From the NCBI GenBank assembly GCA_029959195.1, contig CP114117.1, positions 372,001 to 436,000 of the forward strand: a DNA stretch of 64,000 nucleotides, in the 5' to 3' direction. Origin of the DNA: Dictyophora rubrovolvata (Eukaryota > Basidiomycota > Agaricomycetes > Phallales > Phallaceae). Positions 1 through 64,000 of this stretch are shown here, one piece after another (positions within the stretch are counted from its first letter, which is position 1; every line of letters begins with the position of its first letter). Made by a program: the position numbers and the translations under genes. Below the pieces are notes generated by a model that did no database searches, was not told where the DNA came from, and worked only from the letters and a program-made list of their open reading frames with translations.

Positions 1-3000
1 TACTTCGTTCTGAATGGACAGGCAGGAATGGGTAAATCATCGGTTGCCCATACTATCGCCGAAATTTTTCGAACACAAAATCGACTTGGTTCATTATTCT
101 GCTTCAGTCGAAACGATAAAGGAAGACTCGATTTCTTGTTCAGCACTATCTCCCGCGATTTGGCAGACAGCGATGTGTCATGGCAGAAAAGTCTGATACA
201 AGTTATCAGAGAGACTGCCATTAGGAAATCTCTTGATCCTACAACGCAATTTAATGAGTTGATTATCAAGCCTTCGAAAGATGCAAGAACAATTGGGCCG
301 GTGGTTATTATCATAGATGCTTTGGACGAAAGTGGAGACCGAACCGAACGCAAAGTCCTTCTTGACTTACTTTTCGAACGAGGTGCGGAACTTCCGGGAA
401 ATTATCGCTTCATAATAACGTCTCGTCCGGAACCTGACATCGAGGAGCGGTACCAACTTCCTACTGTTTTTTGTAAACATATGGCACACGTCAATCCCGA
501 TGATACCCTAAATGATATTCGACAGTTTATATCTCATAAACTCTCTCCTATGGCGAAAATTTTGGACGAAGAACTGAAATCGGATTGGCGTTTATCGTTG
601 GCAGAGAAAGCACAGGGTCTTTTTCAATGGGCCAACCTTGCGTGTCTTTATATAAATCCGGCAGTCAAGATCGGACTTGCCCAACGATTGCGGACTGTGG
701 GTTCCAAATCGACATCTTCAATACAAGAACTTTACCACCAAATCCTTGATACCTTGCCAGAGTTTCAGATTGAGGGCTTTTTCGTTATGTTCCAGACTGT
801 TGTCGGGGCACTAGTCGTTTCGCGAAAGCCACTTACAATTTTGGCCTTGCAAGTTCTTTTCGGACCCGATATTGAGGCCGCCACAGTCAGTGATGTACTA
901 CTACCATTCCATTCCTTGTTCATTGGTGCTGATGAACCCGCGACCCAAATCCGACCACTGCATACCTCACTTTTCGACTTTTTCATGGATGCCGAACAAA
1001 GGCCCGGAACTCCAAATCGGTTTTACATCGATACGTCAGACCAAAGTCTTTTTACTCGTGCATGTCTGCGGCTAATGAACAGAACGCTCCGGTTCAACAT
1101 GTGCGAACTGGCAACCTCACACCTACGCAATCGAGATGTACCAAGCTATGATCTTCGAGTGGCGAAATTCGTTCCGTTGCATTTGTCATATGCATGCTGT
1201 TTCTGGGCAGATCACCTCAAATACTCGAGCTTTAACCCAGATCTTCTGAAAGAGATTCGTCACTTGATGCATGCCAATCTATTATATTTCTTTGAAGCTC
1301 TTAGTCTCTTGGGGAAGGTTGACCATGGTCGTGAGGGGATGCAGATCTTAAAGGATCAGGTTAAAGTACGTGTTTTTTTCATATTATTGATTAACATTCG
1401 CTGAGTGAGATTCATAGGACGAGGACAGTGAATTGGCTGATCAGGCAGCCGATGCGTCGCTCTTTGTATCTGAGTTCGGAGATATGATGACGGAGAGTAC
1501 TCCGCACCTCTATCTTTCCGCCCTCCCATGCACCCCGAATCAATCGTTTATATCCAAACAATTTACTTCTCAGTACCCCCAGCTTCTCAACTTCGATATC
1601 GGAACCCAAGATGGGGACTGGGACAACTTTGGTAGAGGCGGCGACAATACGAACAAGATAGAGTTGCGTGAAATTTGGTTGAAGAGCCAGCACCTTCTTT
1701 TGTTAGTTTCCATCCTTGGTGGGGTGGGTAACTACTTTCAGATCTTGGATATTACCAAAAAGCATAGGCTGAGAGTTAGGATTGGCGAATCGCATGCTGG
1801 TGTCCGCGCGGTTTCCCCTGAAGATAATCACTGGTCTTTAGCTTACGTCGGTTCCGGTGGTCTTTGTCTCTGGGGCATCGATTCTAAAGAAGAGTTTGTC
1901 TTGGATAAATCAGGCCATAATATCACTAAGCTTACATTTTCTACCACTGGAAATCGTCTTATGGGCAGCGATTCAAGAGGAAACATCAAGATATGGGATG
2001 TTCGTACTCGCCGATTGGTCTTTGTCGATAAACTATCGGTTTCAGTTGAATGGGTGAACGCTGTTGCCTTTTCCTCGGTAGATTCTGCCTTTATTGTCGC
2101 ATATACGACATCGAACAACAAGATCGTCATCCAAATCCAGGATTGTGAATCAAGAGCCGTATTGAAGGGTCCCTTTGAATCTTTTACGCCCATTCGGTCC
2201 ATCGTTTCCACTGCTAACGATACACGCATTGTGTGCAGGTCAGCATTACGTCTCGAGATCTTGAATACATCAACGGGAAAAAGCCAGTGTTTTGACACAG
2301 TGGAGTTCAACCTATCTCCGAATCGAAAGTATGCGGCTTGGGTACCCATGGGAGATAAAAATAAAGTCAAATTTTGGGACTTGGATAGGGACACGGCGCT
2401 GGACGGACCTTTGCTTAACTATCGCGTCAACAGATTGGACTTTTCTGCTGACTCAACACGGGTGAGTGTATTATATGGCGCGGATAAGAGAGAAGGACGG
2501 ATTAGTATCTGGGATATTGAAGCCGAACATTCAGTCATGCGGCCATTTCCGTGCACTATGGATTGTTGGCCTTCATTCCCACACATTGCTCTACATGGGG
2601 ATAGCCTTTTCTTGGCCTCTGATGGAGATTTGGGGAAAATGTGGGATTTACGCGTGCTTGAAATTACATCATCTCTATATGACAACCACTTGAATAATTC
2701 GCATTCTGATATGTTACCTGCTCATAATCTGGAGGTTCAGAGGTGTGTCGGTTGTGTAATGGAATCAAGTATTCCACTTGACAATTATTGATTCAGATTA
2801 ATCGAGGAATACAGATCATCAAGCTCTGAGATTACGGAGACGTTAGACTACGCACTGGTTGCATGGAAAAACGCGATATTTTCACGTTTCACGAAGATAA
2901 AGGAAGATGGCTGGGTATTAGGTCCGCGAGAGGAGCTTTTATTCTGGGTCCCAAGAAGGGCGCGAAAGCGTTTGTGGCTTCCGTGTATGACTTATATGAA

Positions 3001-3082
3001 CGAAAAAGAGTTTATTAAACTCAATTTTAACAAATTCGTGCATGGGACGAAATGGACGGAATGCAAGGGCCTCATGGCATAG
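1..3082 (+). CDS. NACHT-WD40 NLR-like protein (5' end outside window)
   Basis: Signal-transduction NTPase of the STAND class, a fungal NLR-like protein probably acting in the cytoplasm in non-self or stress sensing. The window opens just before the P-loop (GQAGMGKSS, bases 16-42). A Walker B stretch VVIIIDALDES lies near base 300 and an ITSRPE sensor-like motif near 415. After base about 1700 the protein carries degenerate WD40-type repeats (for example the KIWDVRTRR segment near 1990 and KFWDLDRD near 2370). Exons read as <1-1365, 1418-2742 and 2797-3082, with introns of 52 and 54 bases. The last exon ends in the LLFWVP...R...W..P and FVHG.KW..C tail that I know from Agaricomycete NACHT-WD40 proteins. 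That tail is why the gene is extended past the in-frame stop at 2789-2791, which lies in the second intron. The effector domain upstream of the NACHT is not visible. Confidence 0.88.
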
Positions 3083-3180
3083 AGGACACTTAACGTATAC
3101 CGTGTTGTGTGCATACAGTCTACTAGTTCATATATTATACAAACTTGTGGCATCAATGAGTTAAAAAAACGGCAGAATCG

Positions 3181-3204
3181 GAGCTGTACGCAAATGTACA
3201 GCTC
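3181..3204. terminator. Perfect hairpin between convergent gene ends
   Basis: GAGCTGTAC, a 6-base loop and GTACAGCTC form a perfect 9-bp inverted repeat. It sits in the 312-base gap between the NACHT-WD40 stop (3082) and the THOC1 stop (3395). Its position suggests a role in 3'-end formation or separation of the two transcripts. That role is inference, because eukaryotic 3' ends do not need hairpins. Confidence 0.3.
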
Positions 3205-3394
3205 GTAGAAAAAAGAAAATGGGAAGAAATTAGCATTAAAACGGGCTCTTCGGACCAGCTAGTAGATTTACGGCCATACATGAAACTTCGACACAGCAGG
3301 ATAGATACGCTTGGGATTTCTGCCGAGAAAAGCTATCCTGCTCCTACTCTGACCGAAGGGCTTCCAATAAAGATACCCAGGTTCTATTCATCCA

Positions 3395-6137
3395 TCAGAC
3401 GGTGTCTACATCCATTTTATTCGATGACGTCTGATCGACAGAGGAGACTTTCTCGATATTATTTTCCACTACAGCGTTCGTCGCGGTCGGTCTGGTTTCC
3501 TTCGACGTATCTTCCGGAGTATCTGCCATGGTCACTTCTGCATCACCAGATGGTTCATCTGCGGCTTCTTTGACGGTATCCATCTGATCTTGCTGCACAG
3601 CTTCCTTTCCATTTGTTTCCTCTTTTTCATTTTCCTTCTCCTTCTCCTTTTCCGCCTCTTCCTTTTTCTCGAGTTCAATGGCCTCGACTAGTCCATCCAC
3701 ACCCGCTACTGTGAACTTGCCAAACAAATGCAAACAGTCTAAACGGGACCGACGTAATGCGAGCCAAGCCAAACGATCCTTTTGCTGTGAAAGAAAGGTA
3801 AATCAGCTGTCTGCTGAGCGCGTTTGGTTTCGTCGCTTACCTCTCCTAGCTCAATCAACTGGACGTCTACGGGAGCCTCGGGAACAGCAGGCGTCGACGG
3901 TTTAGTCTGATCAACAGCAGGAGGCTGTGTGTTCGAAGGGACAGCTAAAGAAGGTCCAGGTTGTGTCTGCGACGTGGAAGGTTGAGCCGTGCCTTGTGGA
4001 CGGAGATTAGACCTCGGAGCCGGACTAGTTATAGGTCGTGGAGGAAGCGAAGGATGTAGAGGCGACGGTGCTTGAATTGCTGGGGATGCTACTGGAGCAG
4101 GTATCGAAGGCGTTATTTCTTGTGTTGACGTTTGTACATTGGTAGCTGAAGGCTGTGGGGAAGGTTGTGGGAAGGGTTGTGCAGGCGGAGGTCGAAGCTT
4201 CGCCAGCTGTTTTTTTCTCAATTCTACCCTCATTTCAACTTGTTTAATTCGTTTTGCAAAGTCTTTTGGATCCCCTGGTCTATGTTTTTATCTCAGCCCA
4301 TTGCATCAATACAAAAAAAGGGCTTCAGGGTACTTACCCGCTAACGTTTTCACAGTCTTGCAATCCATGAAATCCAGTCTCCCAAAGTTCCGTGATAGCC
4401 TCTGTACCCCAGTTATACCGCCAAGAAGGTTGAGGCTCTATAATCTTTTCCCGTTTTTCTTTTGTTTGTTCCTCCAAGGAAGGCTGTAGGGGTTCTTTAT
4501 CAAAGGAAGGGCAGAGATCATTTTTCCACCATATCTGTAAAAGATTAATACACAGTCAGAGGACACCAAGCAAGACAACCAACCCAATTGTTTTCTCGCT
4601 CAAGTATGACAGCGATAGTTTCTGCAACATTCTTCCCATTGGGCGTAGTAGCGCGCATCTCCTCCATTACTCTGGTCCACGATTCCTGACACCATTTTTC
4701 ATCCGCGGCGTCTAGCGTAAAATCCATCTGCAACGATCGATTTTTGGCGGTAGCCAATTTAGGCTTTTCAGTAACTGTGAACTGCAAAAGATGTTGTAGA
4801 AGTATCAAGAGTTGAAAGAGGAACTGGCGACGGAAGTTGGTATCGGCAATCTGAGGAACGGGTTGAATAGACACTCGTGGCGGAATGTTTGGTACGCACT
4901 TCTAGATCCAGTAATTCAGGAGACGTCAAAAACTTTGCGAAGTAATCTCCGCCCCAGCCACTGGAATTTGTGCCACCACCATTCCCGTTACCATTCCCTT
5001 CTGGTTCGTCACGCTTGCGTTTCAAACCGCCACCGACAGCTTTGCTACCCATCATGGCGCGTTCTTTTTTCGTTGCTTCTGATATAACAGGAAGAACGGT
5101 ATCAACACCTTTTCGAAACGACTCAAAAGGCAAGGCACGTGCGAACAATGGAGGGCGAGAGAATGGGATCTGAAGTGACCAGAAGGTTTGGTAGAATTCT
5201 AGATACAGCATAATTAACAACACAAGGATGTCATGGTCGAAGTATAGAAACCGAACCTTCTTTTTTAGCTTCTTCTGAAGAGGCTCGCTTCTCGCCGTTC
5301 TCCATTTCCACATCATTATCCTGATCCCTTTTCTTTTCACTACCGTTCAAATGATTTTTGCTACCGGGACCATCCCACAAAGTCCCATAGTCACCCCGTA
5401 GATTAACACCACTCCTTTCACCAAGAGGGAAAACTCCACTCAAAAAGTTCAGTATCCTGCCGCAAAACATTGTGTTTTTACCGGTCTTGGACAAGCGCCT
5501 TAAGAGATCGTTGAGCATCCGGAGTAGAATAAGTGGTTTGGATTTGGTAGATGACATATCCTAGAGTATGCAACGTTAGAATAAACATGACGACAGCAGC
5601 CTTGATGAACGAGACGTACTGCCGTTAATCTTTCTCTGCGTTCTTCCATCCATGAAAAGATGTGCCAACAAGAAGAAACTGTCTGGGTTTCGAGAAGATC
5701 ACCCAGAACACTAAATGGAAATGATGGATCACAGGCATCTGTAGATGGCAAGGGAGTTAAAAAGAGACAAGTTTAAATAACTCTTGACGAAAACGAACCA
5801 TGCTCTGTGAACGCAAGAACCATGTCTAATCCTGAGCGTAGTTCATCGTAATAGGTTGTATCAGGATCTTTCAATGCATCGCCTTCCGTAGCCTATAATA
5901 TTGCACAGTTGAGTCTTTTGGCAGTCACAGTATGTAATACAGGATGCTTACTGCTAAACGAAACACTTCGCCTTTCAATAGTAGTTCCCATTGAGCTCGT
6001 CGCGTATCCGGGGATCTGGTATCCTTTGTTTCTTGAAGAGCATATTTAACCAGAGGTCCTAGATCGTTTGGGCTGACTGTGCGTGCTTCAATGAGGGTAG
6101 AAAGATGCGAGCTGAGGATTGCGAGGTCATTGCTCAT
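3395..6137 (-). CDS. THOC1: THO complex subunit 1 (Hpr1/THOC1)
   Basis: Subunit of the nuclear THO/TREX complex that couples transcription elongation to mRNA packaging and export. Recognised from the conserved core: a segment with [13 protein letters not shown] (about 5690), [14 protein letters not shown] (about 5505), [20 protein letters not shown] (about 5430), [12 protein letters not shown] (about 5185) and [16 protein letters not shown] (about 4930). These are followed by the [17 protein letters not shown] and [10 protein letters not shown] helices. The first exon ends at 5952 (GTAAGC donor) and the second starts at 5892. At least seven short introns interrupt the gene. The C-terminal quarter (4233-3395) is a Pro/Ser-rich linker, then a [15 protein letters not shown] segment and an acidic Lys/Glu-rich tail. 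The start at 6137 is the first ATG and precedes a family-like N-terminus ending in [13 protein letters not shown]. It is divergent from ATG101, 80 bases away. Confidence 0.9.
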
Positions 6138-6217
6138 CGCAAGAGGTCTTAGTAATATCGCTTAGGTAATCGCGGATTTGTAACACAACCCTCTCGACGA
6201 GTACGGACTATATTCTA
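6138..6217. promoter_or_regulatory. 80-base divergent promoter of THOC1 and ATG101
   Basis: Only 80 bases separate the THOC1 start codon (6137, minus) from the ATG101 start codon (6218, plus). No canonical TATA box placed for either gene is obvious. The interval must hold both 5' leaders, or the promoters must extend into the coding parts, so shared or TATA-less bidirectional initiation is likely. Confidence 0.55.
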
Positions 6218-7104
6218 ATGGACCGAGATGGAGCAAAACCGCCGATGCTTACGATCGATGTGGTAAGTAAATTCGTTTTGAAACTTTGGTAGCTCGAAAT
6301 TCGCAGTGTCTTCACAGGCAGTTGAACGTCAATCAGCTAAAGAAGTTTTGCGAGCGTTACTTCACGCCATATTGTTTCACCGTCTTCTTGGAGTTGCCAA
6401 GCCTCGGACTATAGAGATACTTGACGTTACTTTGGTATGTGATATTCTTCATAGATAACAGCATATCTTTTAAGAATTTGACTTAAGTGAACCATACAGC
6501 CTGCTGTAGACGACCCAGAAACTATACAGCTCGTGGATGATAAAGTTGTCGCCTTTTGGCGTGCTGTTGAAGCTGGGAGACACCAGAAAGGCCAGGTGGA
6601 GACTCTGCTGAATGTTTTAATTATAATTGTTCTCATATTCCACTAGATCTCTCTCGTGCTTTTGGAAAAACGGCAGAAGAAGTGGATATTCGGTACTGTG
6701 GTATGTTTGTGGTCCTCGACTTGCATTTTGGTTGTCACTATTCTCCTTTCTTATAGGAAGAAGTACCATGGGAAGAATGGTACGGTGTATCAATCTCTTT
6801 ATGCTAACTAACTCAGTCACAATTCACAGGCATATCAACGTCGACCTACGTCAGCCTCATACGGACAAAGGTATATGGCAACAGTCTTGCTTAGTCCGTT
6901 ACAGTCCCTAAAGTCAATATAGATAGACAAACCCTCAAAGCAAATTTATCCACGACGTTGACCGATGCTTTGAAAAGGATACTGACACACACGTCATCGG
7001 AGTACGGCCGAGCAGCCATACCTTTGATCACCAATGCCTTTAACGGACTGTCGCCATTCCCATTCACGATACAGGTCCGTGTGGGAGGAAATGAAGTATC
7101 GTAA
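6218..7104 (+). CDS. ATG101: Autophagy-related protein 101
   Basis: HORMA-fold subunit of the Atg1/ULK1 initiation complex, stabilising Atg13 in organisms that lack Atg29-Atg31. Six exons are supported by splice sites that keep the frame: 6218-6262, 6318-6434, 6500-6595, 6647-6700, 6757-6784, and 6817-6870, followed by the last exon 6914-7104. Family marks are the opening VERQSAKEVLRALLHAILFHR segment, KRQKKWIFGTVEEVPWEEW in the middle (the W-F/EEVPWEEW block typical of Atg101), the INVDL strand and the end FPFTIQVRVGG before TAA. An alternative acceptor exists at 6830, but the one before 6817 gives the better match after WEEW. About 205 residues, close to the usual size of the family. Confidence 0.85.
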
Positions 7105-7835
7105 ACGTATTTATCTCATCTTCCATTGTATTTTTCATATGTTCGGCATACTTTACTCACGTCACAACTATCATGTTTTCCACGTCATACATCTGTTTAG
7201 AAAAATCCGCCAATCCATCCCATAGGCAGTAAGGCCTCACTCCGTGATATTACATAACCCGTCACTATAATTCTGAATAATGAGGACGTGGCAGAACCCA
7301 TGTACGAGTCAAGGCCCTTAACCTCCCGGCAAGAAAACTCAGCCCCAATATTAAGCATAGGTGGATCTTTTGGAAATTCCGTTGAAACATCCCCTCTTTC
7401 CTTTTTACGGTTAGTATCTAGCCAAAGAAGTCGACTTTTGATTGAATAGTGGTTCCGCAAGCTTCATTCATACCTGTCATTGATGTCTAGTTCGGATCAG
7501 ACAGCTAACCATCACACGTGAACTGTGGCGTCCTCATTTAACGCGAACTCGCGGACCGTCCTTTAGCTCATATGACGACATCGTCTGACTCCGGTAGGTC
7601 AGAGAGTGCATGACCCTCAGTGTGCACTGCTGATTCCGACTCTAAAGCCACATAGTCTTTTGAGCGGCTGAGCTACTTCTGAAAGTCCTTAGTTGAACGT
7701 TATAGCTTCTAGCATGGAAGGCAGCCTTCTGCGTATAAAACAGGTTGAGCTGTCCAGTACAATCGATGTGGAGTAGCTCTGACTCCAGCATAACCCTTCC
7801 GCTCATTCATCGCGAACCCGCTTTTTGCGCCGGAG
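7105..7835. other. Intergenic region with TATA box for the next gene
   Basis: No gene is supported here. A TATAAAA at 7734-7740 lies about 95 bases before the next start codon and is a good core promoter candidate. Confidence 0.5.
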
Positions 7836-10800
7836 ATGGTGCTATCACTTCTGCTTCATTTTTCCATATTTTGCTCTACTATTGTCTCGGCTCAGAGTCA
7901 GGTCCCTACTCTGGGATTACAGGATGGTTTTTTGACTTTTGACTCACCATCTTTCACAATCCAACTTGTCAAGGATTCTCAAACATTAGCATCTTTGAAA
8001 CCTAAAGGAACCGCCGCTCAGACGAATAACGGCAGTTTTGATTTTTCCCCTTTAGATCGTTTGGAGTACCGACAATATAATGGTAACTATCAATTAGGAG
8101 ACGTTACATTTCGTGTTCGGGAAGCCGGAACTCAAAACGAATGGATCAATGGAGACTCTAGTGTATTTCGAGCAACGGTTGCCCCTATAATCACTTCGGG
8201 ACCAGGATTCGCCGCGGCCGATTTATCTGCCACCTTGCCTAATAATTCACTCATAAATGTAGTCCGCAAGTGGTCTTTGAATGGAAATTCCCTAGCTATG
8301 GAGTTTGAAGTGTCAAATACCCAAAGCTTTCCCGTTGAGATCGGATCGATGGGATTTCCTATAGCCTTCAATACCATCTTCACTGGACGAACTGCTGCCG
8401 ATACCAACGCAAACTGTTCACTTATCGACCCTTATATCGGAAACGACGCTGGTTTTGTTCAAGTGGCCCCTCTCCTCGGAACTCAACCTCCCTTGGTTAT
8501 TACACCCTCGGGGAACACTCCCTTCGAGGCTTGGAGGTGGCTTCCCGAGGACACTGCCAATTATCCTTATTATCAGTCTCAGACGTTTGAAGGATACTAC
8601 GAATGGCAGACCCATACGCTCGCCTGGGCTGAGAATGAATGGAAGAATGTCACTTCGTGGAATGTCCCCACGTCCGAAGTCTTGGGCGTAAATCAAACCC
8701 GCGTTTTCGGTCTCCAGTTCCATCTGGGGACTACAATTCAAGATATTGACGATACATTATACGAACTTGGGCGTCCTATTACGACGGGGATCCCGGGTTA
8801 TATCGTTCCATCCGACCAGACCGCCAAGCTATTTGTAAAGCACTCCTCGAAGATACATACATTATCAGTGGATCCCTCGCATATACTTGATGTCGAACCA
8901 AACTCGGAAGGAAAAAACGGTTACGTCGGTTATACCCTAACAGTTCCCTCTTCCGAAAATCTTCCAGCCCGTGCACGAATAACGATTACCTACGAGGATT
9001 CGACCTCCCAGACAGTACACTATTTTCTCACCCAGCCGTCCACTAAAACCATCAGTAATCTAGGAAACTTCCTCCTCAATAGCCAATGGTTCGAAAACAG
9101 TACAGACCCGTTTCATCGTTCCCCTTCAGTCTTGTCTTATGATCGTCAGGTAAATGCCCACGTCATTAATGACGATCGTGCGTGGTACGTGCTTATTATT
9201 TTTCTTTGGAAATTGACGTGTCATTTTTTTTCAAGGATTCCAGGCCTTTCAGATGAAGCTGGTGCTGGAAGTTGGCTTGCTGCGGCCATGAAACAATATG
9301 CACAGCCCAATGCTGCCGAAGTGACGAAGTATGAAAGATATATCAATGAAACGCTATGGGGAAGTGTTCAGTTAAACAATGGTATGTTCCCCCAATTTAT
9401 CGAGATATTTTATCACCCGTTTTTACTAGGTTCAACAATGTTTGCCGTTCGTAAATCAGGTATGTTACATGTATCTGACTATTGTTGTCTTTTCTTGAAC
9501 CATTGTTATTGTTATTTTCCGTAGTTTATTATTATCAACCGGATCTGGTTCCTGGATATTATTATCCAACTAACGAATATGACTTTGATGGATCATGGAA
9601 TCAAGCTGCAAGCTACCTCATAAACAGAGCATACGACTACGTCCACGTTACCGCCGCGTATTGGTCATTATACCGCGTTGGACGTAATTATCCACATTTG
9701 ACTTCGCGGGTAGGTAATTTTGTTTCTAAGTAGGAAGTCCATAGCTGACACAGGCTTCAGCCGTGGCAATGGTATTTGAATCAAGCATTACAAACAGTCC
9801 TGTGTGTCTTCACGAATCGCACTGCCTTGCATTGATATCTTGACCTTCTATAATAGTTTTGCTGCGAATCCCGTAAATGAAGTTGGCTACATAACGGACG
9901 GGTTGATGGGGGAAACGGTGTGGCGTATGCTGTTATCTGATTTACAGCGCGAGTACGTGATTTAATACCCAGTACTCTCCTCCAAGAAATTATATATTTA
10001 ATAATACTGCAGAGGCCTTTGGGATGATGCTAACGCATTCGAAACGGCCATGGCACAACGCGAAGAACTCTGGAGTACTGAGCGTTACCCGTGCGGAGCT
10101 TTTCCTACCTACCCTTTATTTCGAAATGGTTGAATTATAAATTTACATTAGGTTTGGCTCTGAAATGGCTTGGGATTCGACGGGACAGGAAGGTGTTTAC
10201 ATGTGGGCCAAATACTTCAACGACACTGCCACTAGAGTCAATGCTCTGAATTCTATAATTGCCTACCAACCCACTGTGCCGCACTGGGGTTGGAATGGTA
10301 ATGCACGCAGATGTAAGTTCCTTTGTGTTTTGGAAGCTCTGAACCGTAGTTGATGGGTTGTAGATTGGGATAACCTGTAGTAAGTAATAAATTAAAATCA
10401 CAACACGGCTTCCTTTCATTGTTTGTAGTGGTGGCAAACTTCGACGCATTGAACGTCAGATCCATCATTATGGTAAAAACTATTTTCACCCTTCGTAATA
10501 CAGTCTTCACACTTCTCCTCAGGAAGCGGTCTCAACGCTCTCCCATTGATTTCGGAATTTCAATCCAACCCTACAAATTGGTATCTTCTTCGGACAGGGT
10601 CAGTATTGGCAAAGTTTTTTGGACTACTCAAACTCATGATGATGGTCTTCTAATTCTTTTTGACTGACATGACAGTTACGGCGGTCTGAGCGGTCCATTG
10701 GCAAACATAGATTATGGAGGGTTCGCTGCTGCATCATTCCATTCTTGGGTAAGTGTATAGTAGATAGAATTTATGATGATCTACACAGCTGACTCGATTC

Positions 10801-11284
10801 TTTGTATCAGCCGGACACACTCATCTTTGATGGTTACTCCGGGGACTACGGACCAAATTTTGTAGGACATGCCCTCAATGTAGGAACATACATCATAAAT
10901 CATCCCGATTTTGGTTGGCAAGCTTTCGGAGGCACCATTTCACCCTCATCGAGTTCTGACGAAGTAACCGTCAAAACAATGGATACGCTTCGGCGTCGGA
11001 TTTTCATAGCTTCCTTTGGAACATTGTTAACGCTTGATGCTGGTGCATTCTCTGAGGTTTCAATTGATGTTTCTCGGAGAAGCTTTACTGTAGAGGTTTT
11101 ACCCGTTGCTAACGGGGCTGTCGACGGAGCGAGCGCACCAGTTGGCAGATTGTTGGTGGAAAGTACGGCGGAAATAAAAGGTGTCGGGTCTTTCAAGCCT
11201 TCACCAGGCTTGGATTTGGATGCAGGTGCATATGTTGTGCCATTTGTTGAAGGGAAGGCCACCGTTACCTTCCACAATTCGTAA
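7836..11284 (+). CDS. Secreted DUF5695-like protein, possible glycosidase fold
   Basis: Large secreted protein of about 850-900 residues. The start at 7836 opens a clear signal peptide (MVLSLLLHFSIFCSTIVSAQ) following the TATA box at 7734. The first exon runs to 9184; the next begins at 9236, and about ten short introns follow, making exact downstream borders uncertain. The N-terminal half is rich in beta-strand-like sequence with a block FEGYYEWQTHTLAWAENEW and a WN.PTSE.LG motif that I associate with DUF5695. The second half contains PGLSDEAGAGSWLAAAMKQ and repeated Trp/Tyr helices like those of (alpha/alpha) six-hairpin enzymes. The last exon (about 10810-11284) is beta-rich and ends in VTFHNS. 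Substrate unknown; the DUF5695 assignment is from memory of the family and needs a profile search. Several N-glycosylation sites are visible. Confidence 0.65.
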
Positions 11285-11485
11285 AGCTGCAGCATCGGAT
11301 TCGGCTCCCCGACTCTTCTTTTTTTAGTCAACGTTAAGGATTTATGGTTGAAAAAATGTAATATATGTCCATGTACACAGACAGAGAAAATACAAAGAAA
11401 ATTATCGTGTGCTCCGGAAGCAAATTACAGACGTGAGAGTACCTTAGTGCTTGTTCCCATGACCAACTTTACATAAATGTCCGGA

Positions 11486-11493
11486 TATAAAAA
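11486..11493 (+). promoter_or_regulatory. TATA box of the isochorismatase-like gene
   Basis: TATAAAAA lies 34 bases before the start codon at 11527, implying a very short 5' leader. Confidence 0.5.
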
Positions 11494-11526
11494 CGCTCAT
11501 TATCAATACCCACGACTGAGATAACG

Positions 11527-12640
11527 ATGTCCGCACCAGCACTCCCCAAACTCATAAACCCAAAGACATTTGGTAACGTGAAAACTGGATCTTTCTGGAC
11601 TGAATATCCTTCTGGCCTACTTGATCTAACTCGTAAACATCCACCATCCGAGGCCCAGAAAACCAGTCTAGCACCTCAAAAGGCCGAGAATGAGCTCGAG
11701 TTTGACGTCGAAGGAAATCGCCGAATCAGGATAGATCCAAAGCAGTCGGCCATTATCATAGTCGACATGCAAAAGTATGCGACAATTTGCAATCCTCTTA
11801 TCCCTAATTTATTTGACCCTTCTTTAAGCTATTTTCTCCATCCTGAGATACTTGAGCATCCAACGGGCTTGGAATGTGTTCAGCCTATAACCAACCTAGT
11901 GACCTTCTTTCGAAAAGCTGGAGTACGGATTATATGGCTGTACGTGACTCACTCTATTATCCAAAACCCTCATGATGATGGTCGAATCAGAAATTGGGGT
12001 TTGACCCGTACTGAGCTCGAAAATCTCCCTCCCGTCTTTCTGCGATCTTTCAACCTATTATTCAAAGGCGGAGGTTTTGGCTGCGACATTGGCGGAGAAT
12101 GGGGTCCTACTTTGATGCGAGGAACTCCCAACGCTGATTTGTATGGCCCATTGAAGGAAGAATATTTGAAGGGCAAAGAAGCGGGTACCGACATTTGGAT
12201 TCATAAAAACAGGTGAAGATCTTGACTTTATTAGCATTTTCGATTAAGAATTTATATCAATCGCAGGGTAGGAGGTTTGTGGGGCCCGGGAACGCCTTTA
12301 GGGTTGTATCTGCAAGAAGAAGGAATTAATACTCTATTCTTCGCTGGGGTGAACACTGATCAGGTAAGTTGAATTAAAGGGTCCATCGTTGAAGCGTTGC
12401 CGAGTTTGATTATCTAGTGTGTGCTCGGCACCTTAGTGGACGCTTATTTCCATGGGTTTGACAATATTGTGATCAAAGACGCGACGGCTACAACTTCACC
12501 TAATCACTGTGTCGATAGCGTTTTGTTCAATGCGGAAATGGTAACTGTTTTTTACATAATGAGTTGTGATTCAATTTTTATCAAAAATTTAGATTTACGG
12601 TTTTGTCACCACTAGTCAGAAGATTTTGGGTAATGATTAG
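11527..12640 (+). CDS. Isochorismatase-like cysteine hydrolase
   Basis: Member of the isochorismatase/nicotinamidase-like hydrolase fold, probably cytoplasmic. Four exons: 11527-12212, 12267-12363, 12418-12540 and 12593-12640. The catalytic triad is visible: Asp in AIIIVDMQK (about 11755), Lys in WIHKNR (about 12205, at the exon 1 end) and Cys in GVNTDQC (12355-12420, across the third exon junction). Near the end GFVTTSQKIL follows, and the gene stops at TAG 12638-12640. About 317 residues, longer than bacterial isochorismatases (about 200) because of an N-terminal extension (residues 1-70) and an insert before GGEWGPTL. Substrate is not predictable; many fungal members act on small amides. 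No signal peptide. Confidence 0.85.
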
Positions 12641-13963
12641 ACGTCGATCGTCATTGAGGGAGCACTGTTGCGGCCCACAGCGACGAATTTCGCAATTGTC
12701 CGGATTGTAATTATGTAAACGACACGTAAAAGGTTGTTTTGGTTGGTAATTTCCCGGTTGTTCGATGCAATTTTGAGAGGAAGGAGATTGATATTGCATC
12801 ATCTAATCATGAAGTAAAGAGGAGCATCTTCAAGTTCGCTACAGTGGTTATCGACGTTAGCTAGTGTAGTTTTGAAAATTCAAGACAACGTACTACATAA
12901 AATGATTTAATTGTGCACGTGGGAGTTGGGCGATAGTAGCGAATAATATCCGAGTAACATAGTTTCTTTGATCAGGATACAAAGTAGTACACGCCCAGCG
13001 GTCTTTTCGAAGTCAACCTGGTTCAGGCTTGTCGCATTATGTCGACAATGGTGGCAGGTTTATGTTTTTGCACATGCGCGGATCTCGAGCTAAGTCGGCA
13101 AAACAGGCTGAGTTCTTAGTAATACTACTGAGGTACAAATCTGTGACATCTTTTGTCGCGTTCCTTCCCAGCAATCTGGTACCTACTAGCCTCAGGCTGT
13201 CTTCATTTCAACCTACCAAACGTTTAGAACTCGACCTGAATATTTGCACGAATCTGCTTGTATCATTTTCTATTTCTGGACAACAAGTACGCGATTTTAT
13301 CTAGTCTCCTACACGAGCGACGAATCGGGAGTCAGTCGGACAAGCTGTAAGTTGTAACCTGACTCAAAGAAATGGTACCTCAATCTTCTTATCTTTTAGA
13401 AAGAAGCCTACAAGTATATATGGACTATCATTTAATATTCGGCTGATTGCATCGAAAATCTCGAGTTCTTCTACTGGTGCGCCCACCCCGGTTAGCTTAT
13501 GCCAAAGGTCAGGCCCATTAGAGGTGACATGCATGGATATATCCCTTCATATGCGCAGTCTTTGATATCGAAAATTTTCTCATGAAAACGAAGGAACGTG
13601 GCTGAGCGGGGAAATACTGTCCCTGTGGCACTCGTGCTGCAACTATCCAAAAACTGATTTTTTTATATGATTTAAAAGAAGACGAGTACATATCTCTTCC
13701 AAGAAAATGATACCTTTCAAGCTAAATTGATGACAGACTTGCAATTCGCACAACTTCAAATGCCCAATCCTGGAATCTGAGCTTTCCGAGGTAAGATAAA
13801 TGGCGGAAAGGCTTCAGTTCGAAAATTTCACGGATGGACCCGGCATCCAGTTGCCGCAACTGGTCCCGACAGTAACCGATCCTGTCGATCATTTAGTGCA
13901 TGCTACTCTAGCGAACGTGCAATCAGGTTCACGTACGTGCATGTTCAATTGGAGTCACGAGAG
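12641..13963. other. Intergenic region, no gene seen
   Basis: About 1.3 kb without a supported coding region. Short open frames at 13029-13304 and 13800-13985 have no recognisable motifs and no splice-consistent continuation. Confidence 0.5.
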
Positions 13964-13970
13964 TATAAAA
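13964..13970 (+). promoter_or_regulatory. TATA box of the sphingomyelinase-like gene
   Basis: TATAAAA lies 55 bases upstream of the start codon at 14025. Confidence 0.5.
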
Positions 13971-14024
13971 TCTGCGAAATATTGAGCTTGAGCCTTTGGC
14001 GTCGGTCGTACCCATTGGCAAACT

Positions 14025-17000
14025 ATGTCGGTTGTCAAAAAACTCGCTTTCCTAATTCTTCTCGCGGTTCATGCCGTGCGTGCGTCGGGCATTCCTGATG
14101 TAAAAGGTCCTCCCAACTCTCCTGATCATGGACATCCTCCCCCCAAACCGACTCCATCCCACACGACGGCTTCTCACAAGACTTCAAGTTCTCATACTAC
14201 GTCTTCTGCTGTGTTTGTAGGGTCCACTCCCCCAGCTTCGCTCAGTGTTCCTGCTGCCGTAACAGCTGGCCAGTTCATGTCCACGGACTTCTTGAAGAAG
14301 TACTATCCTGGCTTTGGTCCAACTCAAACCTCAGTAGAACCCCAACCAGTGATCACCGATCCCGTCGTAAGCCGAGGCTTCCTCTATATATTAGATATCG
14401 TCTCTAATTTTCTCTGAAGACGAAGGAAGTATTCCCTCTTGACTTGACTAACCCTGAGACGATCCCCACTGCGAACGAGGAAGATCCAGTCGTGCTTCCT
14501 CCTTCACTTCTAACCAAATCTCCAACCGTCCTTTCTCCGAAGGCGAATTTGTCTACTCCAGGCTCCGTCCAACTTCGTCAAACCGCATTCAAAGACATCA
14601 CGGCGATACTGCACAACACCACAGGAACATTTTCTTCCTCCTGTAGCCAGTGCATTTCTAGTCTTACAATTTTGAGACAACTTGCCTTGACGGCTCCTTG
14701 GGAAGTCTCCCCTATTCTTGTCCAGCTTTGCGAAGCAACTGGAGCTTCATGTATGTTACGGCCTCTGTCCCTTTATTTTCTTGGAACAAAACTAAAAGAA
14801 CACTAGCATTCGGCGGTTGCGATGCTGAATTCTCGGCAAACTCTGATGGCGCAGTTATTACCCAAGTTATCGCTTTCGCAGATGTCACCGGCCTTGATGG
14901 TCAAGTATGTGTATTCCCTAGAAATCAACGCCCATACCTTGAAGCGAGAACCATTCTAAATCTGATTTTAGTACATTTGCTCCATGGGTATCGTTCCCTT
15001 ACACAAATCCTGCCCGTCACCTCCCCCTCCTGATAACACGGAACTTTTGAAAACTTGGTTCAAAAAGCCGAAACCTGCAAATGCCGTCGCGCCCAAGCCC
15101 AGCGGGAAGAAGCCCATCAGGGTTGTTCATCTGAGCGACATGTTCGTCTTAAACTCCGTGTTCTGCTGCCGTGGAGTCTAATCCTGCTTTTTTCTTTCAG
15201 ACACATTGATCCTCGTAAGCGTTCATTGAATTCAGTTGGTCTTGATGTTTTCAAAGGTTCGGAAACATAGGTTACAGCGTTGGATCTGAAGCCAGCTGCG
15301 ACCAATTTTTATGCTGCCGCCCTACGTCTAACACGTCAGAAATATTTACCTTGATGTAGGGGGCACGAAAACTAATAAAAAAAAACTTATTTATTACAGC
15401 ACTGCTGTCCCTGTCGGTCAAATTTCACTTCCGGCACCACGATTCGGTGCCCATGAATGTGACTCTCCATGGTTGTTGATCAACGCAGTTTTTCACGCCA
15501 TTGGCACCCTCACTGGCACCAATCCGACAGAACCGAAAGGTCAACCGAAGCTATTTCCCATCTTGTGAAACAGAATTTACTCATTATTGTTTGTTTTTTT
15601 TTTTTCAGGTCCAATACCTGAGACGTTTACGATTTTCACTGGTGATCTTACTTCACACGATAACGATAACCAACTGGACAGGTCATATTTAAAATATGTG
15701 GAGGCTTCCTTATATCAAATGATGGGGGAATATTTGAGAGGTCCTGTTTATGCTGCCATGGTAAGTAGCATATCCATGCTTCAATGTCTTGATTGCTTCC
15801 CCTTTTTTTACCGTTTCACTTTTGTAGGGAAACCACGACACCTATCCTCAAGCGTTTGATATTCCTCACTCCGTGGGACCTGAATCGGATTCACAACAAT
15901 TCCAATGGGACTATGGACATCTGGCTGAGTACGTACCAAGGTCTTGAATATTTTGAATGAGTTAGCTGAAAGCTATCTAGCCTTTGGAAAATTGAAGGAT
16001 GGATTGACGAGAAAACGGCGGACATTGCGAAAAAAATGTACTGTCTCATTTAATGAATAACATGGATAACGCTCATCAGTTTGCTAATTTGCATAGGTAT
16101 TCTGCTTACTCGGTAATTACGCCGTTCGGTTTGAAAGTCATCACGTAAGTCTTCTCTCCTTGAAGGATGTTGATTGAATTTAATGTCTTTTGGAAGTTTG
16201 AACACCGACTTTTGGTACACTGGCAAGTAAGCGCGCTGTTTATACCGTATCAAATTCATACATATACTAAAAACTCCTATAGTAATTTCAAGTAAGTTTT
16301 CCAAGTTCCATTAAGTGACTTTTCATGAGCAACATATTATTTTAGCGTCATCAACGTAAATGCACGGCTTCCCAAGTTTAAACGATATGTGCTGATCATT
16401 TTTATGGCGTAGGCAACCAATCCAGACAATAGTGGCATGTTGCGCTTCTTGACAGATGAGTTGCAAGAAGCTGAGGACGCCGGGCAGCGTGTATGGATTG
16501 TCGGCCACGTCTTGCCAGGTAATGATAACTTTCTTAGCTTAGCCTTTGCTTTAATGGCATTACGCAGGATGGAGCGGCACCAGCTCTTTCCCTTTATCCT
16601 CGGACTTGTTCTACCAAATCGTCGATAGATATTCTCCCCATGTCATTAGTAATGTTTTCATGGGTCACATCCATGACGAGGTTAGATACATATACTATAC
16701 GTGAGCTCTATTTTTATCTCATTTGTTTGAAAATAACGCATGTATCTTACCTGCCAATAGAAATAATGGAACGGTTATGAATGCCGATACTGCTGTTGCT
16801 GCTACATGGGTTGGCGGTTCAGTGACTCCTTTGGCAGGATTGAACTCTGGTAAGTGAGCACTATTCTGGATGCAATATGACTGTCATACGATCATGTGCA
16901 GGATTCAGCATGTATGAAGTCGACCCGGAAACGTTTGAGTTAGTGATTCAATTTTAATGGTCAAGCCATCGACTCCTGATTTCTTTTTTTCTCCGATTAG

Positions 17001-17585
17001 CATCATGGAAGCTTACGTCTGGTATTCCAACGTCAGTGAATACTCTGAGTTGGATCGCCGAGGGGAGGGTGCCACGTATGTGCACGTATTTTTCTCCGTT
17101 TTAAGGACTTTTTGATCCGTGATGCCAGGTTCCAGTTTGAATACAGTACTCGTGATGTATATGGTGCTGGACTCGATTGGCCGGAGACCGCCCCTCTCAG
17201 TGAGCACAATACCTACCTAGAGGAAATTTTGCAATAACGTTTTTACTGCATTTTAGACGCAAGCTGGTGGCATAAAGTGACTCAAAGTATGCCATGCGTA
17301 TCCTTTAAAGCGCTACTTTTATAATCTGACATTTCACTCTATCAGATATGGAACAGAACCCTGCGATTTTAGACCAGTTCGTGCTGAACCAAGGTCGTCA
17401 CTCAGCCCTCACTCAGAATGTATGTAGAAGATATCTTCGCTTCAAATGTGTTAAACCAATGCTTTGTTTTCCTACTCCAGTGCACCTCTACTGAATGCCG
17501 AGAAGCGAAAGTTTGTTACATGCGTAGTGGGTCTCCTCAGCTTGCGGCTCGTTGCCCGACAGGCTTTGGTAGTGTTCAGGAATAA
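14025..17585 (+). CDS. Secreted acid sphingomyelinase-like phosphodiesterase
   Basis: Metallophosphoesterase that in this family hydrolyses sphingomyelin or related phosphodiesters outside the cell or in vacuoles. It starts with a signal peptide (SVVKKLAFLILLAVHAVRAS) and a Pro/Ser/Thr-rich linker. A saposin-B-like Cys segment follows (SSCSQCISSL, about 14640, to LCEATGAS). The calcineurin-like domain shows the metal ligands in order: HLSDI-H-IDPR across an intron (15125-15215), FTGDL (about 15640), GNHDTYP (about 15830), VGHVLPG (about 16500) and MGHIHDE (about 16660). The C-terminal domain (NADTAVAATWVGGSVTPLAG, then SMYEVDP and a Cys-rich end) matches acid sphingomyelinases. About 15 short introns are present, so exon borders are approximate. 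It stops at TAA 17583-17585. Confidence 0.88.
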
Positions 17586-18091
17586 ATTAACATAATTTCA
17601 ATTATTCATTGGGCTAGAATGTTACTACACAAATTCAGAAGGATTGTAGTTAACTCGTAGAAAATAACATAAGTGTTCTACAATTTGTACCACACGAGCG
17701 CCAAAGACAGCCTTTATGTAAAGGGGTAAAGAAATATTACAATGTTACACAACCCTAAGCGTCTGAAGCTGCATATATGTAGCCTTCCACTGACAGTGAC
17801 GAATTGGCTCCATGAAAATTCATCGAGCTCGAAGTCAAACCATTTTCACGAATCTGTAATCTTGACTGGATCCATGACGCATAAAATTATTCGTCGAAAA
17901 TGAATACAGCTGATATTTACTATTCTGCCGAGCTAGTGGCCAGTAGTTGGACTCGTTCTCGTCAAATGACGGAATCATCAATCCCAAATCTAGCCCAAGC
18001 GAACTTTTCGGCCCGTCCCCGTGCACCGAGTAAGTGATGCTGCTATTGGTTCGCTGACTGAGTTTGGGGTCGTTTACGTAATCACCTCCTC
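17586..18091. other. Intergenic region, no gene seen
   Basis: About 500 bases; nothing beyond short chance frames. Confidence 0.5.
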
Positions 18092-18103
18092 ATGAATGTT
18101 TAG
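18092..18103 (+). promoter_or_regulatory. Three-codon upstream ORF
   Basis: ATG AAT GTT TAG lies upstream of the O-fucosyltransferase-like gene and overlaps a possible in-frame upstream start at 18096. It could favour initiation at the downstream ATG (18153). This assumes that the transcript begins 5' of 18092. Confidence 0.35.
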
Positions 18104-18152
18104 CCTAGTTACTCGTACTCCACCTCCACCCTCCTTTGTCTTCAATCCAAAC

Positions 18153-19922
18153 ATGCCTCGCTCTTTTTTCTTTTCTCTCCTCAATACTAGACATGACAGA
18201 GTCCCAAAGTTCATCAGATCAATTCCCCCGTTGTTGGTGATCGGTATTGCTCTTCTCACCTCCGTTGGGACCTTAGTTGCACTATTTTTTCAATTCACGT
18301 ACCACGACATTCCTTCGCTCTTTGGCTCTAAAATATCTTTGTTGAAGAATTTTAACGATAGCTCAAATGGAGAACAGAATTTGTTACCTCCGCTGAAGTT
18401 GGAAGATATTCGTTCTTACGAACGTGACCTTCCCCAACACAATCTATCACTACCTTTTCCAGAAGGTAAAAACGGCAGATTTGTCAGGTTCTCGAATGAA
18501 ATGTGGGCATTGGGGTTGAATAATCAGCTTCATAACCGGTACATATTGATTGTCTTTCAACTTCGTGGCACCGCGTCAATGCTAATAATGCTAATGGATT
18601 GTACTTGCAGCCTTCTTCTATCACATCTCGCGTTTCTGTCAAATCGTGCATACGTTTTCAACGATATTACTTTTGATCATGATTGGGGTAACGGCCAATG
18701 GAATTCTCTCAATACGTTCATTTCAGGTCCTACGGCTGGTGGTCAATTTCCTCAGGTGCTGGCCACAGCTCGTACGCCACGAGCAGTCCACGTGTCCTTC
18801 TATCAGACAGTGTGCCCTGAAAATGATGAAAATGGACATTACGCGAAGCTTCAAGGAGACGAAGTCAAGGTCGAGTTGAATATTACAGACGGCGAAGAAG
18901 GTGTGGATATCATGGAGAAATGGGCTAAAAAGCTACGCGAAATGCCAGAACGATGTGTCGAAGTAGCTGGAGGATCTCCGCATATTTTTGATTTCCCGTA
19001 CATAACTTTTTTTACTCTCGTAACGATGCGTTGCAGCTGACTCCCCATTTTCAAACAGATTATTCAGTTCAAAGCTTATTTTATCATTATACCCTTCAAT
19101 CGCAACTTCTCCTGTGATCACGCAATTTCGCTGGTCTGATGTAGTACTCCGTGCTGTACAGAGAATCATCCCTTCAATTGTCCATCCTAATCAGGATTCT
19201 CGGTCTATTGTTAAACAGTATTCAGACAGTCAGGCCCGCCCCTCTTCCAACCCGCTTCTTTCCACCTTAGCTATACACCTTCGCCGGGGCGACTTTTCTG
19301 AGCACTGCTATAACCTCGCCGGTATGGGCTATCCATACAACAGCTGGAACCTGCTACCCGGCCTGCCTGACAGATACGACGAGCCTCAATATCAAAAAAT
19401 TACCATGGACGAAAATCCAGCAGAACTAACGCGCTTTTTGGAACATTGCTGGCCAACTCCAGATCAAATCGTGAAGCGTGTCAAGGAAGTCACGAGAGAA
19501 TATCATGCAACACTTTCGGAGAACGACTTTGAACCATTGAGCGTGTACATTCTCACCAACGAGCGCAATATAACATGGCTGGCTGAACTAAGAGATACGA
19601 TATCAGCAATTCGACTGCAAGACGTTCTGCCTTCTACTACTCGTGATGAACATGTCTTCAAGCGCGTTTCCACAAGTAGAGATGTCTTGCTTTCTGGGGA
19701 AGCCGAATTGCTGGCCAAGCAGGCCATCGATATGGCGATCGCGGAGCGTGCAGGGTTGTTTTTAGGAAACGGGGTACGATACTCAACAATAAGCCTATCT
19801 TACTCATTTTCACAAGCTAACTTATTATCTTTTTGTACAAAAAGTTCTCGACGTTAACGGCAAATATCAATCTATTACGTCTGGCTAGAGAATTCGAACC
19901 CAAAACTTGTAGACTTTTGTGA
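18153..19922 (+). CDS. Type II membrane O-fucosyltransferase-like protein
   Basis: Probable Golgi/ER glycosyltransferase with an O-fucosyltransferase-like fold. The N-terminus carries a basic stretch and a signal anchor (PPLLVIGIALLTSVGTLVALFF, residues about 27-48). The luminal part has RFSNEMWALGLNNQL (about 18500), SHLAFLSNRAYVFNDITF and FISGPTAGG, then the donor-binding motif IHLRRGDFSEHC (about 19270). FLGNG near 19765 precedes the last intron and the final exon ends in FSTLTANINLLR. Introns are placed after LHN (about 18538), after IFDFP (about 18998, acceptor at about 19059) and after FLGNG. TGA is at 19920-19922. The ATG at 18096 is in frame and would add 19 residues. The HxRRGD motif supports the fold; fucose as donor is only a family-level guess. 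Confidence 0.72.
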
Positions 19923-20838
19923 ACAAAAAATTCCTTTGAGGTAACTTATTCGGACTATCAACCTCATCATACGTTATGTACATACATATATCATCCAATG
20001 CTCATACCCGTTACCCCTTGCAACACCCTCTGATCTGCATATTTTCAATTAGGCAATTATGTATTAGTGCCGAAGTCTTATCGATTAATAGTTTACATGG
20101 GTGCATGAAATGCTTGCCGTTGTCACCCCAAAACAATGAATGCGATTCCCAACTTCCACCGAGCCTGTCCCCAGAAAAAAATTGAAGCATTTTGCGCAGT
20201 CTGAATCACGCAGGTTCGCCGTGGACATTCACGAGGCTTGGGGCCTTAGGTCCAACAGGTACCTTGGCTGATATGCTGTTCGTGACCAAATGGAGTGCCG
20301 CGGTCTAATAATTAATTTGAGCTAGAGTTTTTTCCCCCCATGCTTTGCACGATTCCCTCGAGATTATCAAGTCAAGTACTTTAGATATGCGCATGCGTAA
20401 CTCAAAATTAGGAGCGAGCGAATCTTTCCGATTATGTACATATCGTGCAAGTTAACTTTCAACTTACATTGACACATTGGTCAACGGCGTACCATGACCG
20501 AGTAAACTGAACAATAACGAAGTTTGTGTCCACAACTGTCTGGTCAATAAGAACAACAAGATCAGAGCTAATAGCTACCCTGGCTTCCGCTTAAAAATAT
20601 CTCACAAGGAGACTGTACTCGGTAAGAAGAAACAAAAAAATTATTGCTTTGGGTACCACTTTTTCTTGTTTCGCCCTTAGTCAGGCCTCAGCAAATGCGT
20701 ATTTAATCCCCAACGATACTACGCTTTTGGCTCATCTTCACTCACTACTCTGAAGCAGTATCCATATCCTTACTCTCTGAATCGCCAACATCTATCCTCA
20801 TTCTGCTTGTGTATTTGAGCTCCTTATCTTCAGAAAAC
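19923..20838. other. Intergenic region, no gene seen
   Basis: About 900 bases without a supported gene. It contains pyrimidine-rich stretches near 20770-20830, compatible with the core promoter of the next gene. Confidence 0.45.
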
Positions 20839-21434
20839 ATGCTCAGCTTTCAACTTCCAGCCTTGACAAATAAAATTACCTCCCGTAAGTAGTTACAATT
20901 CTTGCCTCAAAAACGACACTATAAATCCAACATATTATAGAATTTTCAACGGCGGTGTTCACGCCTCTTTGGAAGATGCTACCGAATTTTCCCTTCGTTT
21001 GGGGGACCGCGACATCAGGACATGATTCATCGGACCCTCCCCTATCACCAGTCTGTTCTCTGTCCTCGGTGTTTCGGTGGTCATCGGTTTCGGTTATCAA
21101 TAATTTGAAAACTGTGTTCGACCGACTTTCCATGTCCGAAGAGCACATTGAATTTTCTAATGTGCTTCCACCGATGATCGAGAGACCAGATCGACCAGGC
21201 GAGGTGACCCCTCCATCCCTCTCTGAACTAGGACTTCTGTCCTACGGCCGTCCCACATACGAATGCGAATACCCACCCAGATCTCCTTCCCTATCACGTA
21301 AGTACTTTGATAGCTTTTCCACCCGTTTTCAAAGCTCAATGATAATCGCTTCGTTTTCAGACTCGGACTCAGACTCGGACTATGAACGAAGCCTAAGTGA
21401 ATCAATGGAAGGGCTGTCACTGGATGACTTATGA
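20839..21434 (+). CDS. Small hypothetical Ser/Asp-rich protein
   Basis: No family recognised. Exon 1 is 20839-20884 (MLSFQLPALTNKITS), with a GTAAGT donor and an acceptor before 20941. The open frame continues to TGA at 21432-21434. A third exon is likely, because 21298-21360 has GTAAGT...TTTTCAG borders and a length (63 bases) that keeps the frame either way. The protein is about 155-175 residues, hydrophilic, with SLSELGLLSYGRPTYECEYPPRSPS and an acidic (DS)n run near the end, ending in SMEGLSLDDL. The splice sites and good codon continuity argue for a real gene. Confidence 0.55.
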
Positions 21435-22098
21435 CTATCCGTCATTTGAGTCATCTCGACACTACTTCGTTGATCACAGTGGCTTCGTCTCATAAACATC
21501 CACGAGCCCTTGTTCACCGGCATATTAGCAGTCCTTTCACCCGCCTGTTTCACATCTCTTTAGACACTTCCCTCTCCGTTTTCCCCTTATCTATACCCAT
21601 ATTTCTTTCCCAGCTTTATACCGACATACCCCCCACGCTTAATCCTGTATACCTATCCATCATGTAAATAGATATCGTGAGAGTTTTTACATTCTCGTGT
21701 ACTCCTTTCTCAGTCAATTAGAACATAACAACCAGAAACAACAATCGATGTGAAAAGACATGTAAGAGGAAGGAAGAAACGATAATTGTTGAATCGTCCC
21801 ACACACGGGCTTTTATGCCCGGCGGACGAAATCGAATCGATGAAACATTTGTCAATCGGCTTACCCAATTGTGTGTTACTCGTTGTCCTTTTGTTTGTTC
21901 AACCCTTTGTAAAAAAACAAAAAAGGCGTTTATCATTATTAAACAACAAAATACTAGTACACATACTATGTCAAAAAAAAAAAAACGTCGTAAACAACGA
22001 CTGGTAACCCAGTAGAAGAAAAAAAAAACTTCTCAAACGTTTTAACTACTTAATTTCAACAAAAGGAATACATCTTGGTAGAGTCGTCTAAAAATTAT
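21435..22098. other. Intergenic region between convergent genes
   Basis: About 660 bases, with A-rich tracts near 21975-22030. No gene seen. Confidence 0.45.
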
Positions 22099-23777
22099 CT
22101 AATTGAGTTCAGAAGGTTTGATGGGAAACGCCGAGGCTTGGAATTCGAGCTGTTTAGCAATGATCTTTGCATCCAACTCAGTACTCCATTGCAAGGAGGC
22201 TTCGGTGGAAAACGCGACTTGAGGGCAGTTTCCGTTGTCGAAGAGATGGGGGTTGATAGGAGGATTGGGGTTGTAATAGACATGTCCGCGGGGGTTGATG
22301 CACTTGGCTTTGAGATTTGGAGCTTCCCAAGGTGTCTGGAACTCGGGGAATGTGTTCAACGGACCGGTCGCTCTCACCGATGTGTTGGTAAGCGGTATAT
22401 TCGTGACAAGGGTGTTTTTGTGGCCGGCCTTTTCAGCGACGATTCCGAGGGCGTTGTTCATCGTGCTGGTAAGGGGAGGATTAATAATTTGGAATGGGAC
22501 GAAAAGAAAGCGATTCACCTGTTGGTATCCTGTCTTCCGAGGCAGTTGAGACCCCAGTTGAGTTGCGTAGTCGAGAGGATAGTGTAGTGGTTGAGATACG
22601 TGTTATCTTGGGTGCCTTGAAGATGTTTAGGGATAGCATTACCAGTAGCGACAGCGTATATCCGGTTGTTTTCAGGACCATTTTCGTTCTCATCGAAGAT
22701 GACAAGCACCAAAGTTTCTGGTCCATTGAAGTTCTCGTTTTCCAATAGCGGGAAAAGAAAGTAATCCAACCATTGTGAGCCGAATGGAATACCGGTGTCG
22801 TGGGCGTCGTCGACGATGTTAGGCGTGATGAACATCATTGAAGGCAGGCTGTCATGTTGGATATCGTTAGCGAAGTCATTAAAATTTCGCATCAATCCAG
22901 CACGACGAGGATTCTGGTTCGTAGAGTTGTAGTCCGCCAACTCGCTGTGCTTGCGTTGATAAAATGCGTCGGTACCATTTCCAGTCAGATAATTAAAAGA
23001 AGAGAAACTATGTACGATAAAATAAATAAAAAAGTAAGCGAAAAAATATTTTTCAGAAGCAGAAACACACGGACGTCTTTCCATTGTAACCATTGCAAGG
23101 CATGTTTTCTTGGTAGCTCGCCCAGCTGATACGTTTCTCCTCCAAAAGGTCAACGATTGTTGAAACACTATAACAAGACTGTTAAAGTAACCCGTGTCGC
23201 ATGCGTAACATGTGCGCTCACTTGGGAGGTATATAGACCAAATCATCGGTCTCCAAACCGAAAATATCACCACCAGCCATAGGGACATAGTTTGGTTCCG
23301 AAGGGTGGTAAAGTGCGTGGTAGTTAGTGTACGTTATTCCTTTCGCAGAAAGTTTTTGGAAAGCATCCTGCGATAAAAATTAATCAAGATGCTAGAGATA
23401 CTCACAGAAGGCAGGGCACGTACAGTCGCTGCAGCGGCATCATAGTCGGTATTTTCTAGGACGATCTAAACACACAAAGAATTGCATACCCGAACTTCTG
23501 AAAACAAAAACACCTTACCACAGCCATTCTGTTGAAAACGAGACCAGATGTCAGTTTTGACTGAGGAAGAGTGAAGTTCGATTTGCCGACATAGTTGGGA
23601 GACGGCTCAGTAGGGCTCGAGGAAGGGGGAACGAATGTCAGACTCTGCATGTCAATGTATAACGTTAATGACAAGCCACTCCGCTTGATATAAACTCATA
23701 ACACGACAAACCTGAGCAGCGAAGGCTACACGAAGCGTCGCAAGCAAAATAACGATGGAACGAAAAGAGATCATCAT
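22099..23777 (-). CDS. Secreted acid phosphatase (phosphoesterase family)
   Basis: Extracellular phosphatase related to fungal acid phosphatases of the phospholipase C-like phosphoesterase family, which release phosphate from organic esters. The start at 23777 opens a signal peptide (MMISFRSIVILLATLRVAFAA). Family motifs follow across short introns: IVLENTDY (about 23460, nucleophile region), GITYTNYHALYHPSEPNY (about 23320), NMPCNGY-like sequence near 23110, then MRNFNDFANDIQHDSLPSMMFITPN (about 22880), DDAHDTG (about 22800) and LVLVIFDENE (about 22695). The 3' exon carries HYTILSTTQLNWGL and ends at TAG 22099-22101. A TATA-like ctataaatt on the minus strand lies about 85 bases upstream (23861-23869). 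Confidence 0.85.
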
Positions 23778-26095
23778 GACGAAGAGTCGAAGAATCAGTT
23801 ATTCTGCGATACTTGGCTTTCTGGTGTATCACTCGTTCCGTTAAATTTTCACATGCCCAATTTATAGAGTTTGAAAACACATACTAGACCCGACCACTGA
23901 TTTATCAGAAACACACGTGCGGAACTGTTACCTGTCAAGTTAAGAATGAGCAAGTGGTAAAAATTCTTGCACGTTCGTTTAATAAATTATGACCATATGG
24001 AAATCGTCGAAGATCAGGGTCAGCTCTCTGGTTGCGGAGTTCAGTCCTACATATGCTAATTTGAACTTGACCCAGCAGTGATTCTTCAAGATAAACAGGA
24101 TCCTTGGGAATTGAAAAAAAGAACCAATACCATGCATTCTGGCTTCTATGAACCACAAATATGTGAAGAATTATCGATGCCTGAAAGTACATACTTACCA
24201 ATAATCACGCTTTTGGTTGAGACCGAGACCGGGCCGGTTAAGCAAAGGTTCCTGATTTTCGGAACTTTTAATTGTGCGTAGGCTTGGAGCTACATACACG
24301 GCGTCAATATGCGGCCTTCTACTACGGCCTATTACGGCCTATATTAGTAACTCAATTCATCGTGGTGCGCTCGTAGACGAAGGTGGGGCCCCATGCAACT
24401 CCAACCTCGATTCTTAAACAGAAAGAGGTGATTTGATATACCTGAGTTCGCGTAAGGTGAATCGAGCCACACGCAAATATCACCGGAGTAAAAAAAGAGT
24501 TTCGAACCTTTTCACTATTTAGGTGACCCTCAACAGTTGATAATCCTTGTAGTACAAATGATTGCGAACGTGCGTTTGTAGCGAAAATCAATCCCAAAGT
24601 CTTTGAAGACTAGGTAGGCTACGTTTGGGGAATATTAAGCCCTCAGCGGACCCTCGGCATTCAGGCACAATCGAAGAAGTTTGCAGGGTCGGTTCTGCGG
24701 AGCTAAGTACATATTGAAAGATTGAAAGAAGCGAACCAGCATGCCACCATTAGTCGAGTAATAATCTCAAACTATGGCAGTCTATCCAAGTCAAGAAAAC
24801 GATAAAAAGCTAATGTCGCACAACCGAATGAGAGATTGTTAACTTGAATGAAGAAGTAAATTTCACATTGTAATATCGACTGCATAAAAATTTTCCCTGA
24901 ATCAATTCTCGGTTCCTGGTGTGGCTAATCGATCGGAAATCCAAATGACATGTCAATATTTCATGTCTATTTAAAACGTATTTAGCCGGAATTTCGTCTC
25001 GGAACGTTCGTTCTCGTCAAGGATGATCCCGATTCAGAGGATAGAGGAACGGCGATATGTATATGATCGATGTGACCACCAATGTGTTGAAAAGGGTATA
25101 AACCATTGATCAAAAGGCACCAGGACGGGAAGATTGTTGGAGGTACGACCAGGTACCAGCAGGTACGACACGATCACACTAGACGATCCATAGTCAGTAG
25201 ATTAGAGTATATTACATACACATCCCGCGTTGCGTCTAATAGCCTGAGGCGCCGGTCAAAAGACTGACGTCTTTTGACTGTAGCACCTCAGTGCTCTTTC
25301 AACAAAGATGTCTGAGAAGGCTCATAGTGACTGGAAAAGGGTGTTAGTATAACGACAGCGATGATTGTCAATTGACCCATCAATGCATCACATACATATA
25401 GTGTGACGAACTAAAAGGTTGCTTTGACGAAGGATGCTCGTCTCGCTGGCAACGTATATCATGAAAATATCCATGATGTCCTGCAGATGTTACATAGGCA
25501 TCTGCCTCCAACATGAAGTCGTCTAGCTAGTATATCTTTAACGGGGAATGACCAATAGCCCGAGATGATAGATCATTGTACTACTTGATGGCTAAGCTCC
25601 TGGAACAATTACTAGTACATTAGGAAAAAGGGTGCCCCGCTGTAGCGCGTATAACCGCACGTGAATGATAAAAGGGGACATGAAAACATGGCTACATGGC
25701 CTGCTGCCTACAATCCAAAACTTGGAAGATTAAATGGACTTCGTTGCTGGAGTCGACATCGATGCCACTGCCAGTTGGTTGGTTTGTACAATGTTTAATG
25801 TGGTGTCGCCAAATGGCAAAAATGTCACGTCGGTTTCAACTCACGTGCTCCGAGGCGTGCGAAAAGGTCATTACGTCAGATTTCTGCCTCATGTTCTTTC
25901 GTGTCGGAGCCCAATCGATAAGAGAAGAACAAGAACAACAACCAAAAACATGTTTACTTCCAGCCGCGACGAAGTAATACCCTATCCATAGCGAATATCC
26001 AGAAAGAATATCCTTTGTACAATTTTGACGACACACTCTTACTAAACACGAAAGACAGGTTCATATATAGGAACAAATAATCTATATTATAAACG
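23778..26095. other. Long intergenic region, no gene supported
   Basis: About 2.3 kb with only short unmatched frames (25696-25991 has two overlapping ones). It contains a perfect hairpin at 25255-25278, described separately, and a cluster of short GGTAC(G/C)A repeats at 25140-25170. Confidence 0.45.
25255..25278. repeat. Perfect 10-bp inverted repeat
   Basis: GTCAAAAGAC, loop TGAC, GTCTTTTGAC. Outer TGAGG/CCTCA arms (about 25245 and 25287) can extend the hairpin. Confidence 0.5.
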
Positions 26096-27644
26096 ATGGC
26101 TCGCCGTGGAGGATCACATACGCCAGTTGAACAGGCAACTCCTTTTATTCCTCCGACGCACATAGCAGAAGATAGCAGTTCATCAACTGGCCCTTCTCCT
26201 GATAGAATGTACGAAGTGTTAGGTCAAGGTCAAGGTCGAGGAGGAGGAGGAGGTGGGAGAAGAAGAGATCCTGGTGGTCCTGGGCCGCCTGGACATGGAC
26301 CGCCTGGACATGGATACCCTCCACAAGGATTCCCCCCCACCGGATTTCCTCCTCATGGATACCCTCCACCACCACCTCCACCAGGGAACCCTTATTTTCC
26401 TTCACCTTCCGCAGGATATACACCGTACCCCGGCTTCTTTCCTTATGGCCCTTATCCACCTCCTCCCGGTCCGGGGGGCTACCCTCCTCCCGAAGCAGGC
26501 GGCAGAGGAAGAGAAGGAAGAGGAAGAGGAAGAGACGGCGGACGAGGGGAGCGTGGCGACCCTCGTGGACAACCCCACCCACCACCACCACCACCCCAAG
26601 GCGGCCCATTTTCATATCCATCTCCATATGGCACGTTCTCGCCTTATGGTCCAGGTTACCCTCCTCCTTTTCCACATGCACATCCACCGCCACCGTTTGG
26701 CGTATCTCCGTACCCTGGGATGCCCCCAATTCCGGGTGGACCCCCCATGCCCGGAATGTATCCTGGTTCTGAATTCGAGGCGCCACAGCGGTCCATCGTT
26801 CGACCGCCAAGTGTGTCCGAAATGGAGCTTGACAAGTGGACACCGGGCCCTTCCTGTAAGTGAACTATAATGAATAATTATCGCGCTTCTCCTCAATTTG
26901 GTTATATCGTCAGATGGTCCAGTCCTTACGCCATTCCAATTATCGCTCCTCGGAATCTCCCTTGAAATAAACCCACTCTTGAGACCCTTCACAGAATCAT
27001 CCCCGCCAAACCAATCACACCTCGAATACAATGTCCTCTTTCCTCCCAATTTCGCTCATCGCTCTGACGACGAACACAGAATATCCTGGGCAAGGGGCCG
27101 TAATGAACCCGCAACTCTACCACGCGTGTCCGAGCTGCGTCTCATATCCAAAAAGTACCCTTGGGTAATCGACATCGCAGCCTCAAAAGCCGACGAAGGT
27201 ATAACCTGCATCGAAGTCATACAAGCCATTCATAAAGACGCAACTATGAACGTGCGAGCTAAAACGTTCAAGACTCTTCCTAGTCGCTCGCAAATTCTTG
27301 TGAGCAAACAGTACAACCATAACAGAAGCACTTCACGCAACGCTCCAGGTGGCGCATTCGACTCCGGCTTAAAAAGGGGCGATTTTATGTTAGAATTCGT
27401 CATGTTCAATGGACTGGTCAACGATCAGCAGTTAATTGCTGAGCGGTTTAAAGTATCCGGTCCTGGTTGGAATGGGCTTCAGGGACGAGATACGACTAAG
27501 AGGCAGACTTATCCTGCTACGCTGGTTTTTAATTTGGATAATGTTCTCATGTCAGATTCTGCTAGTATGTTTGAATCTGCTCCTGATACGCCGACCGAGG
27601 GGGAGGTTGAGACGGCTTCTGAAGCGGGTCCATCACAGCAGTAG
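26096..27644 (+). CDS. DUF6699-domain protein with Gly/Pro/Tyr-rich N-terminus
   Basis: Two exons: 26096-26855 and 26914-27644. Residues 1-250 are low complexity: an RGGGGGGRRR run, then repeated GYPP/GFPP/PGPP units, an RG-rich patch (GRGREGRGRGRDGG) and more P/Y/G repeats. This composition is typical of intrinsically disordered, often RNA-binding or condensate-forming tails. The C-terminal 240 residues start YGPVLTPFQLSLLGISLEINPLL and contain LRLISKKYPWVIDIAA and GITCIEVIQAIHKD, the pattern I associate with the basidiomycete DUF6699 domain. Function unknown. It ends in an acidic Ser/Glu tail and TAG 27642-27644. The opposite-strand frame over the repeat part is a mirror of the low complexity and not a gene. 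Confidence 0.75.
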
Positions 27645-27758
27645 TGCAAAGACAATAATAAATCTCACTTAAGAGTTTTGTATCGTTTTTTCTTTAGTTG
27701 TATAAATACACATTGTACATTCAATTAGAACTTGGGTAGACCGCTCAAAGCCTAGACT

Positions 27759-29624
27759 TCACTTATTCTTCCTCCTGACACCCCATCCGTGAACAAAAAT
27801 CTCCCTCACTTCTTCCAATCTCAACCCTGCCGTCTCAGGGTACCACCCAAGACAAAATATCCACCCCAGTAAGCACAAACCAGCATAAAAACCAAACGCT
27901 CCGGACGGAGTTATACGATTCATGAGCGATAGATACGTTGAGTTAATCAGCAAGTTGCACGACCAATTTGTAGCTGTCGCGAGTGAAGTGCCGATACCCC
28001 GAACTTGAGAGGTTAGATGAGGTATTTTTCATAATGGAGACCGAGACGTACCTTCTAAGCTGAATAGTTCTCCTTGCTGCCAGGGGACGTTTCCTAATCC
28101 GGTCGCGTATGACGCTACGAATAGGATCATACTTAATAAGACAAGCGCAGACCATGTGTCAGAGTACTTTGTCCCTTCAACCAGCTGATTATGTGTCTTA
28201 AGTGTCAAAACTTTTAGAGGGGAAGTAATTAATTAAATAACTAACGTCGTCTAAATCATTTACACATATAATGGTACTCACAGTGAAACGAAACAGCTCC
28301 TAAACCCAGCCCTACAATCATTCCAGGCGAGGTTATAATCATAATTCTTCTCCTCCCAACGATGTCGATGTATTTAACGGCTACGAGAGTGAAAAGGAAA
28401 TTTGTCGCTGCGACGATTGTTCCAACTGCTGTTGGATTATTAAATCCAATTGATTGGAATAGACTTGCGCTGTAGTACATCAACGTGTTGAAACCGCAGA
28501 GTTGTTGGAATGCTTGGAGAACGCATGCCACGACTGTGAGGATCCGTTTGTAATAAGCCCAGAGCAGAAAAGGCTTTTGGTTTGGAAAACGTACTTAGAG
28601 CCCGCCTACTTACGCCCTCGAAGAATAACATCCTTAGTCGCTGGGAAAAGGTATACGAATTCATTATTGTAATGCTCTGTTGCACGTCCTCGCACAGCGC
28701 ATGAAGTTGAGAATTAACTTCCTCCTCCTGAGCCGCACTTTTCTCGTCTCTGGACTCATTATTATCCGTTTCATAATGCATCTTAATTCCACAAACCAAA
28801 GCCAACACTTTCCTGGCTTTATCAACCCTTCCCCAACGCACCAAAAGCCTCGGACTCTCCGGCATAAAAACCAACAAAACAGCCTGCACAAAAGCAGGAA
28901 CAGCACCCAACCCAACCATCCACCTCCACCCGCCTCTCGTGCGCTCGAAAGCCGCACCGATACCATACGCAACGACCTGTCCACCCGTGATGAGGACTAC
29001 GTTGAGTGTTACCATTCTCCCGCGCCATTTCCAGTTGCGAGGGCTGAGTTCTTGGATGTATACTGGTGCGACGCAGGATGCACCGCCCACGCCCAGACCG
29101 ACGAGGAGACGGCCTGCGATCATTGTTCGGACGTTGTGGGAGAGAGATTGGACTAGTGCCCCTGCGATAAAGAGGATGTCGGCGATGAGAAGGGAGGGTC
29201 GGCGTCCTGTGTAGTCGGACGATGCGCCGGCTGCGAGACTTCCTAATAAAGCTCCGAGTGTCGTCGCTGATGTTATTAATTCCTATCAAATGGATGATGC
29301 CTGGTGTTCTTTTTTTTTTGGATAAAGAAGACAGAGTACCTCTTGTAGATCACTTAATTTTTGGGGACCCAAGTCGCTGCCGATTGTAACGAGTGCACCG
29401 CTTATGACGCCTGTGTCATATCCGAATAGCAAACCGGATATACTGGTGAGTAGGACGAGAAGGTAGATCGTCAACGTTGGACGGAGAGAAAAAGACGAGG
29501 TTGAAGAAGAAGAGATATTGAAATCTTTGGCCCCATCGTCGCTCGTTTTGGGATCAACAGCAGAGTCGACTCGGACAATTTCATTATCGATTGACTCTGA
29601 CTTTTCTCGATGGTCTTTGGACAT
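27759..29624 (-). CDS. MFS inositol/sugar transporter (ITR-like)
   Basis: Twelve-helix sugar porter in the plasma membrane, most like proton/myo-inositol symporters. Marks in order: first helix with [17 protein letters not shown] (about 29430), [11 protein letters not shown] (about 29210), [24 protein letters not shown] (about 29090), [15 protein letters not shown] (about 28860), an inserted charged loop (about 28750), [23 protein letters not shown] (about 28520), DIVGRRRIM (about 28360), then [12 protein letters not shown] (about 28090) and the C-terminal [14 protein letters not shown]...[16 protein letters not shown] (about 27830). The last block is close to fungal inositol transporters. 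At least four short introns. A minus-strand TATA candidate (ctttatatat on plus, 29791-29800) lies about 170 bases upstream. Confidence 0.87.
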
Positions 29625-30330
29625 TCCTAAACGCTCAACAGGTTATTACAGTCCCAAAAGAATGAAACCGATCTTTGCCTAGAATTAACGTTGAAAAACA
29701 TTGACAAGACAGCTAATGCCGCGTTTACCTTAGTAAGGAGATGGAGAAACAAGAGGGTGGAAAAAAGAAGATTTACCAGTCTTGGCCCCACTTTATATAT
29801 TTCTGCAATTGTCGGATATCATCCTGAAAATGGTGATCAAATCAATACCGTGACTGGTACGACATAATCATAATTTCGACTATTCAATGGCGAGACTCGT
29901 GACTTTAACATTCTTGTGAATTTTGTCCTCTTTTTCTTTGCCCCATGTGGTTGGAGCTTCGATTGGCGTCATGGACTCAAGCTTCGGACCGCCCACTAAG
30001 TAGTAAGAAGTTCTTGCTCACGTAATTAGTCTTACCTCATCATTCGGGAGGAAGGGGTCACGTGGCGCACGAAGTGTATTTTTCTCCCTATCGTACCATT
30101 TGAACTACATACCTCGTTCGGTATATGGTTAAAGTCACTTCATGTAAGTACCTGTGATCCGAAATTATCTCTGTCTTTCATTTTCAAAATTTTTGAAGGA
30201 GTGCGCAGATTTTCAAAGACTCAGGTCTCTCTATCAAATCATTATATTATTCAACGTGAAAGGCAAAGTTATAGTTAGTATTTACCATTTCGTTTTCCCA
30301 CCGCTTACTGGACAATGCAATGTTCAGTTG
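29625..30330. other. Intergenic region, no gene seen
   Basis: About 700 bases between the transporter start and the dehydrogenase remnant; apart from the TATA-like sequence near 29795 nothing is supported. Confidence 0.4.
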
Positions 30331-30334
30331 TTGT

Positions 30335-30870
30335 GACTGGCCAGTGGCTAGTGACGGATCAGGTATTGGGACAATGATTGCCAGTGCGCTCGTTCAGAAT
30401 AGAGCGAACTTCAGCGAAGGTGTAAATCTAGAACAGAATCTCAACTTAAAGAGGTATGCATATGCATTCTAAAAAGATAACATCACTGCTCCGACAAATT
30501 TAATCTCATGCTCGAAAGGTTGCCGAATGCCGATGCTCCAAACCCGGGACATGTTATTATATCTTTGCAGGTTACTACTAGTAGTGGTACTTCAAACCAG
30601 GACTCTTTCCCGTTCTTTTTCCCCGTAATTCAAAAGTCTAAAACAGGATACGAGCAACTGGCCAGCTTCGCTATCAAAGAGAGGGGACAGAAGATTCATA
30701 TCTTGGTCAATTACGGCGTGGGGTGCGGCTTTTGAAGAGTACGATTAATTCTGTTTCCTTACATGGAGTTGGCTCAGCTGATTAGATTATATTCCAGGAA
30801 ATGGAAGGATGGGACTACCTGATGGCTGTGAATGTAAAGTTGCCAATATTTTATTGTACGGTGGTTAATC
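30335..30870 (+). pseudogene. Decayed short-chain dehydrogenase/reductase copy
   Basis: Fragments of an SDR enzyme lie in order but in shifting frames. GSGIGTMIASALVQN at about 30355-30400 is the Rossmann nucleotide-binding motif. GHVIISLQV and then YEQLASFAIKERGQKIHILVNYGV at about 30550-30720 correspond to the helix and the strand that usually ends LVNNAG. WDYLMAVNVKLPIFYCTVV at about 30810-30865 is the VNVK segment after the NAG motif. The catalytic YxxxK region is not seen. No ATG-to-stop frame covers these blocks, and the LVNNAG motif is degenerate. A host gene remnant; an expressed gene with unusual splicing is less likely. Confidence 0.6.
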
Positions 30871-31957
30871 TATCATCCTGATTCCTGGCAAGCTATATAA
30901 GAATTATGTAAACTTACCCCCGTAATGTTTGTGTTATTTCCTGACCTTTTCCTTCACGATAATAAGTACAGTTTAACGGATCTACTACCAGCCAAAATTC
31001 CAATAATAAGATCCCGCGCGTGTTATTAACATTCGTCCATTGCAGCGTTTGCACCTCGCGCTGAAGGGAACATGACGACCCCCGATGGTTATAGAACACG
31101 GAGCTGTAAGAGCTTTCCCTACTAGATATGATTTCTTTGATCAGCATTTGCAACCTAGATGCCGCAAGTAAAGCAGCAGGCAGGCAAGCGTCTCTCGTGA
31201 CTTCTGGCGGGTACGCATCGCTTTGGACGTTATCTACAGGAGGTCCGCGGCCAAAATTGTAGCGCCAAGTTATACATACATACTGTTTGAATGGTGATGT
31301 GATGGTATGCGGTATTATTCATTATTGTATCCAATATTAGTCTGGGGTCTCGTTTTTGATTTGTAAATGAAGCTAACGACAAGTGACGTTTTTCGGTATG
31401 TGCCTCCTGCGCGCGATGTTGAAAACGATGTATTTGGGCTGATGTTTAATTCCAGTAAGTGCCGTTCGTGCCGCCTGTGGCGGGTCCATTGAGTTCAAGC
31501 TTTGCAGCGAATGGCAACGCGTTGGGCTTCCGGCGGGTCAGAAGTTTCTGAGTTAGGGTGTCAATTCCAGAATCCCCTTTCTTGGAGAAAATACTATAAA
31601 CAGGAAGATACTACTTGAGTCTCAAGTTGTGTTCAATCCACTCCCTCAGAGTCTAGCCAGACATGCAGTGCAGGAGTCATCCGGGTAAGATATTGATATT
31701 GGCAAGTCCAGCCTTTTTTATATTGCCTGTAGTAGTCGATCAAGGATAGCCGGGATACCAAGTTTCGACTAAGCATGCCGGGTTTGGTGTAGTTGACATT
31801 CAGTGAGCAATCACAATGTTGATATGTATAAATATTCACAATAACTATTAAGTGATATAAGAATAGAACTAGTTGTGAATACCAATTATGGCATATTGTC
31901 AGTCACACTGGCGATATAACCCGTTCTCTATTCCTTTACGTCTCAAAGGAACACAAA
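30871..31957. other. Intergenic region, no gene seen
   Basis: About 1.1 kb; only short frames without motifs. Confidence 0.4.
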
Positions 31958-32873
31958 TCACCCAGAGGTCACGCTGACTAAACTTAGAGCAACAGGCACC
32001 AGCTGTTTTAGCGCATCCTTTATAAGAAAAGAAAAGAAACATAAATGTGAGTGTCTAGTATACCCAGATATAATCAAAAACATACCGAAGCAAATACATC
32101 CCCAACGGCTCCCAGCAAAAGCTGTAAATCATCATCATTAAGTATTACTATACCAAGCTAAACCATCTCACATCAGTGTTGGTCAGCATATTTGATACCA
32201 TTCCCGCGACGGTGTTTGTATCGAAATCATTGAAATTGGTTGATATAAAATTTTGCTGTTGAATTAAACTGTTGACAGTTTCGTTGATGGTGACGAAGAG
32301 CGGTATGACACTGCCATTCACAAGTCTTTGACTATCATCGTCACTGACGGTACCATTGAACGACTTTGTTGATGTTAGTCTCAGTTTCTTTTTCCTATTA
32401 AAACCCAAGCTCACTTACCGCAACGAAGAACGGGATCTGTGTTTCAATTACATGAAAACATTTCTTTTGGGTGAGAATAGGAATTGTTTCTTACCCCATC
32501 CATTCTGGCTAGGGCAAATGAGAAATCAGTTATGAGTTCCTGAAACACGATAAGTTTTCTAGACAGCACATAACAACCTAACTTTGTTAATAACTTACAG
32601 GTGCTCCCGATTGACCAGTGGTTGAGGAAATTGTTTGAAGATCACGGTTGACAGTTTGCTTAATGTCCGGATGGAGAGTGAAAAAGAATCAAGTTAATGC
32701 GTAGGAAACAGAATAAAGGTGTAAGCGGGACTTACGACAGCCAAATTCGTTTGATTAAACGCATCACTTAGCTTCACAAACACGAGGCTGTCTCGCCGAA
32801 TGAGGGGAGTTGCCAAAACAGCGGTGACGAAAGTCATTGCGAGGAGTACCAAAGGAGCTCTGATGTAGTGCAT
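31958..32873 (-). CDS. Small secreted HsbA-like protein
   Basis: The start at 32873 opens a signal peptide (MHYIRAPLVLLAMTFVTAVLA) followed by TPLIRRDS and VFVKLSDAFNQTNLAV. Seven exons can be chained by GT-AG introns of about 45-65 bases: the next pieces read VNRDLQTISSTTG, ELITDFSFALARMDG, IPFFVA, then the largest exon SFNGTVSDDDSQRLVNGSV...NMLTNTD (about 32370-32175), LLLGAVGDVFAS and DALKQLVPVALSLVSVTSG with TGA at 31958-31960. About 175 residues of amphipathic helices without cysteines in the body, resembling the hydrophobic surface-binding protein A family of secreted fungal proteins. A minus-strand TATAAAAG lies about 70 bases upstream (32940-32948). The family name is tentative; the gene itself is well supported by its splice sites. 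Confidence 0.6.
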
Positions 32874-32948
32874 GTTCGAAGAAATTTAAACGAGGATAAT
32901 GTGTAATGTACTTAGAGGCGTCCTTCCAAAATGCTCTGACTTTTATAT

Positions 32949-33765
32949 GCAAAAAACCCTGAAAATTTAGTGTGATCAAAGATGCAGTGTGGAGCGTGAC
33001 GCGGAATGATCAATATTGCAGTGTTCGGGCCCTTTTTTCCATTCAATGTACAGGCATTCAACCCTGAGGGGACTCGGGAGTATCTCGAGCGCTGTATCCA
33101 TCCATGTCTACAAAACAACAATCATGTTTTTTTCACGACGTTGTGGAGTGAGACAGGGAGACAGGGATTACATGAATTAGGATTCCAGTCATACATATGG
33201 TCAATCATGTTGAACGTTCAACATTGACCGGTGATGGGCAGGGTTCACAGTGGCTTGTGCACTTGTGCACTGGTCTGATGAGCTCATCAGACCATGGCCC
33301 GACCATGGCGGGTTTACAGTCGATCGTTCCCATTCGGCAAACCAGAGGTCATGGTCTGATGAGACCGTGTCAGGGTTGGCCCATTTCCAGCGTTCCGAGG
33401 AATTAAGATAACTAGGGGCGAGATGGGCAGCTGGAGTTGTGGTCATGGGGGGAGGGGTCCGTGGGAGTGGGTGCGGGGTACTTGTGTGAGTGTTTTCGGG
33501 CAAGAAGGTGTCGTCGTTGGTATCCATTCCTATTGGTCTGGAGTTGGAGACGGTTGGTGTGGGTGATATGGGGGGGGGATGTTTCTTCATGGGGAATTTC
33601 TGGAGAAGCCATGTCACCGTTGGGTTCACTTCTCGTTTTTTTATTAGCGGGTTTCGGTTTGGATGGGGTTCTTTGATCTACGCTTCTTTTTAATGGGAGG
33701 GTGGTTTTCTGCGTCAGTGGGGCGATTTCTGGCAGAGTGAATATTTGGTTAATTTGGGAGTTCAT
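32949..33765. other. Region with unassigned frames and palindrome
   Basis: Two overlapping minus-strand frames (33412-33765 and 33201-33629) encode Pro/Thr/Ser/Lys-rich sequence, and the second contains WANPDTVSSDHDLWFAEWERSTVNPPWSGHG. I do not recognise a family. They may belong to a repeat. Includes the 22-bp palindrome at 33272-33293. Confidence 0.3.
33272..33293. repeat. 22-bp perfect palindrome
   Basis: GGTCTGATGAG joined directly to its complement CTCATCAGACC. The half-site GGTCTGATGAG recurs as a direct copy near 33353, and GACCATGG occurs twice at 33290-33310. Confidence 0.6.
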
Positions 33766-34599
33766 GTTGTGGGTTCAGTATGTAACCGTATAGTTTACAT
33801 AATGTATTATTGGGAACCCGAGGGATCCTCTAGGGAATTTGCGGGGGGTTGAATTTGCATTGGGTTCGTACTGAGCAGAGGGTGTGTTTTCTGTTTCTTA
33901 ATGGTATTTTCTGGTTGTCTAGTAATACTTATGGGTGAGGAGGAGCGTGGTGTCTCGTGCACAGGGGTTGGCCGTACACCATGGGGACACAGTTGGCATT
34001 CTCCATATCATATCTGTACCATACAATTGCTGCCCAGAACTCCACTGGAACGGTTACAGACCGTATTCACCGTAATACGGGTCATACGGCATACAGATTC
34101 AAGAAACTTATGTATATTAATGAATTATATATTGGAATCCTGTAAGGGATCTGGGATCCTTACCGCGCATCATCACAATGTGTGACGCCTGCCACCCTGT
34201 TCAACCAAAAGCGGTGTTTTCTTCTTTATTCTCTTAATTAGGTTTATTCCCTTTTATTCTACGTTTAGAGATTATAATTCTTTTATTCTCTTAATTAGTA
34301 ATTATAATAAGCTCAAGTTAGCATAAATAGCCGAGTGTAGTTTAGTTTTAGGACAGGCTTCGTAACACGGAGACTTTTGAACACTCATTTTCTAAGGCGT
34401 GAAACTTAAGTCTTTGATCCTCATAGCTTCGTGAAGTGCACAACTTCACAAATCCCAGGCTCGATGCAGTAGTGGACACAGAAAAGGTGAGTAGTATTAA
34501 GCGGTAGCTTAGGTAAGATACATGGAGTAACTCATATTCTAACATTATAATATCTACTAGTCTTCTATAATATCCTTGACTGCACCCCAAGCTAGTTTG
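33766..34599. other. AT-rich flank of the retroelement nest
   Basis: No gene seen. 34184-34599 has some LTR-like texture (a TGTGACG start and a cataaatag TATA-like element at about 34323), but no matching end or target duplication. Confidence 0.3.
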
Positions 34600-34826
34600 T
34601 GTCACGGTATGCTAGCGACACTTTCCGTTTTCCCATTTTCCTGTTTTTCCATATTCACACACTCTCTATGATTATTCTATCCTTTCTCACTTTCTCATAT
34701 TTCTGACTATTTCTTGTTTTCAACTCATTCTCCCGAATTCGGTCTTTGACTGAACTCTCATTCTCACACGTTTTCATTTGTTATCACTGCAGATCCCATG
34801 GGGATCGACTGAGCACCTGTACTCGT

Positions 34827-35232
34827 TGTCAGGGTATGCTAGCATCGTCCCCTTCTTTTCTTTCGTATATCTTCGGTTCTGGTTTATTTTATTCATTTCC
34901 ATATTTATTGTATCTCATTTCATTTCTTGCTTTCCCCTCTCTTTCCATATTCCCTTTTTTCCCTTTAACAGGCGCTGAGCGCCCGTTCCCATCAGAGCCA
35001 TGGCCTAGGCCCTGGCTAAAAGTCTGGGACCAGTGTGTATCCATGCCCAGTCCATGAACCGAAGGCCATGTATGGCCTTTGCCATTTTTCATAGTATATA
35101 ATTAGTAGCCCTAGAGGAGGGATCTCTAAGTTTGTTCTCTTAGGATCCCCTCCCTCTAGGTGAGTTAGTATTTTTCCCAAAATATAATTGCTTAGGATCC
35201 CCTCCCTCTAGTCTGAGTGAGTAGCTCTGACA
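34827..35232 (+). repeat. Solo LTR copy 1 (about 406 bases)
   Basis: Starts TGTCAGGGTATGCTAGC and ends CTCTGACA. Flanked by the 5-base target duplication CTCGT (34822-34826 and 35233-35237). Lies inside the older related LTR. Confidence 0.85.
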
Positions 35233-35676
35233 CTCGTAGATATATAGTTGTTTTCCCTAGAGGAGGATCCCTAAGCTTTTTTTCTTAGGTTTTCCCTCCT
35301 CTAGGTGAGTAGCTAGTCGTTTCCCATGAATAGAACTTAGGTTTTCCCTCCTCTAGATGTGTGCCCTGAGTTGCCCCAACAGTAGAAAAAGCTTCTTACC
35401 TTGGACTGGTTGTTCTATCAATGTTTTTCTCGGAAACTCGCCTTCGACATTGTCTTGCCTTTTCCCAACATCTTCATCTATAAAACAACTCCTCTGTCTT
35501 TCGCATTATGTCTTCTCTAATCATGGATCTAGATCAAGCTGTTCAAGAACAAGGACAGCAACTGACTGCAATTGAAGAAGGTCTTTGTTAAGTTCCCGAT
35601 GCTACCAATGTTTACCAAACTTCGGTCAATGTCAGACGACTCGCAGGACCAATGTCTCCGACAACGGTATACTGAG

Positions 35677-36082
35677 TGTCAGGGCTACTCTCTCAGACTA
35701 GAGGGAGGGGATCCTAAGCAAGATATATTCTAGGAATAATACTAACTCACCTAGAGGGAGGGGATCCTAAGAGAACAAACTTAGGGATCCCTCCTCTAGG
35801 ACTACTAACTATATACTATGAAAAATGGCGAAAGCCACACGCAGTCTTCGGTTCATGGACTGGGCGCGGATATGCGCTGGTCCTGGACTTTTAGCCAGGG
35901 TCTAGGCCATGGCTCTGATGGGAACGGGCGCTCAGCGCCTGTTGGAGGAAAAATGGGAATATGGAAGGAGAGGGAAATGCAAGAGATGGGATAGAATACA
36001 AGAAATATGGAAATAAATAAAATAGACCAGAACCAAAAATAAATGTAGAAAAATAAGGGGATGACGCTAGCGTATCCTGACA
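35677..36082 (-). repeat. Solo LTR copy 2 (about 406 bases)
   Basis: Reverse orientation: begins TGTCAGGGCTACTC and ends GTATCCTGACA. Flanked by the 5-base target duplication CTGAG (35672-35676 and 36083-36087). Confidence 0.85.
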
Positions 36083-37378
36083 CTGAGTGGGCTTCAACTT
36101 GTGTGTTGCACCACCTACTTGTATGTGCTCAGCAATTTGCTTCGCAACATCCACTAACAGTGGTTTGGGATCGGAATAGGATTGGAATAGATTCAGAGAT
36201 TCGGAGGAGACAAGAATAGTTCAAACGAGTATAGCCACGAGTCAGATGACTAGTTTGATTTCAGAACTGAGGAACTAGATACATGATTCAGGGTTATTTA
36301 TACTATGGGAATGTACTAGTTTGTGAGCACTGCTAAAAGTGGTTTAACAATAAAATACAATTCGGATTACAATAAAACAATAAGACTAAAACGGGAATGA
36401 GCAGATTTGGAATACAATAAGTTATTGTATTCTAATTCAGATAATTCGGGTTTAACGGATTACTTCAGAGAAAACATAATCATAACAGATGTGACATAAG
36501 TTTCATAATCTTCGGAGTCATAATTTGGAGTAATATCAGTCAGCGAGTTTATCGGCAGATCTGGATCTTGACAGTCTTGCAGTGCAAAGTGCAACTCTTA
36601 ATCAGTTCATTTCTCACTTCTCTCATCTTCTCAAAACCCAGGCTTCTGCTGCCACTCCTCCTAATCTGTCTCCTTCTATTCCCGAGGCCCCGGCCTCAAA
36701 CCCGACAAGTGATATGAAATCCTCTTGCAACACTCGTCCCTCCATTCCTATAGCCTTTGATGGAGATCACAAAAACAGTCATTCTTTCTGGAACTCAGTC
36801 ACTCTCTATATAAGTGTTTGTGGCAGAGACTTTGCCAACCTTGACACCAAGATCTTATGGGTGCTGTCATACATGAATATAGGTTGTGCTGGTGTATTTG
36901 TGAAAAACCTTCATGCCCAGTACAGCAAAGGAGTTCTCCCTTTCCAAACCTGGGATGAATTTCAACTTTGTTTTTGGTCTAAGTTCTTCCCCGTCACCGA
37001 AGCAGAAGATACCCTAAATCTCCTCCAATCAGGTTATTATGCTCAAGGAGGTCGCACTGTGGACAATTATACCGATGTGTTCCATATTATCATAGAACAA
37101 GCTAGTTTCACTGCTAAGGATGGTCTTGCCATTATGACATATTATCGATCTGGCCTCAACCATGATATCCATGCACAAGTGGGGACCATGATAAACAGAT
37201 CTGACTATGCTGATGCTGAGGGCTGGATCAAAGCCTTGCATCTCTTCGACCAAGCTCACCGCACACATAATGCATTCAATGCTGCAAAATGTTCTGCACA
37301 ACCCCCAATCACTCCATTAATGTCCATACCTATGACACAAGTTAGGCCTAACATTCCCCCACCTTTTCAGAGAACAGC

Positions 37379-37784
37379 TGTCAGGGTATGCTAGCGTCAT
37401 CCCTTTCTTTTCTTCCATTTATCTTCAATTCCTGTCTATTCTATTTATTTCCACATTTCTCGTACTTTATCCCATCCCTTGTTTTCCTCTTTCCTTCCAT
37501 AGTCCTGTTCTTCTCTTCAACGGGCACTGAGCATCCATTCCCATCAGAGCCATGGCCTAGGCCCTGGCTAAAAGTCCGGGACCAGCGCGTATCCGCGCCC
37601 AGTCTATGAACTGAGGGTCGTGTGCAACCTTTGCTGTTTTTCATAGTATATAATTAGTAGCCCTAGAGGAAGGATCCCTAAGTTTGTTCTCTTAGGATCC
37701 CCTCCTTCTAGGTGAGTTAGTATCTTTCCCAAAATATATTTACTTAGAATCCCCTCCCTCTAGTCTGAGTGAGTAGCCCTGACA
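37379..37784 (+). repeat. Solo LTR copy 3 (about 406 bases)
   Basis: Inserted in the gag-like sequence of the gypsy element. Termini TGTCAGGG and CCCTGACA; 5-base target duplication ACAGC (37374-37378 and 37785-37789). Confidence 0.85.
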
Positions 37785-37800
37785 ACAGCGATGACCCCTA

Positions 37801-38157
37801 TGTCAGGGTACACTAGTGTCATCCCCTTATTTTCCTACATTTATCTTCGGTTCTGGTCTATTTTATTTATTTCCATATTTCTTGTATTCTATCTCATCTC
37901 TTGTGTTTCCCTCTCCTTCCATATTCCCATTTTCCCTTCAACAGGTGCTGAGCACCCGTTCTCATCAGAGCCATGGCCTAGGCCCCGGCTAAAAGTCCGG
38001 GATCAGTGCGTATCTACGCCCAGTCCATGAACCAAAGACCACGTGTGGCCTTTGCCATTTTTCATAGTATATAGTTAGTAGCCCTAGAGGAGGGATCCCT
38101 AGGTTTGTTCTCTTAGGATCCCCTCCCTCTAGTCTGAGAGAGTAGCCCTGACAGACA
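37801..38157 (+). repeat. Solo LTR copy 4 (shorter variant)
   Basis: Begins only 16 bases after copy 3. It has one fewer internal unit of the CTTAGGATCCCCTCCCTCTAG type, and its end carries an extra GACA. The target duplication CCCTA is present at 37796-37800 and 38158-38162. Confidence 0.8.
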
Positions 38158-38289
38158 CCCTATGTATGCACCACCTCCTTTTCCACTACCTTGATTCCCC
38201 ATTTCTGCAAACCAACCTGCCCCTGCAAGACCCTCATTTTTGACTCCTGCAGCTCCCGTCATTCAACCTCGAAATGACGTGATGGATGT

Positions 38290-38493
38290 TGTTGAGTTAC
38301 AGTCACAGTGTATATAGTTACATATGCGCACCGCGCCTATTTCCTCACTCGTGTTGAGTACACGTAGTGAGGTACGTTCCTTTTATAGTTTAGCTTTTCT
38401 TTCTATTATTAATTACTGTACCTAGCAATATTCTTTAGGTACACTAATATTCTATCACTCATGTTGAGTACACGTAGTGAGCAATATTCTTTA
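38290..38493 (+). repeat. Left LTR of the copia element
   Basis: 204 bases, TGTTGAG...TTCTTTA. Includes two copies of the short motif GTTGAGTACACGTAGTGAG. Confidence 0.92.
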
Positions 38494-38506
38494 GGTTATG
38501 GGCCCC
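38494..38506 (+). promoter_or_regulatory. Primer binding site of copia type
   Basis: GGTTATGGGCCCC follows the left LTR without a gap. It resembles the site in Drosophila copia that pairs with the anticodon region of initiator methionine tRNA, rather than with a tRNA 3' end. From memory of the family. Confidence 0.6.
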
Positions 38507-41500
38507 ACGTTCCAGTTATTTTAACTGTGTAGCCCGCTAGTTAAAAAACGAAGAAAAAGCTCATACTAGACCAAACCTGACCAAACTGTGTGAAGAGTGA
38601 TGCCATCTGATCCCCCACCCTCTCAGTCATCCTCGACTCAGCCATCTGACCCAAAAAGTGCAAAGCCATTCGAGCCTCCGAACTGGATCAATAAATATCA
38701 GCCCAAGGTGCCTCTACAAGGAGACGAAAATTGGCTGACATGGAGCATGCTGATGAAACAGCTGCTCACGCGTGCTCGTGTCTGGAAAGTTGTCCTTGGC
38801 GAAGAAACAGCACCATCAATGCACTCACCAGACTACGAAAATTGGGAACTCAAAGACGGCTATGTAAGAATAGCCATCACCCACAATGTTGACGAGAAGC
38901 TCATCCTAATGCTTGAAGACATGACTGCGCACGAGATGTGGACCCACCTACGAACGCAGTACCAGCAAGTCGGAACGGGTTCCATCATGATGTGGTTTCG
39001 AAAGCTCAATCGAATTGCAGACGTGTCTACAGATATTACCAAGCATGTAGAAGAGTTCAAAACAACATTGAGATACCTTGTCAATGCCGGTGTCAAATAT
39101 CCCGAGCACATCCAAGCCACGATCCTTTTATCAACTCTTCCAGATAGTGGTGCCGGCCCCGAGTCCTGGATGGGATTTATGTCCACCATGCGAGTGGATG
39201 AATCCACAAAGCTGTCTACAGTAATAGCAGCAATCCTCGAAGAAGCTCGAATCCGCAAAGCGAAGGACCCATCCAAGGCGAATGAGAATGCCATGGCTGC
39301 TCGAGAACGTCTAGCCAAAAGCAGCAGCAAGAAGTTCTGCCAAAACTGCAATAAGGAAGGCCACGATACTTCGAGCTGCTGGGCGAAAGGCGGTGCTAAG
39401 GAAGGTCAGGGTCCGAAGCGAAAGCGCAAGAAAAAGAAGAAGGAAGATGCAAAAGCTGCAGAAGAGTCCAGCAGCGATAGTGATGAGAATACGAACCTGA
39501 TCCAAGAGTCTTGCTTTGTATCCACAACTTCTGTCAATAAATTCCCTGTTACTGCTTCGCATTGCACGTGTGAACTGCCGAAGAATCAATTCGAGAAAGT
39601 GTTTAATACCCTTCAAACTCGCACGATCATCGATTCGGGATCAACCACCCATATCGACAATGACCATCGTAATTTTGATAAGATATCTCCCTCCTCCTCA
39701 AGCCGCATCAATGGCATTGGAGGAAATGGTGTCGAAATTGTTGGCCAAGGAAAATCAAATCGACGAATCAAACTGCCAAATGGCAAACCTGCAAAGCTTA
39801 AACTGAAGAACACCTGCTATGTCCCCAGCATGTCGTTAGGATTAGTATCCGTATCGCGAATGGATGAAGCTGGTTGCTACACCTTGTTTGGGCAAGATAA
39901 GGCTGTATCATTCAAAGCAAACGACAGTGGGAAGCTTATGCAGAATATCCTGAAGAAGGAAGATGTTCAGTTCACTGCGAGCAAAAGATCCGATAGATTA
40001 TATCACCTTGATGAAGCTGTAGACTCTGAAATTGCGAACGTTGCTGAAATACCAAAACTCGAGCAACTGCATCGGAGACTTGGTCACTTGAACTACAACC
40101 ATGTCAAGAAGATCGCTAACAAGGAGATGCTTACCAGTATCAAGCTCAGCAAGAACAATTTAATGAGCACGCCACCTGTTTGTCCCTGCTGTGCAGTTGG
40201 CAAGATCACGCGCGCAACACACCCTCGATCGACAAAATGTGCCGACGAGTATCTTGGTCATGTTTTCTCGGACTTGTGGGGGCCAGCCCCTGTTCAAACC
40301 TCGAAGGGAAGCCGATACATGGTTACCTTCACCGATGACCATACATGTTATGTGTGGGTCTACTTCCTGAGACGTAAGAACAAGGTCTTCAAGGCTTTTA
40401 TTGACTGGAAGCAGAAGGCTGAGAATCTGTCCGGGAAGACCCTAAAAATTTTTCATTCAGATAACGGGACTGAATTCATAAGCAAAACGTGGACCAACTA
40501 CTTTTCGAAGCATGGCATTGCATTTGAATCTTCAGCCCCATATACACCTGAGCAAAACGGCACTGCAGAACGACTGAACGGAACCATAATTGAAAGGGTC
40601 AGAACAGTCCTGTATGACGCTAAGTTGCCGCTTTCACTTTGGGCAGAAGCAGCCGCCTATGTTGCTTACACGAAGAACCGAAACTACACTCAATCCTTAA
40701 GCCAATTCAAGACCCCGGTCGAGATGGTCTCTGGTCTGAAACCCGGAATTTCACGTTTGCATCGATTTGGTTGTGTAGCATATGTGTTAGATGAAAACCC
40801 TCATCGAACCAAGCTCCAGCCAAAAGGAAAGGCCGGAATATTTGTTGGATATTCGACAACGCAGAAGGCTTGGAGAATCTATGATCCTGAAACTCGCAAG
40901 ATCATAACGTCGACAAATGTTATCTTTGATGACAACACCTGTTGGAAAGAACGGTTGGCTGCTGAGGGGGAGTATAGGTATGAAGATTTAAAAATCGACT
41001 TACAAGACAACACCAGCAGCGAACCACTTGAACAGGAAGACCTGTCTGACGATGATCTACCTCATAGATCAACTCCTACCCCTGACGCTCGTGTCATTCC
41101 CAATGTCCACAACATTCCCACTGATCTTGACGTCCATGATGTTCCTGACATCGATGTCCCTGTACCCAATCCTGTACCTCAGGATATTCCGAATCTGCAT
41201 AGAGCACAACGTCAACGTCATGCCGATGTAGATAGAGGGAATATCTTACCAGAAGGATCACAGTGTCGTGCAAAGCAACATGCCAAGGATGTTATTCACA
41301 CGGCCACCCGGAACTTGGGCAGAACCTCTGCAAAACAATATGAGGCCATGCCCGAGGCTCCTCCCAATCCTCCTATAGATCCTCCTGCTGCCGACGAGCA
41401 AGATGTCCCAGATCTCGCTAATGACGTAGAAGAGCCCGACGGAAACGAACCCAATGGCCCTGGTCTCGACCATGCAAACCTTGCATTGCAAGTCATCCCA

Positions 41501-43096
41501 CGAATGTATTCTGAAGCAATGAAGTCTGCAAATCAGTCAGAATGGCTCAGCGCAATGGAAGACGAAATCAGTTCAGTCCAATCTCTTGGTACTTACAAGT
41601 TGGTACCACCTCCTGAAGGTCATGAGGTTATTGGATCGAAATGGGTCTTCAACATCAAGAACGACAATGAAGGGCGTTTACTCAAATATAAGGCCTGCAT
41701 CGTCGCACTTGGATACCATCAGAAGCCCGGTGTTGACTTCAGCGACACCTTCGCCCCTGTTGCCAAGATCGAGTCCATTCACCTACTCTGTGCAATGGCT
41801 GCATCCCTCGACTTCGAGATCCATGTTGTCGATGTCAACTCTGCATTCCTGAACAGCGAACTCCCGAAAGACCAGACCGTGTTCATAAAGCAACCTGAAG
41901 GCTTTGTGGTTAGCGGAAAGGAAGAGTGGGCATGGGAACTGCGAAAGGCACTCTACGGACTTAAACAAGCCGGTCGTCTGTGGTATTTCAAGCTTCATTC
42001 CATCCTGACGACAATGGGCTTCACGTCCTGCAAGTCCAACCCCTGCATATTCTTCCGATATTCATCCAACACGAAAACGATGATCTCTGCACATGTCGAC
42101 GATCTCGCACTCTACTGCTCCACAGTGGCAGAGACAAAGCGTGTCAAGGAACAGCTCTGCGAGCATGTCAAGATCAAGGACCTTGGTGAAATTTCAAAGT
42201 TCCTAGGCATGGAGGTCAGACGCAACCGAAAACAACGAACAATAACATTCACCCACCGTACATACATCAGAAAGATCCTGCGCAAATACAGAATGGAAAA
42301 CTGCCACCCGGTATCAACGCCGTTGGAGACAGGACTGCACCTCAGCTTCACAGATTGTCCATCCGCGAACGATGCTACATCTGACGATCACAAGATGCCA
42401 TACCAGAACGCAGTAGGCACACTGAACTATTGCGCAGTCATGACTCGTCCCGACATTTCATTTGCGGTACAGCGAGTCTCCCAGTTCTGCAAAAATCCTG
42501 GAGAGAAGCACTGGAAAGCCGTCAAACAGATTTTCAGGTACTTGAAGGGGATGACGGACTATGGACTCACATTAGGCGGCACAGACCTCAAGCTCCGTGT
42601 CGACGCATATTCCGACACCAACTTCGCTAACTCTCCGACGGATGGTTGATCCATATCCGGATACGCATTTACTGTCAACAACGCCGGTTGTTTTGCGTGG
42701 TCATCGAAGAAACAAACGGCGACAGCACTGTCAACAGGTGAGGCAGAGTACTACTCTGCAGTACATGCCGGACGCACCATTTACTGGCTGAAGCACCTGC
42801 TCTCGGAACTTGGTTTCGACTCCCGGAAGCCTATAAAACTCTACATCGACAACACTTCGTCAATAAAAATTATTGAGAATGAAGGAGAAGTGTCTGCTCG
42901 CACCAAACACATCCGGCTCGCCTACCACTGGATCCGGGACGCTGTTCGCGAAGGGTATCTGTCTCCGGAACATGTCAGCACTCATGACAACCTATCCGAC
43001 ATCTTTACGAAGGCTTTACCTGCAGTGAAACACAAGGAGATGGCGAGGAGACTGGGAATCAGTCCTATAGACGGCGATGGCGTGACTGAGGGGGAG

Positions 43097-43300
43097 TGTT
43101 GAGTTACAGTCACAGTGTATATAGTTACATACGCGCACCGCGCCTATTTCCTCACTCGTGTTGAGTACACGTAGTGAGGTACGTTCCTTTTATAGTTTAG
43201 CTTTTCTTTCTATTATTAATTACTGTACCTAGCAATATTCTTTAGGTACGCTAATATTCTATCACTCATGTTGAGTACACGTAGTGAGCAATATTCTTTA
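43097..43300 (+). repeat. Right LTR of the copia element
   Basis: 204 bases, about two differences from the left copy; followed by the target duplication GATGT. Confidence 0.92.
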
Positions 43301-43612
43301 GATGTTGATGCAGCTCGTCACCGAGTTCAGAATAAGACATCTCGTTATTTCTGTTGTGGGCAAATTGGACACATGGCTCACGAATGTCCTCATGCCTTCG
43401 ACATTCATTACATGCAAACTGACGAAAATGATGAGATTCTCGAGCAATGTTTTGCCCAACAAGACACCCTCAAGATTCAAATGTGCACGGAAAATGTCGA
43501 GGTGGAAAACGAGGCTACTGCGGTCCCTAACACGGAGGATTTTCAGAACGGCAACAAGTAAGGGATGCTCCCTTGTTGCCGACACATAATAGATTCGATG
43601 TATTGTACATAG

Positions 43613-44282
43613 TGTCAGGGCTACTCACTCAGACTAGAGGGAGGGGATCCTAAGAGAACAAACTTAGGGATCCCTCCTCTAGGGCTACTAACTATATACT
43701 ATGAAAAATGGTGAAGGCCACACGCGGCCTTCGGTTCATGGACTGGGCGCAGATATGTGCTGGTCCCGGACTTTTAGCCAGGGCCTAGGCCATGGCTCTG
43801 ATGAGAACGGGCGCTCAGTGCCTGTTGAAGGGAAAATGGGAATATGGAAGGAGAGGGAAACGCAAGAGATGGGATAGAATACGAGAAATATGGAAATAAA
43901 TAAAATAGACCAGAACCGAAGATAAATGTAGGAAAATAAGGGGACGGCACTAGTGTACCCTGACAGAGCGCCTGTTCCCATCAGAGCCATGGCCTAGGCC
44001 CTAGCTAAAGCCTGGGACCAGCATGTATCCACACCCAGTCCATGAACCAAAGGCCGCATATGACCTTGCCATTTTTCATAGTATATAGTTAGTAGCCCTA
44101 GAGGAAGGATCCCTAAGTTTGTTCTCTTAGGATCCCCTCCCTCTAGTCTGAGTGAGTAGCCCTGACACCTCCCTCTAGGTGAGTTAGTATTTTTCCCAAA
44201 ATACATTTTACTTAAGATCCCCTCCCTCTAGTCTGAGAGAGTAGCCCTGACAATAAGGAGATGTCACTAGTGTACCCTGACA
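43613..44282. repeat. Cluster of overlapping solo LTR pieces
   Basis: One LTR in reverse orientation at 43613-43965, then a 5'-truncated forward piece at 43966-44167, a short forward 3' piece at 44168-44252, and a short reversed 5' end at 44253-44282. All belong to the TGTCAGGG...CCCTGACA family. The pattern fits nested insertion and recombination between LTRs. Confidence 0.75.
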
Positions 44283-44960
44283 AAAGGAATCTCAGGACTT
44301 ATATAGGTTGTGAGTACATTCTATAGGAGGCTATACTAATTAGGAACAATGACATCATTATGTCATCGGAGTGCAAACAAGACTTGGTGAGAGAGAATAA
44401 AACAAAAAAGAAATAAATGATGCTTTACTTAATTTCTAATATTTTTTTGGTGGGGATCCATTAATACATACATAACAGCAATGGAATGCAACTAAGGAGT
44501 TCAATGTGAAGCCTTGAACATTAGATATATACAGAAAGAAATGAGAAAAGGAATAGCTCACCTAAAGAGTTCAAGGCAAAGCCTTGAACCTTTAGGCAAG
44601 TGCGTGACTAAGCTAAAACTATCTACACAGGCACTCGCACTTAGTGGTGCTGTCTGCTGTTTCCAACATCAACTTGCTACTGAATATATTCCATATATTA
44701 TTATTTTGACAGAAGGGAGAATATTTTTCAAAATGGGATTCTGAATATGTATTTCAGATTTGGCCAGAATGGGACAATACGGCCACATAGCAAACGATGG
44801 GAGCATAGCGAGTTCTCACCAGGGACGAGGAACGGAGTAGACTGTAGTACGGTGGACAGAAGTGCCCAGCTCCATTTCCAGGGCTGGAGTGGTGCCAGCC
44901 AGTGCAGGCAGATGGCGCAGTATCTGGATACTGCCCACTGCTATCCTAGCCAGCATCAGA
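44283..44960. other. AT-rich region with two related hairpins
   Basis: No gene supported. Contains two imperfect copies of a hairpin built on AGTTCAA...GCCTTGAAC (about 44491-44526 and 44561-44596), and a GCAGTATC-TG-GATACTGC inverted repeat at 44917-44934. Confidence 0.4.
44561..44596. repeat. 16-bp stem hairpin
   Basis: CCTAAAG, one unpaired A, GTTCAAGGC, loop AAA, GCCTTGAAC, CTTTAGG. Both arms are perfect apart from the bulge. A diverged second copy lies about 70 bases upstream. Confidence 0.6.
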
Positions 44961-44963
44961 AAT

Positions 44964-45100
44964 ACTATATATAGATCTTCAATAGACCTAATAGTATGGC
45001 ATGGATGGCTCAGTCGGATGTCTGCATGTGCCGCTTCGGGAATTCAGTGGATAAACTTGGGTCACCTGTGGGTTCGACGCACACACGCCCTTCTTTTTTT
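44964..45100 (+). ncRNA. tRNA-derived, pol III-like sequence (possible SINE)
   Basis: A box A-like TGGCTCAGTCGG (45006-45017) and a box B-like GGGTTCGACGC (45070-45080) are spaced about 53 bases apart. The unit is preceded by a TATATATA at about 44965 and followed by a T-run (45093-45100) able to stop pol III. The flanks do not form an acceptor stem and the T-stem is imperfect, so it is not a working tRNA gene. A tRNA-derived SINE head or a decayed tRNA is the best reading. Confidence 0.45.
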
Positions 45101-45364
45101 AATGCCAAATCTCTATTACCAAATTTTTTTTACGCATTTTAGCTACATGAAAAAATACCGGACCCAGTGCCTACTATAGGGAATGTAGCCGGCCCCCCCC
45201 CAGCTCTGCTCAGGCTATCCCGGATGCTACTGTAGCAGAATGTGCCCATCAGAGACCAGCTGGCCCCCCCCTATGTGCAGCTACAGATACCTGACAAGCC
45301 ACACCACAGGGCCGGGATTCTCCTGCTACCAGACAGCCTGGGATGGGTGGGGTTGGGGGTGGCC

Positions 45365-45386
45365 TGGTGGTGGTGGTGGTGGTGGT
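45365..45386. repeat. (TGG)n microsatellite
   Basis: About seven TGG units in a G-rich stretch, near C-runs at 45194-45203 and 45265-45272. Confidence 0.7.
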
Positions 45387-45435
45387 CGCGCAGCTGTGGC
45401 TTTTCAAACTCAGCTACCCCCACACCTTGCGCAGA

Positions 45436-47122
45436 ATGCCTAAGCCCACACAAAAGCAGCAGACACATGACAGGAAGATTAGACAGTGTAAGTAGTGCTC
45501 TATGCTGCTACAGGTCTATAGCTAATGGCTATTATTAGTTCTACGCCTACTTTGGGGGCAATCAGCCATTTTTAGTGAGATACTGCAGGGTGAGATTAGT
45601 GTGCAAACATTAGAAAAGGCGAGGGAGCTAGGTAACCAGTACAAGCATGATGTACCTGAAATAAACCAAGTAGGCCCTGTATTTTTTAGACCTTTCCCTG
45701 GCCTACCCATTATCCCAGCTATCCGATCTCTTAGAGCTTCTTCCAATGCTCCCAGATACCAAATTTAAAAATGCCTATAGCCTCTACAAGGCAATTCGAA
45801 ATCGTGCACGGCGAAAGCTATATGACACTCAACGACACTTCGTAAGCCCTATATATTTTCATCTAGGCTATTTAGATTATCTTCATATTTCAGAGGAAGG
45901 GGCTAGGGCTTGGGCAGGCTCCTTTAGATATTGCGATGATGATTTTACAAACTGGGGCTGAGGCCTATGAGCGAGAGCACATGGTACAATCTCCACTGAA
46001 GCGGGGTTTTTTTTTGCGTGAACCAGGTTTAGAATATCTAGTCGTTGAGCCTAGGACTAAGAGTCCTCCGAAATATGCAACTGTCAGAAATAGCCTAGAA
46101 TGGCTGCGAATTCCAGCAGACGAGAGTGCGATTATCTGTAATAGCAAAGGTGGGTAATACAACTATATATATTTATTATCTAAAGTTCTCTGGTTTCAAC
46201 AGGTGCAGTCCAAATGGTTATTTTGCGAAATTTATGCCAGAATGCCGATGTTCTTGGGTTTATCAACTCGACTATTCATGAAGCAGTACAAGACCATAAT
46301 AATGTTTGGGTAAGTGCATTCTTGCATGTTTGGAACTTTGTAAATTTTATTACATACTGTAGCCTCAGCATTCTGGTGACTTAATCCAGGCAGGCTATAA
46401 TGCAGGCTCTTGTGACCCCCCCAGATTTTTTGGACTTATCAACAACCTTCGGAAAAAAGTTAAGGATTTATCTGACGAGACTCATCAGAGCAAGGACTTG
46501 CGAATCATCGGTTCTTTTTCTCTTTTTTGACACCTTATTTGTGCCCATGCTCCAGCTGAGATTGTCAAACATATTACATGCAAACTAGAGGAATCGAGAA
46601 TGCCTGAAATGGCTGGTAGAGATAGCAAAGGTATTTACTATAATTTATCTATCTTTGCATGCTATTAAATTAAAAATAGATACTTCGGGATATAAAATCA
46701 CTATAGCTGGCCAGGATTATATTTTTCCATATGTGAATCGGGGTCCTTCAGAAGGCTATCTCGCTCAAGGATATATATTGTACGCTTGTTTCTACTAAGT
46801 CCTCTGCTTATTTACCTGGTTTAGATCAACCCATACTGATAAATGCTAGGCCGACTATGCATTTGCTTGGCAAACTGGACATACTCAACCGACAAGTAAT
46901 ACACCAACTGGAGGTAATTTCGTAGATGTTACCTTGCAAGTCATTGTTGACTCAAGTCCCGATACTCTTCTAATTTTTGATCCTAGATGTCTTCATGCTA
47001 CAACAATCTCTATACCAGAAATTGAGCGATATGGTTTAGTTATATCATTTTCTACACATATCAAAGCAGCCTTTGATCTCGCAGTTGAAAAAGATAATAC
47101 TAATCAGTCACCTGTATTTTAA
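45436..47122 (+). pseudogene. 2-oxoglutarate/Fe(II) dioxygenase-like gene, probably decayed
   Basis: The start at 45436 (MPKPTQKQQTHDRKIRQ) is supported because exons 45436-45487, 45539-45631, 45690-45841 and the next from 45894 join in frame at GT-AG borders. They give a helical N-terminal region rich in Leu, Lys and Arg. A later exon reads YNAGSCDPPRFFGLINNL. The C-terminal part has features of a double-stranded beta-helix dioxygenase: an HxD-like HTD (about 46830), TPTGGNFVDVTLQ, LLIFDPRCLHATT (second His, about 46995) and ERYGLVISFSTH (Arg that would bind 2-oxoglutarate). It ends at TAA 47120-47122. Such enzymes oxidise nucleic acid bases, proteins or small molecules; a TET/JBP-like role is possible but not shown. 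About one break is apparent. AT-rich compared with neighbouring host genes. Confidence 0.5.
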
Positions 47123-47145
47123 TATATCTAATGTAGCCAGCTAAA

Positions 47146-47457
47146 TCAAGTGTCTTTGTCATCAGTAAAAATAGCAACAAGCCGTAGCTGCTCGGCCTCA
47201 TTCTCACTCTCCTCCTCCTCATCAGTTGCATATATTATAACTGAGATATCGCCATCACCATCTTCACTATCACTAGTATCGCCATCTTTTCCCTCACTGA
47301 CAATATTTTCATCCTCATACTGATCATTGTATTGAATAGCCTGTGGTCGAATGGTATCGCCATTATAAAAAGCTACTAATTGTGAAGCTGGGACAGGAGT
47401 AGATATTAAAGCAACTTCGGGACCTGCATATTCTGAAGGAAGAATTTCAAAAGACAT
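47146..47457 (-). CDS. Small acidic ORF beside the integrase gene
   Basis: 103 residues, starting MSFEILPSEYAGPEVALISTP, with an acidic tail of repeated Asp/Glu (DSEDGDGD, DEEEESENE). It begins a few bases beyond the end of the integrase coding region and ends 24 bases from the dioxygenase stop. It may be a C-terminal tail of the integrase or a separate small protein. No family recognised. Confidence 0.4.
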   Translation of the reverse strand: MSFEILPSEYAGPEVALISTPVPASQLVAFYNGDTIRPQAIQYNDQYEDENIVSEGKDGDTSDSEDGDGDISVIIYATDEEEESENEAEQLRLVAIFTDDKDT

Positions 47458-47463
47458 TTGAAA

Positions 47464-48989
47464 TTACAAGTGGTCGAATAGAGTGGACATATCGAGGAAA
47501 ATATTCCAAAAGTTATGGATTGATACAGATCCATAATTTTGCATGCAAAAAATATCATGTACATGGGAGGCAAATTCAGGTGGAACTAGAATGAGAACTG
47601 GATCATCAGGTGGAGCCTAAAGTTGAGTGACATGGCCAAGTAGATCATCAGATATAGTAATCTAGAAAATTACCCTAATAATAGAATTATACTTAAATTA
47701 TAACGAAACTTACTTTAAAGTCCATAGAATTATTATAACTTTGTGGTTCATGAAATATAAGGTCAGGAATGCCATTTGGCAGAATTTTGTGGGGATCTTT
47801 ACGACGAGCCGACTGGTTGCATTGAATCCGATATATATTGAGTTCAGCTTGGAGCCATGGAATAGCGAGCCATCGCCAAAGTAATCTATAAATATAAACT
47901 AAATTATCAAATTAAATTAATTATTAGATGCTTACTGATGTAAATCATCGAGTGGATTATATAAATCCTGATTAAGACCATAATCCAAGACATCTTCAAA
48001 TCTAGGACTCCAGTGATGACGAAGCTGACTCTATTGTATCTCAGGTTTGATATTACTTTTTTTATACTTAAAATGATGTTGCATTGTCCCTTGTAAAGTC
48101 GGATCAAGAATTTGTCGTATAGTTGTTTGAGAATTTGCTACCCCATAATTTTCTGTCCCGGGATCGCTCTGAGTAAGAAGAGGGATAGCTATATTGGTTC
48201 TAGTATTAGTTATTGATATTTATTAGTATTTAAATTACCTTGCAGCTCTCGTGCAGCCTCCAAGTAATAGCTACAAATTAAACGAGGATCCTTATTTGTC
48301 CACTATATTTTTAACCAGAGTAGTCAACCACTAAATACTTCTGTTCCTAAATGTAGCCATAATCCGAATCGTAACCACTTGTCATACTGATCAATGGCCC
48401 AAATATGATTCACTCCAGCAGCAATGAATGCTCGTCGTCTGAATCTTCTTTGTTTTCGCTGCTGTACTAAATCAGGTACATGAACATGGAACCATTGACG
48501 AATTTGTTCTCTAAGATTAATTATCAGAATGGTGATAATGAGTGAATAGCTACTATACAAACCGAGGTACTTGAATATCATATTCCAGACGAAGGTGATC
48601 TTTGAGGGCTCGCACTCCAATATACTTATATTGTATAAGGATCGCGTGGATCATCTCAGTAAGTTGGGTATCTTGGAGGGTTTTTCTGATTCGTGTAGCT
48701 GAATAAAGCCCCCATTCAGCTCGTCGGCGATGATAGGTATTATAGCTATAATAATTAGATAAATTCCAAGTTATAATTCAAAAAAACAGTAATACCTAAT
48801 TGTATAGCCAGTATCTTTAATTTTATCCTTGATATATTCGATACCTTTCCTGTCACTCAAACTGAGCTTCCAAGCATAAGTAAGATGTTTTCGTAAAAGT
48901 TCATCAGGTACTAATAATCAAGTTCAAAATTTAGTATATTATAGTCAGATGCTCTTACCAGTATTATGCTGATTTTTTTGACGAGGCAT
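47464..48989 (-). mobile_element. DDE integrase-type gene of a fungal mobile element, broken
   Basis: Encodes a DNA integrase/transposase with an RNase H-like core. It starts MPRQKNQHN, has a helical DNA-binding region with an arginine-rich RRFRRRAF, then the core: HIWAIDQYDKWLRFGLWLHLG (first Asp) and LKIWWTNKDPRL, followed by TQSDPGTENYG (second Asp). A family block with RFEDVLDYG, a WLQAELN motif and KILPNGIPDLIF follows, and the tail contains LVPPEF. I know this pattern from Basidiomycota proteins annotated as integrase core domain, which lack reverse transcriptase neighbours. Several introns. About one break. Divergent from the alpha-kinase gene (106 bases between starts). No terminal repeats of the parent element were found. 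Confidence 0.7.
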
Positions 48990-49095
48990 AGAAAATGATA
49001 GGGTTCTGATAACAGAGAGAAAAATTCAGGTATTGTAACCCAAGGTTCTCAACTACCATCTCAGCCCAAACATCTACTATCTTCTGATATATAAT

Positions 49096-51845
49096 ATGTC
49101 TTTATCAGCTGAATTTACCCAACAAAGCGATTTCATATGCTATGGTCATGAAGGCTGCAAAAAATTCACCCCCAGATTTCAGCTTCAAGAAGTAACTAGT
49201 GAAGCGAATCCTAATATCAGCCATTTCGTCTGCATTGACTGCTTCAAATACTATGAGAGGAAAACTGCTGCAGGTAAGAATACATTCTTGGCTATTCATA
49301 TATTCTAACAAATGTTATAGTCAGAAATGCCCAGCTCGTAGGAGACTTTATAATAGAACAAACCAGTGAGATTCGTCAGGGTACGAATCTCGCTCAAAGA
49401 AATCATAATAGTTTTGCTCCATATAATATTTTTTTATTTTTATTTTCTGATAATATCTTTTAAGATGAAGCTGCTCCTCCAGTTCGTACAGTTGGAGCTG
49501 CATTTCCTAACTTGCCTATTCAAGGGTATTCGGCCATTCAAGGACAGTCTATTATACAAGGATCTTCTGCTATTCAAGGACCTTCTATTGCTATACAAGG
49601 GGCAGTTAGACCTCTCCAATACTCTGGCCATATTCCTTCACAGCCTATTGACTATAATGCTATCCATAATCAGCTTTCACAGCAATTTATTGGCCACGAG
49701 GCTCGTTCACTATCGATTTATCGTGAAGCTCCAAGACATAGTTTCATTCTTTGGATTCAATTAACTTATTGGAACGATAGTAAAAGTCCTGGAAAAATAG
49801 CTCCTATCTCAGTAAGTATTACTATATATCTCATACGATTCATACTTATGATTTTCAGTCAGTCATAGAAACCTGTGATGAAGTCGATATTCACATTGGC
49901 TTTTTTGAACTGAAACGACTTGTAATCACAATTATTACACCATGTTTAAGGACATGGCTTAAAGGGTTTATCTTAGATCCTGAAACTCTTGAACTCCGCG
50001 ACAAGGATTATGTTGCGATCAAACAATTTCCTCGTGATGCTCTAGTCCAGTATTTCATAGCCAAGTCTTCTAATAAAGGAGCTATCAAGTACAAACCTAA
50101 AGGTCGTTTCATCTTATATATATTTATATCTCGTGGAACTTTCCTTACCATTGAAGATCATTGGGAACAGGTCGATGAGTACTAGGAAATAGTCTCTTCA
50201 TTGACAGCCACTCATCAAGTCTCGGAATCTCTTGGAGCTTTAAAAAACTATGCTCGTAAACAAAAGGCAAAGGGAAAGGGAAAAGGAAAGGAAGTTACTA
50301 GAAGAGATGAAAATGATAGTGATAATTCCTCTGAATCTATGGACTTTCCTGAGATTTCTGATTTGATAAAAGTACGAATTATATTTTATTTTTGAGAAAT
50401 AAAACTAATCATGCAAATAGATAAAAGGAAAAGAGAAAGCTGTATCTCACAGTAATCTATCAATGGCAGTGACTTCTAAAATGAAACAGCTCTCACCATT
50501 CAAAGTAGGAACAAAACGAAAGGTAAGTTATCAATGAAGAACTATAATTACTAAAACTTATATCTATATCTAATAAAGACGATTGAAGTGAATGACCTTG
50601 ACGAAACTCAACAGACACCCCAACAGCCGACAGCTAGAATCGCTCAACTACTCTCACCTGATTTATTGCTCTTAGATGTAGCATTAAAGAAGCAAGCTGG
50701 GCCAACTGGAGCAGCTATAAAGGCCTCATGTAAGTTATAGATCAATAAGCTATGATAAATAAAATGAAATTCTTCTAGTACCAGTTGGAACTCTTTATCT
50801 TGCAGACATTTATGTTATTCCAAAACGATCGCTACAGGAACTTCTGACCAATCCAGAGCTTACTACTATCAATCTCAATGAAGGGGGTATTGTTGGAACA
50901 TTGGATGTTAACTTTAAAAAAACTATTGGAAAGATGCCAGGATCATTCAAAACAGCACATTTGGGATTCCTTCGACCTAGCTACCCGAGTATCAAAGATG
51001 AGTTTCCTTGGCAAATGAAACTTGCCATCAAACGATTCTTTTATAAGAATTCAAATGTTCTGAATGATACCGATCAGGCTTCAGGTACTAACAAAGGCAA
51101 ACGAGCAAGAACTCAGCGATATGTAATAGGAGCCGAACTTCATGAATTAACCCAAGAAATCCGATATCTTATTTGGAGCGATACATTAATGGACTTCGTT
51201 TACGAATTTATAAAGCAACAGATTAAGACACGAGACATACCCCCTTTTACAATTTCATCGTTTCACTTCATTCATTTTGCCCTGGTATTTGCAAGATCTC
51301 CAGAAAGCCATGCCACTCTTGCTGAAGAATATATTGATGGAAAGTACATGAAGTATATGGATAATCGTCTTCCAATCCCTTTCGATGATATAACTGATCC
51401 TGATGAGCTGCATCGTGCAAATTTCTTGGCATTCGCTCAGCATGTGTAATGGAAGAAAATTGGCTAAAAAGTTTTCATAACTGATTTCCAAGGTATGCAA
51501 GTTGAAAAATATATCAAATATTGATATACTGAAATATTTACAGGAAACGAAAACTTATTAACTGACCCTCAAGTCTTAACTCATCCGTGAGTCTAACCAC
51601 TCGATATAACTTCCCATCTACCTATTAGCTATTACTTTGATTTTAGAGATTTGGGTGGAAATCTTTTTGGCCAGGGAAATATTTCAAATAGCTTTCTGGA
51701 TTTTCCTAAAAAACATGTCTGCAATTACTTTTGTGAGTTTTTCGAACTTGGCGAACCTGAGAACTGCAAGGTTCTGAATTCTGGTCCTTTAGAAGGTATA
51801 GATGGTGAAGAGGAAATAGAGCTGCTAGAAGGTGAGAATGTTTAA
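49096..51845 (+). pseudogene. Alpha-kinase domain protein, decayed
   Basis: Atypical Ser/Thr kinase of the alpha-kinase (MHCK/EF2K-like) class, which is expanded in Agaricomycetes. The N-terminus has a Cys-rich, zinc-finger-like module (FICYGHEGCKKF...HFVCIDCFKYYE, about 49125-49255). A Gln/Ile/Pro-rich repeat region follows (repeats of the AIQG/SIIQG type, about 49515-49600), then a Lys/Gly basic stretch near 50260. The kinase domain shows PGSFKTAHLGFL (about 50940), a lysine in MKLAIKRFF (about 51020), LAEEYIDGKYMKY (about 51330), then ITDFQGNENLLTDPQVLTHP and NLFGQGNIS...HVCNYFCEFF (about 51460-51750), the metal and zinc-binding end of the family. It ends EGENV with TAA at 51843-51845. About three breaks are apparent, so I call it a pseudogene. 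Confidence 0.7.
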
Positions 51846-52728
51846 ATAAACTATATTGTTATTTAGAAACTTATTATTTCGTCTTATTTTTTAAAATACT
51901 TGTCTACTTCATGTGTGTGTGTGTGTGTGTGTGGGGGTGTGGATCTATTAAATCTCTGGGGGCTGAGCCTTATTGTCCACTTCATAATTAATCCTGATAC
52001 TAGAATTTTTTGGAGTTGCTACTTTTTAACTTCTTTGGCCAGTGGGTCCAAATCACTACCTTTATATTTATATGTTTCTTAAGAAATTCCTTTGGTTCTA
52101 TTTGATTCTATTGATAATACAAGCCAGACAGATAACATAAATCCCGAAATGAGTATGATTCTAAGAATATCACAAAATATCCTACAATGCTGAACTTATT
52201 TTAGAATGCTGACCTGATGGCACTGGTCGGCAAGGCTAACCGAAAGTGCCGAAATGAAGCTGGGCACATTTGTCCACCATTCTGTAGCGAATAGCGGCCG
52301 GCGGACATTTTTGACGCCCGGCATGGAAGGGTGAAAAGCTGTGCTGCACACGGACTTTCCGCCGGTTAATGCATTGATATTCATGATAAATACATAAATA
52401 ACTCCTTGCCTCCTTTCTTGTGCGTTTTCTTTTTCTTCTCCCACATTGCCTTTTTTCCAAAATTCGTTTCCTTGCGTTCCGTGGGTTACCTCAGTCTGAT
52501 TTTGGCGTGCGACGGCTTGAAAAGGACGGCTGAATAGTAAGCCACAGTATACGACCAGTTGTGTTAATTCTGCTAATCTACCTTTACCATTGTTTTCTTC
52601 GCATTTGTTGCCATTCAATCAATGTCCCAAAGCAAAGTCTATTTAATTTCTGCAGAACTCGTATTACCCCGCCTAACGACCCACTTCACCCTGCTAACCC
52701 CCCGGCATTCACACGATAATCTATATCC
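51846..52728. other. Intergenic region with (GT)n repeat
   Basis: A (TG)n run of about 20 bases at 51912-51932 followed by a G-run. No gene supported; minus-strand frames at 52196-52618 have no motifs. This stretch is the boundary between the AT-rich block and ordinary genes. Confidence 0.5.
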
Positions 52729-55571
52729 ATGACGAACATCAGTGTCACAGAAACAACACCTCTCTTGATAGAGGCAAGACAAGAACCCAACGCCGACGAA
52801 GTTCTCGTCATTACAGTCGACGGTAGCGATGATGCGAACGTGCAGGCAGTCGTAGAGCCTCATGGTCAATCGGATGCTGGTTTATTAACAATACCCGTAT
52901 CGCCAATTTCCTCCCCATCAAAAGACCCCGGAAACGACTTTCGTACCCTTGGTCCAATGGAGATATCACCGTCCAATAGAAGGTTTATCCTTGCTGGAAT
53001 ATGGATGGGTACTTGTCTTGCCGTAAGCACAACAAGGCCCTATTGAGCTTGGCGGTTTCTTTTAATGGCTCTCTTCCAAATACTGTAGTCCTTAAATAGT
53101 GCGTTATCAGCTTTCTCTTCTGAATACGACCGAGTTCAGAAGCTCATTATCAATATCTATCCCATCATAAGGCACTCTCGTCGCTACCCGTACGTTACTA
53201 TTTTTATACCAACTTCTGTGGAATAACATTCAGGCACTAATTCTTCTTTTCACAAGTCGTCTCCTCCATCTCATCAGAATATCAAGCAGCAAACCAGGCA
53301 AGTTGGCTAGGTACAGGGTGCGTCTGTTGTCTAAAACCAAACTTTCAAAAAAGCCGAAAGCCAATCACAAAATTCACATTCGGGTAAAACCCACCCATGC
53401 AGGTACCTTCTCGCAACATGCACTTTCACACCACTCTACGGGAGATTGTGTGATATGCTGGGTCGTCGTCGTGCGCATCAGACAGCTGTACTGTTTGCCG
53501 GAATAGGGACATTATGTTGTGGACTATCCCGGAATTTACCAATGCTCATCGCTGCCAGATTCGTAAGCTTTAATGATCACCCACGTATCTTTATATAACG
53601 TTTTTTACTCCCTTTCTCCTCGGAAAGCTGAGCGGCGCAGGAGGTGGTGGATGTTATGTTACGGCTTCCGTTATTACGAGTGATATGTATAGTCTTAGGC
53701 ATAGGAGTTTGACGCAAGGAATCGCGAGTGTATTCAATGCAGTACGTCTTTTTCATGGGGACATGGTTTCATACCGTAATTCACTTTACTTTAGGCCGGT
53801 CAAAGTATTGGTGGTCCGATTGGAGGTTATATCAGCGATCGAATTGGTTGGCGCTGGGCCTTTCTCCTTCAAATGCCAATCTATGTCGTATCGTTCATTA
53901 TGACAGAATATAATCTCAATTATGTAACCCCGGTATGTGCATTCCGCAATAACGCCTTCCTTCATAGTTCTCAAACTGTTTTTTCTTTTTTAGGGTAAAA
54001 GTAAAAACGCCAAAGAAACAATCAAAAAGATCGATTATGGCGGTAGTTTATCACTTTTCCTCTCGGTAAACGTTCTCTATCTTGCATATACCGTTTCAAC
54101 TTACATTCCTTCAGATCGGCTCTTTCTTGGCTTTCCTCAGTTTCAAATACAACGAAGAACTTCCTTTTGACTCTCCTCGAGTGATAGTGTCCTTAGTCAT
54201 GTCCATACTAATGCCCATCATCTTCGTCCTCGTTGAATTGTTCGTCGCTGAAAAACCTATCATGGCACCGTCGCTTTTGAAACAGCGCATACCAACTTTA
54301 GTCGGGCTCAGTAATTTTTTGGTGCGTTATTTCAGTTTTTATATGTCAATTTCTGGTCATCTAAATAACATTGTGAATTTGATAGATATCGGTGTCTAAT
54401 ATTTGTTCCTTATACTTTTTCCCGATGTTTTTCGAGACTGTCATGTTGACTTCTGCTTCTACGGCTGGATCGCATTTGCTCCCGAAGAGCATTGGAATGA
54501 CGAGTGGATCGCTAATAGCTGGGTAAGTTAGTGGGTTATTGTCTCCTTTTGCTAGTGCTGATCAATTTTTTTACTAGGATGATTATGTCAAAAACGGGAA
54601 AGTACGGTCTGCTATGTAATCTAGGTGGATTGGGCAATATCATCAGTACCGTAAGTAGCGAAATCAATGACCATTTAATCGGACAGGCTCAATATGTCTT
54701 TCCCACGTTTAGTTTCTTATAGCAAGCATGGATGAAAACTCGAGCTGGGTGGTACAATGGTTCAGCATTGTTAGTTTCTTTTCATAATCACAACACACAA
54801 CACCAACTAAATAGCATCAATCTGTGTAGGCGCCCCTCGGTCTAGGTTCTTCCATCGTAAACCAAGCGACCCTTATTTCTTTATTGGGACATGTTCATCG
54901 TTCGTCTTCTTTACGCGGCTTCTCGGGCTTTACTCACAAACCCTGAAAAACAGAAAGCCAAATCGCCGTTGCAACAGGCTTTGGACAACTCTGGAAGTGT
55001 ATAGGACAAGTTACTGGTGTAGCTATTCCATCCGCTGTATTCCAGTACCTCCTCACCCGTGAACTGAGCGCACGGATAACTGGTCCTGGTTCGGATGATG
55101 TATGTACATATGCGTTTATAGTCATATCATATTTTCCTTCATAATCCTTGCAATTAATGGCTTTGATTTTTTAGATTATAAATCGCATTCGACATTCATC
55201 CAGACTCGTCCAAACCCTGCCACTCGACCTTCAAAGAGCCGCTCGTGATTCGTATGGTGTTGCCCTGCGAAGGGTGTTTTCGTATCTTGCGCTTTCTACC
55301 GTTTTGGCGTTTATTATTCGATTAGGGGTAATGCTTTTTCATGTGGGGGTTATATTATATTGAGTTACTTATTTTATTGGATTTTTAGATTCCTGCAAAG
55401 TCGTTAGATGATGCTACGTCGCTTCGTCATAAGAAGGAGCATGCGCATCGTGATTCAGCTGAAGAGGTGCAAGTGCAAGGTCGGGGTGAGGATAGTTTGG
55501 ACACTGACTCTACCCAAACTCAAACTCGGACCAATAATCCCGTAATGAATGGAAATGGGTCTGTTGTTTAG
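52729..55571 (+). CDS. MFS transporter, DHA2/vacuolar amino acid type (copy 1)
   Basis: Membrane exporter of the major facilitator superfamily, closest in pattern to fungal DHA2/VBA-Fnx1-like carriers that move basic amino acids into the vacuole or export drugs. Starts MTNISVTETTPLLIEA with a cytoplasmic tail, then LGPMEISPSNRRFILAGIWMGTCLA (first helix). The MFS signature TPLYGRLCDMLGRRRA spans an intron near 53430-53470. It continues with GAGGGGCYVTASVITSDMYSLRHRSLTQG (about 53640-53720), GQSIGGPIGGYISDRIGWRWAFLLQMPIY (about 53800-53890), KIDYGGSLSLFLS (about 54030) and FFPMFFETVMLTSASTAGSH (about 54420). Near the 3' end GVALRRVFSYLALSTVLAFIIRLGIPAK (about 55260-55400) and a polar tail ending NPVMNGNGSVV with TAG 55569-55571. 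About a dozen short introns. A paralogue lies at 61380. Confidence 0.85.
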
Positions 55572-55805
55572 ATCTAGAAATCATCCCCTTTCTTGGCACT
55601 CCGTTGTCACCACTGATTTTCAGAATTAGGCGTTAGAAACCCATCCTTCTTTATTTTTGTAGATAGCGTAGATATATAAATATGACACGGAGGGTTTCTC
55701 AAGAACAATCGTTAGTTAGTTCACTCGGCACGCGGTCGTCGCTCCCCGGTGCAATGTGACACGCGATGTCACAGGTACCTCGCACATATTTTCGCCCTCC
55801 TTTCT

Positions 55806-57096
55806 ATGCCACCAAAGCGCAAAGCTATTGACAATAATGCCGGAGGAGAACCCGTTAGTGGACGGTCGAAACGTACCAAAATTGCGATTGCTGAGGCCAG
55901 CAGCGGTGAACAACTTGAAGTTCCAGTTGAAAAACGTCTCGCGAGACTAAAAACATCCTGCCCCAAGGCTATCTCGGAAAGAGTTGAACGAGTAATGACA
56001 CAGCGTTTTTTTATGGTTGAGCGAGAACGGGAAGATGGTGAATTGAGAGAGGAGTTCAAGGTTTTGGGATCTACGTGGGTAAACTACGATTTTTGCCACC
56101 CCTGATGTGTTTGTTTAACTGTGCTATTTCAGAGGAAACGTGGGTAATATAATCAATCAAAATGTCTCTCTTGATCAATTGGTATCATTAGGTATATACT
56201 GTGATAATTGATAGGCTTCCCTCTTGTGACTGTAAGTGGTTGAGCGTCTCTGTCTTCGTCTCGAAGGCCGAATTTGTATTCCACAGGTCCCGATGCGACG
56301 AAAGGAAACCACTGCAAACATATCCTTTTTGTTTTCTTGAAAGGTACATGTCCAACACATCTTTTCTGGAATGCGTCCTTAGAACCCACGCAGTCTTGGC
56401 TGTTCCTCTCAGTTCTCATCTCTATTACCAGAAGTGAAGCGCATTCTTCAGCCGAATGTCCATTCCCGAAACTCATCAATCATTTAGAGCCTTGATTACC
56501 TCCGAATTAGAAGAAGTTTTCGCTAATGCTCCTGTAGCTCCCAATTCCTTGATGAACAGCCGCATCAAGGCGGCGTACGCAAAAGCCACAGGAAAACAGA
56601 TTGAGACAGACGAGCTCGAGACTAAGGCTTCTGAGCTTGATGGCAAAAAACGTATACCACAAGAAGGAGACGACTGTCCTATATGTTACGAGGATATGCA
56701 CAGAATTGACACCAAAAAACTTGTCTTCTGCGAGACCTGCGGGAATGCGTTGCATAAGGAGTGTTTCCAGAACTGTAAGTTCGACTGGTCTCTAGTTGAT
56801 TGCATCAGGGGAACTATATCTTATCTAGGGGCTCGTAGTAAGACGCCGGTTACTTGTGTGTATTGTCGTGCAGAATGGAGAAATGCATGTGCCAGTGAGG
56901 TTGCTGGCAGTTCTCAAGGCAGAATCGGTGTGGATGGTTATCTCAATCTTGGTTCTGTTGCGGGTCTCAGTCCTGTTCGTGACACTAGAAGTTGTAAGTA
57001 CCATTTAGATTTGACCTTCTAATTATGACTGATTTTTTCCCCTCAGATTACCAAGGTCCTAGGCAAGGATCTCAGGCTCGACGATTTCATTATTAA
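55806..57096 (+). CDS. SWIM-RING zinc-finger protein, probable E3 ubiquitin ligase
   Basis: Contains a SWIM zinc finger (LPSCDC-PDATKGNHCKHILFVFLK: CxC...CxH, joined across an intron at about 56230-56285) and a C-terminal RING finger (CPICYEDM about 56680, CETCG, HKECFQNW, CVYCRAEW about 56860). This order is that of ZSWIM2/MEX-like E3 ligases, which tag substrates with ubiquitin. The start at 55806 gives a basic nuclear-signal-like N-terminus (MPPKRK, GRSKRTK). Exon joins used: after STG-NV, VYTVIIDRLPSCDC, HLYYQ-KALITSELEE and FQN-WARSK, each with GT-AG borders. The last exon ends ARRFHY with TAA 57094-57096. About 300 residues. Confidence 0.82.
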
Positions 57097-57449
57097 TTGT
57101 ATTACATGTTTTTGAGTTTACGAAAACATAAATATAGGAAATTCACGCTAATGAATCTAGTTCCCAGTGATGAACCAACAGGACGCGGAGCGGAACCCTG
57201 ACTTGTATCAAAGGTCCTAATACAATGTTCAAAGCTAGAGTACATACGTCTGACGTAAGTGAGGCTAACCACCTTAACCTTTTTCAAGCACTTGCAAGTC
57301 TCCAGTGTTGCTCGCTTACAAGGTTCACAAAGTATTTTTACTTGTTAAATTCATATTTCGTTTGTAAGTAAATTCGTTACATTCCTAATAACCCTTCTAT
57401 CAAATAATCGGGCAATTAACCATTTCTTTCCCTAATAGCCTTATCTACT
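57097..57449. other. Gap between convergent genes
   Basis: 353 bases, no gene seen. Confidence 0.5.
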
Positions 57450-58574
57450 TTAAGACGAACTCGTGCTTTGCACACAATATGCTTCCCCAGCGAAAATATT
57501 CGTGCATTGAGCATTGACCTCAGGATTCAATGCCAGGAATGATGCAAGCGTAATATCAAACATTGTTTCGATCGTTGCGCAAGTTTGGCCAGACTGAATA
57601 GTAAAGTATTCGGTGCAATCCGTTGTGATAGTGCCCGGAGAGACGTTACTTGGAGGAGGTACCGGGACCGGATTGCTGCTTTGAACGCAATAGGCTTCGC
57701 CGAGAAGAAGGTTATCACAGTTGTTGTCAATTTCGGGGTTCAAAAACCGCAACGCAGTAAAGGTAATGCTGAATTGCGTCTCGATGCTTGGGCAGGTGTC
57801 GCCAGACACGATTGTGTGGAACGTGGTACATCCGTTCGTAATAGTACCAGTGGCGACATTGCTAGGCGCGGTGGCGATGGTGGAATTGATGGAGGCGACG
57901 CAATAGGCTTCATTAGTGATTAAATTCGAACAGCCCGAGTTGATTTGGGGATTCAACGCATGCAAAAGTGGAATGCTGATGTCAGCCTGAGATGCAATAT
58001 CGGGGCATGATTGTTCTGCCAAGACGGTGAAGTACCGAATACATCCAGAAGTGATGGTGCCTGGAGAAACATTACTCGGAATATTCGTCAAATTGCTCGT
58101 TTGGACGCAGTACGCCGAACCATCAATGAGATTGTCACAAGCAGAGTCGATCTCGGGGTTCATGGTTTTGAAAAGTATATCACTAATATTGAAATGGGCC
58201 TCGATGGATGGACATGAATCACTTGTCCCGACGGTGAAGAAATTGGTGCATCCTTGAACAATCGTTCCGGGTGCAACTGGGGCAGTACTGGCCGACATAA
58301 CGCAATAAGCCTCTCCCGCTACGAGATTAGTGCACCCGGAGTTGACTTCCGGATTCAATGAGTGGAAGAGTGCATCGGTGATGTCGAAGGCTTCTTCAAT
58401 TGAAAGACACGTCTCGCCCGACACGACGGTGTGGAACTCGCTACATCCTGTGGTGATGGTGCCGGTCGCGACATTGCTGGGGACTGTACCAGTCTGACGC
58501 AGGAGAAGAGGAGAAGCAATGACGAACTTGCTCAGTGCGAGAGCGAGGAGCGAGTAAGAGTTAAGACGTGCCAT
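57450..58574 (-). CDS. Secreted protein with five LysM domains
   Basis: Single-exon gene of 374 residues. The ATG at 58574 is preferred to the upstream in-frame one (58616) because it opens a signal peptide (MARLNSYSLLALALSKFVIASP) and follows a minus-strand TATATAAAG (58634-58644) by about 60 bases. Five LysM modules follow, each beginning C.(E/N/R/T)(F/Y)(H/F)T and running through S(G/D/E).(T/S)C.(S/T)IE..F.I to LNPE(I/V)...C.NL..GEAYCV. They lie about every 66-70 residues, joined by SNV.(T/P)GTI.. linkers. LysM (CBM50) modules bind chitin and related GlcNAc polymers. In fungi such secreted proteins hide chitin from host immunity or protect the wall. No catalytic domain. The repeats are clearly homologous. 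Confidence 0.9.
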   Translation of the reverse strand: MARLNSYSLLALALSKFVIASPLLLRQTGTVPSNVATGTITTGCSEFHTVVSGETCLSIEEAFDITDALFHSLNPEVNSGCTNLVAGEAYCVMSASTAPVAPGTIVQGCTNFFTVGTSDSCPSIEAHFNISDILFKTMNPEIDSACDNLIDGSAYCVQTSNLTNIPSNVSPGTITSGCIRYFTVLAEQSCPDIASQADISIPLLHALNPQINSGCSNLITNEAYCVASINSTIATAPSNVATGTITNGCTTFHTIVSGDTCPSIETQFSITFTALRFLNPEIDNNCDNLLLGEAYCVQSSNPVPVPPPSNVSPGTITTDCTEYFTIQSGQTCATIETMFDITLASFLALNPEVNAQCTNIFAGEAYCVQSTSSS

Positions 58575-58635
58575 GACTATCAATTGAGAGGTGGGCGTAT
58601 GCACACTGAAGAGCACAGACGAGACAACTGGAGCC

Positions 58636-58646
58636 TTTATATATCA
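58636..58646 (-). promoter_or_regulatory. TATA box of the LysM gene
   Basis: TGATATATAAA on the minus strand, about 62 bases before the chosen start codon. Confidence 0.5.
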
Positions 58647-61379
58647 TAACCCAGACAGTATGGGAAAAATCCATCGTATAAACATGACAATCGCATCATG
58701 AACACTGGAAAAAAAATTGACTCGGTCATCCCCCACATTGTCCAATGTGAAATTTTACTGGGTAATGAACCATCTCGCAAGCACGGGCGACCGCGAGCAA
58801 GTCGAAATAACGCCGGTTCGTCTAAATTTCCTCTGACATGCGCTTTTTCTTGTCCAGTGACGCATGGTGAATTACTGTCTCCCGATGGACTGAGGTATGA
58901 CGGCAACAAACCGAGGCATGACTGCGACAAGCTAATGATCAAGTGAGTCAAATAGCATGTCCATTTCATATTTGTTCCTGATTCTCATTTCGACTAGGAC
59001 TACCCTTGAATTCTGAATGGCTCAAGAAAAGCATCAACAATTTTACCAGACAATCTGACTCTTGCAGTAACATCATCAGCTTGTTTTCAAATCTGTATCT
59101 GCAGTCGAGTTTCGGCGCTGATGGGCGTTAAACTAGTAAACCAATCAATACCAATCGTCTAAAATCTAAAATCGTCTAAACACTCAGTGATATGTTCTTC
59201 AAATGAGGCAACTTCGCGAGTGCGATGCCGTGTGTTGCTCCTTTTTACGCTCTTTTTTTGATTCAATTGACAATCGACTTCTAGCCTCAACGCGCGTCGA
59301 GACGTTCCTGGACAAACGTTGGTGCTAAATACTCCCACCGCTCATCGGAAGATTGAACAACCTCGCTTAAAATAGCAGCGTTGGTGGACCTGAGAAAGAA
59401 ACTCAAGAAATGCATCGACACATGCTTCCGGTTATCCAATCTCACCGGTAATGCGCAAAAGAAAGATCACGCGTGCGGATTAAATATATGTGCATAATGG
59501 ATCAAAAAATCAAAAACAAGTATTGCTGTCTTGACAAAGCAAAAAAAGAGTGCCATCTAGTCGCAAACAGAAGTGGAGAGCGGAAAGCGATTTGCATACG
59601 CTTTTTATAAAGGAACCGCGGAGCAGTATTAGGACCGGACGTTCAGGATATCCATTAATGTGAGAAAGGTAAGAGGGGTATATATGTAGAATAGAGAAAC
59701 AGTCCTCCTATGGTTGTTGTTAACTACTTACAGATTCCCGAGCGCTTCAAATACATGTCGTCACTAAAGGGACCAGGCAGTGCAGGTGTATATAAATACT
59801 CTGACGCGGCTTGTAGTGCTCGAGAACACCTTCAACAGCCGGTCTTCTTACGTCGAACTTTTTTCATCCCTCATAAACGCTGCTTGCAACATATAATAAT
59901 TCTTCGAAGCTCGGTTTCATATCATTGGCCTAAATGTAATTTCGGAATCCTGAGGAATAATATCTCCGTTCCCCTTTAATTACGTTTCTCAGCATCGATT
60001 ATATATCACAGTGAGATTTCTAGCTCGGAGATATAATTGTCACTTCGCCATTTCGATGGCTTTCAATTGATTGTGTAGTGCTTATTGCGTTTTGCCTAGT
60101 TTGTGGTAAATTAAGAAATTTAGTACAGGTACCTTAGAATCATTACCTGAACCGCGAGGATGGGGGATTCATCGATGAGTTTTATGAAACCAGCGGTGAT
60201 TTGTTTGTTAACAGTAGTCTCCGTACGTCTGTCATCGATGTCATCAATAATAAATATACAAGCGTACACATACCATTCCGACAGTTACTGGAGTTTGTTG
60301 ATTCCTCCGGTTAGTATCACGACAATCACTTGATATTGTTGACACGCATAGGTATGTTTTGATCTCCTATCGCTCCTGCCAAAGTTATACAATACAGTGT
60401 ATACTGATTGAATCATGTCCTCCTGTCGTTAGTTATTAGCCTAAGTAATAGTATTGCCTACGTCGAGGCTGCAGACCCCAAAATAACGGCACCGGAAAAC
60501 TGACCAATTGAATTTCAAGTATACATGATCGTCCGAATCATTGATAAACGCAAGATCAATGTCTATTATAGGGACGGTGTTAGCCGAAAGTACGGGCGGA
60601 CATGACAGGATGTTACGCGCGCGTTGGTGGCGTGGCGTTACGCGTTACCCACACCGTACACGTGTTTACTCAGCCACTGCATCGTGCCCTCCTATCCAAG
60701 CGACCAATATGTATAATGTACACTTTTTCAATTGAACCAGGAGAAAAAATGAGGGGGGTTGGGAAAACGTGTGGGGTGTTTTGGACGGAGTCAACATGAG
60801 GAGGTTCTAATTCTATTGTTCTAAAGGAGCGGTTACACTTAAGCGGCGGCGTCGTTCTGAATATTAGCTTTACACGCAAACGGTTTAGTTTGGGAGGTGA
60901 GTTATACCACTCTCCTAGCTTCACTGTTTGAACATAGGAGTATGCTCGTAGCCTCGTCGCTGTGTAAGATGAATACCGGATATCGCCTATAATATGTTCC
61001 CCTGAAGTTTGATTAAACTCTCTTTACGTCGAAACTCTTCTTAATTGAATCATATCTGGGCTCTCCTCACTCCGCGTCCCATTGTCCAATAGAAAAAAAA
61101 GCACTTCATTAAGTTTGATAAGATGCCATTTTTTTTCAGACTCCTCGAGTATTATGACGGGGAGAGAAGGTCCCGATCTTCCAACTGAATTGAATAAATC
61201 GGCTAACCGTCCCACTACACATACATGAATGCCACATGTCTCATTGTGGGGGGAATGGAATGAAGGAACAATGCGTACTGTGTGTACAAAAGGGCAACCG
61301 AGCGTGATACGAAGATAAAAGAACTCTCGTCTCGAGTCGTAACTAGGAAAACCCCCATCTCAGTATTTCGGCTTCGGAA
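58647..61379. other. Long intergenic region, no gene supported
   Basis: About 2.7 kb. Only short frames, none with a recognised domain or splice-consistent extension; a T/A-rich zone spans 59500-60050. Confidence 0.45.
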
Positions 61380-64000
61380 ATGTCAATCAGCAAAACACTC
61401 GTTCTCAGCGAAACTACGCCTCTACTCTTGCACCCCAATCGCAGTCATGTAGTCGCTGCAACTTTGCATGATAAGCAATGCGCCGCGTTATCTTATTCAG
61501 TCGGTTCCCCCCCTGTAGAATCTAGCCTAGACCCTGTTGGACCATTAGAGATTTCAACTTCGACGCGAAGACTTATTATAACTGGAGCATGGTTAGGAAC
61601 TTTTCTTGCAGTAAGTAACACCCTTTTCTCATCAGTGTCTGCAATTATGTTTAATATGCTCTCCGCGCCAAAGTCATTAAACTGTAAGCAAAATGTTGAA
61701 ACAAAAACATCTTTGTGTTGACCTCTCCTATTTGCTTTTCAAATAGCTGCGCTCATTCCAACCTGTCAGTCTAGTTCTATTTTTTACCGAGAGCTACATC
61801 TAAAGAATGATTGCTATCCCTAGTGCTTACTTCTATTTCCTCCGAATTTGAAGGATCTAAACAGGCCACCTGGATAGGAACATCGTAGGCCACACCCTAA
61901 ACTAACCTACCTATTCCCTATTCATCCATCTGAATATTCTCCCAGCTTTTTCTTGGCAACTTGCGCTTTTACCCCTCTTTACGGACGACTAAGCGACATC
62001 CTTGGTCGCCGCAGGACAGGTCAATTGGCTCTCACTCTAGCCGCTTTGGGCGCGATTTCATCAGCGACGTCCAAAAGCATGTTAATGCTTATTGGCGCTC
62101 GATTCGTACGTGCCTGCGAAAACAAATCATACTTCGTTCGATGTATGTCACTGACTTTATACATATCTTAGATAAGTGGAGTAGGAAGCGGTGGATCTTT
62201 GATTACCACCGTGATCATCACTAGTGATATGTACATTCTCCGTCATAGGAGTTGGGTTCAAGGATTTACTGGTGTGTTCTTTGCGGTATGTGCGGTATGT
62301 GCTTGTTGGAGCAAGTGGGTTTGAACAACTTTTTTTTTGTAGGCTGGACAAGGTATAGGTGGACCTCTTGGAGGGTATATTAGCGATCAGTACGTTGAAA
62401 TAGTGTCTCATGAAATCAATCTTATGAAACCTCTTTTTGCAAGATTGGGCTGGCGTTGGGCTTTTGTGATCCAGCTACCAATCTACGCCTTCTCATTTTT
62501 AATATTCACCCATAAATTGCATTACACCATGCCGGTAAGATGATGCTATCATTTCGAAGTCGTTTAGACCCACCTTCCCCTCTTTATCTCTTCAGGGAAA
62601 AAGCAAAAGCACAAGCACAAGCGCTAAAGATATTTTGAAAAAAATTGATTACGGAGGAACAATATCTTTGATGCTCACGGTACGTGTCGCCACCGGCCAC
62701 CAATCGCACACAATTAATAATTTCTCTTTAAGATTGCGTTTTCCCTTGCATTCCTTAATCTCAGATACGGCCAACAGTTATCATTCACAGAACCGCGAGT
62801 GTATATCACAGCAGCTGTATCTGTCTCCATGGCGATTGTATTCATGGTCTTTGAGATTTGTATTGCACCACAGCCTATCTTGGCACCTTCGTTTTTGAGG
62901 CAGAAAGTACCAGTTTTGGCTGGCTTGAGCAATATGCTGGTGAGTCTTTTCCTTTTTTATTAGCTATCAACCGGAGCGAAGTCCTAATATTACTTAGATA
63001 GCTATCAATGACCTTGCGTCGCTGTATTTCTTCCCGATCTTTTTCGAAAGAGTCATGATAACTTCTAGTTCAACGGCTGGTTCGTCTTCTCCCCAATTCC
63101 TTCTTATTTTTCGATCGATGTTCATGAATTATTACACAGGAGCTCATATAGTTCCCAAAAGTGTTGCCATGACTCTGGGCTTCGTGTTCGGCGGGTAAGA
63201 AATAATTTTTGAGTATGATGATATACGACTGACCTCGTGGTTACCAGTGCCATCATTACTAAATCAGGAAGCTACAAGACTTTGGGAGTTATTGCAGCAA
63301 GCAGCTCTTTCATCGGAACTGTGCGTGGCCCTGGTGTCATTGTAAAATTAACAATACTTCTAACCCACTTTTCTTCTGCTTTAGTTGTGTCTTGCCAACC
63401 TGAACGAAAACTCTAGTACATTCGTGCAATGGTTCGGCATTGTATGCTCCTGCTTTTCCCATTTCTCAAGTCGGTACTCACTTTTCTCCTTTCAAGGTTC
63501 CTATCGGTCTGGGCAATGCCGTCATGATACAAACAACAATGATAGCCCTTCTTGCACACGTAAAACGTAAGTACTCGACTCAGGTGGAGCAATTCTGCCT
63601 ATTAATCGCAGTACAGCCGCGCAAGTAGCCACCGCGACAGGTTTTTCACAACTATTCATGTGCATCGGACAAATTGCCGGCGTCGCCGTTTCCTCCGCTA
63701 TCTTCCAACAACTTGTCGGTCAAGAGTTGGCTGCAAGAATTACAGGACCTGAAGCACAAGATGTACGCGTCATAATTCTGTTATATATATCCTTTTTCAC
63801 GCGCTTATTTTTTCTCGATAAGATTATTGAAAGTATAGAGCAATCCGCGCGGAACATTGAAAAACTGCCATTCGAGATTCAGAAGCATGCTCGTGATTCT
63901 TATGGGATTGCGCTTAGTCAAGTGTTTTGGTATTTGGCGTTATCCACTTTTGTAGGGGTTTTGATCCAAATTGCGGTATGTTTTGCTACGCTCAATTGTT
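61380..64000 (+). CDS. MFS transporter, DHA2/vacuolar amino acid type (copy 2, 3' end outside window)
   Basis: Paralogue of the gene at 52729 with the same order of blocks: SETTPLLL near the N-terminus, VGPLEISTSTRRLIITGAWLGTFLA (about 61525-61610), TPLYGRLSDILGRRRTGQ (about 61970-62020), SLITTVIITSDMYILRHRSWVQGF (about 62190-62265), GQGIGGPLGGYISD (about 62350), LGWRWAFVIQLPIYAFSFLIF (about 62450), KIDYGGTISLMLT (about 62640), FFPIFFERVMITSSSTAG (about 63030), ATGFSQLFMCIGQIAGVAVSSAIFQQLVGQELAARITGPEAQD (about 63640-63760) and SYGIALSQVFWYLALSTFVG (about 63900-63955). The reading runs off the window inside or just before the last exons. Exons are short, with introns of about 50-70 bases. Confidence 0.85.

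Follow-up and report, generated by a model that had tools for sequence, protein, structure and literature searches.

A compact gene block in Dictyophora rubrovolvata as a probable decayed IS3EU-type transposon with an alpha-kinase and a dioxygenase-like gene

Several intron-rich genes lie closely packed within a 64,000-nucleotide stretch of Dictyophora rubrovolvata contig CP114117.1 (the window), raising the question of whether they form a host gene cluster or move together as one element. A preliminary description had placed a block at 45436–51845, consisting of a dioxygenase gene, a DDE integrase gene, a small acidic open reading frame (ORF) and an alpha-kinase gene, and had suggested that these may form one mobile unit with a modifying enzyme and a signalling kinase as its cargo, in a combination not known there as a described class; TET/JBP-type dioxygenases were mentioned as having been reported with fungal KDZ transposons. 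It had also proposed aligning complete loci for termini and target duplications, and profile searches for the three enzymes. Our analysis indicates that the block is very probably one decayed copy of an IS3EU-type fungal DNA transposon with a transposase, an alpha-kinase and a dioxygenase-like gene, a judgement that covers transposon identity and gene content and leaves the functions of the two enzymes outside it.

Extent, ends and copies of the element

The transposon spans window positions 44848–52281 (7,434 bp) and is therefore wider than the block first outlined, whose limits of 45436 and 51845 are not the true ends. Its features are as follows.

44842..44847, no strand: left target-site duplication CTGTAG, an exact 6-bp match to 52282–52287, directly outside the inverted repeats
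44848..44880, forward strand: left terminal inverted repeat TACGGTGGAC..., aligning with the right end and with the ends of the young copies
45436..47122, forward strand: dioxygenase-like gene (HTD...H...R) in 8 exons; 2 in-frame stops in matched exons of the window copy
47146..48989, reverse strand: DDE transposase gene of the IS3EU/PF24764 type in 8 exons; 4 in-frame stops in matched exons of the window copy
49096..51845, forward strand: alpha-kinase gene, 9 exons; 3 in-frame stops in matched exons of the window copy
52249..52281, reverse strand: right terminal inverted repeat AATGGTGGAC... (read inwards)
52282..52287, no strand: right target-site duplication CTGTAG, pairing with 44842..44847

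The tight packing and spacing described before are borne out, with 23 bases between the convergent ends at 47122 and 47146 (24 had been counted) and 106 between the divergent starts at 48989 and 49096, but the three multi-exon genes are the only ones, the supposed acidic ORF (47146–47463) being the acidic tail of the transposase. These genes fill most of the element, which is indeed AT-rich relative to both 5-kb flanks (38.3% GC versus 46.4 and 43.6%); because the three other copies have 38.2–38.7% GC, AT-richness is a property of the element family. Retroelements adjoin the block, as had been stated, a copia-type pol ORF lying next door at 38594–42646 (judged by eye only). ARAGORN found no tRNA in the left end, where one stretch looked tRNA-like, and an Rfam match to SCARNA7, which fell under the family cut-off on a GT repeat, was rejected.

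Three younger copies (C11, C3 and C6), with the same genes and TATGG...CCATA ends, are present in the same genome, as are partial copies. The three align nearly full length, with 95–98.6% mutual identity and ~67–69% identity to the window copy, and their terminal inverted repeats measure 30–31 bp; TAYGG..CCRTA ends together with inverted repeats of more than 30 bp were scored in all three. Their ends read TATGGTGTAC... and align with the left end of the window copy. The window-copy repeats are imperfect (~33 bp), starting with TACGG on the left and with AATGG, one base off, on the right. Searching the genome for the terminal pattern gave nine matches (control, 0), namely the left end of the window copy, the two ends of each young copy (C3, C6 and C11), C7:1845932 and C8:1580395; the right end of the window copy did not fit the pattern. 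Target duplications are 6 bp in all four copies with both ends, exact in three (GTTACT, AATTAG and CTGTAG) and agreeing at 5 of 6 positions in C11 (GGAACC/GGAACT). Joining the two sequences that border C6 gives a match to window 44332–44470, a related uninterrupted site in which AATTAG occurs once; the match includes just 12 bp left of the junction, 6 of them the duplication itself. The alignment of complete loci thus yielded both termini and target duplications, and the idea of a mobile unit with a modifying enzyme and a kinase was right in outline.

Multiplication of a host gene cluster by segmental duplication, without transposition, is scarcely credible as an explanation of these copies. 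Nothing beyond their multi-gene, intron-rich make-up speaks for it, and it is contradicted already by the element ends and duplications: the four copies lie on four contigs, similarity begins and ends at the inverted repeats, the flanks have only other repeats in common, and C6 has its related uninterrupted site. Polinton/Maverick elements combine 6-bp duplications with long inverted repeats and with polymerase B and capsid genes; this identity was rejected on ends and gene content, only the 6 bp being shared by an element with inverted repeats of ~31 bp and three genes.

Transposase and alpha-kinase

The DDE integrase identity proposed earlier holds. The C11 copy matches PF24764 with an E-value of 4e-5 (23.8 bits, just below the 26-bit cut-off) and the window copy with 0.015, and the catalytic residues are D146, D205 and E246 in the numbering of the spliced C11 model, with a spacing of D-58-D-40-E. 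Among 13 aligned transposase sequences, D205 and E246 never vary and D146 hardly does; HHCC is missing (judged by eye only). Database searches found 191 relatives, and among the 120 listed, identity is 35–47% and 106 carry PF24764; 118 of these 120 carry names, all of which we take to be Agaricomycotina as far as the genera were recognised. Eleven aligned relatives have the same catalytic residues wherever these are covered, and several of the 11 also share an acidic F-x-D-D/E-type tail. Searching the fungus's own genome with the PF24764 profile gave no match; the controls were also silent, hence this search provides no count of such transposases.

The alpha-kinase identity was confirmed as well. 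An N-terminal region containing Cys precedes a C-terminal alpha-kinase domain, which exceeds the PF02816 cut-off of 21.3 in the window copy (E 7.6e-7, 29.8 bits) and the C3 copy (E 6.3e-16, 59.4 bits). The C3 domain also matches the solved eEF2K (3.5e-8) and TRP-channel kinase (7.6e-6), and we infer that the protein functions as an alpha-kinase.

Genome searches placed the transposase exon at four sites and the alpha-kinase at seven. At all four transposase loci an alpha-kinase match lies ~3 kb away, in the opposite orientation to the transposase, and the dioxygenase-like gene occupies the other side, beyond the transposase 3' end and convergent with it. Six of the seven kinase matches lie inside elements with a transposase, and the seventh (C11:1638655) has no transposase match nearby; seven is a minimum, the search having missed the kinase segment in the partial C7 copy. 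In a second, diverged IS3EU-like family of this genome, whose duplications are 7 bp long, transposase and kinase are paired divergently in the same way, for which reason the word cargo is doubtful for the kinase. This suggests that the alpha-kinase is a core partner of the transposase. The kinases of the two families gave no mutual tblastn match, so independent kinase capture by the two families is possible. With six of seven matches here in IS3EU-like elements, some of the 'expanded' fungal alpha-kinases may be transposon genes.

It is very unlikely that the kinase and dioxygenase are host-derived cargo benefiting the host rather than serving transposition. Low ratios of non-synonymous to synonymous substitution (dN/dS), given below, are by themselves silent on whom genes serve, which leaves room for such an account; against it, both genes occur in all four copies with both ends (C3 lacking the first two dioxygenase exons), no free-standing host alpha-kinase was seen among the matches, which number at least seven, and the second family has a kinase too.

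The dioxygenase-like gene

Exon-by-exon matches to the dioxygenase-like gene were found in C11 and C6 and, minus the first two exons, in C3. A homologue on C2, free of stop codons in its assigned exons, adjoins another transposase-like ORF, and inverted repeats around that locus gave no convincing element ends. The pattern H-x-D ... H ... R, with HTD or HSD and with R 11 residues past H, is invariant in alignment A1, comprising four of the five sequences; the C11 copy, left out, has a stop codon at the R position. This putative metal-ligand pattern lies in a well conserved stretch although the C3 and C2 proteins are 43% identical, and it is the one feature of the sequence on which the protein is termed a probable dioxygenase.

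Pfam returned no family at E up to 10 for any of the four dioxygenase-like members, and a genome search with PF12851 (Tet_JBP) gave three sub-cut-off matches elsewhere, none in these elements. Three PDB searches yielded matches at E 0.26 and 0.95, no match, and matches at E 0.13 and 0.14, all implausible; an AlphaFold model of the last exon alone was unusable (pLDDT 47). Against 5.8 billion proteins, searches with the gene model and with the four-row alignment A1 turned up no match, the candidates numbering 4288 (threshold E 0.001) and 5978 (threshold E 1). No relatives were thus found outside this genome by searches based on exact five-residue words, and because these reach only relatives sharing such words, they do not show absence from the databases. 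The dioxygenase label consequently stands as regards the pattern, but Pfam and PDB lend it no support; among the proposed profile searches, the alpha-kinase profile matched, the integrase profile stayed below cut-off and the dioxygenase profile failed.

Compared with the PE-type and AG-type TET/JBP proteins, the protein has HTD or HSD in place of the PE-type HxE, and lacks the AG-type Gly/Ser 5 and Asp 11 residues past the first metal His (ungapped offsets); at the first of these positions it has Trp or Phe, the window copy having a stop there, and at the second Ala or Val. The chance that it is an element-specific protein of another fold, with a coincidental H-x-D...H...R pattern, is appreciable but clearly the smaller one. 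The empty database results, the lack of any Pfam match among four members, PDB matches no better than E 0.13 and the unusable one-exon model are all compatible with it, while invariance of the H-x-D, the later H and the R at 43% identity argues against coincidence, as does the literature (Kojima 2025, PMC12730594), where TET/JBP genes occur on IS3EU elements that also have an alpha-kinase and one transposon-borne type, the PE type, was recognised by structure only.

Known systems, proposed mechanism and decay

Our IS3EU assignment rests on the ends, duplications, DDE transposase and published features. Kojima 2025 (PMC12730594) reports TET+ IS3EU transposons with an alpha-kinase mainly from rust fungi, in Pucciniales and Tuber indicum, and its Agaricomycotina section names none. 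Those elements share with ours 6-bp duplications, inverted repeats above 30 bp, TAYGG..CCRTA ends, opposite orientations of transposase and alpha-kinase, and a TET/JBP-like dioxygenase; however, their TET gene lies between transposase and kinase, whereas here the dioxygenase-like gene is past the transposase 3' end. In open-licence literature, we found alpha-kinase and IS3EU together in that paper and no other on such an element. The combination of genes is therefore already described, contrary to the earlier supposition; what is new is the position of the dioxygenase-like gene, which has no matched relatives outside the genome. IS3EU/GingerRoot elements (PMC10045372) likewise have TA..TA termini and usually 6-bp duplications, but the word kinase is absent from that paper, and our second family duplicates 7 bp. 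A dioxygenase on a DNA transposon is also found in KDZ elements (Kyakuja, Dileera, Zisupton; PMC12730594), but these have 7–8 bp duplications and other transposases, and a KDZ identity was rejected given 6-bp duplications and PF24764 here.

As the gene is found on the opposite side of the transposase from the TET genes of rust IS3EU transposons, we lean towards its having been an independent addition. A single acquisition followed by movement within the element is unlikely: superfamily and the three kinds of gene coincide (PMC12730594), but position and neighbours differ and no protein scored in the word-based database searches.

In the proposed mechanism, the DDE transposase would bind the ends, excise the element and insert it where staggered cuts leave a 6-bp offset. 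The alpha-kinase, as its regular partner, might phosphorylate the transposase itself or a chromatin or repair protein of the host while the element moves, for which we see even chances. The dioxygenase-like protein could, with similar probability, oxidise methylated bases, most likely 5-methylcytosine, on element DNA, countering the CpG-centred C-to-T decay that is destroying the copies. More tentatively, it may represent a further unrecognised type of transposon-borne dioxygenase, neither PE nor AG by motif and without a match among public proteins, captured beyond the transposase by an IS3EU lineage and also by an unrelated transposon type (the C2 locus); DNA transposons would then have recruited methyl-base oxidases more than once, by convergence, as a defence against CpG methylation and RIP-like mutation, with the alpha-kinase an ancient, obligatory IS3EU partner.

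With its ends, duplications and copies of differing age, the element is a bounded example of a transposon bearing both a kinase and a putative enzyme of DNA modification, and makes it testable whether oxidase-carrying transposons are spared C-to-T decay linked to methylation. Such decay peaks at CpG here (110 of 260 CpG versus 26 of 930 CpT), and the family with the dioxygenase gene shows as much of it as the family without, having no visible advantage in this genome.

All four copies with both ends are now interrupted by stop codons, for which reason activity is invisible here. Between the window copy and the young copies, which represent two subfamilies, dN/dS is about 0.09–0.28 over the three genes: 0.093–0.097 for the transposase core, 0.15–0.19 for the dioxygenase, 0.22–0.26 for the kinase domain and 0.28 for the kinase N-terminal part, rough values given the high dS (~1.2–2.3), which was not estimable for transposase exons 4–6 and most tail comparisons. 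These values argue that the genes served some function in the past of the element.

Limits, copies and insertion site of the element

The block in the window is a real, well-bounded transposon. A preliminary description had proposed a mobile unit with both a kinase and a dioxygenase-like gene between 45436 and 51845 (bare coordinates are window positions; C1-C11 are contigs of this genome); such a unit is borne out by its ends, target duplications and four copies, and its limits move outwards to 44848 and 52281. In genome coordinates the window is C1:372001-436000. Searching the genome (28.24 Mb, 11 contigs) with the main transposase exon gave four places, namely the window, C11:168326, C3:391572 and C6:250693, each accompanied by an opposite-strand alpha-kinase match at a distance of ~3 kb. 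The dioxygenase exon query gave nine matches at five loci, these four and one on C2, while a Pfam profile search placed the alpha-kinase family at no fewer than seven places, a lower bound. With the whole window element as DNA query we obtained 19 matches. Apart from the four copies, these represent two partial copies belonging to the window subfamily and a few stretches that are 46-65 bp long. The C11, C3 and C6 copies are young, being 95-98.6% identical to one another over pairwise-aligned parts, and the window copy shares about 67-69% identity with them across the main aligned stretches.

Copies of the family outside the window
C11:164734-172188, young copy, 7,455 bp
C3:388663-395472, young copy, 6,810 bp; a ~690-bp deletion took the first two dioxygenase exons
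C6:246238-254573, young copy, 8,336 bp; split by an 863-bp repeat also found at C11:1636685
C7:828597-829124 and 829719-832765, partial copy of the window subfamily, right half, 95-96% identical
C7:1845932-1846932, partial copy of the window subfamily, left end, 94% identical

The young copies are bounded by inverted repeats 30-31 bp long, TATGGTGTACATTTCTGGTCAGCTCCAATT, and immediately flanked by the 6-bp repeats GTTACT/GTTACT, AATTAG/AATTAG and GGAACC/GGAACT. By the rule from these copies, the window copy starts at 44848 (TACGGTGGAC...) and stops at 52281 (AATGGTGGAC... when read inwards), and the six bases beyond either end are CTGTAG. The chance of a single exact match over six bases is ~1 in 4,096, and three occur among the four copies. 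The end pattern matched nine times in the genome (control, 0): seven matches are ends of the four copies, and the others lie at C7:1845932 and C8:1580395. The joined flanks of the C6 copy match window positions 44332-44470 across the junction, where a related, uninterrupted repeat carries a single AATTAG; since the match extends only 12 bp to the left of the junction, and six of these belong to the duplication, it supports an empty site without deciding the matter. Among the loci examined, the other three copies yielded no comparable uninterrupted site from their flanks.

By eye, the left end of the element contains a Pol III-like stretch (45006-45100) with an A-box-like TGGCTCAGTCGG, a B-box-like GGTTCGACGC and a T run, in which ARAGORN found no tRNA; a diverged form is present in the partial C7 copy. 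Elsewhere in the window, inspection by eye showed, at 36534-42646, a copia-type pol ORF (38594-42646; 1,351 aa, uninterrupted) together with a gag-like ORF, the two being surrounded by ~400-bp repeats, and at 1-2788 an NLR-like gene, with a NACHT-type NTPase followed by WD40-like repeats.

Gene content, constraint and decay

Exon-by-exon comparison yielded models for three genes, all exon limits being predictions from sequence comparison.

Genes of the window element
45436-47122, + strand, dioxygenase-like gene, 8 exons
48989-47146, - strand, transposase gene, 8 exons
49096-51845, + strand, alpha-kinase gene, 9 exons

The acidic ORF at 47146-47463, earlier taken for a separate gene, is on this comparison the end of the transposase, because the C11 and C3 transposases read through to the same acidic end. 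A similar tail (e.g. FTDDE or FSDDE) closes several Agaricomycotina transposase relatives. The catalytic D, D and E fall at spliced positions 146, 205 and 246 of the C11 model; in an alignment of 13 sequences the second D and the E never vary, and the first D is nearly invariant. The C11 transposase scores 23.8 bits against PF24764, below the cut-off of 26, and this family is assigned to 106 of the 120 relatives listed (from 191 in the database). The C3 kinase reaches 59.4 bits with the alpha-kinase profile (cut-off 21.3), and searches with its kinase domain recovered two proteins of known structure, eEF2K and a TRP-channel kinase.

Comparisons of the window copy with the young copies gave dN/dS values of 0.093-0.097 in the transposase core, 0.15-0.19 in the dioxygenase-like gene and, within the kinase gene, 0.22-0.26 in the domain and 0.28 in the N-terminal part. 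Bootstrap upper limits are at most 0.40 for all four; high dS makes these values rough, though their sign is the same throughout. The acidic tail of the transposase is too diverged for a verdict. Among the young copies, values ran from ~0.3, for the kinase domain in both pairs that include C6, up to 1.8, and others were unbounded, as expected of decaying copies. All copies with both ends are broken by in-frame stops, numbering in the dioxygenase, transposase and kinase genes at least 2, 4 and 3 (window), 2, 2 and 6 (C11), 0, 3 and 1 (C3) and 1, 8 and 3 (C6); these are lower bounds because one match per exon was counted.

Of the differences between the C11 and C6 copies over 7,416 bases, 239 are transitions and 6 transversions; comparisons involving C3 are less extreme (226:61 and 235:59). 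Counted per cytosine, C-to-T change is concentrated at CpG, affecting 110 of 260 CpG, 88 of 866 CpA, 47 of 550 CpC and 26 of 930 CpT sites. A second family, for which the dioxygenase exon query gave no match, shares the transition bias (288:5 across 7,594 bases), so the dioxygenase gene has not visibly spared the first. The genome holds six DNA methylase profile matches, and the pattern fits a methylation-linked decay of repeats, whether RIP-like or by deamination.

The dioxygenase-like protein and its homologue on C2

Fe(II)/2-oxoglutarate oxygenases usually carry an H-x-D ... H ... R pattern. The dioxygenase-like protein has H-x-D, a second H 54 residues past the first (C3 copy) and an R 11 residues further, all invariant in an alignment of four sequences that includes the C2 homologue, itself 43% identical to the C3 protein. 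We found no Pfam match for the protein at E up to 10, no Tet_JBP match at its loci in a genome profile search, no sensible PDB match, and no relative in two protein-database searches sensitive only to shared exact 5-residue words; structure prediction, for the last exon only, gave a poor model (pLDDT 47). Of the published TET/JBP types, the PE type is excluded by the absence of HxE, and the AG-type residues are absent at ungapped offsets. The protein is probably an oxygenase, and the chances that it acts on methylated DNA seem about even; the roles of kinase and oxygenase in the element are ones that we infer.

The C2 homologue (C2:2407900-2413999) has no stop in the exons that could be assigned. 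Convergent to it lies an ORF of >1,000 aa containing a sub-cut-off PHD-finger match. By eye this ORF looks transposase-like, possibly from another transposon type; one query from it gave a single genome match, and no clear element ends were seen around the locus. Separately, three weak Tet_JBP matches below cut-off (E 7e-4 to 3e-3) lie at C3:56312, C9:1929097 and C8:1237, one of them 1.2 kb from its contig start; an E. coli control also gives a sub-cut-off match.

Relation to IS3EU elements and a second family

The unit had been thought undescribed; its gene combination is in fact already present in TET+ IS3EU elements (Kojima 2025, PMC12730594). As set out in that paper, IS3EU elements show 6-bp duplications, inverted repeats of >30 bp and TAYGG..CCRTA ends, and all TET+ families have oppositely oriented transposase and alpha-kinase genes with the TET/JBP gene between them. 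Our element agrees with this account in the IS3EU features compared, but its gene order differs in all four copies. For Agaricomycotina, the section of that paper on this group names Kyakuja, Zisupton, EnSpm, Plavaka and Helitron2 as TET+ lineages, and not IS3EU. The nearest transposase relatives suggest that the fungus belongs to Agaricomycotina, which, if so, would be a new host lineage for TET+ IS3EU-like elements relative to that account.

The second family has one copy at C4:1953339-1961016 and another, carrying nested insertions, at C6:2281804-2297008. Both copies have 100-bp inverted repeats starting TATGG or TACGG and target duplications of 7 bp rather than 6 bp (CCCCTTC, GAGTGGT). Alpha-kinase and transposase are divergent as in the first family, the dioxygenase exon query found no match, and about 2 kb beyond the kinase has no gene assignment. 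The pairing is thus alike in both families despite the absence of tblastn matches between them for either transposase or kinase pieces. A second-family transposase fragment lies at C7:2130070. The seventh alpha-kinase (C11:1638412-1639283) is lone and divergent, 31-41% identical to the window kinase, with no transposase match within 26 kb. Six of the seven alpha-kinase matches thus lie in IS3EU-like elements.
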